42,028 bases of DNA. It comes from a virus. The translations under genes and the position numbers were made by a program. The stretch lies in the IMG/VR virus record IMGVR_UViG_3300030329_004056, positions 1 through 42,028 of that record. One strand, written 5' to 3'. Positions within the stretch are counted from its first letter, which is position 1, and each line of letters begins with the position of its first letter. Positions 1 to 42,028 of the stretch are shown here, piece by piece. The notes below the pieces were generated by a model that did not search any database, was not told the DNA's origin, and saw only the letters and a program-made list of their open reading frames with translations.

Positions 1-1
1 G

Positions 2-31
2 GAGCAGCGGCTGAATCGACTGGAGAATTAA
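2..31 (+). CDS. 3' end of a gene that begins outside the window
   Basis: One frame is open from the window edge and ends at the TAA at 29-31, giving the last nine residues EQRLNRLEN. The Shine-Dalgarno of the next gene (GGAG) lies inside this tail, the usual tight packing in this genome. Since the tail fibre gene runs off the right edge in the same direction, this could be the end of that fibre or of a gene just after it. That link is inference; the fragment is too short to identify. Confidence 0.4.
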   Translation, partial: EQRLNRLEN

Positions 32-33
32 AA

Positions 34-249
34 ATGCCCGACTTGACGCTGACTGTAACTGACGCCCAGAAAACCCGAATTGACGCTGCTTTTGGAGCCG
101 CGTATCCCGGTGAGACTATAAACGATGCGTTCTATTCCAACTGGATTAAGCGCCATATTAAAGCGCAGGTGATACAATACGAGAGTCAACGACGTAGTCC
201 AGACGCAGCCATCGCATCGGATCTCGATGGCGAAGGCTGGAACTCTTAA
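34..249 (+). CDS. small phage protein, unknown function
   Basis: A 71-residue soluble protein with an ATG start and GGAG eight bases upstream. It has no signal peptide, membrane segment or cysteine. Residues 12-45 (KTRIDAAFG to IKRHIKAQV) look helical, and the C-terminus is acidic. Short proteins of this style often follow tail fibre genes in marine phages, and this one follows a fragment that may be the fibre end. No function can be assigned. It sits at the head of a run of small late genes that ends in a holin-like protein. Confidence 0.6.
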   Translation: MPDLTLTVTDAQKTRIDAAFGAAYPGETINDAFYSNWIKRHIKAQVIQYESQRRSPDAAIASDLDGEGWNS

Positions 250-261
250 AGGAGGTATATC

Positions 262-378
262 GTGCCGAAGGTAGGCGGTAAGCATTATCCGTACACAAAA
301 GCAGGGAAAGCTGCGGCGAAGTCAGCAGCCAAGCGGTCGGGCCGTAAAATGACCAACACACGTAAGCCGAAGAAATGA
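262..378 (+). CDS. tiny lysine-rich protein (38 aa)
   Basis: This gene starts with GTG behind a near-perfect Shine-Dalgarno (AAAGGAGG) and encodes 38 residues. Lysine, alanine and arginine dominate, around VPKVGGKHYPYTKAGKAAAK and a KKP-type C-terminus. The strong ribosome site and the codon-true frame between two genes argue that it is real. Tiny basic proteins of this composition recur in the late regions of environmental phages; a nucleic-acid-binding role is plausible but unproven. Its TGA lies within 45 bases of the next gene's preferred start. Confidence 0.6.
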   Translation: MPKVGGKHYPYTKAGKAAAKSAAKRSGRKMTNTRKPKK

Positions 379-419
379 CCATTTCCGCACCTTTTACTCA
401 AAATAATAAGGAGAAATTT

Positions 420-602
420 GTGAGCACTAAGGAAGAAGTTAAAGAAGTTGAAGAGCCTAAAAAACACACCATCGAAGAAAAGCTTGCGATCTTAGAGAAT
501 CAGCTTCAAGAGCGAGTAAACACAGTAATTTCTCAAGATCCTATATGTAACCGACTTATGGGAGCTAAAGAGGCTTTGATGGGTGAACAAGTAAAGGAAT
601 AA
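420..602 (+). CDS. small acidic helical protein, unknown
   Basis: I chose the GTG at 420 because AAGGAG lies seven bases before it. The in-frame ATG at 375 has no such site and would add 15 unlikely residues. The 60-residue product is Glu/Lys-rich (KEEVKEVEEPKKHTIEEKL) and mostly helical or coiled-coil, with one cysteine and no membrane segment. It lies between a tiny basic protein and a membrane protein, in what may be the lysis region. A soluble partner of the lysis proteins is possible, but nothing in the sequence shows it. Confidence 0.55.
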   Translation: MSTKEEVKEVEEPKKHTIEEKLAILENQLQERVNTVISQDPICNRLMGAKEALMGEQVKE

Positions 603-605
603 CAA

Positions 606-830
606 ATGTTCGAAATGCTTTCAAAAGCAGGCCCGTTATTGAAATCCGCTGGGAGACTTGCAGGTATTGTTCGAACACAAGTAGATGGAGCTCCAGTTAA
701 AGCTCCAAATACCCGCCTGGTAGCTGCCGGAGTCGGAGTAATTGCTGCGTTTGGTTGGTTAGCGCCTGATCAAGTTAATGCGCTAATCGAGCTCATTTTA
801 GCAGTTATGGAAGTTGGGAATACTGAGTAA
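606..830 (+). CDS. small membrane protein with one or two helices
   Basis: A 74-residue protein with a basic N-terminal half (residues 1-36) and a hydrophobic stretch at about 38-53 (LVAAGVGVIAAFGWL). A second, weaker hydrophobic stretch at 60-69 (ALIELILAVM) is followed by an acidic tail. This could be a holin-family or other virion-associated membrane peptide. It starts three bases after the previous stop and is followed by the clearer holin-like gene. The membrane location is supported by hydropathy only; the role is inferred from the neighbour. Confidence 0.55.
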   Translation: MFEMLSKAGPLLKSAGRLAGIVRTQVDGAPVKAPNTRLVAAGVGVIAAFGWLAPDQVNALIELILAVMEVGNTE

Positions 831-858
831 TCCCCAAACAAGCTCCAGAATGATATCA

Positions 859-888
859 TTTAGTACTTCGGTATGTTATATTTAGTAC
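859..888 (+). repeat. direct repeat TTTAGTAC x2 upstream of holin-like gene
   Basis: Two exact copies of TTTAGTAC lie at 859-866 and 881-888, 22 bp apart start to start (about two helical turns). The second copy runs directly into the ATG at 889. An AT-rich TATGTTATA lies between them. The spacing suits a regulator binding one face of the DNA, but no good -35 was found and chance is possible. Confidence 0.3.
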
Positions 889-1086
889 ATGACCATTGAA
901 AGAGGAAAAAAGCTCCGGCGTAAAGGAGGAATGCACGCTTCAACAGGTGTAGCCGGTGCAGCGGCTTATATCTGTGTTGCTATATTTGGTGGAGATCTTC
1001 CCAGTTCAGTTGATATGGTTGCTCTAACATCCGCTGTAACAACGATTTTTAGTGTTATCCTGAATGAAGCAGCGGACCCGAAATAA
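889..1086 (+). CDS. putative holin
   Basis: A 65-residue protein with a basic N-terminus (ERGKKLRRKGG, residues 4-14). Two short hydrophobic helices follow, at about 18-34 (STGVAGAAAYICVAIFGG) and 43-59 (MVALTSAVTTIFSVIL), then a charged end. The small size, two membrane helices and positive N-terminus fit small phage holins, which form inner-membrane pores that release the endolysin. The only endolysin seen is far away, in the leftward operon (11982-12422). The call rests on architecture and size; a different membrane peptide is possible. Confidence 0.5.
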   Translation: MTIERGKKLRRKGGMHASTGVAGAAAYICVAIFGGDLPSSVDMVALTSAVTTIFSVILNEAADPK

Positions 1087-1109
1087 CCTAGACTTAAGGA
1101 TAAATTAAC

Positions 1110-4100
1110 ATGCCCGAGGAAGAAGAATCCGGAGGGATACCAGGGTGGATGAAGTGGCTGGCCGCTATGTGGGCTGGAAATCAGCTTGTAGGCGACCCTG
1201 CAGGACTTTCCACTCCACAACTCTCTGAAGAACAAAAGGAGGCGTTCACTAAACAATCCCAGATGTTCGATCTGATTATGGGGGATATGGAACGTCGAAA
1301 TAGACTTAGTCTGTACGAAGACCCTGAAACGGGAAATCTTGCAGGCCCTCTAGTTGATGCAATGAACTCTGCTATGACTAATGTTCAGTCACAGCAAGCT
1401 GCTCCGAGGATGCGGATTTCCGCACAGCCTTTTGACCCTTTCGGAGAAGCCCGTAGCGCACAGGTTTTTGGGCCTGATATGCAGAGTGGTATGGCCCCAA
1501 TTAACCTACAGATTCCAAGCGCTACGGGCGATAATGGTGATGATGAGGGCACTGACGGCGGTGAAGATCCTGATTTAATTGTCGATGAAGATCCTGATCT
1601 TATTCAGCCGGTTGATCCTATAGATGATGATCCTATTACAGTGGAGCTTTTAGATGATCCTGGAGGCGCTGATGGACCGCAAGGTCCCGGTGATTATGAA
1701 GATCCGGGCATGGACTTCGAATTACCCGATGTGGGCATTGATGGGCCTAAGCTTGACCTTGATTTGGATATTCCGGGCGATTTCGGGCCGGGTGGGCTTC
1801 CGGATGTAGATGTACCGAACATAGATGGGCCAGAGGTAGATCTTCCCTTAGATGTGGATATTCCTAAAGACTTTGGACCGGGTGGAGTTCCTGATATAGA
1901 TCTTCCTGTTTTAGATTTAGATCCCATTTTTCCCTTGGATTTAACTACTCCAGAGGGTTTTGGGCCCGGTGGAGTTCCTGATATAGATGTGGCTCTTCCG
2001 AACATAGGTCTGGATTCAGGCAACTTTGGTATGCCTGATTTCGGGGATTTGGGTAAGGTTGACCCTGGATTTTCCTATGATTTGAGTGGAACAGGGATGC
2101 CAGACTTTGGTGCGCTTCCTGAGGTAGATCCTCCAGGATTTGAGTATGATCTAAGTGGTGTTGGAATGCCTGATTTCGGAGATCTTGGCACTCCTAAAAT
2201 TTCAGGCCCGACTATTACTTCAGGTGATTTCGGAATGCCTGATTTTGGTGATCTTGGCATCTCAGGCCCAGATATTACTTCAGGCGACTTTTCTATGCCT
2301 GACTTTGGTGACTTAGGTGATGTGGATATTGATATTCCAGATTCGGGTGACTTTGGAATGCCTGATCTCGGAATTGACTGGGATGTTAAAGGGAATATTC
2401 CGGACGATTTTGATTTGAATGTTCCTGAAGTAATGTTGGGAATTGATGGAATTCCTGACTTTGGTATTGATTTTGACGTAACAGATCGAATTCCAGATTT
2501 TGGAGACCTTCCAGACCTCCCAGAACTCGATCTTAGCGGCCTTCCGGGGATCTTTGCGGGCTTAGGTATTCCAAGTGATTCAGGACTTCTTGAAGAGATC
2601 ACAAACGCCCTACGAGGAGCCGGAGAAGAAGCTTTAAGTGCCGCAGGCGATCTAGCAGGCTTTGTAGAAGGTTATATGCAAGATAAGCATCCTGAACTTT
2701 GGGATAATCTGACAAAAGATAGCGGATATTTTGAGGGTGGGCCGGGTGATTTTGCTGATGTGGGTGAAACCGTTATCGCAGATGATGGTAGTATAATTCA
2801 GGTAGGGGAAGATCCCTTAGGGCTTGATGAGTTTGGACTAACTCCCGAGCAGGCAACAGATTTAGTCCAGGGATCAGCCAGTACAGGTACTGATATATTC
2901 GATAGAGATCGCGTACCGGGTGCGACCACTTCGGTAATTGCGGCAGTGGATGACTTTCTGTTGGATGGCGCGGTTCAAGATTGGGCACGGAGGAATGGAC
3001 TTTTACCCCCGACTCAAAATCGAATCATTAGCGCTGAAGATGGCTACGCATGGGCCAAGCAAAATAATCCGGATCTGACGCCCGAAGCTTGGACAAATCA
3101 AATTACTCAAATGGGACAAGATATTGCCGATTTGGGTGGAACGCAGAATTACTATTCAGTTCGAAGGATTATTGAAGAGAATCCTCAATCGGCTACAAGT
3201 TTGATTGCGAACGAACAAGGACTCGGGGCAGCAGGAGATTATTTCTTTTGGTATGCGGATCATAATAAAGAAGTGATTGACTCTGGTGTGAACGATGCAG
3301 ATTTGGCTCGAATTTACTCTGAGGGCGGGATTCCGGCGTTAATGGATCAAGTATTGGATTCTCGCATTGATCCGGATGAAACTTCAGGTGCAGAAGCAGC
3401 TCGAAGGCGAAGGCTATCAGAGGGTGCTGATGTATCGGACGGTTCTGTCTCTGTAGATGACGACTCACAAATTTCTGATGCTGGCGGTCCTGGTGATTTT
3501 GCAGGTGCAGGAATGGGCTTTGACTCTGCCTCACCTTCTCCAATAGCGGGCGGTCCTTCTGGCCCTGCTAGAATAGAGGCGCGAGATAATATCTACAACC
3601 GCCTTGGCCGAGACCCAACAGAAGAAGAGATAAATCAGGAGATAGCTAATCCTGGATCAGTCGTTGCTCCGTTTACTAAATCTGATGAGCCCATATCTCA
3701 GCTTGAGGGTAAAAAACTTTATGATGACACTGGTCAGCAAAGTCACCTCCTGCGACATAATTGGAACCATTGGAGCATGTCCGCTAGAAAAAACCTTGTT
3801 GATGATTGGATTAAATCGGCTGGAGAGACTCATAATGATGTAACCCCCCTAGATTTTGAGAGAGTATTCGGTGTTTCTCTCCGTGGAGGATTAAATCCGG
3901 AGAACGATTGGAGTTGGCATCCCGATACCGGCCTAGATTATAAGCAAATAGATGAAACACTGAGTACATCTGATGGATTAGCGGTATGGGGCGAGAACAG
4001 CGTCAATAACCCTGGGCAAAGTGATTGGATTCTTGAGAAAGGAAATTGGGAGAGCATTGATCTAAAATCAAGAGAGAATATGGTCAATTCGTGGATAAAT

Positions 4101-4700
4101 GCTCTTAAAGACAGACATCCTAATGTATCTCCTTGGGATTTCCAAAGAGTCTTTGGGGTCACTCTTTCGGACGACAGCGATGCTATTCTAGGAGATTCTG
4201 GAGGATGGGGCTTTGGGCCTGGTGGATTCCAGTATAATGTACTTAAAAATAAGTCAGACGGCTCAGAGAGCCAGTTCGCTATTACAGGACGTGATTCTGA
4301 TGCGCGATGGGGCCAAGACCATCTGCTGGATTTTTATTATAGCGCAAATAAAGTTCAAAATATACCTACGAAAGTCTTAATAGCCGGAGCAGAGTGGGCA
4401 GATAGTCAGGGTTTTTCCGATACTTCCATAGAATTTCAAGAAGATCCTTCAGGTCGAGGACGCCATAAGTTAGTGAACAATGCAGGTCAAACTGTGGGGC
4501 ATTGGGCACCAAATCGTACACCGCCACGCTGGGTTAAAGGTGGCTCAGGGAAACCTGCTCCTCCTCCTAACTTTAATTCTCAAGCTGACCGCCTTGATCG
4601 TGGTGCTGTTCGGGATGTTTGGGCTGACATTGATGAAAAGCAGGCTTCTCCTCCTAATATGTCCAACCCTCAAGCTCTTCGACGGAGACACGTAGTATGA
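1110..4700 (+). CDS. large acidic repeat protein, probable virion protein
   Basis: A 1196-residue protein starting at the ATG after AAGGATAAATTAAC. It opens with an acidic stretch and an amphipathic segment (GWMKWLAAMWAGNQLVG, residues 11-27). From about 140 to 470 it is extremely rich in Asp, Gly, Pro and Phe. It carries degenerate repeats: first units with DFGPGGLPDVDVP and DFGPGGVPDIDLP, then GMPDFGDLG units. The C-terminal third is ordinary and contains two related segments near residues 880-925 and 973-1019, both ending FxRVFGVxL. It overlaps the next gene by ATGA. Size and position ahead of three internal-virion-type proteins suggest a virion component, perhaps ejected or adhesive. The family is not recognised. 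Confidence 0.7.
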   Translation: MPEEEESGGIPGWMKWLAAMWAGNQLVGDPAGLSTPQLSEEQKEAFTKQSQMFDLIMGDMERRNRLSLYEDPETGNLAGPLVDAMNSAMTNVQSQQAAPRMRISAQPFDPFGEARSAQVFGPDMQSGMAPINLQIPSATGDNGDDEGTDGGEDPDLIVDEDPDLIQPVDPIDDDPITVELLDDPGGADGPQGPGDYEDPGMDFELPDVGIDGPKLDLDLDIPGDFGPGGLPDVDVPNIDGPEVDLPLDVDIPKDFGPGGVPDIDLPVLDLDPIFPLDLTTPEGFGPGGVPDIDVALPNIGLDSGNFGMPDFGDLGKVDPGFSYDLSGTGMPDFGALPEVDPPGFEYDLSGVGMPDFGDLGTPKISGPTITSGDFGMPDFGDLGISGPDITSGDFSMPDFGDLGDVDIDIPDSGDFGMPDLGIDWDVKGNIPDDFDLNVPEVMLGIDGIPDFGIDFDVTDRIPDFGDLPDLPELDLSGLPGIFAGLGIPSDSGLLEEITNALRGAGEEALSAAGDLAGFVEGYMQDKHPELWDNLTKDSGYFEGGPGDFADVGETVIADDGSIIQVGEDPLGLDEFGLTPEQATDLVQGSASTGTDIFDRDRVPGATTSVIAAVDDFLLDGAVQDWARRNGLLPPTQNRIISAEDGYAWAKQNNPDLTPEAWTNQITQMGQDIADLGGTQNYYSVRRIIEENPQSATSLIANEQGLGAAGDYFFWYADHNKEVIDSGVNDADLARIYSEGGIPALMDQVLDSRIDPDETSGAEAARRRRLSEGADVSDGSVSVDDDSQISDAGGPGDFAGAGMGFDSASPSPIAGGPSGPARIEARDNIYNRLGRDPTEEEINQEIANPGSVVAPFTKSDEPISQLEGKKLYDDTGQQSHLLRHNWNHWSMSARKNLVDDWIKSAGETHNDVTPLDFERVFGVSLRGGLNPENDWSWHPDTGLDYKQIDETLSTSDGLAVWGENSVNNPGQSDWILEKGNWESIDLKSRENMVNSWINALKDRHPNVSPWDFQRVFGVTLSDDSDAILGDSGGWGFGPGGFQYNVLKNKSDGSESQFAITGRDSDARWGQDHLLDFYYSANKVQNIPTKVLIAGAEWADSQGFSDTSIEFQEDPSGRGRHKLVNNAGQTVGHWAPNRTPPRWVKGGSGKPAPPPNFNSQADRLDRGAVRDVWADIDEKQASPPNMSNPQALRRRHVV
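1700..2400 (+). repeat. in-gene tandem degenerate repeats (PDFGDLG / DFGPGG units)
   Basis: DNA-level and protein-level repeats lie inside the 1196-residue gene. Three DFGPGG units occur around 1779-1980, then six or more GMPDFG units between about 2029 and 2360, separated by linkers with SGDF and YDLSG. The codons differ between copies, so the protein repeat is kept by selection or is old, rather than being a recent slippage product. Confidence 0.75.
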
Positions 4701-5785
4701 CACAAGTTAATAATGGGCCTGTTGATACCGCCCTACCGAACGAACAACCATTAAACTATACGACACCCGCACTGCCCGGCGTGAGTGACTTACCTGAGCA
4801 GCAACAGACGCTTTTGAGTGATCTTCAAGGCGCTCCGAACATGGGTGGGTTTACCTCAAATTGGGCAACTCCTTGGAGTCAGGCTCCGGGGATGGTTACA
4901 GGGGCAGGGGCCGGAATTAGAGGGCTGAGTCCATACTCGAGGGATGATCCTACGTTCGGAGGCTCTTTAACAAAGAAGTTCGGGCAGAGTGATGATGTAA
5001 CTGATCTTCGAAAGAATCTTACAGGCATCTTGGAGGGAAAGAAGGATCTCCCGTTTCTTGGAGATCTCCTAAAGGGCTTTCGTGATCAAAATGCACAAGC
5101 TATGGACGAGCTTCGAGCCGGGCAGGCAGCTCGCGGCGTTGTGAATTCTACACCGGGATTTGAGGCTCGGAATAGACTTAAAAATCAACAGCAGGCTGCG
5201 CTTGCTGGAATTTCCTTAGACGCGCTCTCAAGAGGTACAACACCCATGCTAGGAGCTTTAGGTGAAATGGGTAGGCAGGACCTTGGGCGACAGAGGGGGG
5301 AAATCGGGCGTCAACAAGGTGAATTTGGTGCGGCTCTTCAAGGGCAGGGTCAAGGTTTCGGACAGGGACTTGCACAGAATCAAGCCTTGGGCTCTCTTGG
5401 ACAAGCTCTGGGTGGAGCACAACTCGGTGCGTTGGGACAAGATTTCTCTCAACAAATGCAATCGGGCGGTCAACAGGGCGCGCTTATGAATCAAATCTTT
5501 AATCAGGGCATGGGCGTACAAGATCGTTCATTAGCTCAATTCATGGGTCTAACGGGCCTGCAAAACACTCTAGATAACGCTAATTTTGCGAACAAGAACG
5601 CTGCAATAAATACGTTAATGGGTGTTCTGTCCGGAACAGGAACTTCTGGCGGTGCGTCAGGTTTGGCGGCTCCCGCAGGAGGTCCAAGTACAACACAAAG
5701 TCTTATGGAGTTGTTGATGACTCCAGGTATTGGAAATTCGCCCCTTGGACAATGGTTAGGGTTGAGTGGGATAGGGGGAACATAA
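4697..5785 (+). CDS. Gln/Gly-rich internal virion (DNA ejection) protein
   Basis: A 362-residue protein whose ATG overlaps the previous TGA (ATGA). The N-terminal 100 residues are rich in Pro and Gly. The middle (about 140-260) is rich in Gln, Gly, Ala and Arg, with repeats such as GRQRGEIGRQQGEFG and GQGQGFGQG. The C-terminus is Gly/Ser/Ala-rich. Low-complexity Ala/Gln/Gly proteins in series after tail genes are typical of podovirus ejection proteins, which travel with the DNA into the host. The next two genes fit the same group. There is no enzymatic motif. The assignment rests on composition and position. Confidence 0.55.
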   Translation: MTQVNNGPVDTALPNEQPLNYTTPALPGVSDLPEQQQTLLSDLQGAPNMGGFTSNWATPWSQAPGMVTGAGAGIRGLSPYSRDDPTFGGSLTKKFGQSDDVTDLRKNLTGILEGKKDLPFLGDLLKGFRDQNAQAMDELRAGQAARGVVNSTPGFEARNRLKNQQQAALAGISLDALSRGTTPMLGALGEMGRQDLGRQRGEIGRQQGEFGAALQGQGQGFGQGLAQNQALGSLGQALGGAQLGALGQDFSQQMQSGGQQGALMNQIFNQGMGVQDRSLAQFMGLTGLQNTLDNANFANKNAAINTLMGVLSGTGTSGGASGLAAPAGGPSTTQSLMELLMTPGIGNSPLGQWLGLSGIGGT

Positions 5786-5786
5786 A

Positions 5787-7127
5787 ATGGTAGATATTCT
5801 TAAAAGCTTTAGTCAGGGACTTAAGAATTTAAGTCCAGGGATTAATCAGGCTGCTGCGGGCGCTGCTGAGACCTCGCCATTATGGGCTAAAGACCTTATA
5901 AACAGGCAAACATTAGGGCGAAAGAGAGAGGTTGAGCGGGAGGAGACGGAGAGGAAGAATACACTAAGGGAAGCTGAATTTGCTAGGGATCGCGCTAAGT
6001 ACGGCCTCGAGCTCGCCATTGAGTCTGGTGATAACACGCTTTTGGTTAATGCAGTAAGATACGCTCAGGACGCAAAACTGCTTGATCCTTTGGTTGATCC
6101 AGCAGAGATGGCTTTAAATTTGATTCCTGATCCTATGGAGGATATAACCCTTAAACCCGTTACAGGTGATCCCTCAAAGTTTTATTATACCGATCCTATT
6201 ACAAAGAAGCCTGTAATTGTGGGTTCGGATTATAAACCTCCACCCCCTGTACTCTCTGATTTTATTGACGCAGGTCAAAGAGCGGCTGAAAATAGTGGCT
6301 ATAAAGCAGGCTTAGAAGTTTTGGCGGCTCATATGGGACGCCCTCTTCTCCCAGAAGAGATTGATCGAGTAAAAGAAGCCTACATAGCGGTAGCGCCTGT
6401 ACTAAACGAAAATGATGGTATTTTTCAATACCTTCAAACGCTTAGTAAAGACGCACGTACAAGAACCTTTTATGGCATGACACCGACTATGCAGGGCGCT
6501 CTTTTGAATGACTACGGTGTCTCTATGGATTTAGGTGATAAGCCTATTGAAGCATTTGAACGGCGTGCGAAAGAGGCTGCAACCCCGTTGTTAGCTTTGG
6601 AACTTGTTGATGAATATCTCAAAGACCCAAAATACGCAGAAGTCATGGGACCGTTTATGGGTCGAGCTCTTGGATGGAATGCTTATCATAAGGATGCTAA
6701 AACGTTCCAAGCTCGAATGCTTCTTACAACTCAGATTGTAGGTAAGTTCCTCGAAGGCGGCGTTCTACGTCAAGAGGATACAATCAAGTACAAAGAAATG
6801 TTGCCTAAATTATCTGATACAGTTGTAGTGGCTCAAAATAAGGTTCGAATGGTTCAGTTTCTGATTGAGAGTATGAGGGATTTGTATTCGGCGGGAGGTA
6901 CGGTTACAAAAACACTTGATGATCAGGGTCAAGAAGTTGAGAAACTAGTAATACAAGATTTGCGCTCCCCAGAAGGTGAGCTTATGAATCCTGCAGACCC
7001 CTCGGTACCATTGGCGGATATACACGCTTGGATGAAAGCCAATACTACTCACCCGTATTATCAGGAAGTCAAATCTGTTTTTCAACGCCGACGTGAAATA
7101 ATTCTGTACCAAGAAGAGACAAAATAA
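5787..7127 (+). CDS. probable internal virion protein
   Basis: A 446-residue protein starting one base after the previous stop. Residues 40-75 are highly charged and helical (GRKREVEREETERKNTLREA), probably a coiled coil. The rest is mixed alpha-helical with no catalytic motif. Together with its neighbours it forms a three-gene set (4697-9070) in the place where podoviruses keep ejection or core proteins. Its stop codon shares a base with the next start (TAATG), so translation is coupled. Function is by analogy only. Confidence 0.5.
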   Translation: MVDILKSFSQGLKNLSPGINQAAAGAAETSPLWAKDLINRQTLGRKREVEREETERKNTLREAEFARDRAKYGLELAIESGDNTLLVNAVRYAQDAKLLDPLVDPAEMALNLIPDPMEDITLKPVTGDPSKFYYTDPITKKPVIVGSDYKPPPPVLSDFIDAGQRAAENSGYKAGLEVLAAHMGRPLLPEEIDRVKEAYIAVAPVLNENDGIFQYLQTLSKDARTRTFYGMTPTMQGALLNDYGVSMDLGDKPIEAFERRAKEAATPLLALELVDEYLKDPKYAEVMGPFMGRALGWNAYHKDAKTFQARMLLTTQIVGKFLEGGVLRQEDTIKYKEMLPKLSDTVVVAQNKVRMVQFLIESMRDLYSAGGTVTKTLDDQGQEVEKLVIQDLRSPEGELMNPADPSVPLADIHAWMKANTTHPYYQEVKSVFQRRREIILYQEETK

Positions 7128-9070
7128 TGCATCCCAGCCATCCGGAATCCACTCAAATTCCAACGCGCTCTGAGCAAGCAGTAGATCAGGCTGAATTAGA
7201 TTGGCTTAATAATCTATACATTCCTGAAGAGCGTGAGCCTTATTACGATCCTCCGTTTAAGTATGATCCTCATGCTACTGATATGGGGGTCGCAAATGCT
7301 ATGCGTATAGTTGGAAATGCCCCGTATTCAGCTATTAAAAGCGCGGGTGCTTTGGTTGATGCAGGGGCAGACGTGATGAAGGTTGGAATTGCCTTAACTC
7401 AACACCTTGTAGGCATGGAGCCTTCTTACAATATAGATGAAACTGTCCCTGGAATGATGGTTCGAGGAATTGCGGGGGCAGGAGAGATTGCGGGTAATGC
7501 TTCGGGTATTGAATTCCTTGCAGGGGAAGAAACCCAAAATGCTAAGATCGCTCGTGCAGTAGGTGAGTATTTTACTGAAGTAATGCGTAATCCAACAAGA
7601 CAAATTGTCGAAGATCCAGCAGGAACTCTTTTGGATCTTAGCGCTATTGGAGGACCTGCATCACGTATGGCGAAGGTGGGAGCTAGTATTCGAGCGGCAC
7701 ATCCAGTGCGAGTAGCTTCTGAAGCAGTTAGACAGGGCGCTCGAGGGACCAGCGCTTTTGTCGAAGGAGCTAGTGCTTTTGGTGCCGGTTTTCTTACAGG
7801 TTTTGAATCTCCACACTTTCGTCAAATGGCTGAAGCGTCACGATCACCTATAACACCCCCTGTTTTGGATCGTAGAACAAGAGAGCTTAGACCCGCACAC
7901 GGTCGCCGTCCTGCATCCATTATGGCGTTACGTGAACAGGTTGGCGCTCAAAATGTGATTGATCAATTCCATGCTTCAATGAAACGTGTTACTGAGTCTC
8001 GAAGAATAGCATACCAAGATCAAATAAGAAAATTGCGTATGTATAAAGGGGAAACCCTTAGTATGGAACCTATTCGAAATTCGATCTTTCATAGCCTGTT
8101 CGAAGATTTAGCAGGATATAGGATTAATTTTACCTTTGACAAAGCAGGTAATAGAATCCTCGATTTTAGTCAAAGCACCATAGGTCCTGGTGAATCAGGT
8201 TCACGTAATATGATAACTAAACTAGTACGTGAATTAGACACTTGGGAAGGTACTAGCATTTTTCAAATGGATGCGCTAAAAAGGCGTGTTGGACAGTTCC
8301 ATAAAAAAGGTGAAAGTTTTACTACATCAAACGGGATTGTTGACGATGCTTTCGATGTAATTCGAGATCAGTTAGGCCGTAAAGTAGACGGTTATAATGA
8401 ATTAGTCGGTCCTTATGAATATATGTCTAAACAACTTAAACAATTCGATAAGGTTCTTTCGGCTAGCTCAGATAATCCTGAAGCAGTTCTAAATAAGCTT
8501 ACAGGAATTCTCAAAGATTCTCCCACGGCTCATCTTCGTAAACAAGTTATGGACGAAATGGTACGTCTTGGGGGTGGTCGATCTATTATGGATCAAGTTG
8601 CTGGTTTGTCCCTGTCTCAAAAGGCCCCGAAGGGATTAATCGGTCGTTCGGTTGCTGTTTCGGGGGCACCGTTGGGAGGTTACGGTGCTTACGCCTTTAG
8701 TCCTGAGCATTTTCTAGGTGGTCTGGCGTTTTTAAGTATGACCTCGCCTCGAGTTATGGGTGAATTCTTCTCAGTACTGGGTGTAGCCCAACGGCAGGCA
8801 GACAATGTGGTTCGATTTATGGAAGAACTTAATAGAAGAGTTCCGAACGCTGTTGAGGACGGATTGACTGTGGGTGGGGCTTTCAGAAAGGCCATATCAC
8901 TATCAGAAGATTGGTCTCATATGAGTGCCGAACAAGAACTTTTAGATGCCGAACGAGCCAAACGAAAATCCGAACGTGTTAGTCGTGAAACACGTAACAG
9001 ACCTCCGATTGGTGGAGGTGGTGGAGTAGGGGGTGCCGGCGCTACGGTTCTTGGAGTTAATATTCGCTAA
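7127..9070 (+). CDS. large internal virion protein
   Basis: A 647-residue protein coupled by TAATG to the gene before it. It has an N-terminal acidic region, an Ala/Gly-rich middle (about 70-225) that could form amphipathic or membrane-inserting helices, and a helical domain (about 270-480). A second Gly/Ala-rich stretch follows (about 515-560), and the protein ends in a Gly-rich tail (IGGGGGVGGAGATVLG). Size, helical content and gene order match the largest ejection protein of podovirus cores. No transglycosylase or protease motif was seen. Confidence 0.5.
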   Translation: MHPSHPESTQIPTRSEQAVDQAELDWLNNLYIPEEREPYYDPPFKYDPHATDMGVANAMRIVGNAPYSAIKSAGALVDAGADVMKVGIALTQHLVGMEPSYNIDETVPGMMVRGIAGAGEIAGNASGIEFLAGEETQNAKIARAVGEYFTEVMRNPTRQIVEDPAGTLLDLSAIGGPASRMAKVGASIRAAHPVRVASEAVRQGARGTSAFVEGASAFGAGFLTGFESPHFRQMAEASRSPITPPVLDRRTRELRPAHGRRPASIMALREQVGAQNVIDQFHASMKRVTESRRIAYQDQIRKLRMYKGETLSMEPIRNSIFHSLFEDLAGYRINFTFDKAGNRILDFSQSTIGPGESGSRNMITKLVRELDTWEGTSIFQMDALKRRVGQFHKKGESFTTSNGIVDDAFDVIRDQLGRKVDGYNELVGPYEYMSKQLKQFDKVLSASSDNPEAVLNKLTGILKDSPTAHLRKQVMDEMVRLGGGRSIMDQVAGLSLSQKAPKGLIGRSVAVSGAPLGGYGAYAFSPEHFLGGLAFLSMTSPRVMGEFFSVLGVAQRQADNVVRFMEELNRRVPNAVEDGLTVGGAFRKAISLSEDWSHMSAEQELLDAERAKRKSERVSRETRNRPPIGGGGGVGGAGATVLGVNIR

Positions 9071-9112
9071 AATGTATCATCGCCCTCTGATGGCGAATCG
9101 GAGAGATAAAAA

Positions 9113-9544
9113 ATGTCTCCTCACTACCCGGATAGCAAGAACGTCGCCTCATTTGGTGACTTACGCCGTCACTACGATGCACTTAAAAAAGAACTAGAAC
9201 AGACTCAATCGACTGTTAAAGCCGAACGTTGGACTGCAAAATCGGCTGCTAAAAGCAAACGCGAAACCCAGGCAGAGTTAAAAAAGTCCGTAGGTCGAAC
9301 AGCCAAACTTCAGAAGCAGGTCACGGCTCAAGAGAGGGCGAAGGAAGACAGTAATCGTGCTGCGGCGTGGAGTGCAAGTGCAGCTACAGCGGTGACAATA
9401 TTTTACCAGATCTGCCGCTCAACCGGCCAATGGCCGGGAGGTTATAAATGGGAGTCGGTTTGGACGCACGAAGCCACCACAGCCGCATTAGTGACGTTTA
9501 TCACCTGGATACTTAGCCAGGCATACGCGGCAGCGCAAGAGTAA
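9113..9544 (+). CDS. coiled-coil membrane protein (holin- or spanin-like)
   Basis: A 143-residue protein preceded by GGAGAG. Residues 16-80 are a Lys/Glu/Gln/Ala-rich coiled coil. Two hydrophobic helices follow, at about 84-101 (AAWSASAATAVTIFYQIC) and 121-140 (ATTAALVTFITWILSQAYAA), separated by a Trp/Gly-rich loop. A long cytoplasmic coiled coil plus a membrane hairpin could belong to a lysis protein or a membrane anchor for the ejected proteins. It lies between the internal virion proteins and the terminase ATPase. It lacks the N-terminal anchor of a classical Rz spanin. Confidence 0.5.
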   Translation: MSPHYPDSKNVASFGDLRRHYDALKKELEQTQSTVKAERWTAKSAAKSKRETQAELKKSVGRTAKLQKQVTAQERAKEDSNRAAAWSASAATAVTIFYQICRSTGQWPGGYKWESVWTHEATTAALVTFITWILSQAYAAAQE

Positions 9545-9612
9545 GTTGTCGAGATAACAACACACTTATACAGACGGAAAGACAATAGCCGTGCTGCTCG
9601 AGTTGATCTATA

Positions 9613-10602
9613 GTGCCTAACTCTCCAATCATAGAGATTATCGAAAAAGAATACCGTCCTAGAAGCCTTCAAGGACAGCCTCTTAAACTATTTCCCTTTC
9701 AAAAACGTATTCTGAACGAATTCTTTAAGATGGAGGGTCGAGGTAAGGCGCGCCGCCTGAAGTACACAACAATGGTGTATTCCTGTCCGAAAAAGTCTGG
9801 TAAGACTGAAATTATGGGCGCGGTGACCTACGCGTTTGCTCGGGTGTTTGGAGGGGAAATGTATTCGGTAGCAAACGATGCCGAACAAGCTGGAGCTCGA
9901 ATGTTTCAGCGAGTGGTCGAAAGTCTCAAAGCTCTACGAGAACAAGATCCTAAGACGTTCGAACAGATCATGCCCGATGATAAACGAATTCGTGATAAAA
10001 TTACTGTAAATAACGAAGTACTGTTTGAGAACAACTCGCAGCTTAATGCGGGCCCTCATACGCTTAAGTTTATTGCCAACGATTTCGCTGGGGAAGCCGG
10101 GGCAATGAATGCGTTTGTAGGATTCGATGAGCTTTGGGGTGTAAGTTCAGAGCGTGGTGAACGTTTGTGGACTGAAATGCAGCCCATTCCAAACCTAACA
10201 GCCTCGATTAGGTTTGTTACAACGTACGCAGGGTTTTATGGAGAGAGCGCGTTGTTGTGGCGGATTTATGAGAACATAGTTAAACCTGATCCCCACACCA
10301 ACGAAGAGCTTGGTACCAAGGTTCCAGGGTTAGAGGATCTTCCGGTGTATGTCTCAGACGATGGGTCTACCATTGTGTACTGGGATCACGAGGCTCGTTT
10401 GCCGTGGCATACACCGGAATTCCTCGAACAAGCCAAAAATGATCCCTCGGTGCAGGGGCGTGAGACTGAATTCCGAAGATTATGGTTCAATGAGTGGTCC
10501 TCGGGAGTAGAAGCATTTATAGATATGGAGCATGTAGATCGGGCTATCGCTCGGGGTGAGAATCTTATTAACAATATGGAACACAGCATACTCGGAGTGT
10601 AA
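9613..10602 (+). CDS. large terminase, ATPase half only
   Basis: A 329-residue DNA-packaging motor ATPase, starting with GTG; an in-frame TGA nine bases upstream limits any extension. It has a Q-like motif near residue 30 (FPFQKRIL), Walker A at 58-65 (CPKKSGKT) and Walker B with the catalytic Glu at 168-173 (FVGFDE). A coupling-type motif (FVTTYAG) follows. The protein ends at the usual linker after the ATPase domain (FNEWSSGVEAFID). A normal large terminase would continue for about 200 residues as an RNase H-fold nuclease. That part is absent here and is found instead at 27536-28189. A terminator hairpin follows directly, so the end is not a frameshift within a longer gene. Confidence 0.9.
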   Translation: MPNSPIIEIIEKEYRPRSLQGQPLKLFPFQKRILNEFFKMEGRGKARRLKYTTMVYSCPKKSGKTEIMGAVTYAFARVFGGEMYSVANDAEQAGARMFQRVVESLKALREQDPKTFEQIMPDDKRIRDKITVNNEVLFENNSQLNAGPHTLKFIANDFAGEAGAMNAFVGFDELWGVSSERGERLWTEMQPIPNLTASIRFVTTYAGFYGESALLWRIYENIVKPDPHTNEELGTKVPGLEDLPVYVSDDGSTIVYWDHEARLPWHTPEFLEQAKNDPSVQGRETEFRRLWFNEWSSGVEAFIDMEHVDRAIARGENLINNMEHSILGV

Positions 10603-10625
10603 AAGCTTTTGTAATGTTCGAATAA

Positions 10626-10657
10626 AAAGCCCTGGGAAAAGTATTTCCTGGGGCTTT
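10626..10657. terminator. intrinsic terminator, bidirectional
   Basis: A 14-bp stem (10626-10639 with 10644-10657, two G-T wobbles, loop AGTA) follows the terminase ATPase gene. The right side runs into TTTATTTATT. The left side gives a T5 run on the reverse strand, so it could also stop leftward transcripts that read through past 11801. Confidence 0.8.
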
Positions 10658-10687
10658 ATTTATTAACGTTAACGTAAGGTTGTAAAT

Positions 10688-11605
10688 ATGTTTAACGAAC
10701 ATCCTACATTGCCCTGGCTACTATATGAGCGTAAATCAGGCAGGGTTATGAAAATTAAGCTTAAATACGACTCGTTTGATGATAAGCCCAAAGAGATTTT
10801 CTTTATCTCAGACGCCCACGCAGACTCGGTACACTGTGCAGAGGACATCCTACGGAAAGACCTCAGGTTAGCTAAAAAACGAAATGCTGCTGTGTTCTTT
10901 GTCGGAGATATGGCTGATGCAATGCAAGGACGACAAGATCGAAGAGGAAACAAGTCTGATATAAAGCCCGAACTTAAAGTACAGGATTACTGGGGTGAAC
11001 TGGTTAAGTATAACGCAAACATTCTATCTGAGGCTGGCTCGAACATTATAGGTTATGCTTATGGAAATCACGAGCTCAGTGTATTACAGCACTCTGAGAT
11101 TGCCATCCCAGACCGAACTTGTGAAGCATTAAGGGACCCCGTAACGGACTATACGCCTTCAGTATTAGGTTATCGAGGCTGGTTGTTATTAACCTCATTG
11201 GTAGGAAAAAGCGGTGGCTATGGTATAAAAGTGTACTTCACACATGGTACAGGAGGTTCATCACCAGTCACTCGAGGAATTATCAAGAATGCTCGACGAG
11301 CAACAACCTATCCAGATGCGGACTTGGTGGTTTCAGGTCACACACATGATAATTGGGCCATGCCAACGCCTCGTTCTAGAATTTCAGAGCGAGGAACGAT
11401 CTATGATGATGAGCAGTGGCATGTGTGTTTAGGTTCTTACAAGAAGAGAATGGACGGAGATGAGGGACTGAGTTGGGAAGACGAAAGAGAATTTGAACCT
11501 CGTACAATAGGAGGCTGGGTATTGAGTATTCCACCTTCAAGGCCCAGTAATGATGGTCATTCGGGTCCTCGGTATGAACTTAGTCGAATAGAGGACTTAA
11601 GATGA
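10688..11605 (+). CDS. calcineurin-like metallophosphoesterase
   Basis: A 305-residue protein with the full metallophosphoesterase signature: D42-A-H44 (SDAHAD), GD at 73-74 (FVGDMAD), GNHE at 126-129, H186 (YFTHG) and GHTH at 217-220. These residues bind two metal ions and hydrolyse phosphate mono- or diesters. In phages such enzymes are often nucleotidases, phosphatases or SbcD/Mre11-type nucleases; no capping domain shows which. A weak ribosome site (AAGG) precedes the ATG at 10688. The ATG at 10748 would also keep the fold. It stands behind a terminator, so it may have its own promoter. The next gene overlaps by ATGA. Confidence 0.85.
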   Translation: MFNEHPTLPWLLYERKSGRVMKIKLKYDSFDDKPKEIFFISDAHADSVHCAEDILRKDLRLAKKRNAAVFFVGDMADAMQGRQDRRGNKSDIKPELKVQDYWGELVKYNANILSEAGSNIIGYAYGNHELSVLQHSEIAIPDRTCEALRDPVTDYTPSVLGYRGWLLLTSLVGKSGGYGIKVYFTHGTGGSSPVTRGIIKNARRATTYPDADLVVSGHTHDNWAMPTPRSRISERGTIYDDEQWHVCLGSYKKRMDGDEGLSWEDEREFEPRTIGGWVLSIPPSRPSNDGHSGPRYELSRIEDLR

Positions 11606-11853
11606 TTATTCCAAATGTAGAGAGGTTGGTAGTAGTTGAATGGGACGATGCCTGGTCAGAGGCAGGTAATGCAGAGAACATTCCTAAAGCAGAGCCTTCT
11701 AGAGTATTTACTGTTGGAATTGTAGTGGTGGAGAACGAGGAAGGCATTCTACTCGCACAATCTTGGGGCAAGGATGGATTCGGAGCATTCTGGTTTATCC
11801 CTAACGGGATGATTTTGGACGTTCGGGGAGTTGTGCCCGGAGATCCAAAATAA
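11602..11853 (+). CDS. small unknown protein
   Basis: An 83-residue protein coupled to the metallophosphatase by an ATGA overlap. Its sequence looks like beta strands (RLVVVEWDDAW, RVFTVGIVVVENEEGILLAQS, WFIPNGMILDV). It has no membrane segment or cysteine. Its last 53 bases overlap, on the opposite strand, the end of the leftward gene at 11801-11980. The overlap marks the meeting point of the rightward and leftward transcripts. Function unknown; the coupling suggests it works with the phosphatase. Confidence 0.6.
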   Translation: MIIPNVERLVVVEWDDAWSEAGNAENIPKAEPSRVFTVGIVVVENEEGILLAQSWGKDGFGAFWFIPNGMILDVRGVVPGDPK

Positions 11854-11980
11854 GCTTATGGAGTTGGTCTATTTCCTCGGATAGATCAATCACAGCACGA
11901 CGTAATGGATGTTCAGTTCCAGATTCAGTGCCAAACATACGTTCATAGCGTTGGGTTCGAGAAAGGCGCTTAAAAGACAC
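11801..11980 (-). CDS. 59-residue leucine-zipper-like protein, last gene of the leftward operon
   Basis: The start is a GTG at 11980-11978 with GGAG eight bases upstream, one base past the stop of the endolysin gene. The frame stays open for 59 codons to the TAG at 11803-11801. The product is basic at its start (SFKRLSRTQRYERMFG), then has heptad-spaced Leu/Ile (VIDLSEEIDQLHKLILDLRA), suggesting a short coiled coil. Good ribosome site, tight junction and amino acid style match the operon. It overlaps the 3' end of the opposite gene tail to tail. Function unknown. Confidence 0.6.
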   Translation of the reverse strand: MSFKRLSRTQRYERMFGTESGTEHPLRRAVIDLSEEIDQLHKLILDLRAQLPERPKSSR

Positions 11981-11981
11981 A

Positions 11982-12422
11982 CTAATAGCTCCAGATCCAA
12001 GGACGTGGACCTAGGTGTGTAGAGGGTTTCATATCCAAATGAAGGAAGCGCTTGTCTCGAGGACCTGCTTGAGAGATGCCGATACCTAGAATATTACCTC
12101 GACGTAAGGCGATTTGAGTGATTAAAAAAGCAGTCATTCCGTAGCATTTTATATCTACGGCAAGAGCTCGAGAATGCCCCCCAGGCTCTCGTTTGTTTTG
12201 TTCATCAGGATGATCCGGATGACGGTAGCCCGAAGATATAGTCATGTAATCGCATAGTTCATTACGGATGGCTTGGATTTCATCCATAAACTCCGGATCG
12301 ACTATACATTCTTTAGTGTGTTTACAAGAAAACTCCTCCCAGGTAAAGTTAGGCCAACGTTCTGAAGGCCAATCTTCTGGAGAGCGAATGTTTAGTGCTT
12401 GTTCACGAGTATGTTCGGTCAT
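11982..12422 (-). CDS. endolysin, M15 family peptidase
   Basis: I chose the ATG at 12422 because GGAG lies seven bases upstream. The longer frame to 12509 would overlap the polymerase gene. The 146-residue product has the M15 zinc site: H83 and D90 in GGHSRALAVDIK and H128 in RFLHLDM, preceded by SSGYRHPDHP and followed by a Trp/Tyr-rich end (PWIWSY). M15 phage enzymes are L-alanyl-D-glutamate or D-Ala-D-Ala peptidases that cut peptidoglycan at lysis. There is no signal peptide, so export needs a holin. It is near the end of the leftward replication operon, far from the holin-like genes. Confidence 0.85.
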   Translation of the reverse strand: MTEHTREQALNIRSPEDWPSERWPNFTWEEFSCKHTKECIVDPEFMDEIQAIRNELCDYMTISSGYRHPDHPDEQNKREPGGHSRALAVDIKCYGMTAFLITQIALRRGNILGIGISQAGPRDKRFLHLDMKPSTHLGPRPWIWSY

Positions 12423-12471
12423 GACGTTCTCCGTAAGGGGTAATGTGGCATGAACTTGTCGGCAAACTTGT

Positions 12472-13737
12472 TTATGGGTGAGCCTCCTTCCAAGAATCCC
12501 CAGAACCAAAGTCAGCCGGACAAATTAGCGCGTTTGAGCCGTACTTCAACGGCATAGGCAGTCCAATAGCTTCGGTCACGATATTACGGACATTGTTTAA
12601 TTCTTCTGGAAGGCACTGTCCGGCAATCTCGTCATGTGTATACAAAAGACACTCAGCCCGAACATTAAGAGTTCGAAAGGCCGCAGCAGTCGTTACCAGG
12701 GCTCTGTGCATATGATCCCCAGCGGTAGACTGCGGCAAGTGTGCTACAGCTTCACGATGCAGAGGCGAGGGTAAAGAATCAGACGCACGGGAGATAGCTA
12801 AGAATGTTCGTGGCCGTCCAAATGGCGTAACAAGAGTGCGGTTAGTTTTTAAGTGCTCTATGAGGTTTAGTCTCCAGCGTACTACACCCGGACGAAGCTT
12901 ATCCAATGCACGCAGGTGTTTAGATGCATCTCGATCAGAGTAAGCTAAATCTGGAATAGTATCGTTAATACGAGCGGCAAGCCCGTAAGGTGAAATCCAA
13001 TATCCCCAAGAATGTGTAACCAGTTTGCCAGAATCTCTGTACGAACGCTCAGAACCTGGAACTAAGTCCCGTACACCAGACTCCGGTACATCAAACATCG
13101 CCACAGCATGTTCAGTATGTACATCACGTTCATCGAGAAAGGCTTGGACATACGCATCATCCTGAGCCAACCATGCTACAACTCGCGCTTCGATCTGAGA
13201 GGCGTCTGCCGCCCAGAATACTTTACCGGGATCTGGTACAATCCAGTCTCGTTGGGACGCAGGAAAGTTTTGCATATTCGTTCCCAAGTCGAATACATCC
13301 TTGCCTGAACGTCCACGTCCTGTTTCAACCGTAAACAGTTTATAACTTGTTCGAAGTCTGCCATCGTTATGAGTCTTAGCATCCATGTAGGTTGATTTAA
13401 GTTTTCTTGCCTTACGACACTCAAGAACATGCGTGATAAAATTCGCTACATCAGGGCGACGAGCTCTAATCTTCTTAAGCGCTCGTTCATCTGCAGATCG
13501 TGCTCGAGTAGCTTTCCACGCCTTGAGTTTGTTCAAAACCTGAATTGGAGACCAGGGGTTGACTCCTTCGAGCACGGGGTCTGCTTTGAGCGTTTCAATT
13601 CTAGACTCAAACTCATCCCGACGACGAGAACGTAAAGTTTCATCTACACGCACTCCTCGGTATTCCATTCGAATAAGTTCCATCTGAGCGGGCATAACTA
13701 TCTCATCGAATAGTCTAGCGGCATTCCAAGACTTCAT
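12472..13737 (-). CDS. polA: family A DNA polymerase, polymerase domain only
   Basis: A 421-residue protein with GAGGA before the ATG. Motif A is DASQIEARVVAW (D178), motif B lies around R234, K238 and Y246, and motif C is THDEIAG (H368-D369-E370). The palm and fingers are complete, but there is no 3'-5' or 5'-3' exonuclease domain. The proofreading domain is encoded separately at 14036-15190, with a small gene between them. Together the pair resembles a phage SPO1-type polymerase (UDG-like, exonuclease, polymerase) cut in two. At the place of E. coli Pol I Phe762 (K758 plus four) there appears to be His242. This is the likely replicative polymerase. Confidence 0.9.
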   Translation of the reverse strand: MKSWNAARLFDEIVMPAQMELIRMEYRGVRVDETLRSRRRDEFESRIETLKADPVLEGVNPWSPIQVLNKLKAWKATRARSADERALKKIRARRPDVANFITHVLECRKARKLKSTYMDAKTHNDGRLRTSYKLFTVETGRGRSGKDVFDLGTNMQNFPASQRDWIVPDPGKVFWAADASQIEARVVAWLAQDDAYVQAFLDERDVHTEHAVAMFDVPESGVRDLVPGSERSYRDSGKLVTHSWGYWISPYGLAARINDTIPDLAYSDRDASKHLRALDKLRPGVVRWRLNLIEHLKTNRTLVTPFGRPRTFLAISRASDSLPSPLHREAVAHLPQSTAGDHMHRALVTTAAAFRTLNVRAECLLYTHDEIAGQCLPEELNNVRNIVTEAIGLPMPLKYGSNALICPADFGSGDSWKEAHP

Positions 13738-13740
13738 ATT

Positions 13741-14049
13741 TTAATCCTCAGATAGGAGCGTGAAGAACCCGTCATCAGTTAAATGATTGCTAAAGGCTTC
13801 TACAGCCTTGACTACAGCCTGGTTAAATGCATCGGACTTAATAATTGAATTAGCTGTGCTGGTTGCCATAATAATTTGAGGGCGCGAATCAAGTTCAGAA
13901 AGCACTGCCTTACCTCCAATACATATGATAAAATCGTACTCGTGATCGTTTGCTAGATATTGGATCAAAAGTCCATCAATACCTTCGATATTGTGAACGG
14001 TCTCTTCAGGCTCATTAAAGAATTTACTGATACGGTTATGTTCGTTCAT
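13741..14049 (-). CDS. small unknown protein inserted between exonuclease and polymerase genes
   Basis: A 102-residue acidic protein with no membrane segment. It overlaps the end of the UDG-exonuclease gene by 14 bases, and its stop lies three bases before the polymerase start. A predicted alternating strand and helix pattern includes YDFIICIGGKAVLSELD and ANSIIKSDAFNQAVVKAVEAF. It has no recognised motif. The position invites the idea of a bridging or clamp-like accessory for the split polymerase, but the sequence does not show that. Confidence 0.6.
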   Translation of the reverse strand: MNEHNRISKFFNEPEETVHNIEGIDGLLIQYLANDHEYDFIICIGGKAVLSELDSRPQIIMATSTANSIIKSDAFNQAVVKAVEAFSNHLTDDGFFTLLSED

Positions 14050-15190
14050 GTTTGGTGGCCTCTAACTCGGCGTATAATTTGTGCCCGATTTCCCAAGTCA
14101 CACAACAATCTAATCCGTTGTATGTCCACTGAGTGGCGTCATAATCGGCTGTTTCAACCTCTTTACGCATGTCTTTGAAAAACGGCTCAAGAGTGTAGAT
14201 AGATGTAAGCATTCCGAGGTCATGTGGGATTTCGGGGTACAATATCGAGTGCGCCACTGCAGTATCCAACCATACATTCGTAACAGGAATCCCCACTTGA
14301 GCCAAATGTTGTACGTCATAGTCGAGATTTTGTCCAATCTTTTTAGAGGGTCCAGAAAGCAAATCCATCAAGCGTGAAATAATCTGCTGACGTTGGAGGA
14401 TCGTCCAACCTGAAACCTCAGTGAACGGGATCACTACAGCTTCTAAAGCATTCCATGCAATTCCGGTACAAGTAATTGTATGAGCAAAGGTTTCGATATC
14501 GAACGCAATGGACTCAGGAGAAAGGCGCTCTACCTGGTCGAGAATGGACATAAGCTCGGCCCACGAACAATTTTCAGCATGATGTATAGTGCGCTTCGGA
14601 GGGCGAAATTCCGAGTCATTTACTACGGCAGCTACTCGACGAGCATCTAATTGACATAAGGCTTTGTAGTGTAAAGAGCCTCGGTCGGAGCTTATATCCT
14701 CATCCTCTTCGAACTCTTTATAACCGGTTGAACGTAGAACTGACGCGGGGTGGATCATGGGGATCACTGGAGTTCCCTCAGCTACATAAGTGTTCATTAA
14801 GATCGAACCTCGCCACTTGGATATCGTAACACGTTCGTCTTTGAGTACTCGCGCTGATCCCTTGAGAAGAAAATCTAATGCATACGGTCCCACAGCTACG
14901 ATTGCTTTTCGAGGATGTCGAAGAATCGTCGCAAGGGTTTTCGTATCGAACATACCTAGGTCATCTTCAGGGATAGTTTCCCACTTACGCCCTGGAGGCA
15001 TTTGCCAGTGAACATAAGACACAAGACAATCTGAGCGACGTAAGCCCCCGGCAGTAAGAATCTGATCGAACAGAAGTCTACCGGCTGGACCGACAAATGG
15101 TTTTCCGGATAGGTTCTCTTCGTCACCAGGGGATTCGCCCAAGATTACTATGTCAGCGTCACTAGGACCTTCGGGGGTTATGATGTTCAT
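14036..15190 (-). CDS. UDG-like domain fused to 3'-5' proofreading exonuclease
   Basis: A 384-residue two-domain protein. Residues 1-190 match family 4 uracil-DNA glycosylases: GESPGDEENLSGKPFVGPAG at 18-37 and MIHPASVLRS at 145-154. The N-terminal cysteine pair of the Fe-S forms is missing. Residues 225-384 are a DnaQ-like exonuclease with Exo I D231-I-E233, Exo II N288-x3-D292 and Exo III Y357-x3-D361. Phage SPO1 DNA polymerase has the same order joined to a polymerase; here the polymerase is a separate gene downstream. It could proofread in trans and recognise or remove uracil. Its ATG overlaps the previous stop. Confidence 0.85.
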   Translation of the reverse strand: MNIITPEGPSDADIVILGESPGDEENLSGKPFVGPAGRLLFDQILTAGGLRRSDCLVSYVHWQMPPGRKWETIPEDDLGMFDTKTLATILRHPRKAIVAVGPYALDFLLKGSARVLKDERVTISKWRGSILMNTYVAEGTPVIPMIHPASVLRSTGYKEFEEDEDISSDRGSLHYKALCQLDARRVAAVVNDSEFRPPKRTIHHAENCSWAELMSILDQVERLSPESIAFDIETFAHTITCTGIAWNALEAVVIPFTEVSGWTILQRQQIISRLMDLLSGPSKKIGQNLDYDVQHLAQVGIPVTNVWLDTAVAHSILYPEIPHDLGMLTSIYTLEPFFKDMRKEVETADYDATQWTYNGLDCCVTWEIGHKLYAELEATKHERT

Positions 15191-15453
15191 AAGGAGAGAC
15201 TCAAAAATCCTTCTTTTATTTCATCAAGAAAAAGAGATAGATCATGCTCTGCAGTACAAACTAAGACACCATTTAGACCTTCCCATGTAACTATTTTATC
15301 CCAAGAATTAAACTGTGAAGTTATCCGACTGTATAAAGTAATTCTTACTCCACAGTCAGAAATTTCTTGTATTCTTCCTACAGAGTAGCGTAAGATACTT
15401 CCATCAGAAGATGGACGAGGGACTGCAATTACGTCATTAATTTTAATCAACAT
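15187..15453 (-). CDS. small unknown protein
   Basis: I chose the ATG at 15453, three bases after the methyltransferase stop and preceded by GGGGA. The frame is open further up to 15546, but that would overlap the methyltransferase by 91 bases. The 88-residue product looks beta-rich (MLIKINDVIAVPRP, ILRYSVGRIQEISDCGVRIT), perhaps a small SH3- or OB-like barrel. It ends in an acidic helix (HDLSLFLDEIKEGF). It overlaps the UDG-exonuclease gene by ATGA. Function unknown. Confidence 0.6.
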   Translation of the reverse strand: MLIKINDVIAVPRPSSDGSILRYSVGRIQEISDCGVRITLYSRITSQFNSWDKIVTWEGLNGVLVCTAEHDLSLFLDEIKEGFLSLSL

Positions 15454-15455
15454 AA

Positions 15456-16007
15456 CTATCCCCACTGTTCTGCCATAGCCTTCGCTATGCCGGTGTAAGT
15501 GATCGAACGTTTCTTCCAACGATCCGGTGACGGAGCCATACGCCACACACGACCTTCACGGCCTTCAACAACCTCTGTAGGCTCTAGTTTAGGGAGATTC
15601 TTCAGCCACAAACAGGTTTTTTTAGTCTCTCCATGACCATGTTCCCAAGGTTGAATGATCTGGTCGGGTTTACGCCACTCAGTAGACATAATTCCCACAG
15701 GATTTTCAATGCAGATCTTAGGTATGGGTGCTTCAGCTAGATCCATAAAGAATCTTATGCCTTCTTGTTGACGGCCATCTGCTCTCTTTTGTTCGAACCA
15801 GCGAGCTCCTGATACAGCCAGGTGATCGCAAGGAGGATGAGCTATCATCAGATCCCAATGTTCGGAAAGTAGTTCTCGAACATCACACTGCTGATGATGC
15901 CCTAATTGCTCAGTAGGCAAGAGATCACAAGAAACCGCAAAGTGCCCTTTGGCTGTAAAAGCATTTCGAACTACCCCAGAAAATTCACAGGCAATAAGTA
16001 CACGCAT
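15456..16007 (-). CDS. DNA cytosine methyltransferase-like protein
   Basis: A 183-residue protein with the C5-cytosine methyltransferase core: a SAM-site start (VLIACEFSGVVRNAF), the catalytic PPC at 58-60 (AHPPCDHLAVSG), and ENP at 101-103 (IENPVGIMST). It ends with a shortened target region. At under 200 residues it is much shorter than bacterial Dcm proteins (about 300-400) but typical of compact phage forms. It may protect phage DNA from restriction or mark it. A strong hairpin lies in its leader, and no clear Shine-Dalgarno is visible. Confidence 0.8.
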   Translation of the reverse strand: MRVLIACEFSGVVRNAFTAKGHFAVSCDLLPTEQLGHHQQCDVRELLSEHWDLMIAHPPCDHLAVSGARWFEQKRADGRQQEGIRFFMDLAEAPIPKICIENPVGIMSTEWRKPDQIIQPWEHGHGETKKTCLWLKNLPKLEPTEVVEGREGRVWRMAPSPDRWKKRSITYTGIAKAMAEQWG

Positions 16008-16017
16008 AAATAATTGA

Positions 16018-16055
16018 GGGGAGAAAGGAATCGTTTCCGATCACCCTTTCTCCCC
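16018..16055 (-). promoter_or_regulatory. hairpin in the leader of the methyltransferase gene
   Basis: A perfect 11-bp stem joins GGGGAGAAAGG (16018-16028) to CCTTTCTCCCC (16045-16055), with a 16-base loop. On the leftward transcript it ends about ten bases before the methyltransferase ATG and is not followed by a T-run. It could be a processing site, a weak terminator or a translation control element. A hairpin with a similar stem lies at 23083-23118. Confidence 0.5.
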
Positions 16056-16071
16056 CCGTTCCGTTCATACT

Positions 16072-16287
16072 TTAAGAGAGTGAGTTGTTACCCTTAACTG
16101 CCTTAATTTTACGGGGCTTTAATTCAGCATCCTCTGCTGTATAGATATTATAAGTCCCGTTACGCGCCACAGAAATCCGAATCGGATGTTCAGGTGGAAT
16201 TCTCACTGCCACCACACCTTCATCTGGATCTTCGAGATAATGGCGAATAGCTTGAGCTAATTGTTCGCCAGTCAAACGAATCCGCAT
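16072..16287 (-). CDS. small unknown protein
   Basis: A 71-residue protein starting MRIRLTGEQLAQAIRHYLED, with a helix followed by beta-like segments (VVAVRIPPEHPIRISVARNGTY) and a Lys-rich end. It has no cysteine or membrane segment. It lies 25 bases after the DUF669-like gene and before the methyltransferase leader hairpin. Unknown; it is probably part of the recombination and replication operon. Confidence 0.55.
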   Translation of the reverse strand: MRIRLTGEQLAQAIRHYLEDPDEGVVAVRIPPEHPIRISVARNGTYNIYTAEDAELKPRKIKAVKGNNSLS

Positions 16288-16312
16288 GTTTGACAGCCCT
16301 TTCGAATAGGTT

Positions 16313-16771
16313 TTAGTCCAGTACGAATGACTTCAAGCGGGGCCATACTTCTCCCGTTTCCTCGTTCTTTTCATGGATCACACGAGCCTTAAAGTGAGTG
16401 CCGATCATCTTCGCCATAATCTCGGAATTTCCATCACGAACACGCTGAAAACCTTCATCGGAGTTAGCTTCCTCAGACACCTCAGGCCACGTATCCTCGT
16501 CGGTGAAGGCCAGCAAAGCGGGAGTTAAGAAGTTCGCCTTCGGAGTAACCCAACCATCATAGCGCAACTTGCGTCCATTCCACTGTTCATCATCCGAACT
16601 CACGATTTTACACATAAAACGAATTCCTGGATTATCCTTGGAGGATACAACGAATTCCATAGAATCCAGTTCGAAGTCATAAGTACCTGCCGGAATCTTT
16701 GGAGGACGTGAAGCTTCTTTCGCCTCTTCATGAGTAAGGCTGCTATCGAGCTTCAAACCAAAACCGCTCAT
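16313..16771 (-). CDS. DUF669-like protein, possible single-strand DNA-binding accessory
   Basis: I chose the ATG at 16771, with AGGAG seven bases upstream, rather than an in-frame ATG 27 bases earlier. The 152-residue product has the pattern of DUF669-type phage proteins: a start around KIPAGTYDFELDSMEFV, a beta-rich middle with NPGIRFMCKIVSSDDEQWNG, and a final basic strand (HFKARVIHEKN). Such proteins usually sit beside recombinases and Cas4- or RecB-like nucleases, as here, and may bind single-stranded DNA. Family assignment is by pattern and context. Confidence 0.6.
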   Translation of the reverse strand: MSGFGLKLDSSLTHEEAKEASRPPKIPAGTYDFELDSMEFVVSSKDNPGIRFMCKIVSSDDEQWNGRKLRYDGWVTPKANFLTPALLAFTDEDTWPEVSEEANSDEGFQRVRDGNSEIMAKMIGTHFKARVIHEKNEETGEVWPRLKSFVLD

Positions 16772-16896
16772 AATGATTCTCCTAGTTGAGCGTGACAACA
16801 GGGTCGAGGGCAGATCCCCCCACTCCTGATACGATTGAGGAATTCACAAAGGCGCACTAAGGCGCATCATCGGGATGCATTCCTCTAATATTTTTA

Positions 16897-17027
16897 CGTT
16901 CGGACACGGGTATGAGATTCAAAAATCCTTCTTACTTCGGGTATTGGTTTTTACTCTCCCCAGAGAAAACCCCTACGAAATCTAATCAGGAAATTTCGAT
17001 GCTCCTCTTGGTTGTCGTGTCCGAACG
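16897..17027 (-). ncRNA. candidate structured RNA with a long closing stem and inner hairpins
   Basis: In the only sizeable gap of the leftward operon (16772-17032), a perfect 12-bp inverted repeat CGTTCGGACACG (16897-16908) / CGTGTCCGAACG (17016-17027) encloses three nested hairpins. These are 16976-16981 with 16993-16998 (6 bp); 16946-16951 with 16966-16971 continued by 16954-16957 with 16962-16965 (10 bp, loop of four C on the + strand); and a weak one at 16916-16927. No ORF fills the segment. This is the plan of a multibranched RNA. The minus strand is preferred because the operon runs that way and one extra wobble pair forms there. Confidence 0.5.
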
Positions 17028-17032
17028 CATTT

Positions 17033-17245
17033 TCATGATAAAAACTTTTTAATCCCTCTGCAGGATAAAACAGCTCTAAGTCCAGGTATTAATCTTAATG
17101 TTTGAAAGTCTTTTTCAGACCACAAACGTTTAGATCCATGCCCCTTAGGAGGAACAGTCGCTTCGATATAACCACGTTCCGTCCATGTAACAATTTCACG
17201 CACAGAAACGCCTAAGCGCTTAGCTACTTGAGGGGTAGTCATCAT
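17033..17245 (-). CDS. MerR/excisionase-like HTH DNA-binding protein
   Basis: A 70-residue protein with a winged-helix start typical of MerR or excisionase domains: MTTPQVAKRLGVSVREIVTWTERGYIEA, then a basic wing (PPKGHGSKRLWSEKDF). It overlaps the Sak4-like ATPase stop. It is followed immediately by the candidate structured RNA, so it could regulate that segment or the operon. There is no effector domain, so it is a simple DNA binder. There is no integrase in the window, so an excisionase role is unlikely. Confidence 0.75.
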   Translation of the reverse strand: MMTTPQVAKRLGVSVREIVTWTERGYIEATVPPKGHGSKRLWSEKDFQTLRLIPGLRAVLSCRGIKKFLS

Positions 17246-18006
17246 GAGTATGACTTACTAAAGTCTTGTGGAATCTTTGCATCAAGATCATGTCTTGAGC
17301 GCGCTACAAACTGTCCAGTAGCTTTCGTATGCCAGTGAAAAGTTCGTTTATCAGCCTTGCCTTCAGCCTTTGCGTACAGGACTTCATCAAAGTAACGCGG
17401 CAAAGCTATAGCAAGAGAGCGTTGAAGTGCTGGCCCTGCGGAACTCAAACCGGTTACTTCGTCTTGAACTTTAGACGCCTCGTGGCAGATCACAATCGTA
17501 TGCTTATCCAGTCCGATAATGCCTCGAATTAAGTTCTCTCCCAAATGAGCAATCATACCATACTCAGATTGGGTTGGAGGGCTATCTCGACTGGAGCGAG
17601 AATTCCCCCCACGACCATTATCAATGAACCACTGCATAGTTCTATCTTGAATGCCCTTAATGAGGGTTGTGAATGAATCAACTACGATTGTCTTAACCTC
17701 ATCTAAGGCGATCAAATCTTGTTTTTCTTTTTTACCTGCAGCTAGGTCCTCTAAAAAGTCTCGAGCCTGATCGTACATTACGGGTTTTTTTCTAAGTTCG
17801 ATATCGAATTGAACAATGGTACCTAAATCCGTTTTGCGTAAATGCCTGGAACCTCGGTCAAAGTCCAAGATCAGAGCAGGTAGCATAGCCTCGGGCAACG
17901 TTTGAAGTGCAAAAGTCTTCCCTGAACCTGTGTCACCGTAGATCAAAAAGTTTATCGGCCCAGATTCGTTTGGGGAGGGTTCGTCGTTTGTCTTAATTAT
18001 CCTCAA
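17242..18006 (-). CDS. Sak4-like RecA-fold ATPase
   Basis: Walker A GDTGSGKT lies about 24 residues from the preferred start, Walker B is TIVVDSF, and a later strand reads TIVICHEAS. This is the compact RecA core of phage Sak4-type single-strand annealing recombinases (about 250 residues). I prefer the TTG at 18006, which has GGGAGA at good distance and overlaps the upstream TGA. A TTG at 18027 is also possible. It lies between a Cas4-like nuclease and, downstream, a DUF669-like protein: a common phage recombination set that resects ends and pairs homologous single strands. Confidence 0.75.
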   Translation of the reverse strand: MRIIKTNDEPSPNESGPINFLIYGDTGSGKTFALQTLPEAMLPALILDFDRGSRHLRKTDLGTIVQFDIELRKKPVMYDQARDFLEDLAAGKKEKQDLIALDEVKTIVVDSFTTLIKGIQDRTMQWFIDNGRGGNSRSSRDSPPTQSEYGMIAHLGENLIRGIIGLDKHTIVICHEASKVQDEVTGLSSAGPALQRSLAIALPRYFDEVLYAKAEGKADKRTFHWHTKATGQFVARSRHDLDAKIPQDFSKSYS

Positions 18007-18896
18007 TTTCGCTCTCCCGGGTCCCAAGGAAGTTCGGCATAACCCGCCTCAATCACTCGGGGTTGAGTTTTTGGTCCTGCTGTGCAAAGTTGATGGTAGG
18101 CACATAAGCGTCCGAATTGAGTACAAGCGTCGTGACCGTATTTAGGAAGACTGCCTAATTTCCAAGCTGTCAACATCATTTCTGCAGTCGTTTTAATATC
18201 AAGAATCCACTCATCAGCACAGTGATCGTTCACAATAATTTCAGGTCGAAGGAACTCACTTGGGGGTTTGGTGCGTGTGACCCCCACTATGTCTGCTTCG
18301 ACTGTTACTGCGTCCTCGATCCCGTAGAAGTCTCGGATAATCACGCCATAGCCTGTGAGTTGGTTCGATAGTTCGTAAGCCATTGGCGTAAACATAGTTA
18401 TGTAGCCTAAGGTTTTATGATCGAGAACCTTTAATTTATCCCGAACTTTAATCAACTTGTCGATTGCGCCTACGTATTCCAGTATCCAGCCATCTTCTAA
18501 AGTGATTGGCATGTTCACAAGAATCTCGTTGTCGATCAGTTCAGTGTGTTCTAGTTCGTTTTCGTAAATTAAAGCATAATCGTGTAGATCTTGAATGCCT
18601 CGTCCAACGGTCTTACGATTTTTTGGGTCTTCGGCAAGCCCTTCTGCGGCTTTTTCGAACACTGTGATTGTTGCGTTCAGATCACCAGTCTCGTAGAGCG
18701 TGTCCATTGCTGCATGCCAGGCAATCCCATAATGAAGAGCCAGTGGTGGATGCTCGGATTCAGACTCGGTTTTTGGCACAAGGTGTAAAATGTGCTTCCA
18801 ACCAAACTCAGCGGGACAGCGACGAAATGCACTGAGCGCTGTATTGTCAAGACGAATGATCTTTTCGCTGGGATTAATCCCGGTTCGAGTGTTCAT
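18003..18896 (-). CDS. Cas4/RecB-like PD-(D/E)XK nuclease with Fe-S site
   Basis: A 297-residue nuclease. It opens with ALSAFRRCPAEFGWKH, containing Cys27. H61 lies in GIAWHAAMD, D145 in VGAIDKLIK, the catalytic D159-H-K161 in VLDHKT, and a QLTGY motif follows. Near the C-terminus three cysteines are spaced C-x6-C-x5-C (CTQFGRLCAYHQLC). With Cys27 this is the four-cysteine pattern that holds a 4Fe-4S cluster in Cas4- and AddB-type nucleases. It probably resects DNA ends for the adjacent Sak4-like ATPase. It overlaps genes on both sides. Confidence 0.85.
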   Translation of the reverse strand: MNTRTGINPSEKIIRLDNTALSAFRRCPAEFGWKHILHLVPKTESESEHPPLALHYGIAWHAAMDTLYETGDLNATITVFEKAAEGLAEDPKNRKTVGRGIQDLHDYALIYENELEHTELIDNEILVNMPITLEDGWILEYVGAIDKLIKVRDKLKVLDHKTLGYITMFTPMAYELSNQLTGYGVIIRDFYGIEDAVTVEADIVGVTRTKPPSEFLRPEIIVNDHCADEWILDIKTTAEMMLTAWKLGSLPKYGHDACTQFGRLCAYHQLCTAGPKTQPRVIEAGYAELPWDPGERN

Positions 18897-19117
18897 TTTT
18901 TAGCCCAACCTGTAATAAATTCTCCGGGCTTACGGCCTTGAAGATTGATTGTGCCGTCTTTCTTAACTATACCCCCCGAAGTAGGCTGAACAAATTCCCC
19001 CTCACGGTCTACCCAACCCCCAGAATTTTTTCGAGGGCGAACTAAATTCGCTTTAGAAGGCTCTTCACCGTCAGGTAAGACTCTTACCAAAACGCCTTTG
19101 TATGTTTTATTACTCAT
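18893..19117 (-). CDS. small unknown protein
   Basis: A 74-residue basic, Gly-rich protein (KTYKGVLVRVLPDGEEPSKA, NSGGWVDREGEFVQPTSGG) with short predicted strands and no motif. It overlaps the Cas4-like gene by ATGA and the gene before it in the same way, so it is translated with them. Function unknown. No member of the recombination set that I recognise has this pattern. Confidence 0.6.
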   Translation of the reverse strand: MSNKTYKGVLVRVLPDGEEPSKANLVRPRKNSGGWVDREGEFVQPTSGGIVKKDGTINLQGRKPGEFITGWAKK

Positions 19118-19482
19118 GTTGGTGCTCCCTCTGATTTTTCCCGCTTTTTTCGTTGAGCAGGGGTTTCAATTCCGTAACGTTCGCAAAGTTTCTTGAACGA
19201 TGATCCCCCGGAATGACCCATTAATGCCCTGGCGGCTTGTGCATTTGTTTTGTACATACGAGCCGCACGTTCGGTAGCTTCTTTCGTGTATTTAGACTCC
19301 AATCTTTTACCCTTCTTCTTTTGGGCCTTAAGTGCCATAACAGAGTTACGTAAGGCGTCATTCTTGATAAGGGTTTTAGATATGCCCCACTTTGACATAG
19401 GAGCTACAGGAATGATCAAGTTCTCGTATACTTTGTCCGATGTGATCATCGAAAGCTTGTGCGGTAGCCCTTTGTTGCTCAT
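19114..19482 (-). CDS. basic helical protein, possible DNA binder
   Basis: A 122-residue, Lys/Arg-rich protein. A basic helix (ALKAQKKKGKRLESKYTKEA) precedes an HTH-like stretch, NAQAARALMGHSGGSSFKKLCERYGIETP. In that stretch a conserved-looking Gly/Ser turn separates two helices, and the end is again basic (AQRKKREK). DNA binding is likely from charge and helix pattern, but the family is not recognised. It overlaps its neighbours at both ends. Confidence 0.55.
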   Translation of the reverse strand: MSNKGLPHKLSMITSDKVYENLIIPVAPMSKWGISKTLIKNDALRNSVMALKAQKKKGKRLESKYTKEATERAARMYKTNAQAARALMGHSGGSSFKKLCERYGIETPAQRKKREKSEGAPT

Positions 19483-19727
19483 TTAGGCACTTCAGATCGC
19501 TTGTTTTGAGTCGGTAATGGAGGGTTCATTCCCATAACGTCGCGAAGGGCTTCTTTTACGACTTCATAAAGCATTTCACGCATACTATCTTGAGCAGCTT
19601 TTGTTTCTGCATCATTCTGCCGTTGGTGGGCGACCTTTACGCAGAGACAAGAATCTTTTATGCCGTCGTATTCTAAGTTCCCGGTGCCTTTACACAACGA
19701 ACATTGCTTGTCTTGGAGTTCAGTCAT
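19479..19727 (-). CDS. small zinc-binding protein with a DnaJ-type cysteine motif
   Basis: An 82-residue protein with C9-x2-C12-K-G-T-G (a single DnaJ-style CxxCxGxG unit) and C27-L-C29, enough for one zinc ion. A helix follows (AAQDSMREMLYEVVKEALRDVM) and then a Pro/Lys tail. Such one-knuckle proteins are frequent in phage early operons and often contact DNA, RNA or host proteins. The specific role is unknown. It is coupled to both neighbours by ATGA overlaps. Confidence 0.6.
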   Translation of the reverse strand: MTELQDKQCSLCKGTGNLEYDGIKDSCLCVKVAHQRQNDAETKAAQDSMREMLYEVVKEALRDVMGMNPPLPTQNKRSEVPK

Positions 19728-19954
19728 ACTGAGCGCTTGAGTTCGTCTTCGATGATTTCAGTATCTTCAGCAATCGACGGGATACCCAAGGATAGACTCT
19801 CACCCCCTGTCCACAATCTTCCTTCATGCAAAATTACTGATCCGGCAGACTCTATGAGTGCGTGAGGCCAGTCTAAGCGACGAGCCATAGTTCGATGAGT
19901 AGTGTTCGAATCGAACAAAATTATCGGGCCCTGGCGATGCCTTATATATTTCAT
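19724..19954 (-). CDS. small unknown protein
   Basis: A 76-residue protein (MKYIRHRQGPIILFDSNTTH ... ALIESAGSVILHEGRLWTGG) with alternating strand and loop character and an acidic end. It has no cysteine, membrane segment or nucleotide-binding motif. It lies in the run of small early genes and overlaps both neighbours by four bases. Function unknown. Confidence 0.55.
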   Translation of the reverse strand: MKYIRHRQGPIILFDSNTTHRTMARRLDWPHALIESAGSVILHEGRLWTGGESLSLGIPSIAEDTEIIEDELKRSV

Positions 19955-20163
19955 ATATCATTTGCTCGATGATGTTTAAATTCGTTTAGCTGCTGTTTCA
20001 AACGCCTGATCATAAAGCGCATCGAATGATACTCTTCATCATCATTAAAGAATGCAGGTCGATCTCCTACCGCATTTTGAGCCTCTGCCTCAATGTGTTC
20101 GAAAATCTTGAGCGCAACAATTGTCTCCTTATGGTCAAGAGTCACTGGGGGCGGTGATATCAT
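19951..20163 (-). CDS. small helical unknown protein
   Basis: A 70-residue protein, mostly helical, starting at the ATG at 20163 with GAGGAG seven bases upstream, one of the better ribosome sites in the operon. It has a His/Lys/Glu-rich helix (DHKETIVALKIFEHIEAEAQ) and a C-terminal basic helix (RFMIRRLKQQLNEFKHHRA). No motif was recognised. A gap of about 130 bases without a gene separates it from the zinc-ribbon protein before it. Confidence 0.6.
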   Translation of the reverse strand: MISPPPVTLDHKETIVALKIFEHIEAEAQNAVGDRPAFFNDDEEYHSMRFMIRRLKQQLNEFKHHRANDI

Positions 20164-20294
20164 GGCTATCTCCTCGGGTGAGCATGTAAGCCGTCCTAAA
20201 AACGAGGTTGGCGAGGTGGGCCTTTCTGGCGTTAACTTTATTAATCCCTATCCTCTTGCGCCGCCTTCGATGAGACTACCAACCCTTGCTTTGG

Positions 20295-20543
20295 CTATCC
20301 TACGATTTCCTTCCAAAACTGCGCGAATCGAGCTTCGAGTTTTAGAATCTTGTTCGCACGATCCATGTCGATTTCAAGAGTAGACCAACGAGATCGGCAT
20401 TGTGTACACTCGATACGTCGGTAAACTCCGTGAACTTCACGACGAGTGTTAATTCGTTTTCCAGATTCGCCACATTCAGGGCAAATCCTACAATCATTCG
20501 CTATAATTCGCTCAGAGCGAGAGAGTTCGGGTGTTTCGGTCAC
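20295..20543 (-). CDS. NrdR-like zinc-ribbon protein
   Basis: An 82-residue protein with GTG start; GAGG lies nine bases before it. The core C21-x2-C24 ... C46-x2-C49, with TRREVHGVYRRIECTQCRSRWSTLE, strongly resembles the zinc ribbon of the ribonucleotide reductase repressor NrdR (two CxxC pairs, RRR region, then FTTFE). The ATP-cone domain of NrdR is missing; a basic helix replaces it. It may bind DNA as a small regulator. There is no ribonucleotide reductase in the window. Confidence 0.6.
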   Translation of the reverse strand: MTETPELSRSERIIANDCRICPECGESGKRINTRREVHGVYRRIECTQCRSRWSTLEIDMDRANKILKLEARFAQFWKEIVG

Positions 20544-20547
20544 TCCT

Positions 20548-20832
20548 TTAATCCTCGCTCATTTCGTGGTCAGGATAGGCCCTGTCTTCATACTTTTCCT
20601 CTTCGATCTGCTTAAGAAGTTCCTGTTCATCCTCGGCAGACAGGTAGTCCCATAGATCAATGGATTTTGTTTTTGACTTAGACTGGAAGCGTGGCTTATA
20701 GGTCAACCAAACACTTACGATCTCTGTTTCGTGGGGATCTGGAGGCTGTAGGGCGTCACCCTTGTAACCCTTGGTTACGGTGAAGTCTACGTCAACATTA
20801 AGCTCTATGGTGGTAGTCAACCGGCCCTTCAT
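20548..20832 (-). CDS. first gene of the leftward operon, unknown
   Basis: A 94-residue acidic protein. The N-terminal half looks like beta strands (RLTTTIELNVDVDFTVTKGY, TEIVSVWLTYKPRF). The C-terminal half is a charged helix (SAEDEQELLKQIEEEKYEDR). Its ATG at 20832 has AAGGTG upstream and lies about 130 bases after the predicted start of the main leftward transcript. As the first product of the early operon it is a candidate early host-interaction protein, but nothing in the sequence names a target. Confidence 0.6.
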   Translation of the reverse strand: MKGRLTTTIELNVDVDFTVTKGYKGDALQPPDPHETEIVSVWLTYKPRFQSKSKTKSIDLWDYLSAEDEQELLKQIEEEKYEDRAYPDHEMSED

Positions 20833-20969
20833 TTTACACCTTCATCGCGTGATAGAGATGAATAGGGAGGTTGCCGGGGGGAGACTAGGAAAGATAAAAG
20901 GGCCAGACAGAGGGCTGCCCTGTTATCAACACACACGCCGGAGAAGCGTCTCTCCCCCCGACGAGTATC

Positions 20970-20998
20970 AACATACAACGGCATATGACCCACGTCAA
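20970..20998 (-). promoter_or_regulatory. sigma70-like promoter of the leftward operon
   Basis: On the reverse strand TTGACG (20998-20993) and TATGTT (20975-20970) are separated by exactly 17 bp. Transcription would begin near 20963 and run into the gene at 20832. This is one of the two best promoters seen in the window. Confidence 0.7.
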
Positions 20999-21095
20999 GT
21001 AGAAAAACACCTCTGTGCCTAACTTTTTCCTTTTCCCTTGCTTTTATCTGTTTTGTCTGGTAGACTCGAGAGCGCTGATAGATAGGGGAAAGTTT

Positions 21096-21109
21096 TGTGT
21101 TCGAACACA
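21096..21109. promoter_or_regulatory. perfect 14-bp palindrome, operator candidate
   Basis: TGTGTTCGAACACA is fully self-complementary. It lies in the divergent control region, between the leftward promoter and the helicase leader, where a repressor could control both directions. The binding protein is unknown; the small HTH protein at 17033-17245 is one candidate. Confidence 0.5.
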
Positions 21110-21178
21110 CCCCTTTTTCTTTTCAGCACCCTGGAGCCGTGACTGGTCTGATCCCCCGTCGCGTGCTGGTGTTCCCTC

Positions 21179-21221
21179 GACAGGGAAGGTTCGGAACCTA
21201 TGCAACCGGGCCTTCCCTGTC
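21179..21221 (+). promoter_or_regulatory. hairpin in the leader of the helicase gene
   Basis: A perfect 11-bp stem (GACAGGGAAGG at 21179-21189 with CCTTCCCTGTC at 21211-21221) encloses a further small palindrome (GGTTCGGAACC, 21188-21198) that competes with its base. It ends 26 bases before the TTG start. There is no T-run, so a control of translation or RNA stability is more likely than termination. Confidence 0.45.
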
Positions 21222-21247
21222 ACTCTCTAGCATAGGAAGAGATACTA

Positions 21248-22309
21248 TTGCCTCAATCGCTTGTTACTCCTGCTTCAGAAACAGAGTCCAAAGAAGTAGA
21301 CTGGCTTTGGGAGCCCTATATACCAAGAGCCTTTGTTACTGTATCTGCGGGGCCCAAGTGGGCGGGAAAGACGTGGGCTCACTTAGCTATAGCAACGGGC
21401 TTAGCGAACGGATATGGGCTTCCTGACGGCGATACGCAAGATCCTTTGAACATTGGTTGGATATCTTCTGAAGACCCCATAGAATACGTTCTGCGCCCGC
21501 GACTAGACTCCTTAGGGGCTGACCTAAGCCGCTTCTTTCTTCGGTATGGAGCTTTGGGACTGGATACGGGGATTATCAAACGGATCGAACAAACGATCAA
21601 GGACCGTGACCTGGATCTCCTGGTCCTGGACCCGCTGATGAGTTTTCTTCCGTCCGGTAAACGTTCGATCAGTTCGGAAGATATGCGAGCAGTATTGGAC
21701 CCCCTCGGAGAGATTGCTTACAAGCATCATATGGGAGTTCTGGTGATTACTCATATTTCAAAGCAGCCTTACGGAGAAGCTTTGGATAGAATTTCAGGGT
21801 CTGGGCAAATCACTGCTCAGGCCCGTTCTGTTCTTTTGGCTGACAAAGATCCCGATAAGCCTACTGAAGAGCGCGCGAGAATACTCGTACATGCAGGAAC
21901 TAATCTTGCGCGTCCCGGTAAAGCGTGGCCGTATACTTTACCTGATGAAACCATTGGCGAAGGGTTCGAATGGGGTGAAGAGTCTTCGGATACCAGTGCT
22001 GATAGACTGTTCGGACTCGATAAAGAAGATGTAAGCGACGACCTAAAGGGAGCAAGTGCAACAGCAGCAAAGTTCTTACGTGCAGAGTGTTCGAAAGATT
22101 GGGTTGCGGCGGAGGATATCAAGATTAAGGCGGAACAAATGGGTATTTCGAAGCGCACTATCGAACGTATCGCTGGAAAGTACTGTAATCGACGACGTGC
22201 CGGAGTAGGAACAACCAAGCAGCGTGTCTATTGGCGTTGGGCTGACTCGGACAATACAGATGAATCGGCTCCAAATAACGTGGTTCCTATAACAAGTAGT
22301 AATTCTTAG
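21248..22309 (+). CDS. RepA-like (AAA_25) replicative helicase ATPase
   Basis: A 353-residue protein starting with TTG, AGGAAGAG upstream. The RecA-type core has Walker A GPKWAGKT (about residues 35-42), Walker B LLVLDPL, and VLVITHISK, as in RepA-family hexameric helicases. The last 70 residues look like a winged helix (WVAAEDIKIKAEQMGISKRT then IERIAGKY). That plan, helicase core plus DNA-binding tail, suits an initiator-helicase. Directly after it come ten iterons. No separate helicase loader or primase was found in the window. It stands alone on the + strand between two leftward blocks. Confidence 0.8.
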   Translation: MPQSLVTPASETESKEVDWLWEPYIPRAFVTVSAGPKWAGKTWAHLAIATGLANGYGLPDGDTQDPLNIGWISSEDPIEYVLRPRLDSLGADLSRFFLRYGALGLDTGIIKRIEQTIKDRDLDLLVLDPLMSFLPSGKRSISSEDMRAVLDPLGEIAYKHHMGVLVITHISKQPYGEALDRISGSGQITAQARSVLLADKDPDKPTEERARILVHAGTNLARPGKAWPYTLPDETIGEGFEWGEESSDTSADRLFGLDKEDVSDDLKGASATAAKFLRAECSKDWVAAEDIKIKAEQMGISKRTIERIAGKYCNRRRAGVGTTKQRVYWRWADSDNTDESAPNNVVPITSSNS

Positions 22310-22316
22310 TACCAAG
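22305..22316. promoter_or_regulatory. operator-like near palindrome CTTAGTACCAAG
   Basis: This 12-bp sequence is one mismatch from a perfect palindrome and matches the pattern CTTRRTAYCAAG that also occurs at 26533-26544 and 29816-29827. It overlaps the helicase stop codon and lies 26 bp before the iteron array. The function is inferred from recurrence. Confidence 0.4.
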
Positions 22317-22342
22317 TGCCTTCAGTATTCTTACACCCATTT

Positions 22343-22550
22343 GGCGAGTACGGCGAATACGGCGAGTACGGGGCAAAATTCCTCGTACTCGCCATTTTTG
22401 GGGCATTTCCGAACACAATTTCCCTAAGTGCATATATCTATTGAATTTTGGCGAGTACCATAGTACCCGCCGTACTCGCCTTATATGGTATGTAGTAAAA
22501 AGAGGGTCTCTCGTACTCGCCAAAAATTTCTCGTACTCGCCGTACTCGCC
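22343..22550. repeat. ori: iteron array, probable replication origin
   Basis: Ten copies of a 9-bp unit occur in 208 bp. Forward GGCGAGTAC is at 22343, 22361 and 22450, and the variant GGCGAATAC at 22352. Reverse GTACTCGCC is at 22385, 22472, 22513, 22533 and 22542, and the variant GTACCCGCC at 22463. The first three are head-to-tail without gaps. AT-rich segments lie between groups. There is no gene here. A dense, both-strand iteron set directly after a RepA-like helicase gene is the classical layout of an iteron-controlled origin. The rest of 22310-22803 holds only the TTCG repeat and a terminator. Confidence 0.75.
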
Positions 22551-22716
22551 ACTTTTTCATAGGATCGAGGATTTTACGTACACTAAGTGGTACTAAGTAC
22601 GAACTTTTTTGGTTCCTAATGACGCCCGCGCGGGAAGTGTTCATCAAAAATCGCTATTTTCAATCCCCCTGGTCCCCTCCCCCAGGCCAGGTGCCCTGGC
22701 TCGAGCAAAAAATTTT

Positions 22717-22747
22717 TTCGTTCGGTTCGTTCGTTCGGTTCGTTCGG
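22717..22747 (+). repeat. TTCG-rich short tandem repeat
   Basis: Seven TTCG units in 31 bp form TTCGTTCGG, TTCG, TTCGTTCGG, TTCGTTCGG. The unit recurs singly just after the terminator and is frequent across 22.7-26.9 kb. It could be part of the origin region (a strand-opening or protein-binding element) or simple slippage. Confidence 0.6.
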
Positions 22748-22755
22748 ACATAAAA

Positions 22756-22789
22756 AAAACCCCTGATAAGATTTCTTATCAGGGGTTTT
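22756..22789 (-). terminator. strong intrinsic terminator of the leftward AAA+/JAMM module
   Basis: A perfect 15-bp stem (22756-22770 with 22775-22789, loop ATTT) is followed on the reverse strand by a run of T's (TTTTTTTTA when stem end and tail are counted). It lies 15 bases past the last leftward gene. On the + strand only four T's follow, so it works mainly leftward and shields the origin from transcription. Confidence 0.85.
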
Positions 22790-22803
22790 GATTCGTTCGG
22801 GGC

Positions 22804-22902
22804 TTAGCGCTTGCCTTTATCCTTCCAAGCCCTGCGAAGGGACCACATAAGGACCAGCCAGCAAGCGCCCTGAATATATGGAGTCAAGCTATCGGGGTTC
22901 AT
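22804..22902 (-). CDS. 32-residue small membrane-like peptide
   Basis: This gene starts at the ATG at 22902, which overlaps the TGA of the gene before it (ATGA), and ends at TAA 22806-22804 just before the terminator. The product has a hydrophobic stretch (YIQGACWLVLMWSLRRAW, about residues 9-26) and a basic end (KDKGKR), as in single-pass small membrane proteins. The coupled start supports it. A longer start at 22911 is possible. Confidence 0.5.
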   Translation of the reverse strand: MNPDSLTPYIQGACWLVLMWSLRRAWKDKGKR

Positions 22903-23060
22903 AGCTCCCATCCCTTGTAATGAGTCGGAAGGACTTCAACGCCTTGCTGGATACGCTGCTTGTTCGTTCGGCGATTCCATCGGTGGAAGGCAGTTCGAAG
23001 CCATCGGTGGTGATTTGTGGGCTTGTTACGGGTTGCGCTGCGCTGTTCGAGAGCATGCAT
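22899..23060 (-). CDS. 53-residue basic protein
   Basis: The ATG at 23060 has AAAGG about ten bases upstream. The product is rich in Arg, His, Trp and Gln (HHRWLRTAFHRWNRRTNKQR), strongly positive, and probably binds nucleic acid. Its stop overlaps the next start by ATGA, which argues for a real two-gene pair after the JAMM gene. A hairpin (23083-23118) lies between it and that gene. Function unknown. Confidence 0.5.
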   Translation of the reverse strand: MHALEQRSATRNKPTNHHRWLRTAFHRWNRRTNKQRIQQGVEVLPTHYKGWEL

Positions 23061-23082
23061 TGTATCAGACCTTTCTTTAAGG

Positions 23083-23118
23083 GGGAGAAGGCACCTAGTT
23101 AGAAGCGCGCCTTCTCCC
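23083..23118 (-). promoter_or_regulatory. intergenic hairpin after the JAMM gene
   Basis: A perfect 10-bp stem GGGAGAAGGC (23083-23092) / GCCTTCTCCC (23109-23118) lies between the JAMM gene and the 53-residue gene. There is no T-run, so RNA processing, a 3' stability element or partial termination is more likely than full termination. Its stem resembles that at 16018-16055. Confidence 0.5.
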
Positions 23119-23127
23119 GGGTTAGAA

Positions 23128-24198
23128 TTACTCCCCTTGCAGGAAATCTTTCAAGTCCTTCAAATCTTTTTCAGACAGATCAAGCCCTTCACCTTCACCC
23201 CCTGCTCTGTCTTCTTTAGTTCCCGGGTTGCCTTCTTCGCCTTCTCCCGGGGTATCGGGGTTGTCTTCGTCGCTGTAGCTATCATAGCTGTCGCCACCTT
23301 CTCCGGGCTCTTCGCCTTCTCCGGGCTCTTCTTCGGATTCGCCACCTTCACCACCTTCTTCGGGCTTGTCGGGTTCGGGTTGCTCTTCATTATCCTTCCC
23401 GGGACCTTCGCCCTCTTCGCCCTCTTCTCCTTCTTCGCCCTCTTCCGGGTCAGCATCCCAGTCGTATTCGCTGCGCTGTTTCGAGCGCTCTTCTTCCATA
23501 ATGTCGCACCACAAGCCATCACGGGCTATAATGAGCGAAGACACCAGAGGGATACCAGCTAGCTTGCCTACATCCTGCATCCTAGCCGTAGCCTTGAAAT
23601 CGGCGCTACTGGGGGTGCAGTCAGCTACCGGGTGATTGTGGGCTAGAGCGAAGTGCTTAGCCCCGACAACGCATAGGAACTTGAAGGCTTCCCGGGGTTG
23701 TGCAATCGTCATATCTAGGGTTCCAACTGTAACTGTATGGACCCCTACAGGTTTCATATCGGGCCCGAACGCTACAGCAATAAGGTGTTCCCGATCTGTA
23801 TCTCCGATCATATGCCGGCACATTGGCTCGATATCGGCAGCGCTTGTATAAGGCTGTTCGAAGCCTTCGACTGTCGCCACCTTATCAAGGCGAACACGGT
23901 ATTCGCTCAAGTAGTCTCCAGTGATACCTTCGGTCACAAGGTCGGGGGTCCCTACACTGTCTTTAGGCGCGCTGTCGGGGGTCGGGTTAGTCAAGATAGG
24001 GTCCAGTTCGGCAGCGATCTTCTCTGCCTTCGTTCGAGCGCTATCTACCCTATCACCCGACCCGCATATCATACAGATCATACGGGCTTTCTTGTCTCCA
24101 TCGGGGTCATAGAAGGCTTTCTCGCCCTTCTCGATTGTCGCGCTGCATTGCCTACATGAGCCCTTATACTTCGTTTCGATTTCAATCAAGGCAGCCAT
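23128..24198 (-). CDS. RadC-like JAMM/MPN+ protein with zinc ribbon and acidic tail
   Basis: A 356-residue protein in three parts. Residues 10-50 hold C15-x2-C18 and C42-x2-C45, a zinc ribbon. Residues 120-235 are a RadC-type JAB domain with a complete metalloprotease motif: E137, then H187-x-H189-x7-S197-x2-D200 (LAHNHPVADCTPSSAD). Residues 245-356 are a long Glu/Gly/Pro/Asp tail with almost no hydrophobics. Bacterial RadC has no settled function; JAMM enzymes of other families cut isopeptide or peptide bonds. The acidic tail could mimic DNA or bind a basic partner. It is coupled to the VWA-like gene by TAATG, in an operon with a MoxR-like ATPase. Confidence 0.75.
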   Translation of the reverse strand: MAALIEIETKYKGSCRQCSATIEKGEKAFYDPDGDKKARMICMICGSGDRVDSARTKAEKIAAELDPILTNPTPDSAPKDSVGTPDLVTEGITGDYLSEYRVRLDKVATVEGFEQPYTSAADIEPMCRHMIGDTDREHLIAVAFGPDMKPVGVHTVTVGTLDMTIAQPREAFKFLCVVGAKHFALAHNHPVADCTPSSADFKATARMQDVGKLAGIPLVSSLIIARDGLWCDIMEEERSKQRSEYDWDADPEEGEEGEEGEEGEGPGKDNEEQPEPDKPEEGGEGGESEEEPGEGEEPGEGGDSYDSYSDEDNPDTPGEGEEGNPGTKEDRAGGEGEGLDLSEKDLKDLKDFLQGE

Positions 24199-25043
24199 TA
24201 TATCTTCTCACTTTCGCTCTGTGTTCCGTTATACTTCGACATCACATATTCGAGAGCGCTCTCGAAGGTTCGCGCTCTGCCCAACTGCGCTGCGTTATTG
24301 ATACGAATGCCATCTTCCGGGGTTTCTACAAACCCGGGGTAGCCGTAGTGACCCGTCTGATTCTTCTTAGGAAACCAGCCATCTCGTTCGAACGCTGCGA
24401 ACACTAATCGGCGAAACATACCGGGATGGATCATAGCGAAAGCCAATCGGTCTAGGTCTACCCTACGGCCAGAGCGCTTGATACGGACCCTATGAACTGT
24501 TCCCGAACCTTTTCCATCGGTCGTATCGTAAGCAGCCACAAGGTCAACGCTGTCGCCCTTACGTTCGAGGGAAGTAACAAGGGATAGAAGAGCAGCGCCG
24601 AAATTGACTTGATCTGATGCAGATACCCCACAATGGAAACAAGCTTGATAGGTGATACGAGTGGTTCGAGTTAGGGAACGAGTTCCCGGGGCTCTCTTAT
24701 GCATGCAGAAGGGGCTTCCTGAGGCATAGGCGCTAACGTTCGGGAACAAGCCATCGGGTCGCAGTTCGAAGCCCTTACGTCGGGTTTGTGCCTTCGTAGC
24801 GTTCCGAACACTTGGAAGGGCCTTCTTGATCTTCTTCAAGCCTTCGGGCCAACCTTCCCGGGCCAGTTTCAAGGTCCCTTCGTATCCTGCATCAAAATCC
24901 CAGTCATAATCGCCTGTCTGACGGCTAGACAGATGGCGCTTCTTAGCTACGAAGTCGGGGTTCGGGTCGGTGTGTTCGATTGTATCAAGAAAGCTTTCGA
25001 AATCCCGATACATATTGAGACTATCGACTTTGGTCTGGCTCAC
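24198..25043 (-). CDS. DUF7192-like / VWA-like protein partnered with the AAA+ ATPase
   Basis: A 281-residue protein. The N-terminal region includes YEGTLKLAREGWPEG (about residues 54-68). The C-terminal half has a Rossmann-like pattern, VNFGAALLSLVTSLERKGDS then VDLVAAY, and later LDRLAFAMIHPGMFRRLVFA. These resemble the phage family I know as DUF7192, whose fold is thought to be VWA-like. The classical MIDAS motif DxSxS is not visible. MoxR-type ATPases usually act on proteins together with a VWA partner, and this gene lies directly between the ATPase and the JAMM protein, overlapping both. The family name comes from memory and needs a profile search. Confidence 0.5.
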   Translation of the reverse strand: MSQTKVDSLNMYRDFESFLDTIEHTDPNPDFVAKKRHLSSRQTGDYDWDFDAGYEGTLKLAREGWPEGLKKIKKALPSVRNATKAQTRRKGFELRPDGLFPNVSAYASGSPFCMHKRAPGTRSLTRTTRITYQACFHCGVSASDQVNFGAALLSLVTSLERKGDSVDLVAAYDTTDGKGSGTVHRVRIKRSGRRVDLDRLAFAMIHPGMFRRLVFAAFERDGWFPKKNQTGHYGYPGFVETPEDGIRINNAAQLGRARTFESALEYVMSKYNGTQSESEKI

Positions 25044-26248
25044 TTTTCGCCACCTTCCCGGGTTGCCTTGATCTGTCGGGCTTCCCTACGAACCCGTCTG
25101 GCTGTCGCCTCTTCGGATGTCGGGAAACAGTAGGCCGCTTCGGCCTTCGACTGGCTAAGCCCGGCAGCGATCATATGAGCGCCTTTCAAGATAGTTCGAA
25201 GGCTGATACAGACATCGGCTTGAAGGTTTTTTGCCGCTTCCCGAATATCCCAACAGTGTTCCAGCCAGTTAGCGCCGATGTCGCCATAGCGTTCGGTCAC
25301 AAGTGAGCGCTCCATATCTAAATCGTAGCCTACTTCATAGAAGGCGAACCTGTTGAGAAGCGCCTTGTCCTGAGCCATTGCTGCCATGTAGCCATCATCA
25401 GCACCTTCGCCCACAGTGTTCGCACTCAGCATGCAGCGAAAGTCTGGGTGCTTCTTCACCAGACCATCCGGGAACGCTGCTATACCCTGCGACAGCGCCA
25501 TATGGAGCCATGCCATGGCTTGGGGGTCGGATCGGTCACAATCATCAGCCAGAAAGAGCCCACCATGCTCCCATGCATCCCGGAAGGCAGTTCGTAGCAC
25601 TTCGCCATTGTGGGGTTGGATGTATCCAGAGAAGGCCGAATCGTGTGTTACAGCGCCTGTAGCATAGAAGGGGATATCAAGGGCGTTCGCGATCTGTAAG
25701 CCTATCTCTGACTTTCCGCTTCCTGCCGGGCCATGAGCCCAGACGTGTTCGCCATTGGCGAAGAAGAGAAGAAGATCTGCGAAACACTTATGAACAGGGC
25801 CCGGGATTTCTTTGTCCTTCACTTCGGCAGGGGTCACTATCTTGACCTTGATCCGTTTAGGGGTCCCTTCGGGGGTAGGTTCGGGCTTCTGTTCGAGTGT
25901 TTCGATACGTTCGAAGATTTCGGAGAGAGCGCCGATCAAGACCTTCCCGGGGGTCTTGGGACCTTCTTCGGGGGTAGGGCTCTCTGCCTTAGGCAGCGGC
26001 ACCTTCGGAAGGTCTGGGGTCGGGGTAGGGGTCGGGGTCGGGCTTCCTAGCTTGGTTCGGCGTTCGGTCTTCAGGGTGCCTTTACGGGCCAAGCGCTGGT
26101 AGTGTGCTGGGCAGTAGCATTGCTCAGCTAAGTCTTGGGCTACTGGGTTCCCCGCTTTGGTCATGGTAGGACCCCACCGATCTGCATCCCTATCACAACC
26201 TTCGGCAGCGCATTGGGTGCCTTCTTCGACTGCTCTTCTTTGTGCCAT
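25040..26248 (-). CDS. MoxR-like AAA+ ATPase with N-terminal zinc-binding region
   Basis: A 402-residue protein. Cysteines at 13, 18, 44 and 46 plus His49 suggest a zinc knot. A Pro/Thr linker follows (residues 70-100, four PT units), then the AAA+ core: Walker A GPAGSGKS at 173-180, Walker B LFLADD at 231-236, sensor 1 Asn277 (MLSANT), and an arginine-finger candidate R300 (LLNRFAF). This matches the MoxR/dynein-related (AAA_5) group, which remodels or activates proteins with VWA-type adaptors. It is the first gene of the leftward module, with a hairpin and promoter candidate in its leader. A phage role is unknown. Confidence 0.8.
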   Translation of the reverse strand: MAQRRAVEEGTQCAAEGCDRDADRWGPTMTKAGNPVAQDLAEQCYCPAHYQRLARKGTLKTERRTKLGSPTPTPTPTPDLPKVPLPKAESPTPEEGPKTPGKVLIGALSEIFERIETLEQKPEPTPEGTPKRIKVKIVTPAEVKDKEIPGPVHKCFADLLLFFANGEHVWAHGPAGSGKSEIGLQIANALDIPFYATGAVTHDSAFSGYIQPHNGEVLRTAFRDAWEHGGLFLADDCDRSDPQAMAWLHMALSQGIAAFPDGLVKKHPDFRCMLSANTVGEGADDGYMAAMAQDKALLNRFAFYEVGYDLDMERSLVTERYGDIGANWLEHCWDIREAAKNLQADVCISLRTILKGAHMIAAGLSQSKAEAAYCFPTSEEATARRVRREARQIKATREGGEK

Positions 26249-26267
26249 CTGTCTACTCTCCGTTCGT

Positions 26268-26299
26268 GTGTAGTGTGTTCGGGTCCATCCCGACTACAC
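26268..26299 (-). promoter_or_regulatory. leader hairpin of the AAA+ module
   Basis: GTGTAGT (26268-26274) pairs with ACTACAC (26293-26299), and CGGG (26280-26283) pairs with CCCG (26289-26292), with a five-base bulge on one side. It lies 20-50 bases before the AAA+ ATG on the leftward transcript. An operator or translation-control role is possible. Confidence 0.4.
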
Positions 26300-26304
26300 C
26301 GTAT

Positions 26305-26332
26305 AATATATAGGCTTCTCAGGGCCTTAACA
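26305..26332 (-). promoter_or_regulatory. weak leftward promoter candidate for the AAA+ module
   Basis: On the reverse strand TATATT (26310-26305) is a good -10, with TGTTAA (26332-26327) 16 bp upstream as a poor -35. The hairpin leader begins just downstream. It is listed because the module needs its own start. Confidence 0.3.
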
Positions 26333-26492
26333 GACCGATATGGCCCAAGTCATAGGAAGCGGAAAAGGTTTCCTGCCTTTAGGGTGTTTTCGGGGTGTTT
26401 CGGCAAAGATTTCCTGTAAGATTGGACCCGATTTGGGCCCTGTTTTTGGTTACCTAAGGGATAAACGTGTAAGTGTTATATTCGCCTACTAC

Positions 26493-26522
26493 TTGACCGT
26501 ACTTGGTACTTGGCGCTATTAT
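26493..26522 (+). promoter_or_regulatory. sigma70-like promoter of the rightward late block
   Basis: TTGACC (26493-26498), an 18-bp spacer and TATTAT (26517-26522) give a start near 26529, at the head of an unbroken run of rightward genes. The spacer contains GTACTTGGTACTTGG, half-sites of the near palindrome that follows. Confidence 0.6.
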
Positions 26523-26532
26523 GTTCCTCGGG

Positions 26533-26544
26533 CTTGGTATCAAG
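26533..26544. promoter_or_regulatory. operator-like near palindrome CTTGGTATCAAG
   Basis: One mismatch from a perfect palindrome, placed a few bases after the predicted start of the late transcript. It is a member of the CTTRRTAYCAAG set (22305, 26533, 29816). A repressor or activator bound here would overlap the start of the late promoter. Confidence 0.45.
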
Positions 26545-26762
26545 TCGATAGGGACCTATACCCATTGGTGTTTTTTAGATGGGGGTCCTTCCGAACGTTC
26601 GAACGCGACACCTTTTTACTTCTTCCGAACAAACGAGAGCGAACATATGAGCGCGACAGATAGCGCGAACGAACACCAGACCAGCAACAGACCAGCGAGC
26701 GAGCGCGCGCGCCTTCGAATGTTCGCTGGCTTGGCTATGTTCGAAAAGTCGACGCCCCACCT

Positions 26763-26803
26763 GGTCCCCGGGGGTTTTTTTGGATCGCGGAAAAATTGGG
26801 ACC
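26763..26803 (+). promoter_or_regulatory. possible leader hairpin before the HTH gene
   Basis: GGTCCC (26763-26768) can pair with GGGACC (26798-26803), and T's at 26775-26781 with A's at 26791-26795. The segment includes a run of seven T's. This favours an untranslated leader and a gene start at 26887, though the frame is open through it. Confidence 0.3.
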
Positions 26804-26886
26804 CTAATTTTTGTGCGGACTTCCCCTCCACTCCAAAGCAGAATCCGAGGTCGTTAAAAGAGACTAGCGCGTTGATAGAAGAAGGC

Positions 26887-27189
26887 ATGAAGCGAGATCC
26901 CATAATTCGCCTGGACGAACCTCATCCGGGTGAGCTTGGTGTGGACGAACTTGCCGATTTGATTGGCGCTAGTGTTCGGTGGGTTCGTAAGGGATGTGCG
27001 TCAGGAAAGATTCCAGCGCGTAAGGTGGGGGCAACGAGGGGGCGTAATGGCTGGAAGTATGTAGTTCGGAAAGAGCTTGCAGACCGTATTCGTTTACTCT
27101 ACCTTCGACGACGTAGGATGCGTACGAACTCTGACCGAGGGATGGTCCGAGATGGAAGAGTCTACCACCATGATGGGACGGTTGAATGA
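26887..27189 (+). CDS. HTH DNA-binding protein, possible small terminase subunit
   Basis: The 100 residues from the ATG at 26887 form a compact winged-helix protein: GVDELADLIGASVRWVRKGC, a wing rich in Arg/Lys/Gly, then a very basic helix (RIRLLYLRRRRMR). This is MerR/excisionase-like. Lying first in the late block, two genes before the terminase nuclease, it is a fair candidate for the DNA-recognising small terminase, which usually carries an HTH. It could instead be a late transcription regulator. The upstream part of the frame reads like non-coding DNA. The stop overlaps the next ATG. Confidence 0.6.
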   Translation: MKRDPIIRLDEPHPGELGVDELADLIGASVRWVRKGCASGKIPARKVGATRGRNGWKYVVRKELADRIRLLYLRRRRMRTNSDRGMVRDGRVYHHDGTVE

Positions 27190-27539
27190 ACCTTATTACA
27201 ACCCGAGTTAGTCCGACGAAAGAAGGACATCTAGAGCTTGGGGCGTATTATTTGATTCGGGGTCAAGGGGAGGGCTTGGAGGAGCTTCCTGCCCAGGTAT
27301 TTCGCCTCGAGACTTTAGACCGCAACTTTGCCTCTGGAACCCGTGTGTTAACCGGAACCCTCTGGTGGGCAGTGAACATAAATGGTCAGGCTCACATGGG
27401 TATGCAGCCTGGTCATTCTATCGCGCTACATCATGTAAGTATTGGTGCCGGAGGTTCGAATCTCTCATCCAAGCATGATTTTCACTTTGAACGAGTTCCT
27501 GAGCATATCGTACGTAAAGCCTTGATGGCGCTATTATGA
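27186..27539 (+). CDS. small unknown protein before the terminase nuclease
   Basis: A 117-residue protein coupled by ATGA overlaps to both neighbours. It looks beta-rich (GHLELGAYYLIRGQ, QVFRLETLDRNFASGTRVLTG, LWWAVNINGQAHMG), perhaps an SH3-like barrel, ending in a helix. Its tight coupling to the terminase nuclease gene suggests a packaging accessory, but no known family is recognised. Confidence 0.55.
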   Translation: MNLITTRVSPTKEGHLELGAYYLIRGQGEGLEELPAQVFRLETLDRNFASGTRVLTGTLWWAVNINGQAHMGMQPGHSIALHHVSIGAGGSNLSSKHDFHFERVPEHIVRKALMALL

Positions 27540-28189
27540 ATTTTAAGTCTCTCCAGGAGAAGGCAGCTGCTCCAACTGCTACTGGTAAAGGGCTTTATTC
27601 CTTTGGCAAATCTCGTCTGGACCCGGTACTTTATCTTGGACTGGACGTAGCTACCAAACGTGATACTTGCGCCCTGGTTGCTGTAACCCCTGATGAGTCG
27701 TTCGAACATTACGCTATCTGGGGGCATCGAATCTGGCACCCTCCTGTGGATCTTGTGACTCAAGTATATCCAGTCCTTCTAAAGCTCTTTACGTCCCATC
27801 CCGTTGCAGGGCTCTGGTACGATCCCTACCAAGCGGTTACGTTGGCCCAACAACTCAAGGCTGCTGGTCATGGGCACAGACTCATTGAAGTCAACCAACA
27901 GTCTATGATGACGAATGCTGCGAACACTCTACATTCGATGTTGACTGAAAATCGGTTGGCGCTACCTAATGATGATGAGTTCCGTGCACATTTCTCCTGG
28001 GCTTCTGCTAAGCAGACCGAACGAGGCTGGAGAATTATCAAGCTTGTTCAGACTAAAAAAATTGATGTTGTAATCGCATTGGCAATGGCGCTAATGGGAG
28101 CAACGTCCGAAAGTGGTCATGGATCTTATCCTGCATGGTCATCTCAACAACACGTACGTTCACCTTTTGTATTAGAGGGAATAGCATGA
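27536..28189 (+). CDS. large terminase, nuclease half only
   Basis: A 217-residue protein equal to the C-terminal RNase H-fold nuclease of phage large terminases. The catalytic acids appear as D37 (LYLGLDVATKRDT), D96 (AGLWYDPYQAVTLAQQL) and D177 (KKIDVVIALAMA). GHRIWHPP and RGWRI are also conserved-looking parts of the family. The usual N-terminal ATPase is absent; it is at 9613-10602. The break falls exactly at the domain border and the gene has its own coupled start, so this is a split gene, not a frameshift. It would cut concatemers at the start and end of packaging. Confidence 0.85.
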   Translation: MNFKSLQEKAAAPTATGKGLYSFGKSRLDPVLYLGLDVATKRDTCALVAVTPDESFEHYAIWGHRIWHPPVDLVTQVYPVLLKLFTSHPVAGLWYDPYQAVTLAQQLKAAGHGHRLIEVNQQSMMTNAANTLHSMLTENRLALPNDDEFRAHFSWASAKQTERGWRIIKLVQTKKIDVVIALAMALMGATSESGHGSYPAWSSQQHVRSPFVLEGIA

Positions 28190-28347
28190 GCGCACCTCCC
28201 GATGATCTTGAACTCGCCCTTGAGTGGGTAGAGTCTTTTCGTAATACTGGGGAAGATATAACCGAGCCTCTTCTACACGTCCTAAGATTATTTATTGAAC
28301 GTTTAGAGCGCTTGGAAAATTCTCTACCTGTTCAACCCTATCTCTAG
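28186..28347 (+). CDS. 53-residue acidic helical protein
   Basis: I chose the ATG at 28186, which overlaps the nuclease stop and has GAGGGA upstream, instead of the in-frame ATG at 28135 inside the nuclease gene. The product is helical and acidic (DDLELALEWVESFR, LLHVLRLFIERLERLE). It may form a small coiled-coil dimer. It lies between two terminase-type proteins. Function unknown. Confidence 0.6.
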   Translation: MSAPPDDLELALEWVESFRNTGEDITEPLLHVLRLFIERLERLENSLPVQPYL

Positions 28348-29130
28348 ATGAACCAACACCTCGCTACCTATCCTCAAGGCCAGGATCTTCATATGATCTG
28401 GCTGACTCATCATCCTACTCTTGCTGATGAAGGTGCGAGCGAATTAGTCGGCGCTAAACTTCCCACAGATCGTAAGCTAGAATTAAAATTTGTCAGAACT
28501 GCTATTGGTGTGTGCTTTGACCCTTTGTTCGCTTGTGTAGTCGGCCAACGTGTTCTCACCCATCAATCTCAATCTGAATCCTTTTATGTGGTTCTAGATG
28601 AAATCCTTGATACTGATACACCCTCTGACGTATGGGAACAAATACGCATTCTTAAGGATCGTTACCTTGTGTCTAGAGTATTTTGTCCCACCATGCCTGA
28701 TTCTATGGTAGAGGATCTTAGGCGTTTGGAAGGGCTTTCATTCTACTCGGATGGACTTGATGCGGCTGTTGCCAGTACTAAGTGGGCTTCCTTTGTATCT
28801 CTTGATACTGTGGCTGGGATCGTACCTAGAGAAGTTTCAGACTCTACCGTACAAACTGAATTGAACGCGCTACTTAATGAAACCGCACTTGATCCGAAAA
28901 CAGGCCAGGTTCTGGTGGGTGGTGATGGTGAGGTAATTCCTAAGGTTTTGTTCTTGGATGACTTTCCAGTTTATCGGACTATGCAAAGTGTGCGTACGAA
29001 CAATCCTGGCGGCACCCACGCGCTATACCTGGCATTGAATGGTCTACGTGGATCTCACATTGATCGTACACCTCCTCCTGATCCTACGAAGTTTGAATCG
29101 AATAAACGTCGAAATCCTACAGGCTATTAA
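28348..29130 (+). CDS. unknown protein, possibly a degenerate terminase-nuclease-like domain
   Basis: A 260-residue protein starting directly after the previous stop. Parts recall a terminase nuclease in the right order: a first strand AIGVCFDPLFACVVGQR, a second FYVVLDEILDTDTPSDVWEQ, a segment where the DPxxP loop would be (VFCPTMPDSMVEDLRRLEG), and an end similar to the last helix (GGTHALYLALNGL). The expected catalytic Asp residues are mostly not in place. It may be an inactive RNase H-fold packaging accessory, or an unrelated packaging or neck protein. The comparison is from pattern only. Confidence 0.4.
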   Translation: MNQHLATYPQGQDLHMIWLTHHPTLADEGASELVGAKLPTDRKLELKFVRTAIGVCFDPLFACVVGQRVLTHQSQSESFYVVLDEILDTDTPSDVWEQIRILKDRYLVSRVFCPTMPDSMVEDLRRLEGLSFYSDGLDAAVASTKWASFVSLDTVAGIVPREVSDSTVQTELNALLNETALDPKTGQVLVGGDGEVIPKVLFLDDFPVYRTMQSVRTNNPGGTHALYLALNGLRGSHIDRTPPPDPTKFESNKRRNPTGY

Positions 29131-29462
29131 TGACCTTAGCTGAGCTCTATTCCTCTATTGACTGGACTGAAACTGAGCAAACTCTAGCACGGTGGAAGAC
29201 ACTTGCTATGCCGTCGATTGGAGTTGAAACACCTGAGGACTTTCAAACTCAATTTCGTTATGCGTTGTTGTTGTATGCTTTACCTACGGAAATTGTTGGC
29301 GAACAAGAAGGCTGGTCTAGTGAACGTCAGCAATCTGCGCGTTATGCACTTGGTGCTGCTGGTGTGTGGAATCAAGTGGTGGATTATCTCATTGAACAGG
29401 GTCTTTTAGGCCCGAACGAGGCAGAAGAAGCCTCTCAACTCACTTTATCTCTTGGAGATTGA
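29130..29462 (+). CDS. small helical unknown protein
   Basis: A 110-residue, Glu/Leu/Ala-rich helical protein coupled by TAATG to the previous gene. Its helices include ETEQTLARWKTLAM, FRYALLLYALPTEIVG and YALGAAGVWNQVVDYLIEQG. It has no motif or membrane segment. It lies between packaging genes and the co-chaperonin, so a head-assembly accessory is plausible. Function unknown. Confidence 0.55.
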   Translation: MTLAELYSSIDWTETEQTLARWKTLAMPSIGVETPEDFQTQFRYALLLYALPTEIVGEQEGWSSERQQSARYALGAAGVWNQVVDYLIEQGLLGPNEAEEASQLTLSLGD

Positions 29463-29465
29463 TTT

Positions 29466-29786
29466 ATGCCCTTCGTACCGGAAGATGTACGCTTGTTGGA
29501 TACTCGAGTATTGCTTCGTCGTATTGATACAGGTGATGAACAAACTGCTGGAGGTATCCTCATTCCAGAACAAGCTCATGAAACTGGTGATGCTGCTGAG
29601 GTTATTTCAGTGGGTCCGGGTACCTTGACGGATGAAGGAACTCGTGTGCCTGTAGATTTCGTCCCTGGAGACATAGTTTTGATTAATCGGTATGCCGGGA
29701 CTGAAGTTATCTCAGACGGGTCTACTTATTTAGTTATTCGTGAACAAGATGTACTTGCCCGGGTCGAAGAAGAGGTGGCTTCTTGA
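29466..29786 (+). CDS. GroES-like co-chaperonin
   Basis: A 106-residue protein with the Cpn10 pattern: VRLLDTRVLLRRID at the start, the mobile loop with TAGGILIPE, then AEVISVGPG, a VPGDIVLINRYAGTEV strand, and the close YLVIREQDVLARVE. GroES of bacteria has about 97 residues with GGIVL in the loop, here GGILI, so binding to host GroEL is likely. It would replace host GroES for folding phage proteins, as T4 gp31 does for its capsid protein. It lies directly before the portal gene, in the head cluster. Confidence 0.85.
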   Translation: MPFVPEDVRLLDTRVLLRRIDTGDEQTAGGILIPEQAHETGDAAEVISVGPGTLTDEGTRVPVDFVPGDIVLINRYAGTEVISDGSTYLVIREQDVLARVEEEVAS

Positions 29787-29828
29787 GAGCCCATTGTGTA
29801 TCTTTATACGGACCACTTGATACCAAGT
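29783..29828 (+). promoter_or_regulatory. promoter and operator-like near palindrome before the portal gene
   Basis: TTGAGA (29783-29788), 16 bp and TATACG (29805-29810) form a fair promoter with a start near 29817. ACTTGATACCAAGT (29815-29828), one mismatch from a perfect palindrome, lies on that start. This is the same order as at 26493-26544. Confidence 0.45.
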
Positions 29829-29836
29829 AGGGTTAT

Positions 29837-32233
29837 GTGAGCGAAACTCCGACTAATTCTGCATTTCCGGATTTTCAGATGCCACCGCTTCCGGTAGGTT
29901 CTGAAGAATCCGAAGAGGCTTCTGTGCCTGTTGCTCCTGAGTTTCCTGAACCTGATCCGCTTGTTCTGAAAGAAGAAGAGCGAAAACAGATTGAGGAAAC
30001 GATTGAGACTTTATATCGTAATTCGATTGAGTCTCGAGAATCCTGGAAAAAACGACACGAAGATTATGATTTAATGTTTCGAGGCGCATTAGACGCTCGA
30101 GGACCTGAGTCAGGCCCTTGGCCTGATTCGTCTAATCTTCATGTTCAAATGCCTTATTGGTTGATTGATTCGTATGCTACAAGACTAACTTCAGGTCTAT
30201 TTTCGCAAACACCTCTAGTATCAGGGCATTATACTGAGGATGATGATGAAGAAGTTGCCAGGAATGCGGCTGACCTTGTAAAGTGGCATTTTGAACCTAG
30301 ACGTATGAATGCTCGAGATGCCTGGCATCGGTTATCCAAGACTCGATGTATTCACGGACGTGCGGTGGGTTCAGTTCCTTGGGCGAAGGATCAAATTCGC
30401 TATCGAATTTCAGGCTCTAAAGATTACGAACGTGATGAGAATGACCTTATTCTCGAAGATGCTGACGGTAAGCCAAAGTTCGTAGAGGGCGAGCCTCAGT
30501 ATAAATTCCAAACAACATATGATGGTCCGTTGTTAGTTCCTCACGAGTGGGAAGATATTATTGAGCCCTTTGAGGGATCTAATCTTCAGCCTGTTTCTCA
30601 ACACAATCCTCATGGAGCAGACTGGTTAGGAATTCGTTCTTGGGAGCCTTTGAGCCTTATTTGGCAGAAGAAAGCTTCTACCTACACGTACATTGAAGAT
30701 ACTGAAACCAAGGAAGAGTGGATTGAACAAATGCCTTCCCAGGATCGTTCGGGAGGTCAGATATCTGCTCAGAATCAAACACCTGCTCGTCTAAGGGATC
30801 GTATTGAAGGGCGTAATCGAGATCGGCAGCAAACTGCTCGTTCGCCTCGAGCTAGAGCCAATCCTGAGTTTGAAACCCTTATGTGGTTTATGCCTTGGGA
30901 AGTTAAAGGCCCGGATGGTCCTGAAGAAATCGAATGCGTGTTCTTCTATCTAGTTGAGCCCAAACGACTTATCGGAGGTTTTCCTCTTTCGGACTTGCAG
31001 TGGATGGGGCGTCGGCCTCTGATCGAATTGGACTTTCAGACAGTCGGTAATCGGCGTCTTTCGATGGGTATCTGTGAGATCGTTGGAGACTTGTCTTCTG
31101 AGCTTGATACGATTCACAACATGCGTATGGACGTGGGGTTTGCCACGAACATGCCATTCTTCTTTTATCGAGCTACTTCGACCATTAATCCTGAACGAAT
31201 TGTGCTGCGTCCAGGTAAGGGTATTCCTGTTGATGATGTGCGTGACATTCAATTCCCTCAGATGCAGAATGTCACCTCTTTTTATTACCAAGAAGAGCAG
31301 CTTCTTTACTCGCTCGTTGAACGTGTTCTAGGAGTTACGGATCTTTTCTTGGGTGTTTCTCCCACTAAAGGTGCGGCAGCACGCCACGCTACAGGTTTTG
31401 TGGGAACACAGCAGGAAGCAATGGCGCGTACTGAAGAGATTATGGCGGGAGATGCCAAGGCATTTTCAGATCTCGCGCACCTTGTGTATGAAGCTGAGCT
31501 CCAGTACGGGCCTGATGAACGGATTATAAGACTTCAAGGCCGCGAAGGGCCTCTAACTCAGACACTCTCAAGAAATGAACTTTGGTTCCGGGGGGAGTAC
31601 GATCTGACTTTAGGGGCAAATCACGGCCTTTATTCTTCTATGATGCGTCAGCAACAGGCTCAGATTCTTCAGCAGCAGCTTCAGGTATCTCCGTTGATTA
31701 ATCAGGACCCGGGACGCCGTTGGGAAGCTGAGCGGTTTATTTTCAACGCTTATGGATTTCCGAATCCTGAACAGTTTATTGGGCCTCGAGAGGCAGTATC
31801 CTCAGGAGTGCCTAAAGATGCACCTGAAGAGAATGGTGAGATGGATCAGCATGTTTACGGTATCGGTCAACCGGCCCCCGTACATCCCTCGGATAACGAT
31901 GGTGAACACCTGCGTATTCACATGGAGCATATAAACTCACAAGGGTTTATTTCAATGGGCAAACCGAATCTTACCGCCCATCTTCAACACATTCAGATGA
32001 CTCAAGCACAAATGGTTCAGAAGCAGCAAGCCCAACAGCAGGCTCAAATGCAGGCTATAATGGGGGGCGGTGATCAAGCAGGCCAGGCTGGGCCTGGAGG
32101 CCAACCTACAGCGAACAATGTGGCTCAGTTGGATTCGGCTCAAGCAGGCGCAATGGGTGATGTAAGTGCTTCGCCCGCAGCAGGAAATGGGATTCCGTCT
32201 CAACCAGGCCGCCCGCCAATGATTAATCAATAA
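29837..32233 (+). CDS. portal protein
   Basis: A 798-residue protein with a GTG start and AGTAGGG upstream. It has an acidic, Pro-rich N-terminus (1-50), then a helical RESWKKRHEDYDLMFRG region, a wing/clip region with PWPDSSNLHVQMPYWLIDSY, and long mixed domains. A C-terminal Gln-rich tail (from about 715, e.g. QKQQAQQQAQMQA) may form the barrel. Length, position after the terminase parts and before scaffold and capsid, and the early conserved-looking WPxSSN-type segment fit podovirus portals (P22 gp1 has 725 residues). As a ring of twelve it forms the DNA gate and nucleates the procapsid. Confidence 0.85.
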   Translation: MSETPTNSAFPDFQMPPLPVGSEESEEASVPVAPEFPEPDPLVLKEEERKQIEETIETLYRNSIESRESWKKRHEDYDLMFRGALDARGPESGPWPDSSNLHVQMPYWLIDSYATRLTSGLFSQTPLVSGHYTEDDDEEVARNAADLVKWHFEPRRMNARDAWHRLSKTRCIHGRAVGSVPWAKDQIRYRISGSKDYERDENDLILEDADGKPKFVEGEPQYKFQTTYDGPLLVPHEWEDIIEPFEGSNLQPVSQHNPHGADWLGIRSWEPLSLIWQKKASTYTYIEDTETKEEWIEQMPSQDRSGGQISAQNQTPARLRDRIEGRNRDRQQTARSPRARANPEFETLMWFMPWEVKGPDGPEEIECVFFYLVEPKRLIGGFPLSDLQWMGRRPLIELDFQTVGNRRLSMGICEIVGDLSSELDTIHNMRMDVGFATNMPFFFYRATSTINPERIVLRPGKGIPVDDVRDIQFPQMQNVTSFYYQEEQLLYSLVERVLGVTDLFLGVSPTKGAAARHATGFVGTQQEAMARTEEIMAGDAKAFSDLAHLVYEAELQYGPDERIIRLQGREGPLTQTLSRNELWFRGEYDLTLGANHGLYSSMMRQQQAQILQQQLQVSPLINQDPGRRWEAERFIFNAYGFPNPEQFIGPREAVSSGVPKDAPEENGEMDQHVYGIGQPAPVHPSDNDGEHLRIHMEHINSQGFISMGKPNLTAHLQHIQMTQAQMVQKQQAQQQAQMQAIMGGGDQAGQAGPGGQPTANNVAQLDSAQAGAMGDVSASPAAGNGIPSQPGRPPMINQ

Positions 32234-32245
32234 GGAGAACGCTTC

Positions 32246-32500
32246 ATGACTACTGGAGTAACCGTTCGATCCCGTAAAGATTTCGTTTCGAATATAGCGT
32301 TCGAACATTTGTTAAGTGAGCTTATTGACGTACATCAAAGCGAATTAACTAAGCTTACGAATGACGCCAAAGAAGGCGATATACAAAAGGTAAACGTTCA
32401 GGGTGGGGTAGTTGAAGGGGTTCACCGAGTAATTAAGCGTATTGAGAATTATCGTTTAGCTGCGCTTGAAGATGAACGAAATCAAGGAGATTTGATTTGA
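32246..32500 (+). CDS. small unknown protein after the portal
   Basis: An 84-residue protein with AGGAG before its ATG. It is helical (NIAFEHLLSELIDVHQSELTK, VEGVHRVIKRIENYRLAAL), slightly acidic, and has no motif. It could be a portal-associated or head accessory protein by position. Its stop overlaps the TTG start of the next gene. Confidence 0.6.
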   Translation: MTTGVTVRSRKDFVSNIAFEHLLSELIDVHQSELTKLTNDAKEGDIQKVNVQGGVVEGVHRVIKRIENYRLAALEDERNQGDLI

Positions 32501-32706
32501 ACGCGCCTCCAGTAGTAGCTGATGAACTTCCAACGGCTGCGCGGAAAATTGTAGTAAATAATGTTACATCTGGAAAAGGCCCTTGGGTTCTTGTAAATCT
32601 TTCAGGACCTTCTCCAGTGGTTGTACCTTCTAAACTCCTGAATCGTACGGAATGGATAGAAGCCTTTTCAGCAATTCAAAAAGCGAGTGAGTATGCAACT
32701 CGTTAA
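32497..32706 (+). CDS. small unknown protein
   Basis: A 69-residue protein with a TTG start overlapping the previous TGA and AAGGAG upstream. It has beta-like segments (RKIVVNNVTSGKGPWVLVNL, PVVVPSKLL) and a short helix at the end. No motif. Position between portal and scaffold suggests a head-assembly or virion accessory; function unknown. Confidence 0.55.
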   Translation: MNAPPVVADELPTAARKIVVNNVTSGKGPWVLVNLSGPSPVVVPSKLLNRTEWIEAFSAIQKASEYATR

Positions 32707-32720
32707 ACAAAAAAGTAAAA

Positions 32721-32749
32721 TTGTAAATGCAGTTGCGCTTACTTAGTAT
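32721..32749 (+). promoter_or_regulatory. promoter candidate before the scaffold region
   Basis: TTGTAA (32721-32726), 17 bp and TAGTAT (32744-32749) lie in the 93-base gap after the TTG-start gene. The -10 overlaps CTTAGTATCA, a partial match to the recurring operator-like motif. It could boost expression of scaffold and capsid. Confidence 0.45.
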
Positions 32750-32799
32750 CATATAGTATTTTTAATGACCACCCTTATCTCAAATAGGAGAGATTTCCA

Positions 32800-32919
32800 A
32801 TGGGTAAAGCACCTGGTTCACCGCGAAAGGCGTCCTCAGGCACCAAGGGAATGCCGCCCAAAGCCAAGTCCAAATCCACGGGCACCCCGCCCAAAAAGCG
32901 TGCGTCTAAGCAGTATTAA
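32800..32919 (+). CDS. 39-residue basic Lys/Ser/Pro protein
   Basis: The ATG at 32800 follows GGAG. The product is almost only Lys, Ser, Pro, Gly, Ala and Thr (MGKAPGSPRKASSGTKGMPP and onward to KKRASKQY). Like the tiny proteins at 262 and 39697, it is disordered and positive, so it may neutralise DNA or bind acidic scaffold. Good ribosome site and exact fit between genes support it. Confidence 0.55.
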   Translation: MGKAPGSPRKASSGTKGMPPKAKSKSTGTPPKKRASKQY

Positions 32920-32942
32920 GCGCATAGGAGACTACCAAGCCC

Positions 32943-33758
32943 ATGACTGATATTGCCGAGGTAGTCGAGGATGTAAGCGCGGAAGCAGTGGTAGAGGGAG
33001 AATCCTCTGAGCCTGTTTCTGAGCCTGCACCTTCGACACCTTCGGAACCTCAACTTACGCCCGAACAAATGCGTCAGATGGTAACGACGGCGATTGAACA
33101 GCGAGATACTCAGTGGCAGGCAGAGATTGGTCGTAGGGAGCAAGCTGCGGCACAAGCTGCTCAAGAAACTCCTCAGCCTGATCCAACTCCTGCTGCATCT
33201 TCGGATGATATTGATGAGCAAATCGCTGCTCTGTATACGGACGATAAAACGGGACGAGAGACTCAACGAGCAATTACAAATCACTTGAACCTTATGTTAC
33301 AAAAGTTAGGGATTTCAGGTGGTAATTCGGGTCTTACAGTTGAAGATGTTCAAAAAATTGCCGCTGAACAGGCTGGTACTGTTCGAAACGAGATTCGCTC
33401 GGGTTTAAGTGTGAATCAAGAGGTTGAAGAGCTAGTGACGGGAGGCGTTATTGCCCCTGCCGAGGCTAAAATGGTTCAGGCACGTTATTCGGAGACTCTA
33501 AGACAGCCCGGAATGCAAGAATCTGCAGCCGATCCGAACAATTCTTCTTGGATTATTAAGGGAGTTGTATACGATTTGGTAAAAGAGGGTAAATTGAAGC
33601 CTGGAGCCCCCAGAAAGCGTCCAACACCTGCGATTGCTCCTGGAGGGCCAGGATATAGTCCGGCTCCTGCTACTATAGACTCAAGTTCTTCACCTTTTAA
33701 GTCGATTCGAGAGATGGGTACCGACAAACTAAAGGCAATTAGGGAGCGTCATGGCTAA
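32943..33758 (+). CDS. scaffolding protein
   Basis: A 271-residue, highly acidic and Gln/Ala-rich protein: the N-terminal 45 residues carry many Glu, Ser and Pro, residues 50-80 form a helix (EQMRQMVTTAIEQRDTQWQA), a central helical part follows, and it ends with a Pro-rich linker and a short basic helix (SIREMGTDKLKAIRERHG). That basic C-terminal hook is the usual capsid-binding part of scaffolds. Position between portal and capsid agrees. It would guide procapsid assembly and leave before or during packaging. It overlaps the next gene by eight bases. Confidence 0.75.
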   Translation: MTDIAEVVEDVSAEAVVEGESSEPVSEPAPSTPSEPQLTPEQMRQMVTTAIEQRDTQWQAEIGRREQAAAQAAQETPQPDPTPAASSDDIDEQIAALYTDDKTGRETQRAITNHLNLMLQKLGISGGNSGLTVEDVQKIAAEQAGTVRNEIRSGLSVNQEVEELVTGGVIAPAEAKMVQARYSETLRQPGMQESAADPNNSSWIIKGVVYDLVKEGKLKPGAPRKRPTPAIAPGGPGYSPAPATIDSSSSPFKSIREMGTDKLKAIRERHG

Positions 33759-34554
33759 AGAAAGAGTAGCTGAAAAAGAAGTTGTTGAAACCTTGGAGGC
33801 TCCTGAGGCTCTTTCTGTGCCTAAGTTTCGCCAAGCTGTGGACTGGGCGGCTGAAAAGTCTATGGAGAATGGAGCTACTTGCGGTTGTTGTGGCTGGCGT
33901 CCTTGGGATGTAGGAACAAAAGAGCAAACCTTAAAGTCCTTGGCTGCACATATTCGACGCAAACACCGGGATACGATTATCGAACTATTCGATCATCAGG
34001 TGTTGGATCTGGGCGAACTTACTCCCTCGCCTCTGGGCGAGTCTGAGGAAGAAGTACTTGCTATGGCAGGTATTTCAGAGATTCGTGAACTAGATCATTT
34101 TGATTATTTTTCGATTCCTGAGGCAATTAAAGAACGTATGGAACAAGATGGTTCTGTTCCTAGGTTTGTACGCCAAGATCGCGTTGAACATTTTAAGCTT
34201 CAAGGTGCTAAGACTGTTGAAGGTGAAGGCGCTCATAATAATTCCACAGAGGATGGGGTCATTAAAGCAAATGAGCTTGTTCTAATGGAACTTCCGCATG
34301 AGTTGGCTGAGAAGCGTCGGCGTCAAAAAGACGCTCGCGTTCAAGATCAGTTAAATGCTCGAGCGGAAGAAATGGCTGTTGCCCGGGATAAGTACGAACA
34401 ACGTACTTACGATTATTTACGTTCGAACAGAAATCTCGATCATCAACAGGCAACACAAGTCTCTCGCGCTCTTGCTCAACGCCGGGTGCGCGAGGGTGGG
34501 GATTCCAACCTCGGATTGACGATTGAATCTCGTCAAGGGAGTGAACGTTACTAA
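33751..34554 (+). CDS. C2H2 zinc-finger protein of the head cluster
   Basis: A 267-residue protein. Residues 44-72 contain C-x2-C and, 19 residues on, H-x4-H (AAHIRRKH), a C2H2-like finger. The rest is charged and helical, with a long basic region from about 185 (ELAEKRRRQKDARVQDQLNA). It starts inside the scaffold gene with GGGAG upstream, so the two are made together. Late structural proteins with a finger may bind DNA or RNA or hold the head vertex; a specific role cannot be read. Confidence 0.6.
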   Translation: MAKERVAEKEVVETLEAPEALSVPKFRQAVDWAAEKSMENGATCGCCGWRPWDVGTKEQTLKSLAAHIRRKHRDTIIELFDHQVLDLGELTPSPLGESEEEVLAMAGISEIRELDHFDYFSIPEAIKERMEQDGSVPRFVRQDRVEHFKLQGAKTVEGEGAHNNSTEDGVIKANELVLMELPHELAEKRRRQKDARVQDQLNARAEEMAVARDKYEQRTYDYLRSNRNLDHQQATQVSRALAQRRVREGGDSNLGLTIESRQGSERY

Positions 34555-34620
34555 TCTACTCCGAAGTTGAAGTCCTTTTTCACCCGTAAACGCCTCACTA
34601 CTTAAAAGGGAGACCACACG

Positions 34621-35151
34621 ATGGCGAACACGGATCGACCACACGGCTTTGTGCCTTATGGTCCTTTGCTACGTACCCGGCCTTATGATCAAGATTCTAG
34701 TGATGGTACGGCTATTTTTATCGGGGATGTAGTTGATATGGAGGCTGATGGAAACATTAGCCCTGCTGCTGTTTCTTCAGTTGCTAAGATTGGGGCTGCG
34801 CTGACTTATTCGGCAGCTTCTACTGCTAATCCTGCTTCTGCGACTGCACCAGCAGATCCAGTTTTGGTTGCGGATCATCCGGACCAGCTTTTGGAAGCAC
34901 AAGATGATGGTTCTGGAACCGTTGCTCAAAGTTTGATTGGCTCTAAGGCCGATCATACTGCAGGGGCTGGCTCTACTACAACCCTGCTTTCAGGTCATGA
35001 ACTTGATGCTTCTGATATGGATAATAATGCTGCTGGTTTTGCCATTCTGGATATTGTAAATCGTCCTGACAATGAGGTTGCCGATAATGCCGACTGGGTT
35101 TGTCAGCTTAATACAGCAGAGGGCCTTTTGACCCTCGCTGCGGGAGTTTAA
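34621..35151 (+). CDS. probable head decoration protein
   Basis: A 176-residue, Ala/Ser/Asp-rich beta-type protein with AAGGGAGA upstream. It has a start typical of capsid-associated proteins (ANTDRPHGFVPYGPLLRTRP), a strand-rich middle and an end around LNTAEGLLTLAAGV. It stands three bases before the capsid gene, the usual place for decoration or cement proteins. No fold motif is certain. Confidence 0.55.
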   Translation: MANTDRPHGFVPYGPLLRTRPYDQDSSDGTAIFIGDVVDMEADGNISPAAVSSVAKIGAALTYSAASTANPASATAPADPVLVADHPDQLLEAQDDGSGTVAQSLIGSKADHTAGAGSTTTLLSGHELDASDMDNNAAGFAILDIVNRPDNEVADNADWVCQLNTAEGLLTLAAGV

Positions 35152-35154
35152 GTC

Positions 35155-36060
35155 ATGGCAGGCATTGAAGCTACTGCAAATTGGGAGCAGCATACAACGC
35201 TCCGAGGCATTAATGACGTTATGTTCCATAAGTGGGATGAACGTAATGCTGTCGGTCGTATGCTGTTCAATGTTGAGGATTCTAGTCAGTACCGTGAACA
35301 CACGCTGACGGTTGGTGGTATCAACCTGATGCAGCAGATCACGGAAGGTGAGCAGATCACCTACCTGAGTAACAACGAAGGCTTTCTCCAGACGTACACT
35401 CACCTTGATTATGCGAACGGCTTTCGAGTCACTCGTAGAATGTATCGTGACGAGATGTACGGTACGATTGAGAAGAGTGCTATGGAGCTTGCCTACGCTG
35501 CTGATGCGACTGAGGAAACTATTCTAGCGAATCACCTCAATCGTGCTGAGAATAGTTCGTATACGGGCGCTGACGGCGTCGAACTTTCTTCTCAGGCTCA
35601 TGTTCGTGAAGATGGTTCCACGTATTCGAACGAACTTACTTCTGCTGCGGACCTGTCCCAGACTTCTTTGGAGCAGGCTTTTATTGACTTCAGCGATTTC
35701 CGCTCCGGCGGTGGGCGTCGACTGACTATTCCTCCAAAGTACCTGGTTGTTCCTAAGGAGGAAGGTTTTAACGCTGATCGTCTTTTGGGCTCTCGTCAGA
35801 TGCCTGAGGACAACACTAATGCGATCAACCCGCTTGAGGGTAAGGTTCAGGTTGTGGTGTGGCATTATCTCACCGACGCTGATCGTACGTTCCTTATGTC
35901 GGACAAGGAACATCATTCGATGACGTTGTTTACTCGTGAAGAGCCGTGGTCTGATTATGAGTACGACTTTGATACGAGTGATTACAAGACCAAGCTATCC
36001 TTCTCGCAGAGCTCCGGTTGGGGCGACCCGAAGGGTGTTTTCTGCTTGCGTGGTGCGTAA
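35155..36060 (+). CDS. major capsid protein
   Basis: A 301-residue protein with GGGAG eight bases upstream. Segments such as DVMFHKWDERNAVGRMLF, a helix at ATEETILANHLNRAE, the beta part RLTIPPKYLVVPKEEGFNAD and the closing WGDPKGVFCLRGA are in the style of HK97-fold capsid proteins. The expected position follows portal, scaffold and decoration genes. Codons appear more uniform (many C/G-ending) than in neighbours, as expected for the most highly expressed gene. A hairpin follows the gene. Confidence 0.8.
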   Translation: MAGIEATANWEQHTTLRGINDVMFHKWDERNAVGRMLFNVEDSSQYREHTLTVGGINLMQQITEGEQITYLSNNEGFLQTYTHLDYANGFRVTRRMYRDEMYGTIEKSAMELAYAADATEETILANHLNRAENSSYTGADGVELSSQAHVREDGSTYSNELTSAADLSQTSLEQAFIDFSDFRSGGGRRLTIPPKYLVVPKEEGFNADRLLGSRQMPEDNTNAINPLEGKVQVVVWHYLTDADRTFLMSDKEHHSMTLFTREEPWSDYEYDFDTSDYKTKLSFSQSSGWGDPKGVFCLRGA

Positions 36061-36067
36061 AATACGT

Positions 36068-36103
36068 TGAGGGAGGTGGGCCAAGATGAGGCTCCCTCCC
36101 TCA
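36068..36103 (+). terminator. hairpin after the capsid gene
   Basis: A 9-bp stem (TGAGGGAGG at 36068-36076 with CCTCCCTCA at 36095-36103) follows the capsid stop by seven bases. The T-run after it is poor, so it is probably a partial terminator or a 3' stability hairpin that sets capsid mRNA levels. Confidence 0.55.
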
Positions 36104-36136
36104 TAGTACCTTTCGCGTCGGCAGGAAGTTCCGACG

Positions 36137-36142
36137 TATAAT
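36137..36142 (+). promoter_or_regulatory. TATAAT -10 candidate before the beta-helix gene
   Basis: A perfect TATAAT lies 34 bases before the ATG at 36177. No good -35 is present; instead, a 6-bp hairpin CGTCGG/CCGACG (36116-36136) fills the place. It could be a promoter depending on an activator, or chance. Confidence 0.35.
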
Positions 36143-36176
36143 GCTAGCATGGATGCACACCTAGAGAGGCTTAAAG

Positions 36177-37097
36177 ATGGCAAACTTGATTTTTAACCCG
36201 ACCAATGGGCAGTGGATTAATTTGGACAAGCCTGGGGGTCAGGTATTTTTTGTAGACGGTGGTACACCCGCTTATCGAGGTAAGGGAGGGTCAGCGAACA
36301 ATAGTGGTTTGCGTCCTGAACAGGCTTTGACGGGAACCACGACAAGCTCCAGTGATGGTTTGAATGCAGTGATGGATAAGGTTGTTTCGGGACGAGGTGA
36401 CACCATTGCCCTTCTGCCCGGTAGTATTACCAACACTGCCGTCGTTACGGTTGATAAAGACGATGTGACATTTTTGGGTGTTGGAGATACTGGAGGATCG
36501 ACACGCGCCAGTGCAATCGTTGGCAACCTCGCTTCTACTGGAGATGTCTTCGGTGTAACAGGCGTAGGCGTCACATTCGAAAACTTGCAGTTTTCGGCTA
36601 CCACGGCTGCTTGCACTTCGCGTATCAATGCGGGAGCAGCGGGCCTTACGATCCGTAACTGCACCTTCTTTTGTGGTGCAACCGATCTTCTAACGATCAC
36701 AGTTGAAGCGGCAGGCACGGATTTCACAGTCGAAAATTGCGCGTTTTACGTCACGGCTAATAATCCTGACTCCGCAATCAAGCTCGAAGGCACGTCTTCA
36801 CGAGCTACGATCCGTAATAATGTTTTTGATGGTGGGACTAACACCAACGCTTGGGATGTTGGAGCAATCAACTCCGGTGCTATCCACACAGGGTGTTTGG
36901 TGGAAAACAATACCAATCATGAAGGTCCGTCGATTATCTTTTCGGCGGCTGCAACGGGTATTATTCGTAATAACCACATGGGTGGGCATACTCTTGACTC
37001 TGCCCTTGATCCTGGATCTTGTTTTAGTTTCAACAACTACGAAGCTGATGCCATTGATGAATCTGGCGCACTTGAGCCGGGTACTGTGGCGTCGTAA
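36177..37097 (+). CDS. beta-helix virion protein
   Basis: A 306-residue protein with the rung pattern of right-handed beta-helices: repeated N-x-F / N-N strands such as LTIRNCTFFCG, FTVENCAFYVT, ATIRNNVFDGG, LVENNTNHEG and IIRNNHMGG. The first 60 residues form a capping start. Beta-helices occur in phage fibres, head spikes and tailspikes, often binding sugars. Its place directly after the capsid gene and before a strong terminator suggests a head fibre or decoration made at high level. It could be glycan-binding; no catalytic residues can be named. Confidence 0.65.
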   Translation: MANLIFNPTNGQWINLDKPGGQVFFVDGGTPAYRGKGGSANNSGLRPEQALTGTTTSSSDGLNAVMDKVVSGRGDTIALLPGSITNTAVVTVDKDDVTFLGVGDTGGSTRASAIVGNLASTGDVFGVTGVGVTFENLQFSATTAACTSRINAGAAGLTIRNCTFFCGATDLLTITVEAAGTDFTVENCAFYVTANNPDSAIKLEGTSSRATIRNNVFDGGTNTNAWDVGAINSGAIHTGCLVENNTNHEGPSIIFSAAATGIIRNNHMGGHTLDSALDPGSCFSFNNYEADAIDESGALEPGTVAS

Positions 37098-37104
37098 AGT
37101 TTTT

Positions 37105-37138
37105 GAGAGGGGGGAAGGACTTCGGTCCTTCCTCTCTT
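37105..37138 (+). terminator. strong intrinsic terminator after the beta-helix gene
   Basis: GGAAGGAC (37113-37120) pairs with GTCCTTCC (37125-37132) around a TTCG tetraloop, one of the most stable loops, and the stem extends outward through G-rich and T/C-rich flanks to TCTCTTT. It closes the capsid and beta-helix unit. Confidence 0.8.
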
Positions 37139-37193
37139 TCACCCAATTACCCTCGGGTCCATTGAGTCCCGATCAAGGCGAAAAGGCTAAAAG

Positions 37194-37610
37194 ATGGCTG
37201 CTCCAACTCCTTCCACATCGCTCTTCCAAAATGGAAAAGCGTTCGTGGCCTCTTGGAATGCGGTATGGTCAGATACAAATGGTCTGACTGATTCGATTGT
37301 TGTAAACGTATCGGATCTTGCATACACAAACCGTATTCGAATTTATCAAATTCATATTGCTACAACGGCTGGGATTTCGGCCACCCTCGAATTCGATGAT
37401 GCTTCTTCAGATGTCGAAATTTATCGGCATCCGATTGGTATAGTTGGGAACATTGTTCTCGATTTTTCGGATATTGGAGGTTTGATTTGGAATGGTATAA
37501 CCGTCCAGCCTGATGGAACTAAGACAGATACGGGTGATCTCTTGGTTACGTCTTCGAGCCAAGCATCTGGAGATGAGATTTCAATTCTTGTAATTGGTCG
37601 TTGTTCATAA
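37194..37610 (+). CDS. unknown structural-cluster protein
   Basis: A 138-residue, beta-rich protein with AAGG before the ATG (strands DSIVVNVSDLAY, RIRIYQIHIATTAG, GNIVLDFSDIGGL, EISILVIGR). It has no charged tails, coiled coil or membrane part, and looks like a compact jelly-roll or sandwich. The position after the beta-helix and before neck genes suggests a virion surface or neck component. Not recognised. Confidence 0.55.
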   Translation: MAAPTPSTSLFQNGKAFVASWNAVWSDTNGLTDSIVVNVSDLAYTNRIRIYQIHIATTAGISATLEFDDASSDVEIYRHPIGIVGNIVLDFSDIGGLIWNGITVQPDGTKTDTGDLLVTSSSQASGDEISILVIGRCS

Positions 37611-37619
37611 GGGTGCGTT

Positions 37620-38690
37620 TTGTCTGAGCTAGGAAATGTTCTAACTCCCTCAGCGATCCAAATGCTTAGTGCATTGATGGATAAGACTCAGACGCAGGGA
37701 ATGAACACGCTGCCAAGTCGGAAGCCTTCTCAGTTGATGTCGGTGGATGATTTCTACCGAAGTATTCCGTGGTATGAGCATTTACTGGGAGGACTTACAG
37801 GGCAGGATGTAACGCTCGGTCGGGGTCCGAATGACCCCATGCGTGCGGAGGTGCCTTTTTCGCCTGGGGATCTAAAGGCCCTAATGCGGGCATTTCAAAT
37901 GAAGCCTGCTCGAACACATCCTACATACGTGGCATCAAAGAAGTGGTATCATGGAACGGGGGCTGATGATATAGCTCCGGAAGACTTGAACCCGTTTCAA
38001 ACGAAATCTTCAGAGAATTTGTTTGGGCCAGGAATTTACTTGACGGATGATTCAGGAGTAATTCCTCAGGGTTATGCGAGGGCTAGAACACGTTCGATAG
38101 TAGATCGTGCCGCTAATAAACGGCGTGATCCTCAGATTTATGAAGCCCGTGTTCAGCCTAATAAAGTGTTGGATCTCGAAGAGCCTGCGCCTAAAAATGT
38201 TCTTGATATTTTTGAAGAAGTTGCTCAAAGCCTCTATGATGGGCCTGATATGATTGAGGGAGAGTTAAAGGCTGTATTAGATCACGGACTGGTTCATCCC
38301 GCGCAGAGGAAGCTTCACAGGGGAACGCTGATTCGACACAAGGTTCCCCCCACTGTTTCTACTGAGGAATTGTACGGCGCATTAAAAGCGGATATGCATA
38401 TTTATGGTGAATTTTTAGATTACGAGGCTGATGAGATCTTTTTTGACATAGCCGAAGGTCTGCGTAAGGCGGGTTACGACGCTTTGACTCATACAGGCGG
38501 GCATCGTACAGGAAATCGAGCACACCAAGTTCTCATCATGCTTGATCCAAATAACGTTTATGGAATGAGAACTACGTCCTCGTTAAAACGCAGACTCCCT
38601 GGAGGTGAAGTAAGTTCGTTTGAAACAGTAAAACCCCCAAGATTCGGACGGACTAAGTGGCCGATGTTTCAAAAAGGTCGTAAAAGATAA
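37620..38690 (+). CDS. probable ADP-ribosyltransferase in the head-tail cluster
   Basis: A 356-residue protein with a TTG start and AAGGGTG upstream. Residues 105-312 show the PARP/ART order: H111 in KWYHGTG, Y140 in LFGPGIYLTDDSG followed by GYARARTR, a KVLDLEEP strand, GYDALTHTGGH, and finally AHQVLIMLDPNNV. In active enzymes the last strand usually has Glu; here H302-Q303 stands in that place, so the site may be altered. The first 100 residues (unknown) could tie it to the virion. T4 Alt is a virion ADP-ribosyltransferase injected with the DNA to modify host polymerase; a similar role is inferred. Confidence 0.65.
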   Translation: MSELGNVLTPSAIQMLSALMDKTQTQGMNTLPSRKPSQLMSVDDFYRSIPWYEHLLGGLTGQDVTLGRGPNDPMRAEVPFSPGDLKALMRAFQMKPARTHPTYVASKKWYHGTGADDIAPEDLNPFQTKSSENLFGPGIYLTDDSGVIPQGYARARTRSIVDRAANKRRDPQIYEARVQPNKVLDLEEPAPKNVLDIFEEVAQSLYDGPDMIEGELKAVLDHGLVHPAQRKLHRGTLIRHKVPPTVSTEELYGALKADMHIYGEFLDYEADEIFFDIAEGLRKAGYDALTHTGGHRTGNRAHQVLIMLDPNNVYGMRTTSSLKRRLPGGEVSSFETVKPPRFGRTKWPMFQKGRKR

Positions 38691-39697
38691 TGGGCAAAAC
38701 ACTAGGTACAGTTGTTAATGCTGCATTGAAAACAATGGGTGAGCCGGAGATTACATCCTTTACGGCTGCGAACATTCTTCAGCAACGACTCATTGAAGTA
38801 GCGAATAATGCCGTGCGAGAACTCTCCGATCAGATGGATTTTGATTGGAGACTTCAGCGTGCGATTATTACTACAGCGGCTTCGATTACAACGGATTCCT
38901 CTGCGCTCACAAACGGCTCTACCACAGTAACTTCGGTGGATTCTGATGGAGTTAACGCAAATTCATTTACAGGCGCAGCAGCAGGTATGTACTACCGACG
39001 TACGGGCGATCAAACGTCTTATTTAATTAGTTCGGTAAATACAGGCGCAAGTCCCGATACAATCACGCTTGAAACTGCTTACTTAGGCTCCACATCAACT
39101 GCTGCAGGCTATCAAATTATTAAGGACACGTTTTCAGTGTCCACAGCGAACTTTGGTGAATTGGTTGTGGCAACGTATGGGGGGTCTCTAGCTAGCGGTG
39201 TTGGAGGTACAGGCCAACCTCCGTTAGTTCAAAAAACATTTGCGGAGTTGATTCAAATTGCAGGAGGGGATCGGCATCGAAATACCTCAGGGCGTCCACA
39301 AATCATCGCCGAAATTGGAGCGGATACTTCAGACAATCCCCAATATGTTCTGTATCCTTTTCCTGATGACAAATACCTGGTAGAACTTTGGTATACGATT
39401 GACTTTTCAGAAAACGCTACGTTCGCTACTGAAATGTTCGGAGCAGACGCTCCGGTAAGCGCCTATGATTTTGTCGAACATAAGGTTGTAGCTGCAGGCC
39501 TGGAGTGGGATGAAAACTACCAGGGCGCTGCAGTGTACGAACAAAGAGCTCAAATTGCCATGACAAACGTGATTAAACGTGAAAATCGTGAACGAATCGA
39601 CGTGGGATTTGATGTGGAAACATACAGGCGACAGTATGGGGTTCGTTATCCAGGGTCCTCTTCGACGTTGTTTGATATGCACATTCGTAGGACTTAA
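38690..39697 (+). CDS. head-to-tail adaptor / tail tube protein
   Basis: A 335-residue protein coupled to the previous stop by TAATG. The start (TLGTVVNAALKTMGEPEI then a long helix IEVANNAVRELSDQMDFDW) is typical of podovirus adaptors or tail-tube A proteins. Beta-rich middle parts follow with Gly/Ser/Thr loops, and a last helix pair (HKVVAAGLEWDENYQGAAVYEQRAQIAM). It would form a ring below the portal. It lies directly before the beta-propeller hub gene, as in P22-like tail clusters. Confidence 0.65.
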   Translation: MGKTLGTVVNAALKTMGEPEITSFTAANILQQRLIEVANNAVRELSDQMDFDWRLQRAIITTAASITTDSSALTNGSTTVTSVDSDGVNANSFTGAAAGMYYRRTGDQTSYLISSVNTGASPDTITLETAYLGSTSTAAGYQIIKDTFSVSTANFGELVVATYGGSLASGVGGTGQPPLVQKTFAELIQIAGGDRHRNTSGRPQIIAEIGADTSDNPQYVLYPFPDDKYLVELWYTIDFSENATFATEMFGADAPVSAYDFVEHKVVAAGLEWDENYQGAAVYEQRAQIAMTNVIKRENRERIDVGFDVETYRRQYGVRYPGSSSTLFDMHIRRT

Positions 39698-39834
39698 TGA
39701 GTAAGAAACAACGTCGTCAGACTCCACGTACAAATCACGGGCAGATGAAGAACACGAAGCCGATTAAAGAGAAACAAGTCGAGCCCGATGAAGAAGAAGC
39801 ACGGTACTTAAAACTTCGTACCAGAGATCGTTAA
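39697..39834 (+). CDS. 45-residue charged protein between tail genes
   Basis: The frame is exactly fitted by TAATG overlaps at both ends, strong support for a real gene. The product is basic at the start (MSKKQRRQTPRTNHGQMKN) and acidic near the end (EPDEEEARYL), thus disordered and polar. It could be a linker or assembly factor for tail proteins. Unknown. Confidence 0.6.
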   Translation: MSKKQRRQTPRTNHGQMKNTKPIKEKQVEPDEEEARYLKLRTRDR

Positions 39835-41384
39835 TGCGTTCAGGTTACCACAATAGAGATCGAGTAGAGGTTTTAGACGGGGGAATCTACCGTCTTATGG
39901 CCCAGAATAACCCGGAATTTCCCCGGGATTCTCTCTGGGACCTCTATAATATGGTTTATGAAAAGTCGTCGGGTGATCCTGAAAAAGCCCAGGGGTACAC
40001 GCAGCTTGGTACAAACACGGTAGCTGACGCGGTTTCTGGGTTGTTTGATTACGTCGAAGGCACTGAGTTGATTGCCTGTTCAGAAAATGGCGGGGTATAT
40101 AAACGTACAACCGGAGATTGGTCTACTGTCTCAGGGGGCGGAGCAGGTACGTTTTCGACCACGGATGATGTTCGATGGACTGGGCAAATGACTTTTGGAG
40201 GTACCACGAGTTCGAGGCTCTTAGTGATTTCGAACGGAGTGAATGCGCCTCAGAAGTACACATCAGGGGCTGGGATTTCTGCGTTAGGCGGTTCGCCTCC
40301 CTCGACCGGAAAGTATCTTTCTTCATTTGCAGGTCGTTACTGGCTTGTTACTGGAGATACTTTGCATTACTCGGCAGCAGATAACGTAGAAAATTGGTCA
40401 GGTGGGGGAAGTTTTCAAGTAGACTACGGAACCGGTGATATTACGGGTCTGTATGTGTTCGGCTCACAAATGCTGATTTTTAAGCGTAATAAGATTTTAC
40501 GCTACGTAGCAGGAGACTCATTGGCTTCTGCTTCGATTTTGGACGTAACGAACGCAGCAGGCACGCCTTCGCACCATACGATTCAAGAGACTACGGGTAA
40601 TTTGAGATCGGGTTCGTTGTTGTTTATGTCGGATGAAGGAATTCATGAGCTCCGGCCTACTCAAGCTACAGGTGCTTTTTACGTTACGAACACAGCAGAG
40701 AACATTAAGCCTATTCTGGATAATCGTGACGAGCGGTACTTCTCAACCTGTTGGGCGACGTATAATGCACCTCGAGGAGAGTATTGGTTACAGTACGGTA
40801 TTTCGAACGCACGCCCTGATGAGGGGGTGATTGGAAATATGGCTCAGAAAAAAGCCCGTTGGACTACTCATGATATGCGTACGAAAACCGCTGGAACGAT
40901 GTACTTAAGTTCGGGTAAGCGGATTCAGGTCATGGGAGATGGTTCAGGAAACGTATACCAGCTTCATGACGAATCGTACAATCGGGATGGAGCAGGTTAT
41001 CGAGGTTTTGTTACCACTCCCGCATATGCTCAACAAGACCGCGCACGTATGAAGGTTTATGGGCGTACATTTCTAGATGCAGCAACTAATGGAACGTACC
41101 CAATTCTTTCGTACGAAACTTTGGGACGAAGCGCCCTACCCGCACCAGCGGGAAGTACAAATTCTCCCTCAGGGTTCGGTGCAGTGGATGGTTGGGGTAC
41201 AGGTGAATGGGGAGAAGCTGTTTGGGGTGGGTATACAACTCAGGGACAGTGGTTTAGGCCAAGCTCAGTTCGACGCGGTGCTTGGAAACGGATGCGTTTT
41301 GAAACTCTTGGTGCAGATCAATGGTTTCGGGTTTATGGTTTAGCAATGGAATACTCTTATCGGCGGGCCATTCTGGCTGCTTAG
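39834..41384 (+). CDS. tail hub / tube B-like protein (beta-propeller type)
   Basis: A 516-residue beta-rich protein with repeated blade-like segments (YVEGTELIACSENGGVYKRT, FAGRYWLVTGDTLHYSAAD, GLYVFGSQMLIFKRNKILRY, FMSDEGIHELRP). It has a Gly/Trp-rich end (GWGTGEWGEAVWGG). This resembles the tail stabilisation/needle-adapter proteins of P22-like and other podoviruses. It follows the adaptor and precedes the fibre, as expected for the tail hub that closes the channel. The C-terminal WG-rich piece may contact the fibre. Confidence 0.65.
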   Translation: MRSGYHNRDRVEVLDGGIYRLMAQNNPEFPRDSLWDLYNMVYEKSSGDPEKAQGYTQLGTNTVADAVSGLFDYVEGTELIACSENGGVYKRTTGDWSTVSGGGAGTFSTTDDVRWTGQMTFGGTTSSRLLVISNGVNAPQKYTSGAGISALGGSPPSTGKYLSSFAGRYWLVTGDTLHYSAADNVENWSGGGSFQVDYGTGDITGLYVFGSQMLIFKRNKILRYVAGDSLASASILDVTNAAGTPSHHTIQETTGNLRSGSLLFMSDEGIHELRPTQATGAFYVTNTAENIKPILDNRDERYFSTCWATYNAPRGEYWLQYGISNARPDEGVIGNMAQKKARWTTHDMRTKTAGTMYLSSGKRIQVMGDGSGNVYQLHDESYNRDGAGYRGFVTTPAYAQQDRARMKVYGRTFLDAATNGTYPILSYETLGRSALPAPAGSTNSPSGFGAVDGWGTGEWGEAVWGGYTTQGQWFRPSSVRRGAWKRMRFETLGADQWFRVYGLAMEYSYRRAILAA

Positions 41385-41393
41385 GAATTTAAA

Positions 41394-42028
41394 ATGTCTG
41401 TAATATACGATAGCCTTACTAACCATTCGCCCTTAGATGGTACGAATACAGCGATAACAGGTGCGGCAGTAGATGCTAATCCGAACGTTATCGCACAGAT
41501 TTTGGATGGAACTACAGCAACGGACTTGGCAACTTCGGGTCTAGTGGATGCTCGATTTACTTCATCGCGTGCGGGGCTGCGTCTGATTACTACAGATAAT
41601 GCGGCTGGGTCGATTTATCGGGGTCTTACAGTTGAGTGGGACCCAGGCGATGGCGGAAACATGACGGATAATTCATCGGGTATTGGAATCAACTTTAAAA
41701 TGCCCGATAGTGTAGATAATCAGGATGTTTACGCGGCGATTGACGTATTGTGTTTGGATGATGATACAACCACAGAAGACGGTGAGTTTAGTTTTAAGTT
41801 AGTGAAAGCAGGGACACTGACTGAGGTAGCAACACTGGCCTCTACAACGGGCCTGACAGTTGGAGTCGATGACACCGGATATGATGCAAAGTTCTTCGGC
41901 GCAACTTCTGGGAGCTTTTTACTGTGGGATGAATCGGCAGATTCGCTACTTCTGACAGATAGCACTCCGCTGAAAATCGGTGACAGCCAGGATCTGACCT
42001 TATATCACGACGGCTCTAACTCCTATAT
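41394..42028 (+). CDS. tail fibre or fibre-like structural protein, 5' part
   Basis: The ATG at 41394 follows the previous stop by nine bases, and the frame stays open to the window edge (211 codons). The start is SVIYDSLTNHSPLDGTN. The middle is Asp/Gly/Thr-rich (NVIAQILDGTTATDLATSG), and from residue 150 the protein has VGVDDTGYDAKFFGATSGSF and SQDLTLYHDGSNSYI, a segment I know from many aquatic phage tail fibres and structural proteins. It probably binds the host surface. The end is missing; its last codons may be those at 2-31 if the map closes. Confidence 0.7.
   Translation, partial: MSVIYDSLTNHSPLDGTNTAITGAAVDANPNVIAQILDGTTATDLATSGLVDARFTSSRAGLRLITTDNAAGSIYRGLTVEWDPGDGGNMTDNSSGIGINFKMPDSVDNQDVYAAIDVLCLDDDTTTEDGEFSFKLVKAGTLTEVATLASTTGLTVGVDDTGYDAKFFGATSGSFLLWDESADSLLLTDSTPLKIGDSQDLTLYHDGSNSY

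Follow-up and report, generated by a model that had tools for sequence, protein, structure and literature searches.

The cassette and its genomic setting

The window, which is the whole stretch of DNA analysed, comprises 42,028 nt of IMGVR_UViG_3300030329_004056, whose source is called a marine phage; all coordinates refer to this stretch. The cassette is composed of three leftward genes encoding a predicted MoxR-class AAA+ ATPase (gene 1), a DUF7192 protein (gene 2) and a RadC-type JAMM protein (gene 3), followed by two possible small ORFs (Table 1). As the sequence-only reading had claimed, the three genes do overlap, by 4 nt between genes 1 and 2 and by 1 nt between genes 2 and 3, and a strong terminator closes the unit. 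The promoter candidate and the hairpin leader proposed in the same reading did not survive comparison with shuffled sequences. The best minus-strand promoter match is 8/12, and the region has no more promoter-like sites than its shuffled versions (4 observed against 4.7 expected). The leader has a z of -1.6, with 18 of 200 shuffles equally well folded.

Table 1. Positions of the cassette genes, their domains and the associated signals in the window.
Feature	Position	Strand	Remarks
MoxR-class AAA+ ATPase (gene 1), predicted	25040..26248	-	402 aa; phrog_249
DUF7192 / phrog_1909 protein (gene 2)	24198..25043	-	281 aa; predicted VWA-like fold without MIDAS
RadC-type JAB/JAMM protein (gene 3)	23128..24198	-	356 aa
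JAMM-protein N-terminal zinc ribbon	24064..24156	-	C15-x2-C18 ... C42-x2-C45
RadC-like JAB domain, residues 118-228	23515..23847	-	E137, H187, H189, S197, D200
JAMM-protein acidic Glu/Gly/Asp/Pro tail, residues 237-345	23164..23490	-	
Possible 53-aa ORF (MHALEQ...), unproven	22899..23060	-	Downstream member of the transcription unit
Possible 32-aa hydrophobic ORF (MNPDSLTPYIQGACWLVLMW...)	22804..22902	-	ATGA overlap with the 53-aa ORF
Intrinsic terminator closing the unit	22756..22789	-	Perfect 16-bp stem and T run

Regarding the neighbourhood, the minus strand carries DNA polymerase, methyltransferase, Sak4-like and exonuclease genes, and the plus strand carries the structural genes. The site beside the replication block suggests that the cassette acts in the early or middle phase and not during virion assembly, which is probably not its function.

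A MoxR-class ATPase and a VWA-like partner

The predicted fold of gene 1 is closest to AfCbbQ2 (Z 21.3) and NorQ (Z 21.1), with other AAA+ proteins at 15.5 or below in the fold search. On this modelled fold and the remaining motifs, we assign the product to the MoxR class of AAA+ ATPases despite an altered Walker B. The full complement of Walker A/B, sensor and arginine-finger motifs described earlier is present only in part: Walker A (residues 173-180), sensor-1 N277, R300 and R351 are intact, but Walker B reads LADDCD (D235-D236), with Asp236 in place of the catalytic Glu that is found in 55 of 55 relatives. Changes also affect N249, G289 and R290, positions with little or no variation among the relatives, and the ATPase of a sister contig shows the same changes. 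The N-terminal third is Pro/Thr-rich, is modelled with low confidence and contains a Cys/His cluster. Short strands near residues 209-210 and 217-218 of the model may correspond to the H2i helix-2 beta-hairpin insert.

Gene 2 belongs to Pfam DUF7192 (phrog_1909), a family present in phages of staphylococci, mycobacteria and rhizobia and in many uncultured viruses, on which a literature search found nothing. Its predicted fold resembles the NorD VWA domain (E 1.9e-4, probability 1.00; VIA Z 8.6), which bears out the earlier suggestion of a VWA-like protein; the Rea1 MIDAS domain, Ku70 and integrin I domains match at lower Z, and in BFVD phage CobT-like VWA proteins rank next after NorD. By these model comparisons DUF7192 is a predicted VWA alpha/beta fold nearest to NorD, the partner of NorQ, and the family, whose function was obscure, can be interpreted on that basis as providing a MoxR ATPase with its VWA partner. 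The MIDAS motif DxSxS-T-D was not found in DUF7192, the aligned positions in the window protein being Q133, C135 and H137; Asp occupies position 133 in 15 of 78 relatives. The motifs conserved in the family are G98...G109-x-P111..M114 and H206-P-x3-R211-R, and a domain search found no peptidase fused to DUF7192 in gene 2.

Taken together, the ATPase and the VWA protein of the window lineage lack residues that NorQD needs; in NorQ, the E109Q change abolishes function (PMC9976466). The likeness to NorQ-NorD and CbbQ-CbbO lies in the top fold rank for both proteins and in the adjacent genes for one small MoxR ATPase and one VWA protein. Unlike NorD, DUF7192 has neither the MIDAS nor a separate N-terminal domain and long linker, and those systems have Glu where the window has the Walker-B Asp, and no counterpart of RadC.

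The RadC-type JAMM protein

Gene 3 matches the RadC-like JAB domain PF04002 over residues 118-228 (8.8e-21; 74.5 bits, cut-off 22.1), but reaches only 67 bits against full-length RadC (NF000642, TIGR00608), below the cut-off of 180. It shares with the RadC family (structure 2qlc) the JAB domain with E, HxH and SxxD, and all residues of the pattern reported earlier, E137 and H187-x-H189-x7-S197-x2-D200, are present, making the JAMM zinc site complete. The protein differs from that family in having a zinc ribbon and an acidic tail instead of the N-terminal helix-hairpin-helix, and in its HNHPSG loop, which reads HNHPVA. The reported zinc ribbon (C15/C18/C42/C45) is indeed there. The figure of about 110 acidic residues, however, was too high: there are 85 D/E in total, 49 of them within the last 120 residues, and it is the acidic stretch that is about 110 residues long. 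Among RadC proteins, such a tail is found only in the window phage and its sister contig. We rejected the idea that the module generally has such a tail, as elsewhere it occurs in a few proteins only (for example the AAA protein of MW202803), and a role as a MIDAS ligand is unlikely because the VWA protein has no MIDAS. Genome contigs scanned for relatives of the JAMM protein yielded none. The alignments of DUF7192 and of the AAA proteins showed too little conservation to be of use in scanning the collections.

Distribution of the pair and of RadC

The genes for the ATPase and DUF7192 are adjacent in 235 of 241 loci, with a median gap of 2 nt. The MoxR-VWA pair is thus a widespread and common phage module, present for instance in Lolly9-type phage (host M. 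smegmatis mc2 155) and in phiM5 (host S. meliloti), and both the fold and the near-universal adjacency give good support to the partnership postulated between the two proteins. The gene set had been called non-standard, which fits the trio but not the pair. Co-occurrence in other phages likewise holds for the pair and divides for RadC, which was found in 0 of the 49 other module-bearing records. RadC is consequently dispensable to the module and was rejected as its fixed third gene, yet it lies directly downstream of the pair, on the same strand, in four lineages: the window, L147, L391 and a Lentisphaerae MAG locus (L257) with the same AAA/DUF7192/RadC order. Monophyly of these four lineages is rejected by the AAA tree (p-AU 3e-34) and by the RadC tree (p-AU 0.002), the latter built on about 120 columns with the window rows as long branches. 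With a single origin rejected by the trees, RadC looks to have been recruited repeatedly behind the pair, and recruitment in four lineages supports the functional tie of the JAMM protein to the pair claimed from the sequence. In L147, an apparent DUF7192-RadC fusion is not real: the 528-aa open frame is an upstream extension of the RadC frame that overlaps DUF7192, and there are two separate genes.

Alternatively, RadC could be a passenger, an independent phage gene with its own role in the same transcription unit, and the pair would work without it. Its absence from the 49 records favours this explanation, as does the diversity of the genes behind the pair (154 proteins in 125 clusters), among which RadC is the commonest Pfam match and still has only three members, one of them added by hand. 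Against it, among about 100 RadC-bearing virus records, the window lineage excluded, DUF7192 occurs in two, and in both of these unrelated viruses it adjoins RadC in the same order, as in the MAG locus; per virus, a single adjacency of this kind has a chance probability of about 1 in 120. A zinc ribbon is also common to RadC and the other subunits: a strict pattern, composed after examples had been seen, heads 4 of 219 AAA proteins, 4 of 215 DUF7192 proteins and the window RadC, compared with 1 of 2,337 other ORFs. We consider a passenger somewhat unlikely.

Proposed function and alternatives

We favour, with a probability of roughly 0.6, a MoxR-VWA remodelling pair that has acquired an additional RadC/JAMM subunit for processing. 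Genes 1 and 2 would work as a phage remodelling pair in the manner of NorQ-NorD or CbbQ-CbbO. The AAA+ protein would assemble into a hexameric ring that serves as docking site for the DUF7192 VWA protein (in NorQD, a finger reaching into the pore makes this contact), and ATP turnover would move the VWA protein against a client protein. In the window phage, the RadC-family protein would be the third component: the ribbon and the tail would anchor it to the complex or to the client, and a client exposed by the ring would be processed at the JAMM site. The trio would be active in the early or middle phase, not in virion assembly. Given the Asp in place of the Walker-B Glu and the loss of the MIDAS, the ring of the window lineage probably works slowly, or serves the JAMM protein more as a clamp or scaffold.

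RadC has been without a role since its DNA-repair assignment came into question; PMC11981726 refers to a paper on RadC titled 'a misleading name?'. Repeated capture beside a remodelling pair offers RadC a concrete, testable partner, and its addition in the window and three other lineages links the family to ATP-driven protein remodelling. A wider reading is possible but tentative: the RadC JAMM protein may be a recurrent accessory of phage and mobile-element MoxR-VWA machines, in which the ring remodels and RadC cuts, the window ring having abandoned fast ATP turnover to serve as a JAMM scaffold. If true, this would place RadC in a functional context for the first time. Counting against a remodelling trio are the commonness of RadC domains, the lost Walker-B Glu and MIDAS, and the 0 of 49 records.

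A machine for virion assembly or processing, with a structural protein as the client that the ring remodels and the peptidase trims, is unlikely. Jumbo-phage MoxR and vWA-metallopeptidase pairs are a proposed precedent, and the same work refers to an archaeal virus in which a MoxR-vWA system is required for tail assembly (PMC7824862). Those jumbo-phage pairs (group 2.2) resemble the cassette in coupling a phage MoxR-VWA pair to a metallopeptidase-type domain, but their peptidase is fused N-terminally to the vWA, whereas the window has a separate JAB-fold RadC, a DUF7192 VWA protein and a replication-side gene site. Moreover, the cassette is on the replication-gene strand, away from the plus-strand structural block, the pair sits in non-structural regions of Kayvirus Sb-1 and Gordonia phage Octobien14, and matches to head-maturation protease and major-head families already exist for the head gene at 35155-36060.

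More doubtful still is a counter-defence deconjugase, with the JAMM protein stripping ubiquitin-like conjugates of bacterial defence, aided by the MoxR ring. The JAMM residues are intact, but RadC is a separate JAB branch, for which we know of no proven peptidase activity and no demonstration of deconjugase activity. JAB peptidases do lie beside MoxR-vWA FtsH-ternary conflict systems with Ubl conjugation genes, and the MoxR-vWA ternary conflict systems (VMAP, iSTAND, FtsH), some with JAB peptidases, share with the cassette the plan of MoxR, VWA and a third component (PMC7159879). No VMAP, iSTAND or FtsH component was seen, however, nor was any Ubl, E1 or E2 gene in the cassette, and PADLOC gave no match for the trio at E 0.01. 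With the NorQD-type ATPase and VWA residues lost as well, the earlier proposal that a host defence conjugate is cut finds little favour here.

Very unlikely is a CobST-like cobaltochelatase or other metal insertion, to which the phrog_249 label 'porphyrin biosynthesis', the iron insertion by NorQD (PMC13036017) and the cobST pairs of other phages (PMC8651126) would point: viral cobST clusters also combine an AAA protein with a VWA-type partner in tailed viruses, and DUF7192 has distant fold matches among the CobT-like proteins of phages, but CobT has the MIDAS that the shorter DUF7192 proteins lack, and the label is misleading for an ATPase whose fold search ranks NorQ/CbbQ first.

Organization of the cassette

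The viral record of 42,028 bases carries three overlapping ORFs on the minus strand, encoding a MoxR-class AAA+ ATPase (gene 1), a DUF7192 VWA-like protein (gene 2) and a RadC-type JAB/JAMM protein (gene 3). The sister contig IMGVR_UViG_3300025131_000655 has an identical gene order, with 94-98% identity. The phage cassette proposed in a sequence-only reading is real, including the strong terminator behind it; it was described wrongly in part, and two of its genes are more ordinary than claimed. Between an AAA_25 (RepA-like) gene and the cassette terminator, GGCGAGTAC occurs eight times, counting both orientations (0.2 expected), in what looks like iterons or an operator array; tandem TTCGTTCGGTTCG repeats adjoin the terminator.

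Features of the cassette and other regions of the window
Feature	Position	Strand	Remark
Gene 1	25040-26248	minus	402 aa
Gene 2	24198-25043	minus	281 aa
Gene 3	23128-24198	minus	356 aa
Possible tiny ORF after gene 3	22899-23060		
Possible tiny ORF after gene 3	22804-22902		
Terminator closing the unit	22756-22789		perfect 16-bp stem and T run
TTCGTTCGGTTCG in tandem	22717-22747		
GGCGAGTAC array	22343-22550		eight copies
AAA_25 gene	21248-22309		
Large terminase gene	9613-10602	plus	
Large terminase gene	27536-28189	plus	
DNA polymerase ORF	12472-13737	minus	
DNA polymerase ORF	14036-15190	minus	

The MoxR-DUF7192 pair

Gene 1 matches phrog_249, labelled porphyrin biosynthesis (1.1e-36). Its AlphaFold2 model (pLDDT mostly >90 over residues 150-400) has AfCbbQ2 (VIA Z 21.3) and NorQ (21.1) as best fold matches, against at most 15.5 for other AAA+ clades; because these two rank first, the model identifies gene 1 as a MoxR ATPase, as proposed. 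The full set of Walker A/B, sensor and arginine finger that had been described stands only in part: compared with 55 relatives, Walker A, sensor-1 N277, R300 and R351 are kept, but the Walker-B Glu, present in 55/55, is Asp236. Further changes are N249 to His, N254 to Gln and G289-R290 to Ala-Ala. The Walker-B and 289-290 changes are common to the window and sister contig and absent from the ATPases of two other virus records (L147, L391) and a Lentisphaerae MAG (L257). Asp at the Walker-B Glu position is a milder change than Gln of the E109Q type, so a cautious reading is that ATP turnover would be reduced rather than absent. In NorQ, E109Q abolishes function (PMC9976466).

Gene 2 belongs to Pfam DUF7192 (2.6e-22), a family for which no paper was found in the literature. 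Its structure model (pLDDT 85.5, pTM 0.82) has the VWA domain of NorD as its best match (Foldseek E 1.9e-4, probability 1.00), bearing out its description as VWA-like; the Rea1 MIDAS domain and Ku70 follow, and in BFVD, DUF7192 proteins come first and CobT-like VWA proteins after them. The global superposition on NorD VWA is loose (VIA Z 8.6, rmsd 8.1 across 194 residues); the agreement lies in strand and helix order from residue 124 onward, in the ranking and in NorD being the partner of NorQ. A MIDAS is absent from the window protein and degenerate across the DUF7192 family.

Among 241 loci carrying both genes, MoxR and DUF7192 adjoin on one strand in 235, with a median gap of 2 nt; carriers include Kayvirus Sb-1, Gordonia phage Octobien14, Sinorhizobium phage phiM5, Tunturi_4 and bacterial contigs. 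The view that the combination is unusual is wrong for these two of the three genes, because the pair is common. Two DUF7192 genes occur in Mycobacterium phage Lolly9 (L006; 1257-2084, 4947-5807) and in an IMG/VR contig (L212; 4661-5467, 5561-6409). L147, L257, L258 and L260-L265 are related elements with a common gene set around the pair, to which a clamp-loader-like AAA gene belongs; several come from Planctomycetota or Lentisphaerae contigs, and several of their DUF7192 proteins bear an N-terminal zinc ribbon.

Recurrent association with RadC

Gene 3 has a RadC-like JAB domain (8.8e-21; PDB 2qlc, 8.4e-13) with all the JAMM residues attributed to it in place. It differs from the RadC family in having a zinc ribbon instead of the HhH N-terminus, HNHPVA where RadC commonly has HNHPSG, and an acidic tail (49 D/E within the last 120 residues) absent from the other RadC proteins examined.

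The new element is the recurrent link of RadC to the MoxR-VWA pair. Co-occurrence of the trio elsewhere, to which the sequence-only reading had looked, holds in part: RadC lies directly behind the pair in L147, L257 and L391, but is missing from the 49 other module-bearing records (0/49) and is thus not a core part of the module. When about 100 RadC-bearing virus records were searched whole, only two contained DUF7192, adjoining RadC in both. With about 60 genes per phage, RadC would fall next to the pair by chance, in that order and on that strand, in roughly 1 of 120 viruses; from this figure we infer a joint chance of about 7e-5, counting only the two viruses that came to light after the window. 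The ATPase tree and the RadC-domain tree both reject a single clade of the four (p-AU 3e-34 and 0.002, respectively). Each has four state changes, which formally may be gains or losses, and the window's long branches weaken placement. In a large FastTree each of the four RadC domains clusters with cassette-free RadC proteins, which favours repeated gain behind the pair. Some flanking gene families are common to L147, L257 and L391, so the number of independent recruitments is put, with caution, at two to four.

A strictly defined zinc-ribbon pattern is found at the head of 4/219 AAA proteins, 4/215 DUF7192 proteins and the window RadC, against 1/2,337 other ORFs; as it was drawn up after examples had been seen, this distribution is suggestive.

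Proposed mechanism

In NorQD, a finger of the VWA sits in the pore of the ring, and ATP turnover twists this domain against its client (PMC13036017). By analogy, the DUF7192 VWA would insert a finger into the MoxR ring pore, and ATP turnover would twist it against a client protein; the conserved G98-x10-G-x-P-x2-M, ahead of the VWA core, could be this finger. RadC, with putative JAMM activity, would process the client exposed by the ring, tethered by its zinc ribbon and acidic tail. Having lost the Walker-B Glu and the MIDAS, the window lineage probably has a slow ring, or one that resembles a scaffold. The cassette might instead serve virion assembly, a role proposed for MoxR-VWA pairs in jumbo phages (PMC7824862), but its position on the replication side of the genome argues against this.

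Split genes elsewhere in the window

The large terminase appears to be split into separate ATPase and nuclease genes 17 kb apart, matching phrog_9 189-331 plus 432-472 and 482-666, respectively; the nuclease gene is also its own ORF in the sister contig. The DNA polymerase likewise occupies two ORFs, with a 102-aa ORF in between, and its halves match phrog_17 476-832 and 838-1234.
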